A stretch of DNA of 8,504 nt from a bacterium (GCA_021158465.1 JAGGUN010000003.1:1-8504), one strand, 5' to 3'; counted from the stretch's first letter, positions 1-8,504 are shown. The notes: a model not told the origin generated them from the sequence alone. Numbers and translations: made by a program.

Positions 1-49
1 GCGGATTAAATTAAGGTTGATTGAAAAGTAAAAATATAGGAGAAGTGAG

Positions 50-907
50 ATGAGAAAGGGTGTGTTTGTTGTCTTTGTGCTGTTTCTTTTTGCCGGTGCT
101 GTATTTGCCCAGCCGACTATTCAGTGGCAGAAATGCCTCGGCGGAAGTGGTTATGATTATGCGTATTCCATTCAACAGACCGACGATGGCGGGTTCATCG
201 TCGCGGGATATTCCAACTCCAATGATGGCGATGTCAGCGGAAACCACGGCGAGCGGGATTATTGGGTAGTGAAGTTGAATTCTGCGGGGGATCTCGTCTG
301 GCAGAAATCACTCGGCGGAAGTTCTTGGGATGAGGCATGGTCCATTCAACAGACATCCGATGGCGGGTTCATCGTTGCGGGATATTCCGAGTCCAATGAT
401 GGCGATGTCAGCGGACACCACGGCGGGTATGATTATTGGGTAGTGAAGTTGGATTCTGCGGGCGATATCGTCTGGCAGAAATGCCTCGGCGGAAGTTATT
501 GGGATTATGCGTATTCCATTCAACAGACCTTCGATGGCGGATACATCGTCGCGGGAGAATCCAGGTCCAATAATGGCGATGTCAGTGGAAACCACGGCTG
601 GGGTGATTATTGGGTAGTGAAGTTGTCGCCGGAGGATGGGATAAGCGAGAATGCTCTGCCCGAGCGGTTCGCAATAAATGTTTCCCCCAATCCATTCAAT
701 TCGTCAGTCGCCATCACCGCGCCTGCTGGAGCGGAAATAGAGATATACGATTTGCGGGGGAATTGTGTATGGAGCAAAACCATCCCCCGGTCAGCTCCAG
801 CAAATCTGGTCTGGAAACCGGAGGAATCCATCGCCAGCGGTGTCTATCTCATCCGTGCAACGGCTGGCAACAGGTCAGCAACAAAGCGGATAATATATCT
901 GAAATGA
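50..907 (+). CDS. Secreted three-repeat protein with T9SS-type C-terminal sorting domain
   Basis: The 285-residue product starts with a clear signal peptide (MRKG, hydrophobic core, AxxFAQ; likely cleavage after Ala20). Residues 26-192 hold three repeats of 58, 58 and about 51 residues, each starting WQK.LGGS, continuing with SIQQT.DGG and VAG.S.S, and ending DYWVVKL. Similar DGG-IVAG repeats occur in long exported proteins of FCB bacteria and resemble beta-propeller or Delta-60-like strands; that fold is an inference. Residues ~206-285 form a type-A-like sorting tail: SPNPFN near 215-220, 'IYDLRG', 'SGVYLIRA' and a basic end, so the protein is probably exported to the periplasm by Sec and then across the outer membrane by T9SS. 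The start is supported by AGGAG at 38-42, 7 bases before the ATG. No catalytic motif is visible. Three repeats are few for a closed propeller. The stop codon lies 21 bases before the preferred purS start, so cotranscription is likely. Confidence 0.88.
   Translation: MRKGVFVVFVLFLFAGAVFAQPTIQWQKCLGGSGYDYAYSIQQTDDGGFIVAGYSNSNDGDVSGNHGERDYWVVKLNSAGDLVWQKSLGGSSWDEAWSIQQTSDGGFIVAGYSESNDGDVSGHHGGYDYWVVKLDSAGDIVWQKCLGGSYWDYAYSIQQTFDGGYIVAGESRSNNGDVSGNHGWGDYWVVKLSPEDGISENALPERFAINVSPNPFNSSVAITAPAGAEIEIYDLRGNCVWSKTIPRSAPANLVWKPEESIASGVYLIRATAGNRSATKRIIYLK
125..625 (+). repeat. Three tandem 174-bp coding repeats (third copy 153 bp)
   Basis: Copies lie at 125-298, 299-472 and 473-625. By hand alignment, copies 1 and 2 differ at about 25 of 174 bases, and only about four of the differences are silent. 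Blocks such as the DNA for DYWVVKL and for SIQQT are identical in all three copies. Near identity at silent sites points to recent duplication or gene conversion. Differences cluster at a few codons (copy residues 9-14, 19-20, 31 and 43-44), as if the repeat face were diversifying on a fixed frame. Confidence 0.9.
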
Positions 908-928
908 ATGAGCGTCGGGAGGAACGAT

Positions 929-1183
929 ATGCCAGAATTTACGGTTAAGGTCTATGTCAGGAGGAAAGAGGGCGTTCTCGACCCGGAGGGGAATACCATC
1001 GCAGGGGCGATTGCCTCCATCGGATACAAAGGAATTAGCTCGGTTCGCACCGGGAAGATATTCATAATAAGGCTCGAGGCACCATCCGCCGATTCCGCAA
1101 GAAAGGATATGGAGAAGGTGGCAGACAAGCTCCTATCCAATCCCATCATAGAGGATTACACTGTGACGGTGGAGCAGGTATGA
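929..1183 (+). CDS. purS: Phosphoribosylformylglycinamidine synthase, PurS subunit
   Basis: PurS is the small dimeric subunit that joins PurL and PurQ in the FGAM synthase complex, which turns FGAR, glutamine and ATP into FGAM in purine synthesis in the cytoplasm. The 84-residue product begins [21 protein letters not shown] and ends with [14 protein letters not shown]. The 'KVYV..KEGVLDP.G' opening and the 'IEDY.V.VE' close are hallmarks of the family, and the length is normal. An in-frame ATG at 908, directly after the previous stop, would add seven residues (MSVGRND). I prefer 929 because GGGAGG at 917-922 sits at ideal spacing before it and because the shorter form matches usual PurS N-termini. 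The stop overlaps the purQ start (ATGA, 1180-1183), a sign of translational coupling. Confidence 0.95.
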
Positions 1184-1869
1184 AAGCGGCAGTAGTAGTT
1201 TTTCCCGGCAGCAACTGCGACAGGGATTGCTACTGGGCATCACACAATATCGCCGGCATCGATACGGTATTCCTCTGGCACAAGGAGAGATATATCCCGC
1301 CTGTTGACCTTGTTATCCTTCCGGGAGGTTTTTCCTACGGCGACTATCTTCGTGCAGGTGCAATAGCGCGTGTTTCCCCGATAATGGGAGCAATTCGAGA
1401 TTTTGCTGCATCCGGCGGTCTTGTCCTCGGTATCTGCAACGGCTTCCAGATACTGACAGAATCTGGACTTCTGCCCGGGGTGCTTGTGAGGAACAAGAGC
1501 TTATCGTTTCTGTGTCAGTATGTCTATATCCGTGTGGAGAGGAACGATACGCCGTTCACAAGAGGATATAATGTTGGTGATGTTCTGAGGCTGCCGATTG
1601 CCCACAACGAGGGCAATTTCTTTGCACCACCGGATATGCTGGATGAGATAGAGAGAAAAAAACTTGTTCTCTTTCGCTACTGCGATAGCAATGGTAACAT
1701 AACCGAGGAATCGAATCCAAACGGCTCTATGAATAGCATCGCAGGGATTATAAACGAGAACGGGAATATCCTCGGGATGATGCCGCACCCTGAGAGGGCA
1801 TCGGAGCTGATTCTGGGCAGCAGGGATGGTCTCGGAATATTTGAATCCTTGAAGGAAGGGTATGCGTAA
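1180..1869 (+). CDS. purQ: Phosphoribosylformylglycinamidine synthase, glutaminase subunit PurQ
   Basis: PurQ is the class I glutamine amidotransferase subunit that releases ammonia from glutamine and passes it to PurL for FGAM formation. The 229-residue product is full length. Visible family signatures are [11 protein letters not shown] near residues 6-16, [18 protein letters not shown] at 47-64, the nucleophile elbow GICNGFQ with Cys86, PIAHNEGNF at 139-147, and MMPHPERA at 200-207 with the catalytic His203 and Glu205. All triad residues are present, so the enzyme should be active. GGAG at 1171-1174 inside purS supplies a ribosome site 5 bases before the ATG. The 3' end overlaps the next gene by 8 bases. 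No purL lies in the window, although PurQ depends on it. Confidence 0.98.
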
Positions 1870-2128
1870 AGAACGCTTCTGGATGCTCCTTCTTACTATC
1901 ATTATCGCTATTGTATCTGGAGCACTTGTCGGACAGCTTGTAGAGTTCTTCTTTCCAACAGGTGTGGTTAAGCTCTTTTTCACGAAAGGGGTCGACTTTG
2001 GGATAGAGACGGTAACGGTCGACCTGGTTGCCCTGAAATTGACATTCGGCTTGATGCTCAAATTCAATGTTATAAGCCTTATATTCACGGTTATGGTTAT
2101 TTACTATTTCAAGTGGTGGGTGCGTTGA
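1862..2128 (+). CDS. Small two-helix membrane protein, DUF4321-like
   Basis: The 88-residue product has two likely membrane helices, at about residues 6-25 and 67-83, with a central segment containing a [20 protein letters not shown] stretch followed by [15 protein letters not shown]. The pattern of Gly-rich first helix, 'GQL', 'LDL/VDL', 'LTFG..LK.N..S' and second helix matches my memory of the DUF4321 family of small bacterial membrane proteins, whose function is unknown. It was not checked by search. It begins inside purQ (8-base overlap), with AAGGA at 1852-1856 as ribosome site, so it is probably translated from the purine mRNA. The short basic C-terminus (KWWVR) suggests a cytoplasmic end. 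A link to purine synthesis is not shown by the sequence; it may be only a passenger in the operon. Confidence 0.8.
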
Positions 2129-2189
2129 ATTCCGTAGAAGTTGGGTTAATATCTTGATATGCAAGACATTATCGGTTTTTATCTAATGC

Positions 2190-2218
2190 TTGACATAAGA
2201 AATTTTGCAGATTTTAAA
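2190..2218 (+). promoter_or_regulatory. Candidate upstream sigma-70-type promoter
   Basis: A perfect TTGACA lies at 2190-2195, followed after 17 bases by TTTAAA at 2213-2218, which matches the -10 consensus at four of six positions. It sits in the AT-rich gap before the giant gene. The -10 element is weak, so this is a candidate only. Confidence 0.35.
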
Positions 2219-2246
2219 GGAAATCATAGAAATGCGAAAAAAATCC

Positions 2247-2275
2247 TTGACATTTAGTTCTTTTTATTCTATTTT
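2247..2275 (+). promoter_or_regulatory. Candidate main promoter of the giant secreted-protein gene
   Basis: A perfect TTGACA lies at 2247-2252, with a 17-base spacer and TATTTT at 2270-2275 (four of six consensus matches). An A-rich run at 2237-2243 just upstream could act as an UP-like element. It would give an untranslated leader of about 50 bases before the start at 2335. The whole gap 2129-2334 is clearly more AT-rich than the flanking genes. No convincing terminator for the purine genes is visible in it; there is only a weak short stem near 2153-2167. Confidence 0.5.
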
Positions 2276-2302
2276 GTTTTCGAAATAGTGGAGAGGAGTG
2301 AT

Positions 2303-2338
2303 ATGGTTTCTTCTTTTTTAACAAGGAGGTTGAGATGA
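2303..2338 (+). CDS. Possible 11-codon leader ORF coupled to the giant gene
   Basis: An ATG at 2303, preceded by AGGAG at 2294-2298, opens a short frame coding MVSSFLTRRLR and ending in TGA at 2336-2338. The stop overlaps the start of the next gene as ATGA (2335-2338). The ribosome site of the giant gene (AAGGAGG, 2323-2329) lies inside the ORF, partly as two AGG arginine codons. This is the geometry of a translationally coupled leader peptide, but in so short a frame it can arise by chance, and the 4-base spacing is slightly tight. No known leader peptide matches. Confidence 0.25.
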   Translation: MVSSFLTRRLR

Positions 2339-5300
2339 AAAGGTTGGTGTTTTCTCTTGCATTGTTCGTTGTGCTGCTTTTTGTTGGCGGCTTGTATGCG
2401 GAGGTTCTGGTGAACGGTTACATAAACATTCTCCGCTTGAACTCCGACCTTCGTGTGGAGGCTGTTGATACATTTGACTATGAGGCTGACAGTGACCAGA
2501 CATTTGGTGTCTGGGTAGTGCTTTCGAGCTTATCCCCGACAGATTGCAATGATGTAGTGGTGGAACTTAGCGCAGATTACTATACTGTTTCTCCTTCGGT
2601 TGATACGCTCTCTGTTCTTCGTTCGGGGCAGATTGACTCGGTATATTTTAGTGTTGCTGGGCATCCACTCAGAGGTGTCAAGCTGTTTTCCCCTCACAAG
2701 GATTCTCTTTACGCTCACATTATAGGCGGCACCGACGGTGATGGCGACCTCGTTGTGGAGCACATAACGGACAACGACCTCTTGATAAAGATTGAGGCTC
2801 CTGCTCATCTGGTTTTCCAATCCACGGAGTTTGTTGCTGGTGATGTGCCAAACTCTCCCGATGTAACTGAGGGTGAGCGTTTCAGGCTGATGGCGGAGGT
2901 TCGCAACACTGGTGATGATGCAATAGATTCTGTTGCTATCTGCATTCGCAACAGTACCCTTAATCCGGTTCCATCCGTTCTTATTGACACGATGTTTATC
3001 TTAAGGGATTTTGCGGGTGGTTCGGATACAACTCTTTTCTTCCTGATAGAGGCTGCGCCGAATCAGGATGCGACAGGGGCATTGGAGGAGCAGTTCGTTG
3101 TCGATATGTCCTGGGGGGTTGCGAACAACACAGGCACAGCCCCAGATGTGGACTATGTGGACAACACGGAGGATATGAACATTCAGTATCCGCCGGAGTT
3201 TGACCTCTTCGATATGCACACGGATGTTCCATGGTTAAACAAATCTGATACGCTCCGTTTGACATCTATTCTGGGGAATTTAGCCGGTGATTATGCCACA
3301 GCTGATTCTCTTACATCGTACAGCCACTATCTTGAGCTTTATATTCCCTCCACGACAACGGAGATAACGGGTGTTGGTGGTCTTGGTGCCCCGACGACTG
3401 CCTTTCAGGACAGAATAGAGGCGGGCGACTTCGGGCAGTTTGATTTCTCACTTTACAATGAGGGGGCTTCGCATCAGGGGTTGGTGGATGTAAGAGAAAT
3501 AGTTTATTTCCATGACGAGAACTATCCATCGCAGGGAGAGCCTCTTACCTCTCCTGATACGATACTGGCTTTCGGGGTGTTTGGGATAGATACCGAGGAC
3601 CCCAGCACAGAGATAACCAATCTCAATACTGGCTGGATGAACGATGTGAACTGGCCCGATAGTGTATATGGTAAGATATTCGATGCCACGAGCGGTCCTG
3701 ATTCTGTTTATTACGCCGTCGAGAATGATACTGGATGTTTCTGGAATGGTGGAACTGATTGGGTAGTGGATACGGTCTGGTTTGAGGCAGAGCTGTATGA
3801 TGACACCCTGTGGGTGGGAGAGCTGCCCGAGCCCGGCATTGCATACACGATATATGCCTGGGGTGTCGATGTTGCGGGCAACCATGAGGAAACGCCCGAT
3901 ATTGTCAGTATTATATTTGACAACACATCACCTATGGTGGAGGTTATCTATCCTGATGCAGGTATTTATCCTCCCTCCGGCTGGGGAGACACAATCTCTG
4001 TTATCGCCAGCGATGACTCCTCTGGTATCGGTGAGGTGTATGTGGCGATATACGATTCGCTGACTGGCAAATACTGGGATGATTCGACATCGACCTGGGG
4101 TGCGCTTCGCCGCTGGAATCCTGCTACTCATACGATTGGTGACCATTACCTGTATGATTTTGTTCCCGGTGGGGAGACGAGGATTTTCAAGATATATGCT
4201 CTTGCTTATGACCGTGCCCTGAATCACAGTGAGATAGATTCTGTCTGGTGGCTTTACTACGACAGGACTCGTCCTCATTCCGAGGTAACGAATATCGATA
4301 CCACATTCTACAATGCGGCGAGCTGGGTTGCGAACGGTGAGGCAATTGAAGGATGGAGCACCGACAGTCAGTTCACATATGTTGATTCCACCAGGCTTAT
4401 GATTTATAACAGGGATAAACATCTCTGGTGGAACGGGACGGAGTGGGTAGGTGTTGGCTCCTGGGTGCTCGCTGGTGTGAATGTTCTCGAGGATGACACA
4501 TTGTACTGGTCGTATCCGATGCCTCTGGATGATATGCTCGACGGTCAGTATGAGCTTTACACCAGAGCCTACGACCATCTTGGCAACATTGAGGTGCCCG
4601 AGCTTGAGGACACATTCGATCTCGACAGAACAGCACCTGTTATAACCCCTGTATATCCGCTTCCCGAGTCGATTTACAATGCTGCCGAGTGGCTTGACAC
4701 GGTGAAGGTTCATGTCGTGGATACATCTGTCAGTTATGTTGACAGCGTTCTGTTTGCCTTTTACAGCGAAGAGCTTGGAGCTTATTGGAACTGGTCGAGC
4801 TCGGACTGGAGTTCACCCGTTGCGGATTGGAATGTAGCAAATCAGGCGGGAGACTACTACTGGTGGCCTATCACCTGTTTTGCCGATGGAGAGTATGAGC
4901 TCAAGGTCCGTGCTGTCGACGGCAGGGGTAATGATACGACAAGAGTGATTCGCTATTACATAAACAACTATGGCACCTATCTTGTCATAGAGGGACCGGA
5001 GTATGGTTTTGTTGGAGTTCCTTTTGATATGACTATAACAGCCTGCCGCAGCGATGAGAGCATCGATTCGTCTTACTCTTATCCTCTGGAGGTTCTTGCT
5101 AACAAGGACTCATCGCTTGTTGATTTTCCGTCGTCTCCTTTCTATCTCACGCACGGGACGATAACGGTTTCGTTCACCGTTAATGCTCCTATGGTTGGAT
5201 TGAGGATAACCGTTCGGTCGCTCGATGGTCCACCCTTGATGGATGTCTCCGACCCCATATCGATAATCGAGGTGCTTGACCTGCCGGACTTTGTCTATAT

Positions 5301-7092
5301 CTACGATAATCCATCCGACCAAGGGGATACGCTTGTGCTCGTTTCCGACCTCTCGGAGAACGACCCTTATAGTCCTGGTTTTGTTCCCGGCGGTGTCGAG
5401 GTAACGGAGTATATCTTCTACCGTGATGTGGACCTTTCTGCAGATACCCTCTGGGTTCCGATAGATACGATAATGCCCGCTGCTCGTGATTCCATTATGT
5501 TCAAGTTCACCTGTGGCGGCTCGTTCGACACTTACGACTACAGCTACATCATAACTGCCAATGCACCTTCCCGCCTGCTTTCTGCTGAGGATTTTGTCCT
5601 GACATCTGGCAGAATACCTATCGGTTCCTATGCCCCTGAGGACAATATTCCTCCTGATGGTGTAACTGGAATAGATATTGCTCCTTACGGTGCAAACTAC
5701 TGGCAGTTGAGCTGGGATGCTGTAACGGTTGGTGAAGATGGGACACCTGAGATAAACCCGAGTATTAATATCGAATATGAGGTGTATCGTCTGACAGAGC
5801 CTTACGGCGGACTTGGTGATGCAACGCTCATCGGCACGACGGGGCTGACGTCGTTTATCGATGATGATATAGGTGGTGCCGATGTCAGGGGAGATGCGGA
5901 TAACAACTACTTCTACTTTGTTCGAGCAAAGGATACTGGTCCGAACTATGGAGACATTTCTGGCACAGTTGGCGAGTTTGATTTTGCGCTTGGAACGGGT
6001 TTCACCTCGGTTGGCAAGGCGCTTGTTATGCCTTCTCTTGATAGTGCCCATGCCTTCCCGGCGATTACACCGAACTTCGAGGCGGTTTCGAGGTATGTAG
6101 CAGGTTCCGGCTGGGAGCAGTGGGTAACTGGGACGCCCATATTCGATTTCCCCGTTACCGATGGTATGGCGGTCTGGCTTGCCACCTCCGACGATGGTGT
6201 GCTGACGCTTTATGGAACGCCTCCAGGTGCAACGGATATATACTTCGACCTTATCAGAACAACGACATCTTGCTGGAATGCGATCACCGTTCCGCTCCCT
6301 ATAACATATATTGAGGATGCGGAGGACCTTTATACGGATATTCCGAACTGCGATGCGGTTGCAAGATGGGTTCCCGGTGGAGGCTGGGAGCAGTGGGTAG
6401 TTGGAACATCGATATTTAACTTCGATGTATATCGTGGTTATCCGTATATGGTTAGTGTGACGGAAAACGGGACCTGGCCATCCTATTCGCTTCGCAAGCT
6501 GTCAACCGATATTGTCGATGGCAGTGAATATGCCTGGGGACCGAAGCTTGTCTGGACGGAAACAGAAGGGACATCCTTCCGAGCATACATCGTCGGGCGT
6601 GAAGATGAGGTCCTGACGGAGAGCTCGTTCGGTTGTGCGTTGGAGCAGAATATCCTTGCCGTTCAGGTTGGCAACTTCCCGACGCATTGGAAGGTTGGCG
6701 ATATTCTCCATATAGACATCCTTGATGGAGATAGGGTTTTGGCTTCTTATGATTGTGAGCTCGATTACTTGCCTGTGACGAGGCTCGAGAAGCCTGGAAT
6801 TTCTGCTATTCCGAATAGTTTCCGACTCGGCAGTGCCTATCCTAATCCGTTCAATACGGCGACAGCGGTTACATTTGACCTTCCAAAGGAAGAGTTTGTC
6901 ACCATCGATGTGATAAACCTGCTTGGTGAGAATGTGAAGACGCTTGTCAGCGATACGAAGCCTGCCGGTTCTTACACCGCTATCTGGGATGGAACGGACG
7001 AGAGCGGGAATGTGGTATCTGCTGGTATCTACTTTTACAGAATGCAGGCTGGCAGTTTCACATCCGTCGGGAAAATGGTGTTTGTTAAGTAA
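2335..7092 (+). CDS. Giant multidomain secreted/surface protein with Ig-like modules and T9SS sorting domain
   Basis: The 1585-residue product has a signal peptide (residues 1-22, MKRL, hydrophobic core, cleavage near GLYA|EV). It is beta-rich throughout. Residues ~23-155 are an N-terminal region; ~156-290 resemble a CARDB-like segment ('AEVRNTGDDAI'). Four Ig-like modules at ~421-878 are separated by D.T.P-type linkers. Two further beta-rich regions lie at ~879-1100, and an FN3-like domain ('W.LSWDAVT...YEVYRL...YFVRA') at ~1103-1222. A duplicated module sharing GWEQWV lies at ~1223-1383, and a module shared with the next two genes at ~1384-1487. Residues 1496-1585 carry the sorting tail (YPNPFN at 1502-1507, FlgD-like 'WDGTDESGN...AGIYFYRMQAG', end VFVK). 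It is probably exported by Sec plus T9SS and anchored at or released from the cell surface. No protease, glycosidase or other catalytic motif is evident; an adhesive or structural role is an inference. AAGGAGG at 2323-2329 with 5-base spacing fixes the start. Confidence 0.92.
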   Translation: MKRLVFSLALFVVLLFVGGLYAEVLVNGYINILRLNSDLRVEAVDTFDYEADSDQTFGVWVVLSSLSPTDCNDVVVELSADYYTVSPSVDTLSVLRSGQIDSVYFSVAGHPLRGVKLFSPHKDSLYAHIIGGTDGDGDLVVEHITDNDLLIKIEAPAHLVFQSTEFVAGDVPNSPDVTEGERFRLMAEVRNTGDDAIDSVAICIRNSTLNPVPSVLIDTMFILRDFAGGSDTTLFFLIEAAPNQDATGALEEQFVVDMSWGVANNTGTAPDVDYVDNTEDMNIQYPPEFDLFDMHTDVPWLNKSDTLRLTSILGNLAGDYATADSLTSYSHYLELYIPSTTTEITGVGGLGAPTTAFQDRIEAGDFGQFDFSLYNEGASHQGLVDVREIVYFHDENYPSQGEPLTSPDTILAFGVFGIDTEDPSTEITNLNTGWMNDVNWPDSVYGKIFDATSGPDSVYYAVENDTGCFWNGGTDWVVDTVWFEAELYDDTLWVGELPEPGIAYTIYAWGVDVAGNHEETPDIVSIIFDNTSPMVEVIYPDAGIYPPSGWGDTISVIASDDSSGIGEVYVAIYDSLTGKYWDDSTSTWGALRRWNPATHTIGDHYLYDFVPGGETRIFKIYALAYDRALNHSEIDSVWWLYYDRTRPHSEVTNIDTTFYNAASWVANGEAIEGWSTDSQFTYVDSTRLMIYNRDKHLWWNGTEWVGVGSWVLAGVNVLEDDTLYWSYPMPLDDMLDGQYELYTRAYDHLGNIEVPELEDTFDLDRTAPVITPVYPLPESIYNAAEWLDTVKVHVVDTSVSYVDSVLFAFYSEELGAYWNWSSSDWSSPVADWNVANQAGDYYWWPITCFADGEYELKVRAVDGRGNDTTRVIRYYINNYGTYLVIEGPEYGFVGVPFDMTITACRSDESIDSSYSYPLEVLANKDSSLVDFPSSPFYLTHGTITVSFTVNAPMVGLRITVRSLDGPPLMDVSDPISIIEVLDLPDFVYIYDNPSDQGDTLVLVSDLSENDPYSPGFVPGGVEVTEYIFYRDVDLSADTLWVPIDTIMPAARDSIMFKFTCGGSFDTYDYSYIITANAPSRLLSAEDFVLTSGRIPIGSYAPEDNIPPDGVTGIDIAPYGANYWQLSWDAVTVGEDGTPEINPSINIEYEVYRLTEPYGGLGDATLIGTTGLTSFIDDDIGGADVRGDADNNYFYFVRAKDTGPNYGDISGTVGEFDFALGTGFTSVGKALVMPSLDSAHAFPAITPNFEAVSRYVAGSGWEQWVTGTPIFDFPVTDGMAVWLATSDDGVLTLYGTPPGATDIYFDLIRTTTSCWNAITVPLPITYIEDAEDLYTDIPNCDAVARWVPGGGWEQWVVGTSIFNFDVYRGYPYMVSVTENGTWPSYSLRKLSTDIVDGSEYAWGPKLVWTETEGTSFRAYIVGREDEVLTESSFGCALEQNILAVQVGNFPTHWKVGDILHIDILDGDRVLASYDCELDYLPVTRLEKPGISAIPNSFRLGSAYPNPFNTATAVTFDLPKEEFVTIDVINLLGENVKTLVSDTKPAGSYTAIWDGTDESGNVVSAGIYFYRMQAGSFTSVGKMVFVK
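3595..4968 (+). repeat. Four diverged Ig-like repeat modules within the giant protein
   Basis: Modules of about 110-120 residues span approximately 421-531, 532-645, 646-767 and 768-878 of the product. The first three close with DNTSP, DRTRP and DRTAP, and each has a mid-module aromatic motif (CFWNGGTDW, KYWDDSTSTW, LWWNGTEW, AYWNWSSSDW) and a late 'Y.L...A.D..GN' strand. Divergence is high, unlike the fresh repeats at 125-625, so these are old duplications. The pattern resembles Ig-like modules of bacterial surface proteins. Confidence 0.75.
6001..6483 (+). repeat. Duplicated GWEQW module within the giant protein
   Basis: Two copies, residues ~1223-1306 and ~1307-1383, share the order: a 'P' strand segment, 'aVsRyv/aVaRWv', G.GWEQWV.GT.IF.F.V, then an aromatic strand. 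The DNA for GWEQWV is identical over 18 bases at 6109-6126 and 6382-6399, 91 codons apart. The second copy begins 'CWNAITVPL', like the 'WN.ISVPL' modules I recall from large exported proteins of uncultured bacteria. Function is unknown. Confidence 0.75.
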
Positions 7093-7105
7093 ATATGCTA
7101 TTTAA

Positions 7106-7129
7106 GGGGCAGGGGAGCTCCTCTGCCCC
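7106..7129 (+). terminator. Strong GC-rich hairpin, possible attenuator or mRNA processing site
   Basis: The arms GGGGCAGGGGA and TCCTCTGCCCC pair fully, with one G-U wobble (7113 with 7122) and a tiny GC/AGCT loop. The hairpin begins 13 bases after the stop of the giant gene. No U-tract follows (GACAACAACAA), so it is not a classical intrinsic terminator. It could slow transcription, block 3' exonucleases, or lower expression of the downstream genes relative to the giant gene. Confidence 0.5.
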
Positions 7130-7149
7130 GACAACAACAAGGGAGTGTT

Positions 7150-7764
7150 ATGAGAAGAACACTTATCTTGGTAATCTTGCTTTTGATGTTTGCTATGCCG
7201 GTATCGGCACAGATAAGCCACAATGTCACGGGGACGCTCGTCAGAAGCGATGGGGTAACCATTCCCCCTACGGAGTGCATTGTATTTGTTGCCTGGCTGA
7301 ACGATAACCGCTCCGATACGCTTACTCAAGACTCCCCCGGTTGTGGATATTGGGGGGAATATGCCTGCTGGGTTGTCAACACAGGGAATTTTGCCTCTCC
7401 TTGGCATAGCGGCGATATACTTCATATATATTTTTATGACAGTTGTGTGGGTGAAGAGTATAACTTTTCCTGTGTTCTGAACGATGAGCCGACCCAGGAT
7501 GTCGGGCAGGTAACCCTGCCTGTTGAGGAAGAAGGAAGCACCGAGACTATCTTTTCCCTCTATCCGAACCCAGCGGATGGATATGTGTCTCTCACACTGC
7601 CGGAGGATGCTCTCGGCGTTTCGGTCTACAATATAACAGGAAAGAAAATATTATATGTAGAAAACAGAAAATATATCGAGGTGTCAGCTCTTCCTCCCGG
7701 GGTATATTTTGTCAGGGTATCCTCCGGGGGCAGGGACAAGGTAAGGAAGATAATAGTAAAATGA
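7150..7764 (+). CDS. Small exported protein: shared N-terminal module plus T9SS-type tail
   Basis: The 204-residue product has a signal peptide (residues 1-20, cleavage near VSA|Q). Residues ~22-125 form the module shared with the following gene and with residues ~1384-1487 of the giant protein: SHNVTGTLVRSDGVTIPP at 23-40, LTQDSPGCGY around 58-67, and GNF..PWHSGDILHIYFYD at 79-97. Cys43, Cys65 and Cys99 line up with cysteines 45, 67 and 99 of the next protein, so disulfides are possible. Residues ~135-204 are a compact sorting tail (SLYPNPADG at 136-144, 'VYNITGKK', 'PPGVYFVRV', end KIIVK). AAGGGAG at 7139-7145 precedes the ATG. No enzyme motif is visible, and the role is unknown. A stop-to-start gap of 16 bases to the next gene suggests one transcript. 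Confidence 0.85.
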   Translation: MRRTLILVILLLMFAMPVSAQISHNVTGTLVRSDGVTIPPTECIVFVAWLNDNRSDTLTQDSPGCGYWGEYACWVVNTGNFASPWHSGDILHIYFYDSCVGEEYNFSCVLNDEPTQDVGQVTLPVEEEGSTETIFSLYPNPADGYVSLTLPEDALGVSVYNITGKKILYVENRKYIEVSALPPGVYFVRVSSGGRDKVRKIIVK

Positions 7765-7780
7765 AACCAAGGAGGCAGAG

Positions 7781-8504
7781 ATGAAAAGGATGGCTCTGTT
7801 GGTGATACTGGGGCTATTTTTGCTTCAGGGTGCGGTTTTTGCCCAGGGAGTGAGCCACAATGTTATAGGGCAGATTGTCCGCTCCGATGGGATGACCGTT
7901 CCCCCTGATGGCTGCATTCAGTTTCGTGCCAGCATTGTCGGGCGTGATTATGAGGTCTTGACGGAGGCTGACTCCGGCTGCACCTATTCTGGTGGAGTGT
8001 GGGTTGTCAATGTTGGTAACTTCCCATCTGGCTGGCATGAGGGCGATGTTATGCACATATCGTTCATCGATACCTGTGGGCACGAGGTCGGTGAGGATAT
8101 TGGTTCTCTTACATCCGCTCCTTATGACAATTTCGGGCTTACCACACTTACCGCCGCTGTTGGTCCTGTTCTATCCGGTGGTGATGTTTCCCCCGACACA
8201 GGTTATGCCTCCACAGATTTCAGTTACTCGGTTATGTATCAGCATCCTTTCGGGGCGCCGCCCGATTATATTGCGGTGGTGATACTTGACCCGGACACAT
8301 CGTTCGAGATACTTATGACCCGCACCGATACCACTTGCTCATACACAGCAGGCTGCGAATATTCTGCCACTTATACCGGTCTTCGCAAGCATCTAATCCA
8401 CCAGTTCCACTTTGTCTCCTACGACACCAGCGGCAATATCGCAACAGGGGATGTCGGATACCATATCGGACCTGTGGTGCTGAATTCCCTTCCTGTTGTG
8501 ACGA
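7781..8504 (+). CDS. Exported protein, shared module plus beta-sandwich domain (3' end outside window)
   Basis: The frame is open from ATG 7781 to the window end (241 residues seen). AAGGAGG at 7769-7775, 5 bases upstream, supports the start. A signal peptide covers residues 1-22 (MKRMALL, hydrophobic core, VFA|QG). Residues ~25-107 are the shared module: SHNVIGQIVRSDGMTVPP, 'SIVGRDYEVLTE', GNFPSGWHEGDVMHISFID, with Cys45, Cys67 and Cys99. Residues ~128-232 look like an Ig/PKD-like beta-sandwich of the type 'P.LS.G.VSPDTG..STDFSYSV.Y', ending in 'HQFHFVSYDTSGN', with its own Cys186/Cys192 pair. Further domains and a sorting tail are expected beyond the edge but not seen. No catalytic motif is visible; the function is unknown. 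Confidence 0.85.
   Translation, partial: MKRMALLVILGLFLLQGAVFAQGVSHNVIGQIVRSDGMTVPPDGCIQFRASIVGRDYEVLTEADSGCTYSGGVWVVNVGNFPSGWHEGDVMHISFIDTCGHEVGEDIGSLTSAPYDNFGLTTLTAAVGPVLSGGDVSPDTGYASTDFSYSVMYQHPFGAPPDYIAVVILDPDTSFEILMTRTDTTCSYTAGCEYSATYTGLRKHLIHQFHFVSYDTSGNIATGDVGYHIGPVVLNSLPVVT

Follow-up and report, generated by a model that had tools for sequence, protein, structure and literature searches.

Genes and features of the locus

The window, i.e., the whole stretch of DNA that was analysed, is one entire contig (G000:C44, 8,504 bases) of a bacterial genome, and it carries three consecutive genes, A, B, and C, for exported proteins that have a module of ~100 residues in common (Table 1). A signal-peptide-like stretch begins A, B, and C alike. 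The C-terminal tail of A matches FlgD_ig (E 9e-9) and TIGR04183 (E 5e-7). Gene C is cut off because the contig ends at position 8504. The first-pass annotation had taken C for a small protein, which is incorrect: it is the truncated start of a giant, and its orthologues have 2,150-2,440 aa. An open end of 376 aa on contig C31 (101059-102180, minus strand), 40% identical to the C-terminal part of a C orthologue, is probably the C-terminal part of the window's gene C.

A profile search of the window's own genome (G000) detected four module copies in all, three in A, B, and C and the fourth at the mature N-terminus of protein D (1,775 aa; G000:C20:6662-11989). C and D are paralogous over ~1,200 residues, B resembles a C/D-type gene without the middle, and A is unrelated to C or D except in the module and the sorting tail. 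High expression of A and B was considered and rejected, as codon adaptation (0.594 for B and 0.550 for A vs a median of 0.619) gave no sign of it.

Table 1. Coordinates of genes and predicted features in the window
Feature	Position	Strand	Description
Gene A	2335..7092	+	ORF, 1,585-aa exported protein: signal peptide, Ig-like repeats, PAIR, module, FlgD_ig/T9SS tail
PAIR	5941..6486	+	GWN-like double domain directly upstream of the A module; profile from A proteins, this one among them
Module copy 1	6544..6795	+	Internal in A, order PAIR-module-tail; HMM envelope residues 1404-1487, E 2e-17
FlgD_ig/type IX sorting tail of A	6814..7089	+	Pfam/NCBIfam match
Gene B	7150..7764	+	ORF, 204-aa exported protein: signal peptide, module, and T9SS tail, nothing else
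Predicted signal peptide of B	7150..7209	+	MRRTLILVILLLMFAMPVSA, then Q; read from the sequence by a crude rule
Module copy 2	7219..7518	+	Mature N-terminus of B, every conserved Cys; HMM E 4e-36
Por_Secre_tail of B	7558..7758	+	Pfam E 7e-14, TIGR04183 E 3e-14
Gene C, 5' part	7781..8504	+	241 aa up to the contig end; start of a giant exported protein
Predicted signal peptide of C	7781..7843	+	MKRMALLVILGLFLLQGAVFA, then Q; read from the sequence
Module copy 3	7856..8149	+	Mature N-terminus of C; HMM E 7e-34

Probable export by the type IX secretion system

The TIGR04183 model for type IX secretion system (T9SS) tails scores 29.6 bits in A and 52.7 bits in B (cut-off 23). The tail of D passes the FlgD_ig cut-off (35.1 vs 27) and falls below that of Por_Secre_tail (17.6 vs 27), and the tail of C was read from its orthologues and contig C31. 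SprA and PorU exceed the curated cut-offs in G000 (PorU 608.6 bits, cut-off 420) and in every genome tested. Since the T9SS genes are present, A to D probably sit on the cell surface, tethered at the C-terminus. Residue +1 is Gln in nearly all proteins with an N-terminal module.

Only a few residues lie between the mature N-terminus and an N-terminal module, and in families f1, f2, and f4 of the class the gene after D encodes an Omp85/POTRA protein. Both would fit a module that acts in secretion itself, by periplasmic chaperoning or late translocation of the giants, with the downstream Omp85-family protein as partner. We consider such an export factor very improbable: the A copy is internal and near the C-terminal sorting tail, no Omp85 gene follows D in G010 (f3), most tail-bearing proteins of G000 are without the module, and the known T9SS sorting signal is described as C-terminal in PMC11285876.

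The module as a domain family

Homology of the three window copies is beyond doubt from sequence comparison. In BLASTP the B and C copies align with E 2e-28 (45% identity over 102 aa), A and C with E 5e-18 (52% over 50 aa), and A and B with E 7e-10. Pairwise BLASTP and the HMM profile thus bear out the first-pass proposal of one module in three exported proteins; the copies lie where it had put them, except that the A copy begins ~60 bp later and the C copy finishes ~50 bp later.

The module also matches no named family, as had been suspected: whole proteins searched against Pfam and NCBIfam, and the PDB searched by single sequence and by profile, gave no credible match to it. A Pfam scan of 39 module copies found no model of the transthyretin/CarboxypepD_reg type at E <= 0.5, and a search of viral contigs found no relatives. 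The nearest named record to the B module is from candidate division Zixibacteria bacterium 4484_93 (94% identity). In a literature search that covered few subscription journals, we found no paper on the A-B-C-D cluster and nothing of use on T9SS or surface proteins in Zixibacteria.

In the alignment of the 39 copies, only G7 and G67 come close to invariance. Alignment columns Cys22 and Cys82 are both cysteine in 31 of the 39 and both something else in the other 8, and never does one occur singly (p 1.6e-8, a value inflated by kinship of the copies). From this perfect co-variation we infer that the two probably form a disulfide. All 28 N-terminal copies of the class belong to the two-cysteine group as far as the alignment shows; the group without consists of internal copies, namely those of the A slot and two from G060, together with G060's N-terminal copy. 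The co-variation tracks the slot and is partly phylogenetic. The three cysteines that had been reported as kept in B and C are indeed there.

Two positions of the module

Profiles of the module, PAIR, and the tail were mapped on 41 loci, in which 86 module copies were found. The mature N-terminus is the place of 55 copies (including those of L167 and L170, which we count here by our own reading, as their start codons had been placed too far upstream), and 28 copies stand directly after PAIR. Among the latter, 27 also stand directly before a type IX sorting tail, the 28th being a frameshifted A copy of a sister genome. The three exceptions are a tandem second copy in G424 and, in G060 and G403, one additional copy each on the upstream side of PAIR. 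The module is therefore not freely placed, and the earlier description of it as a mobile building block is not supported in that sense. Within the libraries searched, this is an unnamed domain family with a simple placement rule.

The gene after the 27 PAIR-module-tail genes is one with an N-terminal module in 15 cases, another PAIR-module-tail gene in 6, and neither in 5, with 1 case unresolved. Second-phylum loci were chosen for multiple copies, which inflates these adjacency counts; the position rule is less affected by that choice.

Because A proteins and one G060 protein went into the PAIR profile, its matches count as independent evidence only at other loci; it finds independent proteins in other genomes with E 1e-16 to 1e-31. 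At six loci (L076, L103, L104, L106, L170, and L077) the arrangement is split: one protein ends with PAIR and has no module, nor any tail by the tail profile, and the next gene opens with a signal peptide and then the module. Five of the six loci show the tail of this second protein; at L077 the protein runs off the locus. The window's gene A is the fused form, with PAIR, module, and tail in a single protein. Split/fused gene pairs often indicate physical association (the Rosetta-stone pattern), although they do not prove it.

Conservation of the gene cluster

Within the window's class, 14 of 17 genomes carry the module, and A orthologues are known from three families other than the window's own. 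The genes typically follow one another as a giant A, a B of 204-241 aa with little besides the module and tail, a giant C of ~2,150-2,440 aa, and a giant D of 1,650-2,100 aa. The four genes are contiguous in G004, G007, G010, and G011; D is located elsewhere in G000 and G002, in both of which purQ is found upstream of A. Gene A seems to be absent from the three module-less genomes (G003, G006, and G012), because, among the matches listed, their similarity to the A protein of G008 is confined to the tail region. In f4, where five A genes are known, the module copy in A has decayed past secure recognition (hhalign 63%, 48 columns), and B, C, and D retain their copies.

Outside the class the module is rare (6 of 369 genomes in a broad sample), although 23 of 82 genomes in the phylum of G060 have it. 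The A-B-C order recurs in G424 and G423 of another phylum; the three proteins have 907, 229, and >1,210 aa at locus L157 and 899, 226, and 1,497 aa at L159.

Predicted fold and comparison with known domains

The B copy was modelled by AF2 from a four-row alignment. The best model has a mean pLDDT of 89.3 and a pTM of 0.80 (the five models span 49 to 89). In VIA comparison its highest Z scores are to teneurin-2 (9.4 over 82 residues, 2.2 A), BcpA (8.2), and carboxypeptidase D (8.0), followed by carboxypeptidase N (7.8) and transthyretin (~7); many unrelated beta-sandwiches also score Z 7-8. Foldseek against the PDB gave a mixed list with a best E of 1.3e-3 and none below 1e-3. The model thus makes it likely that the B copy belongs to the transthyretin/CnaB/carboxypeptidase-regulatory-like class of beta-sandwich folds. 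The A copy gave a weaker model (pLDDT 69, VIA Z at most 6.5) with no good match to transthyretin-like, CnaB-like, or carboxypeptidase-regulatory-like domains, and its strand order is that of copy 2. The predicted structures, with confidence for the beta-sandwich of B and less firmly for A, do not refute the first-pass proposal of one module.

The likeness to carboxypeptidase D, carboxypeptidase N, and teneurin domains is one of predicted fold, while sequence identity is 5-10% and none of the 39 copies has a corresponding Pfam match. CnaB domains of Gram-positive pilins and adhesins (BcpA, SpaA, and GBS52; Z 7.2-8.2) are alike in predicted fold and as stacked domains of surface proteins. They differ in their isopeptide bond, as no Lys is conserved among the 39 copies and a disulfide is probable instead, and CnaB proteins are linked by sortase whereas the module proteins are exported by T9SS. 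FimA/Mfa-type (type V) fimbriae of Bacteroidales, in the same superphylum, use transthyretin-like beta-sandwiches in surface structures, according to PMC2954217. The lipidated Cys at +1 of type V fimbrillins differs from the mature N-terminus of the module proteins, which is Gln. Type V fimbrillins are also not known to have the T9SS tail that the module proteins carry.

A function in binding carbohydrate or another extracellular ligand, the cluster being an adhesin set for a substrate, would be consistent with Foldseek matches to starch-binding domains (1cqy, E 0.012; CBM20 8x8k, E 0.07; CBM56 5t7a, E 0.09), with CBM41 in the VIA list, and with the conserved aromatics, the W in 'W.V..GNF' and in 'W..GD'. 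We hold this to be decidedly unlikely, since the starch-binding and CBM matches are all weak and mixed with antibodies, the top VIA matches are transthyretin-like domains other than CBMs, and the aromatics are lost in the C slot of f3 and f4.

The giant T9SS-tailed non-catalytic proteins and the cohesin-like domains in C and D recall the scaffolds of Ca. Stygibacter in the Cloacimonadota, where cohesin/dockerin complexes with a T9SS tail have been inferred (PMC8542988). C and D might likewise bind dockerin enzymes through their cohesin domains, with the module incidental; Pfam Cohesin matches D (E 2e-7) and C of G011 (E 2e-4). This is extremely unlikely, as Dockerin_1 has no match in G000, G002, G010, or G011 and only one below the cut-off in G004. 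The tails of A, B, C, and D, together with SprA and PorU, are like those of T9SS type A cargo (Por_Secre_tail or FlgD_ig); the module and its pairing with PAIR are absent from the described tail and from the described cargo that we found. The export route is known already and the fold probably is, too.

Relationships among the copies

The first-pass annotation had noted a DNA match of 29 of 33 bases between 6589-6621 (A) and 7934-7966 (C) and concluded that exchange was fairly recent. The match is exact base for base, and it is the best stretch of an A-C alignment that is otherwise 59% identical. Where A and C have the same residue, 14 of 25 codons agree vs 9.4 expected from codon usage (P 0.036); for B and C the figures are 25 of 46 vs 17.3 (P 0.012), and for A and B 6 of 21 vs 7.9. 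The A-C figure puts synonymous sites near saturation. In the tree, the window's A copy groups with A copies of other families and not with C. Overall DNA identity, synonymous codons, and tree placement all speak against recent exchange between A and C. The window's B and C copies are sisters (support 96/81), so that local B-C exchange in the window's genus is possible, but the AU test does not reject a tree with all C copies in a single clade (p 0.13).

Copies cluster mainly by slot (7 changes vs a shuffled mean of 22.5), and since C and D are paralogous over such a length, part of the module sharing is ordinary paralogy and inheritance. Plain paralogy is the strongest rival to a docking function for the same reason: the module could be an inert N-terminal beta-sandwich spacer that binds nothing and was passed on as giant surface-protein genes duplicated in tandem. 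Such spacers are common in long surface proteins, and the resemblance of B to a C/D-type gene minus its middle and the clustering by slot speak for this reading as well. We nevertheless regard an inert spacer as somewhat unlikely, because A, unrelated to C and D beyond module and tail, has the module beside PAIR, B is little except module and tail, the split/fused arrangement recurs in other genomes, and sequence motifs and the co-varying cysteine pair are kept at ~30% identity among the copies.

A proposed role in surface assembly

A block shared by neighbouring genes and found almost always at one of two places suggests that it joins the proteins into one surface structure. The shared assembly role raised in the first-pass annotation remains the leading reading, with the same arrangement recurring in related genomes and the copies falling into two contexts. 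From this genomic context we infer physical contact, and propose tentatively, at somewhat less than even confidence, that the module serves assembly or docking in a surface complex exported by T9SS, with PAIR as a possible binding partner. The T9SS tails would tether the subunits to the outer membrane, leaving the N-terminal module of B, C, and D pointing outward or free to reach a neighbour, while the A module adjoins its own tail. The N-terminal module would then dock at the C-terminal end of a second subunit, with the PAIR double domain or PAIR-module unit of A as the likeliest site. Given the two-position rule and the split forms, the simplest reading is that the module binds PAIR, in cis within A and in trans when it belongs to B, C, or D. 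In an unlikely variant, PAIR and the N-terminal module would form a docking pair by which a tail-less giant is exported or anchored via a small tail-bearing partner, the two being fused in A.

Counting against docking are the 5 of 27 PAIR-module-tail genes that have no adjoining module gene. The decay of the A copy in f4, where the other three copies are kept, counts against it as well.

The locus is an example of a conserved cluster of giant type IX cargo genes that is found in uncultured bacteria of two or more phylum-level groups; we know of no cultured member of the host group. If docking is true, the cluster would reveal by what means T9SS-exported proteins assemble into structures of several subunits, and whether the sorting tail of a partner can bring cargo to the surface. 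If the docking-pair variant is true, T9SS cargo delivery would exist in a two-component form.

Results and discussion

Type IX secretion (T9SS) cargo makes up a large share of the genome to which the window belongs, with FlgD_ig/T9SS-type tails found at 97 places, on dozens of proteins, in 2 Mb. A sorting tail is carried by a 285-aa exported protein of the window, whose gene is directly followed downstream by a purS-like gene and purQ (see table).

In a sister MAG (NATO01000119.1), 49 bp are absent from the module of gene A (L015 ~4537-4540 vs window 6699-6751), which shifts the reading frame so that the sorting tail is lost together with the module's remaining part. The gap is bordered by a short direct match and is either a true deletion or an assembly error. 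Among the 39 aligned module copies, a second cysteine pair (columns 26 and 37) co-occurs in three gene B copies only (loci L047, L049, and L051).

In three families of the class, gene D, a further module gene, is followed by a gene encoding an Omp85-family protein with a POTRA domain, a possible partner in export or assembly.

Glutamine is the first residue after the predicted signal-peptide cleavage site in nearly all proteins with an N-terminal module, but among a dozen further exported proteins from the window's genome only a few have it, as judged by a crude rule. The Q-rule has been described as Bacteroidetes-specific (PMC5837995); here, glutamine at the cleavage site appears to be linked with one protein set, outside Bacteroidetes.

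Positions of features in the window and in related loci (L-numbers)
Feature	Position	Remark
285-aa exported protein	window 50-907	delta-60/SBBP-like repeats and sorting tail
Omp85-family/POTRA gene	L062:11994-13616	after D
Omp85-family/POTRA gene	L046, L047, L051, L053, L054	after D in each
Gln after predicted cleavage	window 7210, 7844; L062 ~6719
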